From Actinomycetes bacterium (GTDB lineage Bacteria > Actinomycetota > CALGFH01), in contig JASLIH010000438.1 of assembly GCA_030152105.1 (NCBI GenBank), positions 1 through 7,736 on the forward strand: 7,736 nucleotides of DNA, given 5' to 3'. Each line of letters opens with the position of its first letter. Position 1 is the first letter of the stretch. The notes under the pieces are model-generated. The model was given only the letters and a program-made list of their open reading frames with translations. It was not told the origin of the DNA and did not search any database. The position numbers and the translations under genes were made by a program. Below are positions 1 to 7,736 of this stretch, piece after piece.

Positions 1-128
1 GGGCGGCCGCGGTCGACGTCGCCACCCGCACCGTCCGGGTCACCTACGACGAGACGGCCCTCGACCAGGCCGCCATCGCCTCCGCCCTGGCCGACGAGGG
101 CTACGAGGTCGCCAGGGTGCCGACCTGA
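1..128 (+). CDS. C-terminal part of a heavy-metal-associated (CopZ-like) domain protein, 5' end outside window
   Basis: The frame is open from the left edge to a TGA at 126-128 and gives about 41 residues. The segments VDVATRTVRVTYDE and ALADEGYEV match the second half of an HMA ferredoxin-like fold: a beta-strand carrying V-x-V-x-Y-D, a helix, then the closing G-Y-x-V strand. In this family the metal-binding CxxC lies in the first loop, which would be upstream of the window, so it cannot be checked. Because the protein ends directly after the HMA fold, a small copper chaperone of the CopZ type is the best reading. The last domain of a larger metal-handling protein is also possible. About 96 nt without a recognisable gene or a convincing terminator separate it from the ligase remnant. 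Confidence 0.75.
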   Translation, partial: AAAVDVATRTVRVTYDETALDQAAIASALADEGYEVARVPT

Positions 129-224
129 GCGAGCTGCCGGCTATCGTGGGGGCCGGGTCGCACACCTGATCCGGTCGGGCGCTCGCCGCTCAGGGCGTGA
201 CCTGGGCGCGCCGATCACCCATGT

Positions 225-995
225 ATGCGGGTTCGGGGGGGATCGGGGGCCACGGCCGGCCCGTTGCCGCCGCCGGCGGGGCTGCGGCCGATGCACCCGA
301 CGACGGCCCGGGAGCTGCCGGCCGACCAGCGGAACTGGGCGTTCGAGCCCAAGTGGGACGGCTACCGGGCGCTCGCCCACCTGGTCGGGGGCGAGCTGGC
401 CCTGCGCAGCCGCAACGGGGTCGACATGGCCGGCTGGTTCCCGGAGCTGGCCGGGCTGGGCCGGGCCATCGGCGAGCGTGCCGCGGTGCTCGACCGAGAG
501 GTGGTGGCCGTCGACGCCGACGGCCGGCCCAGCTTCGGCGCCCTGCAGCAGCGGATGGCCGGCCGCGGCGGCCGGCGCCGCGGGGCCGCCGTCACCTTCC
601 TGGTCTTCGACGTTCGCCGGGGCCGGCACCGCCCTGCTGGCCGCAACCCGCGAGCAGGGCCTGGAGGGGGTGGTGGCCAAGCGGCTCCAGAGCACCTACC
701 TCCCAGGCCGGCGGACCCGCAACTGGCTCAAGACCAAGCACTACCAGCGCGAGACGTTCCTGGTCGGCGGGTTCGTCCCCGACCACGACCAGGTCAGGTC
801 CCTGCTCGTCGGCCTCCCCGACCCGGGACGGCCGGGCGGGCTGGTGTTCTGTGGCCGGGTCGACCACGGCCTGGTGCCGGCGGCCCGGCGCCGGTGTTCG
901 TCCGCCCCGAGCTGGCCGTCGAGGTCAGCTTCCTTGGCTGGGAGTCAGGCCGCCTGCGCCACCCTGCCTACGCAGGCCTAACCCGGATACTGTAG
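225..995 (+). pseudogene. ATP-dependent DNA ligase (LigC/LigD ligase-domain type), broken by two internal deletions
   Basis: Three pieces of one ligase lie in order but in different frames. The first (225 to about 614) carries the adenylation motif EPKWDGYR with the nucleotide-accepting Lys at residue 43, then LRSRNG, LDREVVAV and VTFLVFDV. The second (about 625-890, shifted frame) carries EGVVAKR and NWLKTK, motifs IV and V, then VGGF at the start of the OB-fold. The third (about 894-992, original frame) has FVRPELAVEVSFLGW and GRLRHPAY, the usual C-terminal end of this family. Intact relatives have roughly 40-50 residues between FDV and the motif IV region, and about 30 between the last two pieces; both stretches are missing. 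GCCGG occurs twice at each junction (616-620 and 622-626; 876-880 and 890-894), though such words are common here. The start is uncertain: no strong ribosome site precedes the ATG at 225, but the conserved leader LPPPAGLRPM argues against starting at the Met codon at 291. Such ligases act in DNA repair; this copy should be inactive as read. Confidence 0.8.
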
Positions 996-1022
996 AGGCC
1001 CCCGGATCCATGGGAGGTCCAG

Positions 1023-2045
1023 ATGACGGCAGACGAGCTGGCGGCCACGGCGACGGCGCTGGTCGCCCCGGGCAAGGGCATCCTGGCCGCCGACGAGAGC
1101 AGCGGCACCATCGAGAAGCGCTTCAGGTCGATCCAGGTCGACAGCACCACCGAGCAGCGGCGCGCCTACCGGGAGCTGCTGTTCAGGACCGAGGGGGCGG
1201 CCGAGTTCATCTCGGGCGTCATCCTCTACGACGAGACCCTGCGCCAGCAGGCGGCCGACGGGACCCCAATGGCCGAGGTCCTGTCCGGCCAGGGCATCAT
1301 CTGTGGGATCAAGGTCGACGCCGGCACCACCGGGCTGGCCGGCTTCCCCGGCGAGAAGGTCACCGAGGGACTGGACGGCCTGGCCGGCCGGCTGGCCGAG
1401 TACCGGGACCTGGGGGCCAGGTTCACCAAGTGGCGGGCCGTCATCACCATCGGCGACGGCATCCCCACCTCGGGCTGCATCCGGGCCAACGCCGAGGCCC
1501 TGGCCCGCTTCGCCGCCCTCTCCCAGGAGGCCGGGCTGGTCCCGATCGTCGAGCCCGAGGTGCTGATGGACGGCGACCACTCGATCGAGCGCTGCGACCA
1601 GGTCACCCGCGACACCCTGGCCGCGGTCTTCGCCGCCCTGCACCGCCACCGGGTGCGGCTGGACGGCATGCTGCTCAAGCCGAACATGGTCATCTCCGGC
1701 AGCGACTCCCCCGCCCAGGCCGGCGTCACCCAGGTCGCCGAGGCCACCGTGGCCTGCCTGCGCGACCACGTGCCGGCCTCGGTGCCTGGGATCGTGTTCC
1801 TCTCCGGGGGCCAGAGCGACGAGGCGGCGACCGCCCACCTGAACGCCATGAACCGGCTCGGGAACGCCCCCTGGCAGCTGAGCTTCTCCTACGGCCGGGC
1901 CCTCCAGGCCCCGGCGCTCAAGGCCTGGAAGGGCGAGGCGGCCAACGGCCCGGCGGCCCAGCGAGCCTTCCACCACCGGGCCCGGCTGAACGGGGCCGCC
2001 CGCTCCGGCAGCTGGAACGAGACCATGGAGAACGCCGACGTCTAG
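1023..2045 (+). CDS. Class I fructose-bisphosphate aldolase (eukaryote-like type)
   Basis: The 340-residue product is a full-length class I aldolase, which cleaves fructose 1,6-bisphosphate to glyceraldehyde 3-phosphate and dihydroxyacetone phosphate through a lysine Schiff base, in cytosolic glycolysis and gluconeogenesis. Visible active-site features, by analogy with muscle aldolase, are LAADES (Asp24), GIKVD (Lys97), FTKWR (Lys136), IVEPEVL (Glu178), LLKPNMV (Schiff-base Lys219), FLSGGQS (Ser261) and SYGRALQ (Arg292). The ATG at 1023 is preceded by GGGAGGT at 1012-1018, a good ribosome site. The C-terminus ends ENADV and lacks the terminal Tyr known in animal enzymes. GATACT at 986-991, overlapping the end of the ligase remnant, is a weak possible -10 element. 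It is the first of four closely spaced plus-strand genes; only 16 nt separate it from the next. Confidence 0.96.
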   Translation: MTADELAATATALVAPGKGILAADESSGTIEKRFRSIQVDSTTEQRRAYRELLFRTEGAAEFISGVILYDETLRQQAADGTPMAEVLSGQGIICGIKVDAGTTGLAGFPGEKVTEGLDGLAGRLAEYRDLGARFTKWRAVITIGDGIPTSGCIRANAEALARFAALSQEAGLVPIVEPEVLMDGDHSIERCDQVTRDTLAAVFAALHRHRVRLDGMLLKPNMVISGSDSPAQAGVTQVAEATVACLRDHVPASVPGIVFLSGGQSDEAATAHLNAMNRLGNAPWQLSFSYGRALQAPALKAWKGEAANGPAAQRAFHHRARLNGAARSGSWNETMENADV

Positions 2046-2061
2046 GCCAGGGCAGCCGGGG

Positions 2062-2721
2062 GTGACGACCCCGGGCCCCGACGAAACCGTCGCCGACGCC
2101 CTGGCCAGGCGGGTCCCGGCCCGGCGCCGGGGCCCGGCCAACCTCGGCCTGGCCGAGGGGCTGCGGGAGCTGGGGGCGGTCGACCGGGCCGTCTACGAGG
2201 CCGTGGCCCGGACCCCCACCGGGGCTCTGGACGGCCCGGTGCGCCGGCTGTCGGGCGCGGCCGACAAGTCCCGCCTGTGGCTGGCCATCGCGGCCGTGAT
2301 CGCCGTGGCCGGGGGCCGGCGCGGCCGCCAGGCGGCCCTGGAGGGGGTGGTGGCCATCGCGGTCACCTCGGCAACGGTCAACCTGGGGGTCAAGCCGATC
2401 GCCCGCCGGGGGCGCCCCGACCGGGCCCAGCCGGCCCTGTTCGAGGGCCGCCACGTGCCCATGCCCCGCTCGGCGTCGTTCCCCTCAGGGCATTCCGCCT
2501 CGGCCTTCGCCTTCGCCTACGCCGTCGGGCGCCACCTGCCGGTCCTGGCCGTGCCGATCCGGCTGCTGGCCGTGGCTGTCGCCTACTCCCGGGTCCACAC
2601 CGGCGTCCACTACCCCGGCGACGTGGTCATCGGCTCGGTCACCGGGGCCGGCACCGCGGCCATGGTCGCCGCCGTGGCCGACCGCGCGACTCGCGCCCGG
2701 GCCAGCGGTCGTGCTGGGTGA
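2062..2721 (+). CDS. PAP2-family phosphatase (phosphatidic acid phosphatase type 2), membrane protein
   Basis: This 219-residue protein carries the three-part PAP2 active site: K-x6-R-P (Lys111, Arg118, Pro119), PSGH (141-144, with His144) and S-R-x5-H-x3-D (Ser176, Arg177, His183, Asp187). The family removes phosphate from lipid phosphates such as phosphatidic acid or isoprenyl diphosphates through a phospho-histidine. Hydrophobic stretches lie at about 72-84, 95-110, 145-175 and 187-206. The GTG at 2062 was chosen as the start because it opens the frame just after the aldolase stop (16 nt gap), with the purine-rich CCGGGGG just upstream; the ribosome site is weak. Translation is probably coupled along the operon. 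The substrate cannot be told from sequence; undecaprenyl diphosphate or phosphatidate are the usual candidates. Confidence 0.9.
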   Translation: MTTPGPDETVADALARRVPARRRGPANLGLAEGLRELGAVDRAVYEAVARTPTGALDGPVRRLSGAADKSRLWLAIAAVIAVAGGRRGRQAALEGVVAIAVTSATVNLGVKPIARRGRPDRAQPALFEGRHVPMPRSASFPSGHSASAFAFAYAVGRHLPVLAVPIRLLAVAVAYSRVHTGVHYPGDVVIGSVTGAGTAAMVAAVADRATRARASGRAG

Positions 2722-2724
2722 GAG

Positions 2725-3447
2725 GTGGCAGAGGCATTCGGCTGGGGAGCGCTCGGGGCGTCCGCGCTGCTGATCGGCGCGCTCATCGCCTACCTGCTGT
2801 CCCCGACCCGAGGGGTCATCGCGGTCGTGATGGCGCTCGGGACCGGCCTGCTGATCGGCTCGGTGTCCTTCGAGCTGATCGACGAGGCCCTCAAGTACCA
2901 GGCCGTCGCCTGGGTGGCGGCGATGGTCCTGGGTGGCGCGGCCGTCTTCACCGTCGGCGACTGGCTGCTGGAGCGGCGCGGTGGCGGCGACCGCAAGGAC
3001 GCCACCGGGGCCCAGGCCGAGGGGTCGCCCCTGGCCATCGTGCTCGGCTCGGTCCTTGACGGCATCCCCGAGTCGTTCGTGCTCGGCCTCACCGTCCTCC
3101 AGGGCGGGGTGAGCGTGTCCCTGCTGGCCGCGGTCGCGCTGTCCAACCTGCCCGAGGGCATGTCGTCCTCCAGCGGCCTCAGGCAGGCCGGCTGGCCGAG
3201 GAACCAGGTGGTGGCCATGTGGTCGGTGGTGGTCCTGGTGTCGGGCACGGCCGCGGCCGCCGGCTACGGGATGCTCGGCCCGGCCAGCGGCCGCACCGGC
3301 GCCCTGGTCCAGGCGTTCGCCGCCGGGGCCCTGCTGGCCATGCTGGCCGACACGCTGCTGCCCCAGGCCTACGCCGTCGAGGGCGTGCTCACCGGCTCCC
3401 TGGTGGTCACCGGGTTCGCGGTCTCGCTGGCCCTGTCCGCGGTCTGA
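2725..3447 (+). CDS. ZIP-family divalent metal transporter
   Basis: The 240-residue product is almost wholly hydrophobic, with about eight membrane segments and a short hydrophilic loop at residues 84-101. In ZIP proteins the metal path is lined by residues in helices 4 and 5. Here these are LGSVLDGIPES (Asp112, Pro115, Glu116) and ALSNLPEGMS (Asn141, Pro143, Glu144). The later LADTLLPQAY (Asp209) is also typical of this bacterial subgroup. Many ZIPs have His where this one has Asp112 and Asn141, so its ion preference is open; transport of zinc or iron into the cytoplasm is the family role. The start is the GTG at 2725, three nt after the PAP2 stop, with GAGAG-type purines just ahead, indicating translational coupling. 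Confidence 0.88.
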   Translation: MAEAFGWGALGASALLIGALIAYLLSPTRGVIAVVMALGTGLLIGSVSFELIDEALKYQAVAWVAAMVLGGAAVFTVGDWLLERRGGGDRKDATGAQAEGSPLAIVLGSVLDGIPESFVLGLTVLQGGVSVSLLAAVALSNLPEGMSSSSGLRQAGWPRNQVVAMWSVVVLVSGTAAAAGYGMLGPASGRTGALVQAFAAGALLAMLADTLLPQAYAVEGVLTGSLVVTGFAVSLALSAV

Positions 3448-3454
3448 GCCGGCC

Positions 3455-4378
3455 ATGACGGGCCAGCGACCATCCCGGATCCGGCGGCGGCGCGAGCAGC
3501 TGGAGACGATGCTGGCCGACGGCCAGGCCCGGCTGGAGCGGGCCCGGACGCGGAGTGTGGTGGTGGACACCATGGTCGGGGTGGTCCGGCGCGAGCGCCC
3601 GGTGGCCGTCGGGATCCTGGCCGCCTCCCTGGCCTTCCGGCTGTTCGCCATGGTGATCCCCCTCATTTACGTGCTCGTGGCCGGGCTCGGCTTCGCCGCC
3701 CAGGCGTCCGCCGGCAAGGGCTCGGCCCGCCCCGGGGACGAGCTCGCCGACCTGGTGGTGGCCTCGGTGGCCGACGCCAGCACCAGCTCCGAGCGGGCCC
3801 GCTGGCTGGCCCTGATCCTCGGCGGGGTGGCCACGCTGGTGGCCGCCGCGGCCGTGCTGGAGGTGCTGCGCTGGGTGCACCTGCTGGCCTGGCGGATGGC
3901 CCCGTCCCGGTCGCGGGCCAGCGCCCGGCTGGTGCTCGGGCTGATCGCCGGGGTGGCGGTGGTCGCCACCACCTCGACCCTGGCCGAGCAGGCCCGGGCC
4001 GACGCCAAGGGGCTGGCCACCGAGCTCACGGTGATCCTGCTCAGCGCCGCGGTCCAGGTGGTGGTGCTGGCCGTGCTCTGGCTGGCCCTGTCGTTGGCGA
4101 TGCCACGGCCCCCGAGCGTCCCCTGGACCTCCCTGGTCCCGGGGGCGCTGCTGTTCGGGGCCGGGTTCCAGGGGTTCTCCGTCGCCGTCAGCCTGTGGTT
4201 CGCGCCCCGGGCGGCCAGGGCGTCGACCCTCTACGGGTCGCTCGGGGTGGCCCTGGTCCTGCTGGTGTCGCTGTTCCTGTTCGCCCGCCTGGCCGTGGCC
4301 GCGGCCGAGCTCAACGCCACCCTGGTGGAGCGCCGCCGCCTGGAGCGAGAGTCGGCGGACATCACCCTCGGAGGGTGA
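3455..4378 (+). CDS. YihY/BrkB-family inner membrane protein
   Basis: This 307-residue protein has a basic N-terminal cytoplasmic segment (residues 1-48, rich in Arg), then about six membrane spans (roughly 52-80, 116-140, 158-176, 191-215, 226-248, 261-285). The C-terminal signature STLYGSLGVAL followed by ARLAVAAAELNATL is diagnostic of the YihY/BrkB family. The family was once annotated as ribonuclease BN by mistake, and its function is unsettled; a transport role has been suggested. The ATG at 3455 follows the ZIP stop by 7 nt, so it is probably the last cotranscribed gene of the aldolase-PAP2-ZIP-YihY run. Its final codons and stop overlap the dyad at 4362-4378, so that stretch is both coding and a candidate operator. 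Confidence 0.88.
   Translation: MTGQRPSRIRRRREQLETMLADGQARLERARTRSVVVDTMVGVVRRERPVAVGILAASLAFRLFAMVIPLIYVLVAGLGFAAQASAGKGSARPGDELADLVVASVADASTSSERARWLALILGGVATLVAAAAVLEVLRWVHLLAWRMAPSRSRASARLVLGLIAGVAVVATTSTLAEQARADAKGLATELTVILLSAAVQVVVLAVLWLALSLAMPRPPSVPWTSLVPGALLFGAGFQGFSVAVSLWFAPRAARASTLYGSLGVALVLLVSLFLFARLAVAAAELNATLVERRRLERESADITLGG
4362..4378. promoter_or_regulatory. Candidate operator, TCACCC-N5-GGGTGA dyad overlapping the yihY-like stop
   Basis: TCACCCTCGGAGGGTGA is a perfect inverted repeat whose match extends two more bases on each side (4360-4380), giving 10-bp arms around one central base at 4370. The same two half-sites with the same 5-nt spacer occur twice in the array at 5283-5343. 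It ends 59 nt before the ATG at 4438; the last TCACCC-N5-GGGTGA unit of the other array ends 58 nt before its ATG at 5389. The shared half-sites, spacer and distance support an operator for the downstream gene. A hairpin terminator for the upstream operon is an alternative, but there is no T-run after it. Confidence 0.6.
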
Positions 4379-4437
4379 TGTATCTCGCCCGGCCGTGCGA
4401 GAGCCTGCCGGGGTCCGCCAGCGATCGAGGTGATGTC

Positions 4438-4944
4438 ATGGCGTCGGACGATCCCGCCCTCACCGGCGACGAGCGTGCCGAACCGGAGCGGTTGCGGGCC
4501 GAGAACACGGCCCTGCCCGCCCAGGGACAGGCGGCCGGCCCCCGGCCCGGCGGGCGCCAGCGGTGGCGCACCATCGTGGCCAGCCTGCTGATCGTGCTCG
4601 GCTGCGTGCTCGCCCCGCTGTCGGTGGTGGCCGTCTGGACCGCAACCAGGTCACCAACACCGACCGGTACGTGACCACGGTGGCCCCGCTGGCCAGCGAC
4701 CCGGCCATCCAGCAGGCCATCGCCGACCAGGTGACCGCCCAGGTGCTCACCTACCTTGACGTGCCCGGCGTGACCAACCAGGTGGTCGACGCCCTGGCCG
4801 AGCGGGGCCTGACCCGGCTGCTGGCCACCCGGCAAGGTCGTGCTCGGCCTCACCCTGGCCCTGCTGGTGGTGCTTGCCCTGATCGAGTTCCTGGGCCGCC
4901 GGCCGGTCGACGCCCCTGTCGAGGCCCAGGCCCCAGTGGAGTGA
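4438..4944 (+). pseudogene. Actinobacterial two-membrane-segment protein of unknown function, frameshifted and missing its middle
   Basis: The ATG at 4438 has GAGG at 4427-4430. Its frame gives 68 sensible residues: a charged Glu/Arg-rich start, then a membrane segment at about 45-67 ending SVVAVWT, followed by nonsense. The shifted frame, from 4641, continues RNQVTNTDRYVTTVAPLASD and DPAIQQAIADQVTAQVL, the conserved extracytoplasmic part of a common actinobacterial membrane protein. One missing C in the run at 4639-4641 restores this join. After about 4828 the original frame resumes with KVVLGLTLALLVVLALIEFL, the C-terminal membrane segment, and ends at TGA 4942-4944. From memory, intact relatives run to about 400 residues, so around 250-300 residues between ERGLTRLLATR and PGKVVLG appear lost. 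I know no established function. It lies behind the candidate operator at 4362-4378. Confidence 0.72.
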
Positions 4945-4951
4945 CGCCGTG

Positions 4952-4987
4952 TCCCGTGGCGGCCGGCCCGGTGACAGGCCAACGGGA
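4952..4987. terminator. Possible bidirectional terminator hairpin between convergent genes
   Basis: TCCCGT at 4952-4957 pairs with ACGGGA at 4982-4987. GG 4958-4959 can extend the stem with CC 4979-4980 past one bulged A. The loop is GC-rich and can fold further. It sits in the 47-nt gap between the stop of the two-segment membrane protein remnant and the stop of the minus-strand 78-residue gene, where a shared terminator is expected. There is no clear T-run on either side, so the call is weak. Confidence 0.35.
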
Positions 4988-4991
4988 AGGG

Positions 4992-5228
4992 TCAGGCTTG
5001 CTCTTCCTCCTCCGGCGGGTCCGGGAGCCGCCGGACCTCGACCAGCTCCAGGCCGAGGGCCTGGATGCGGTCGAGGAGCCCGTACAGGGCCGCCTGGTCC
5101 AGGACCGGGCCGTGGATCACCGTCTCCACCGGTTCCACCGACGCCCGCATGCCCTCGAAGGCGGCCATCAGCGAGTCGCTCAGGCGTCCCTTGACGCGGA
5201 TCTCGTAGCTGGCTCCTTCACGAGACAC
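4992..5228 (-). CDS. Small conserved protein of unknown function (78 aa)
   Basis: The product begins MSREGASYEIRVKGRLSDSL and ends with an acidic tail PPEEEEQA. I recognise the general look (YEIRVKGRLSDSL, FEGM, VEPVETVIHGPVLDQAALYG, LLDRIQALGLELVEV) from actinobacterial hypothetical proteins but know no function. The pattern suggests strand, helix, strand, helix, strand, a compact alpha/beta fold of the ferredoxin-like size class; there is no signal peptide or membrane segment. The GTG at 5228-5226 was chosen because AGGAGG lies 6 nt upstream on this strand. The same frame stays open to an ATG at 5390, but that extension is low-complexity, lacks a ribosome site and would run through the operator array and over the opposite gene's start. 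It is divergent from the GAP/HdeD unit and probably shares the array at 5283-5343. Confidence 0.8.
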   Translation of the reverse strand: MSREGASYEIRVKGRLSDSLMAAFEGMRASVEPVETVIHGPVLDQAALYGLLDRIQALGLELVEVRRLPDPPEEEEQA

Positions 5229-5234
5229 GCGCGC

Positions 5235-5240
5235 CCTCCT
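5235..5240 (-). promoter_or_regulatory. Ribosome binding site fixing the GTG start of the 78-aa gene
   Basis: On the minus strand these bases read AGGAGG, followed 6 nt later by the GTG at 5228. They sit inside GAGGAGGG, the best ribosome site in the 5228-5390 interval for this strand. This decides the start against the far-upstream ATG at 5390. Confidence 0.75.
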
Positions 5241-5268
5241 CGACCGGCCCCAAGCGGCTGCCTCCGAT

Positions 5269-5280
5269 GGTGGCGCCACC
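5269..5280. repeat. 12-bp perfect palindrome beside the operator array
   Basis: GGTGGCGCCACC is a perfect palindrome with no spacer, lying two bases left of the array that starts at 5283, on the side of the minus-strand gene. Its right end runs into CACCCGGGGTG, itself a smaller dyad. It may be a second protein site or a degenerate extension of the array; GC-rich palindromes are not rare here, so the role is uncertain. Confidence 0.4.
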
Positions 5281-5282
5281 CG

Positions 5283-5343
5283 GGGTGACAAGGCTTCACC
5301 CGAACGGGGTGATTCACCCGTCAAGGGTGACGACGGGTCACCC
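5283..5343. promoter_or_regulatory. Symmetric six-half-site operator array between divergent genes
   Basis: Half-sites lie at GGGTGA 5283-5288, TCACCC 5296-5301, GGGTGA 5307-5312, TCACCC 5314-5319, GGGTGA 5325-5330 and TCACCC 5338-5343. Spacers are 7, 5, 1, 5 and 7 nt, so all six sites are mirror-symmetric about base 5313. The spacer sequences themselves are mostly not symmetric, which favours protein binding over an RNA or DNA hairpin. Two TCACCC-N5-GGGTGA units (5296-5312 and 5314-5330) match the lone site at 4362-4378. The array lies 54 nt from the minus-strand GTG at 5228 and 45 nt from the plus-strand ATG at 5389, so it could control both directions. No clear -10/-35 pair is visible. I infer cooperative binding of a dimeric regulator; the LuxR-type protein at 6265-7736 is one candidate. 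Confidence 0.75.
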
Positions 5344-5388
5344 CCGTGGCGGGCATCGTTGGGTCGTCGAGCGTAGGAAGGAGGTGCC

Positions 5389-5650
5389 ATGGGCGCGGCT
5401 GTCGGTGAGGTCCTCGGGGTGGCGTGGTTCCCGGCGGGGAGCAGGCGGTCACCCTGCCGTGTTCGTCGTGATTGGCTCCATAGGTGTGCTTGCTCCGCTG
5501 ATCGTCTATCTTGTCGGCGGGCAGCACGCGGCCAGGACCCTCGACACCTGGAAGACGTGGGCCGCCGACCACAACGCCGCCGTCATGGCCGTGCTATTCG
5601 TGGTATTCGGATTCAAGCTTGTTGGTGACGGCATCGCCGTCCTGTTCTGA
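5389..5650 (+). pseudogene. GAP/Sap-family membrane protein remnant, middle deleted and frameshifted
   Basis: The ATG at 5389 follows a strong AAGGAGGT (5378-5385) and encodes MGAAVGEVL, the standard start of GAP-family proteins (related to the mycobacterial sulfolipid-addressing protein Sap). The frame then turns to nonsense. From 5459 another frame encodes 63 residues beginning VFVVIGSIGVLAPLIVYLVG, then ARTLDTWKTW, HNAAVMAVLFVVFG and KLVGDGIAVLF. This is the C-terminal two membrane segments of the same family, ending at TGA 5648-5650. A short third-frame piece, GGEQAVTL (5433-5456), joins the C-terminal part if one G is added to make CTGGCC at 5454-5458. Family members are about 220 residues, so around 130 residues are missing. 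The family is thought to help export or place lipids at the membrane. It sits directly ahead of the HdeD-like gene (11 nt gap), behind the operator array. Confidence 0.75.
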
Positions 5651-5661
5651 AAGGAGATCCC

Positions 5662-6264
5662 ATGAGCGACCTGCCGATGTCCGACCGCATGGCCGGCCTC
5701 GGGTCCAGCGACGCCATCCGCGGGGTGACCCGGGCCTGGTGGCTGTTCCTGATCCTCGGAGTGCTCTGGATCCTGTTCGGGATGTTTGTGCTGTCCTACA
5801 ACGTGGGCAGCCTGCTCGCCCTGGCCATCTTCGCCGGGGTCACCTTCATCATGACCGGCATCAACCAGATCCTGGCCTCTGGCCGGGTCGAGAGCTGGCG
5901 ATGGCTCTACCTGGTCGGCGGGGCCATCTCGATCATCGCCGGGATCATCGCCTTCGTCTGGCCGGGCCGGACGCTGGTGGTCATCTCGGTCGTGCTGGCC
6001 TGGTTCCTGGTCTTCAAGGGCATCGTCGACATCGTCGGCGCCTTCACCAACCACGGCCGTCCCTACTGGTGGGTGGGACTCATCCTGGGGATCCTGGAGC
6101 TGCTGCTCGGCATGTGGGCCGCCGGGTACCCGGGCCGCGCCCTGGTCGTGTTCGTCAACCTGGTCGGCATCTACGCCATCTTCTACGGCTTCACCGAGCT
6201 GTTCGCCGCCTTCGACCTGCGCGGGCTCGGGCGCCAGCTCGACCGGGAGCGGCCAGCCATCTGA
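5662..6264 (+). CDS. HdeD-family (DUF308) membrane protein
   Basis: This 200-residue protein has six predicted membrane spans in three hairpin pairs (roughly 25-44, 50-70, 81-100, 105-125, 136-155, 160-182), the repeated DUF308 arrangement of HdeD. The repeats are visible as similar phrases: LGVLWILFGMFVL, GGAISIIAGIIAFVWPGRTL and LGILELLLGMWAAGYPGRAL, where the W-P-G-R or Y-P-G-R turns recur. HdeD is linked to acid resistance in enteric bacteria; in actinomycetes its role is not established. The start is the ATG at 5662 with AAAGGAG at 5650-5656, overlapping the stop of the GAP remnant, so the two form one transcription unit behind the operator array. Its TGA (6262-6264) touches the stop of the convergent regulator. 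Confidence 0.9.
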   Translation: MSDLPMSDRMAGLGSSDAIRGVTRAWWLFLILGVLWILFGMFVLSYNVGSLLALAIFAGVTFIMTGINQILASGRVESWRWLYLVGGAISIIAGIIAFVWPGRTLVVISVVLAWFLVFKGIVDIVGAFTNHGRPYWWVGLILGILELLLGMWAAGYPGRALVVFVNLVGIYAIFYGFTELFAAFDLRGLGRQLDRERPAI

Positions 6265-7736
6265 TCAGAGCAGCTGGAGCTGACGGGCGCGCTTGACGGC
6301 GTCCCAGCGACGGTTGGTGTCGAGCTTGCGGTAGATGCTCTTGATGTGGGTCTTGACGGTGTTGAGGGAGACGTAGAGCTCGTCGGCGATCTCACCGGCC
6401 GACAGCCGGCTGGAGAGATACCGCAGCACCACCTGCTCGCGCTCGCTGAGCGGCACCACCAACGCCGCCGGGCCGGCGGGCTCGGCCGACCTGAGCCGCT
6501 CCAGCAGCGCGCCGACCAGCGGGTGGTGGGTGTTGTCCCAGTGCAGGTGGTCGGCCAGCAGCTGGCGCACCGGTGCTCCACCCTCGACGAAGGCACGGCG
6601 GTAGCCCTCGGGCGCGGCCAGGTCGAGGGCCCGCCGTAGCGCGCCGACGGCGGCGGCGTGGTCGGCCAGCTCCCGGTTGGCCACGGCCGCGACCAGGTTG
6701 GCCTCGATCGCCAGCGACGGCGCGAGCGCTCCCCCGCCCGGCTCGCTGGCCAGCAGCGGGGCCAGTGTGCGCACGGCCGCCATGGGGTCGCCCTTGGCGA
6801 GCTGGAGCCGGCCCAGCACGACCGTCTCCACCGCCGGCCGCGGCCGGTCGCCGGGGCCGAGGGCGGCCAGGGCCGCCTCGTCGTCGCCGGCCGTGGCCAG
6901 CAGCCTGGCCCTGGCCGCCCTGGCCGCGGCGGCCAGCAGCCGGGGGGGCCGGCCGCCGATGGCGGCGATGGCGACATCGAGGTGGCGCAGGGCGGCACTG
7001 GCCTGGTCGCCGCCTGACGCCGCGGCCATCCAGCCGCCCAGGACGGCCGCGGCCAGCCGCAGCGGGCGGTCGCCGGGGAGGGCGGCCCGGGTTGCCAGGT
7101 CGAGGGCGGCCCAGGCGGCGGGCAGGTCGTCGCGGTGGTAGGCGCACACGGCGGTGGCCAGCTGGGCGCAGGCCAGCTGGGGGCTGGCCGACCAGGCGAC
7201 CCCCCTGGCCCGCTCGCTGGCCAGCCGGGCCAGCTCGCCAGCCTGGTCGAGGCGCCCCCGGACCGCCTCGAGCAGGGCCAGGTTGGCGACAGCGGCCACC
7301 CTGATGACCTGGCGGCCGGTCCGGTCGGCGTCGGCCCGGGCCCGCTCCAGGTTGGCCGCGGCCTCCTCCAGCTGGCCGCTCCACAGCTGGGTCGCGCCGA
7401 GCAGGGCGTGGGCGAGCGTCCGCTGGTCGTCGTCGGCGCCGCCCCGTTCCATGGTCAGGGCGCCGTCGGGCGCCAGCAGCTCTCTGGCCGCCGGCCCGGC
7501 CTCGGCGACCTCGCCGGCCAGCCGGGCCCGGTACAGCCGGGCCAGGTGCATCGCCGCTCCCGAGCCGGTGGCCGGCCCGGCGAACGGCGGCTCGGCGGCC
7601 GCGGCCACGCCCAGCCAGGCGTCGGCCTCCTCGAGCTCGCCGAGGGCGAGCCGGCTGAGGGCGGCCACGACGGCCAGCTCTGGGCTGGCCCGCACCCGCT
7701 CGCCGGGCAGGCGCGAGACCAGCTCGCTGAGCGTGG
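6265..7736 (-). CDS. MalT-like LuxR-family (LAL-type) transcriptional regulator, C-terminal part, 5' end outside window
   Basis: The minus-strand frame is open from the right edge (first full codon at 7734) to the TGA at 6267-6265, giving 489 residues. The last 61 residues (6268-6450) are a LuxR-type helix-turn-helix: LSEREQVVLRYLSSRLSAGE, EIADELYVSLNTVKTHIKSI and YRKLDTN. The rest is Ala/Leu/Arg-rich helical repeat sequence (SPELAVVAALSRLALGELEE and similar paired helices), the TPR-like sensor region of MalT-type regulators. By family architecture an AAA/STAND ATPase domain should lie upstream, beyond the window; the whole protein is likely 800-900 residues. A GTG at 7695 could be mistaken for the start, but RLPGERVRASPEL just upstream is typical family sequence, so the gene continues past the edge. 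The ligand is unknown. It converges on the HdeD-like gene. Confidence 0.88.
   Translation of the reverse strand, partial: TLSELVSRLPGERVRASPELAVVAALSRLALGELEEADAWLGVAAAAEPPFAGPATGSGAAMHLARLYRARLAGEVAEAGPAARELLAPDGALTMERGGADDDQRTLAHALLGATQLWSGQLEEAAANLERARADADRTGRQVIRVAAVANLALLEAVRGRLDQAGELARLASERARGVAWSASPQLACAQLATAVCAYHRDDLPAAWAALDLATRAALPGDRPLRLAAAVLGGWMAAASGGDQASAALRHLDVAIAAIGGRPPRLLAAAARAARARLLATAGDDEAALAALGPGDRPRPAVETVVLGRLQLAKGDPMAAVRTLAPLLASEPGGGALAPSLAIEANLVAAVANRELADHAAAVGALRRALDLAAPEGYRRAFVEGGAPVRQLLADHLHWDNTHHPLVGALLERLRSAEPAGPAALVVPLSEREQVVLRYLSSRLSAGEIADELYVSLNTVKTHIKSIYRKLDTNRRWDAVKRARQLQLL

Follow-up and report, generated by a model that had tools for sequence, protein, structure and literature searches.

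A six-half-site array between divergent actinobacterial genes as the probable paired operators of an adjacent MalT-like LAL activator

We propose that an array of six half-sites located between two divergent genes of an Actinomycetes bacterium represents two abutting, mirror-image operators for the adjacent MalT-like LAL activator, each placed at its own class II promoter. The array lies in contig JASLIH010000438.1, whose full 7,736 nucleotides were analysed and are hereafter called the window. From sequence comparisons, we assign this reading a probability of roughly three in four. The LAL activator, encoded at positions 6265-7695 just beyond the HdeD gene, would bind each TCAYCC-N5-GGRTGA unit, presumably by means of paired GerE domains. 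Expression of the 78-aa gene would depend on one operator and that of the SfLAP-HdeD genes on the other. The mirror symmetry about position 5313 would then arise because two identical divergent modules lie 1 bp apart. A third subunit might occupy the outer half-site that is present N7 downstream of each unit, in the spacer between the -35 and -10 elements, where it could stabilise the complex or limit expression when the activator is abundant; either role fits. We infer binding, activation, transcription starts and occupancy by a dimer plus a third subunit. Because the inner half-sites are separated by 1 bp, simultaneous filling of both units may be prevented.

The array spans positions 5283-5343, with no strand assigned, and its GGGTGA/TCACCC half-sites begin at 5283(+), 5296(-), 5307(+), 5314(-), 5325(+) and 5338(-). 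All six are exact, and the spacers of 7, 5, 1, 5 and 7 bp are arranged about a centre at 5313, as had been described in the original prediction and as is borne out by the coordinates. A chance origin is rejected by both shuffles and Markov simulations. Specifically, the window contains 17 half-sites when 6.5 are expected, a number that none of 200 shuffles reached, and when the window was simulated 3000 times with a first-order Markov model, the maximum for any 61-bp stretch was three (10 of the 3000 reached this value). The spacers were also correctly described as mostly asymmetric, given that 6 of their 25 letters equal their own mirror. Several known types of element were considered and set aside. 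Streptomyces Pho boxes are direct repeats of 11 nt, and same-strand half-sites in the array are 18 and 24 bp apart. Likewise, spacing rules out CRP-like sites, which have a spacer of 6 between GTGA and TCAC, and the placement of MerR-type operators, which reside between the -35 and -10 elements. A search of the whole window with Rfam at gathering scores gave no match, and ARAGORN found no tRNA in it. One additional exact N5 unit, not mentioned in the original prediction, is present at 4362-4378 on the plus strand upstream of a broken ORF at 4438, and the homologue of this ORF in locus L036 has two units upstream.

The array is flanked on one side by the 78-aa gene (4992-5228, minus strand, GTG start at 5228) and on the other by an SfLAP gene (5389-5650, plus strand, ATG start at 5389; PF11139, called 'GAP' in the original prediction). 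Beyond the latter are the gene for an HdeD-like DUF308 membrane protein (5662-6264, plus strand) and the MalT-like LuxR/LAL regulator gene (6265-7695, minus strand), of which the window holds the C-terminal part with the TPR_MalT and GerE domains. The 5662-6264 product matches DUF308, and its match to the HdeD equivalog model is below the cut-off of that model. Compared with the full-length copies in loci L017 and L111, the SfLAP gene of the window has lost several hundred internal bases and is frame-broken, which may reflect either a natural deletion or an error of assembly. A membrane-protein gene at 4438-4941, which has in-frame stops, and an ORF at 225-995, presumably resembling DNA ligase, also appear to be frame-broken, and thus errors of assembly or sequencing may be present in the contig.

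When genome contigs were scanned for paired N5 units no more than 30 bp apart, 40 stretches were recovered. A 1-bp centre is present in two of them, L017 and L033, and the full 7-5-1-5-7 layout in L017 only. L017, the orthologous locus from another uncultured actinobacterium, encodes proteins 77-89% identical to those of the window in an unchanged local gene order, and its array at 3540-3600 is identical in layout to that of the window. None of the 36 half-site letters differ between these two arrays versus 9 of the 25 spacer letters (one-sided Fisher P 1.2e-4), which supports the earlier view that selection acts on the half-sites and their spacing. The original prediction had been staked on homologous intergenic regions keeping both features, and L017 keeps both. 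The corresponding array of a third species (G002) reads 7-5-1-4-7, such that it includes one spacer-4 unit, and its last half-site is TCATCC. This species has a second array, with spacers 5-1-5, that is flanked by a gene like the LURP-one-related gene of L041 and, on the other side, by a gene whose first codons resemble those of the ZIP gene in the window. Divergent pairs of units found elsewhere are separated by 12-22 bp, and therefore the 1-bp centre exemplifies a more flexible arrangement and is not a requirement.

Many of the other stretches among the 40 appear to be unrelated repeats, chiefly from metagenome-assembled genomes (MAGs) outside Actinobacteria. In MAGs of Phycisphaerales and of 'bacterium Gpa_12', several palindromes around TCACCCCTTGTGGGTGA resemble one another closely, and those at loci L001, L007, L012, L015, L026, L030, L031 and L037 look like dispersed hairpin repeats rather than operators. 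A different arrangement is present upstream of a distant 78-aa homologue (L055 1168-1446, genome G096), where half-sites with spacers of 11-7 and 0-11-7 are perhaps used by a related regulator with a different geometry.

The consensus of the unit is TCAYCC-N5-GGRTGA, with TCATCC/GGATGA also used in relatives. In G001, the genome that includes L017, the exact N5 palindrome occurs nine times and the reversed pattern, used as a control, does not occur. When the 31 convergent pairs of this genome with spacers of 0-30 were tallied by eye, nine were at N5, five at N0 and four at N15. GGGTGA-N7-TCACCC pairs account for 3 of 31 in the same genome, all on the array contig. An equivalent tally by eye of 40 pairs with spacers of 0-12 in genome G025 gave six at spacer 4 and one at spacer 5, and these spacer-4 pairs are possibly BldM-type sites. 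The relaxed unit is present in 179 of 396 Actinomycetota, mostly with counts of 0-2 per genome. Cultured strains that carry N5 units include Streptomyces mangrovisoli (L032) and Phytoactinopolyspora endophytica (L033), and Actinocatenispora rupis (L027) is another cultured relative.

The two central units, both TCACCC-N5-GGGTGA, are predicted to serve the 78-aa gene (5296-5312, minus strand) and the SfLAP-HdeD genes (5314-5330, plus strand), and each is followed at 23 nt by a -10-like box, which we define as an NANNNT hexamer 22-23 nt downstream of a unit. The predicted box for the 78-aa gene is CACCAT (5267-5272, minus strand, offset 23), and the same box is found in L017 and L111. That for SfLAP is CATCGT (5354-5359, plus strand, offset 23), which is shared with L017 and in L111 is also found 23 nt past the second, spacer-4 unit. 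The additional unit upstream of the 4438 gene is followed by the predicted box GAGCCT (4401-4406, plus strand, offset 22). If the NANNNT hexamer is taken as -12 to -7, the centre of the unit would be at about -43/-44 and would overlap the -35 region. Thus, with the box at 22-23 nt, our test of the DNA letters places the operator at the fixed, -35-overlapping position of class II promoters.

This spacing recurs among other actinobacterial loci. A box at 22-23 nt is present in 24 of 50 directions in the clade of the window, which is the set where the pattern was first seen, in 25 of 82 directions at other actinobacterial double-site loci (versus about 2 at a typical offset), and in 21 of 38 directions at 13 further loci, 11 of which are LAL neighbourhoods (versus 1.1 expected). 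Single units in relatives gave 8 of 56, and at non-actinobacterial loci NANNNT was noted in 12 of 94 directions with no peak at 22-23 nt. Pooling gave 91 units, of which 70 have the box on one side or both. Among 76 boxes, 68 begin with C or G, and such poor -10 elements fit activator-dependent promoters. Start codons, where found, usually reside 20-90 nt past the box, and at several loci each of two divergent genes is preceded by a separate unit and a separate box. A set tested later had boxes at 6 of 11 sites close to LAL genes versus 10 of 30 elsewhere (P 0.19). Boxes are therefore not specific to LAL-linked sites, and some units distant from such genes also resemble promoter sites.

Both outer half-sites fall inside the predicted -35/-10 spacers, between unit and box. 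That of the 78-aa module (5283-5288, minus strand) is N7 from 5296-5312, a distance also seen in L017, L111 and L040, and that of the SfLAP module (5338-5343, plus strand) is N7 from 5314-5330, as in L017 and L040. An exact third half-site at N7 is found in 7 of 76 box-bearing directions, with other offsets represented at most twice each, and allowing one mismatch raises this number to 12 of 76. Among directions without a box, the count is 3 of 106. Five of the seven exact examples come from three orthologous arrays and the other two come from the Actinomadura array L040 (7-5-19-5-7), such that this feature rests on few independent cases. A sulfatase gene near the array in G001 (L118 952-982, contig C376) has a three-half-site promoter with a 6-bp unit spacer (N6), a -10-like box at 23 nt and a third half-site placed as in the SfLAP module.

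The adjacent LuxR-type gene had been named in the original prediction as the candidate regulator, and proximity across genomes supports this choice. The gene is 0.9 kb from the array in the window, and its product matches GerE (6.8e-13) and TPR_MalT (1.4e-15), and thus combines a C-terminal helix-turn-helix domain with MalT-like TPRs. Its orthologue in L017, which is cut at the contig edge, scores 220 bits against an NCBIfam MalT cut-off of 537, a result that falls short of MalT proper. Both copies run into the edge of the sequence, where an N-terminal ATPase domain would be expected, and the relative at L231 scores 31.8 bits for AAA_16 (cut-off 32.6) and 27.9 for AAA_22 (cut-off 27). A profile of eight MalT-like LAL genes, when searched in the 396 Actinomycetota, gave nine matches below 1e-100, with the next at 1e-63. 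Five of these nine are in genomes that supplied profile rows, some of which were chosen for nearby units, and for those the scores and the proximity are not independent. Each of the nine genomes with a match below 1e-100 has at least one unit. When the threshold is relaxed to 1e-40, 16 of 48 genomes are without a unit, and all 16 are among the 39 weaker matches.

Proximity was assessed in the 13 genomes that have both a LAL gene below 1e-40 and listed unit positions. In these genomes, 19 of 43 units lie no more than 10 kb from the LAL gene, versus 0.16 expected, and after removal of the three profile genomes the count is 14 of 33 units in 10 genomes, versus 0.12 expected. An earlier set of 10 genomes that included G267 and G235 gave 15 of 40 within this distance. 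G025 and G298 each have a single unit, which lies no more than 4 kb from the LAL gene, and three of the four units of G085 are within 7 kb. The exceptions with respect to the best LAL gene are G204 (0 of 4), G011 (0 of 1) and G032 (0 of 2), and in G267 there is no unit on the 9-kb contig of the LAL gene. Some genomes without a close LAL relative nevertheless have several units (10 in G050, 8 in G097, 7 in G171 and 5 in G352), and therefore another regulator may use the same DNA word. Furthermore, the unit-adjacent LAL genes of L044 and L117 encode GerE domains that are less like that of the window, and thus proximity alone is no proof for each pair. The association between LAL genes and units is strong within the close subclade but becomes loose among more distant LAL relatives.

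Genomes with several units and no close LAL relative are what might be expected if the units serve as operators for a BldM-like NarL/FixJ response regulator that is encoded elsewhere, rather than for the neighbouring LAL protein, and the BldM Group I consensus TCACcCgnncGgGTGA indeed includes the same half-site (as given in the available part of PMC4125116). We judge this attribution to be quite improbable, given that BldM uses a spacer of 4, whereas G001 has no exact spacer-4 pair and nine at spacer 5, and that units adjoin LAL genes far above expectation. The original prediction instead favoured a six-site multimer or a loop, in which all half-sites are filled by one regulator as a single cooperative complex and the symmetry of the spacing is itself the signal. 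The exact 7-5-1-5-7 layout in two species and the near-match in a third speak for such a complex, but we consider it unlikely, because lone units with the same distance to the -10 box are common and because the 12-22 bp between units of other divergent pairs make the 1-bp centre dispensable. One unit for each divergent promoter accounts for the pattern, and thus a larger assembly is not needed.

It is also conceivable that half-sites in the -35/-10 spacer block RNA polymerase and that the array consists of repressor operators, as the location of the outer half-sites within the predicted spacers of both promoters might suggest. This, too, seems an improbable function, since a half-site in the spacer is rare among box-bearing directions even when one mismatch is allowed, and since the unit is at an activator position near weak -10 boxes. 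Far more remote is the proposal that RNA hairpins or a mobile repeat account for the palindromes. Hairpin-like, multi-copy versions do occur in several MAGs outside Actinobacteria, but the predicted starts are outside the array, the spacers diverge while the half-sites are kept, and single units are found upstream of many different genes. We favour paired operators for the LAL activator.

The predicted first genes downstream of units include those that encode DUF7144, SHOCT/PLDc_N, DUF308 (HdeD), DUF6325, DUF1269, SulP, LURP-one-related, SfLAP, DUF1254, glycosyl hydrolase 15 and sulfatase-modifying enzyme proteins, as well as members of the 78-aa family; no maltose genes are among the named targets. 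The 78-aa protein has no match in Pfam or NCBIfam. Its structural model (mean pLDDT 85.7) has the order strand-helix-strand-strand-helix-strand and predicts a ferredoxin-like fold, although fold matches to the model are weak, the best being an ACT domain at E 1.7e-3, and a ligand-related role for this protein is speculation. The family is present in 53 of the 396 genomes and is a common LAL/LuxR neighbour across Actinobacteria (for example at L133, L119 and L056), with a GerE gene near the 78-aa homologue in 28 of 38 fetched loci, most of which reach about 1.5 kb on each side. The search of relatives for TCACCC-N5-GGGTGA that had been suggested earlier recovered the array at the orthologous locus, but only 6 of the 38 loci of the 78-aa family carry the unit. 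We consequently rejected this family as a marker for N5 units, because its occurrence at loci that mostly lack the unit indicates that it marks LAL genes generally.

LAL regulators are numerous in Actinobacteria, and to our knowledge few have a known DNA word. The findings provide one LAL group with a concrete candidate operator, promoter position and target list. Several of the target families are of unknown function, and a shared regulon offers a handle on them. Furthermore, a simple rule is offered for the perfect symmetry of some divergent operator arrays. A wider picture, which we advance tentatively and at less than even odds, is that MalT-like LAL activators with inverted, MalT-box-like N5 pairs control an undescribed regulon for both envelope and stress functions that is widespread in Actinobacteria. 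The locus in the window would then be a compact divergent switch for the membrane proteins and the 78-aa protein, the latter possibly a ligand sensor or an inhibitor of the activator, and the operators of this switch would compete or cooperate through their shared centre and third half-sites.

The original prediction knew of no described operator with this layout, and this holds for the layout as a whole in the literature searched, but BldM shares the half-site, with a spacer of 4 (PMC4125116, available part). In Streptomyces, the BldM Group I operator is a 16-bp palindrome with this spacer and is bound by a BldM homodimer, as described in the same source. The likeness extends to the outward orientation of TCACCC/GGGTGA and to the use of a GerE-type (NarL/FixJ) homodimer on a palindrome, whereas the array units have a spacer of 5 and span 17 bp rather than 16. 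BldM is also an orphan response regulator of development, and the main text of PMC4125116 makes no mention of HdeD or SHOCT. The Streptomyces regulator SCO6993 belongs to the LAL family and gives palindromic footprints, although no consensus could be predicted for it and none of its four quoted sites contains GGGTGA or TCACCC (PMC9628970, available part). Escherichia coli MalT shares the TPR_MalT plus GerE architecture of the window protein, and the MalT box GGA[TG]GA, as quoted in the available part of PMC9628970, resembles the half-site GG[GA]TGA. The array half-sites (GGGTGA) depart from this core, GGATGA is found in relatives, and the units differ from MalT boxes in being inverted pairs with a fixed 5-bp spacer. 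We found no published description of TCACCC-N5-GGGTGA as an operator in the open-access literature searched. Thus, the operator and its regulon are without prior description in the literature searched, and the kind of system to which they belong is already known.
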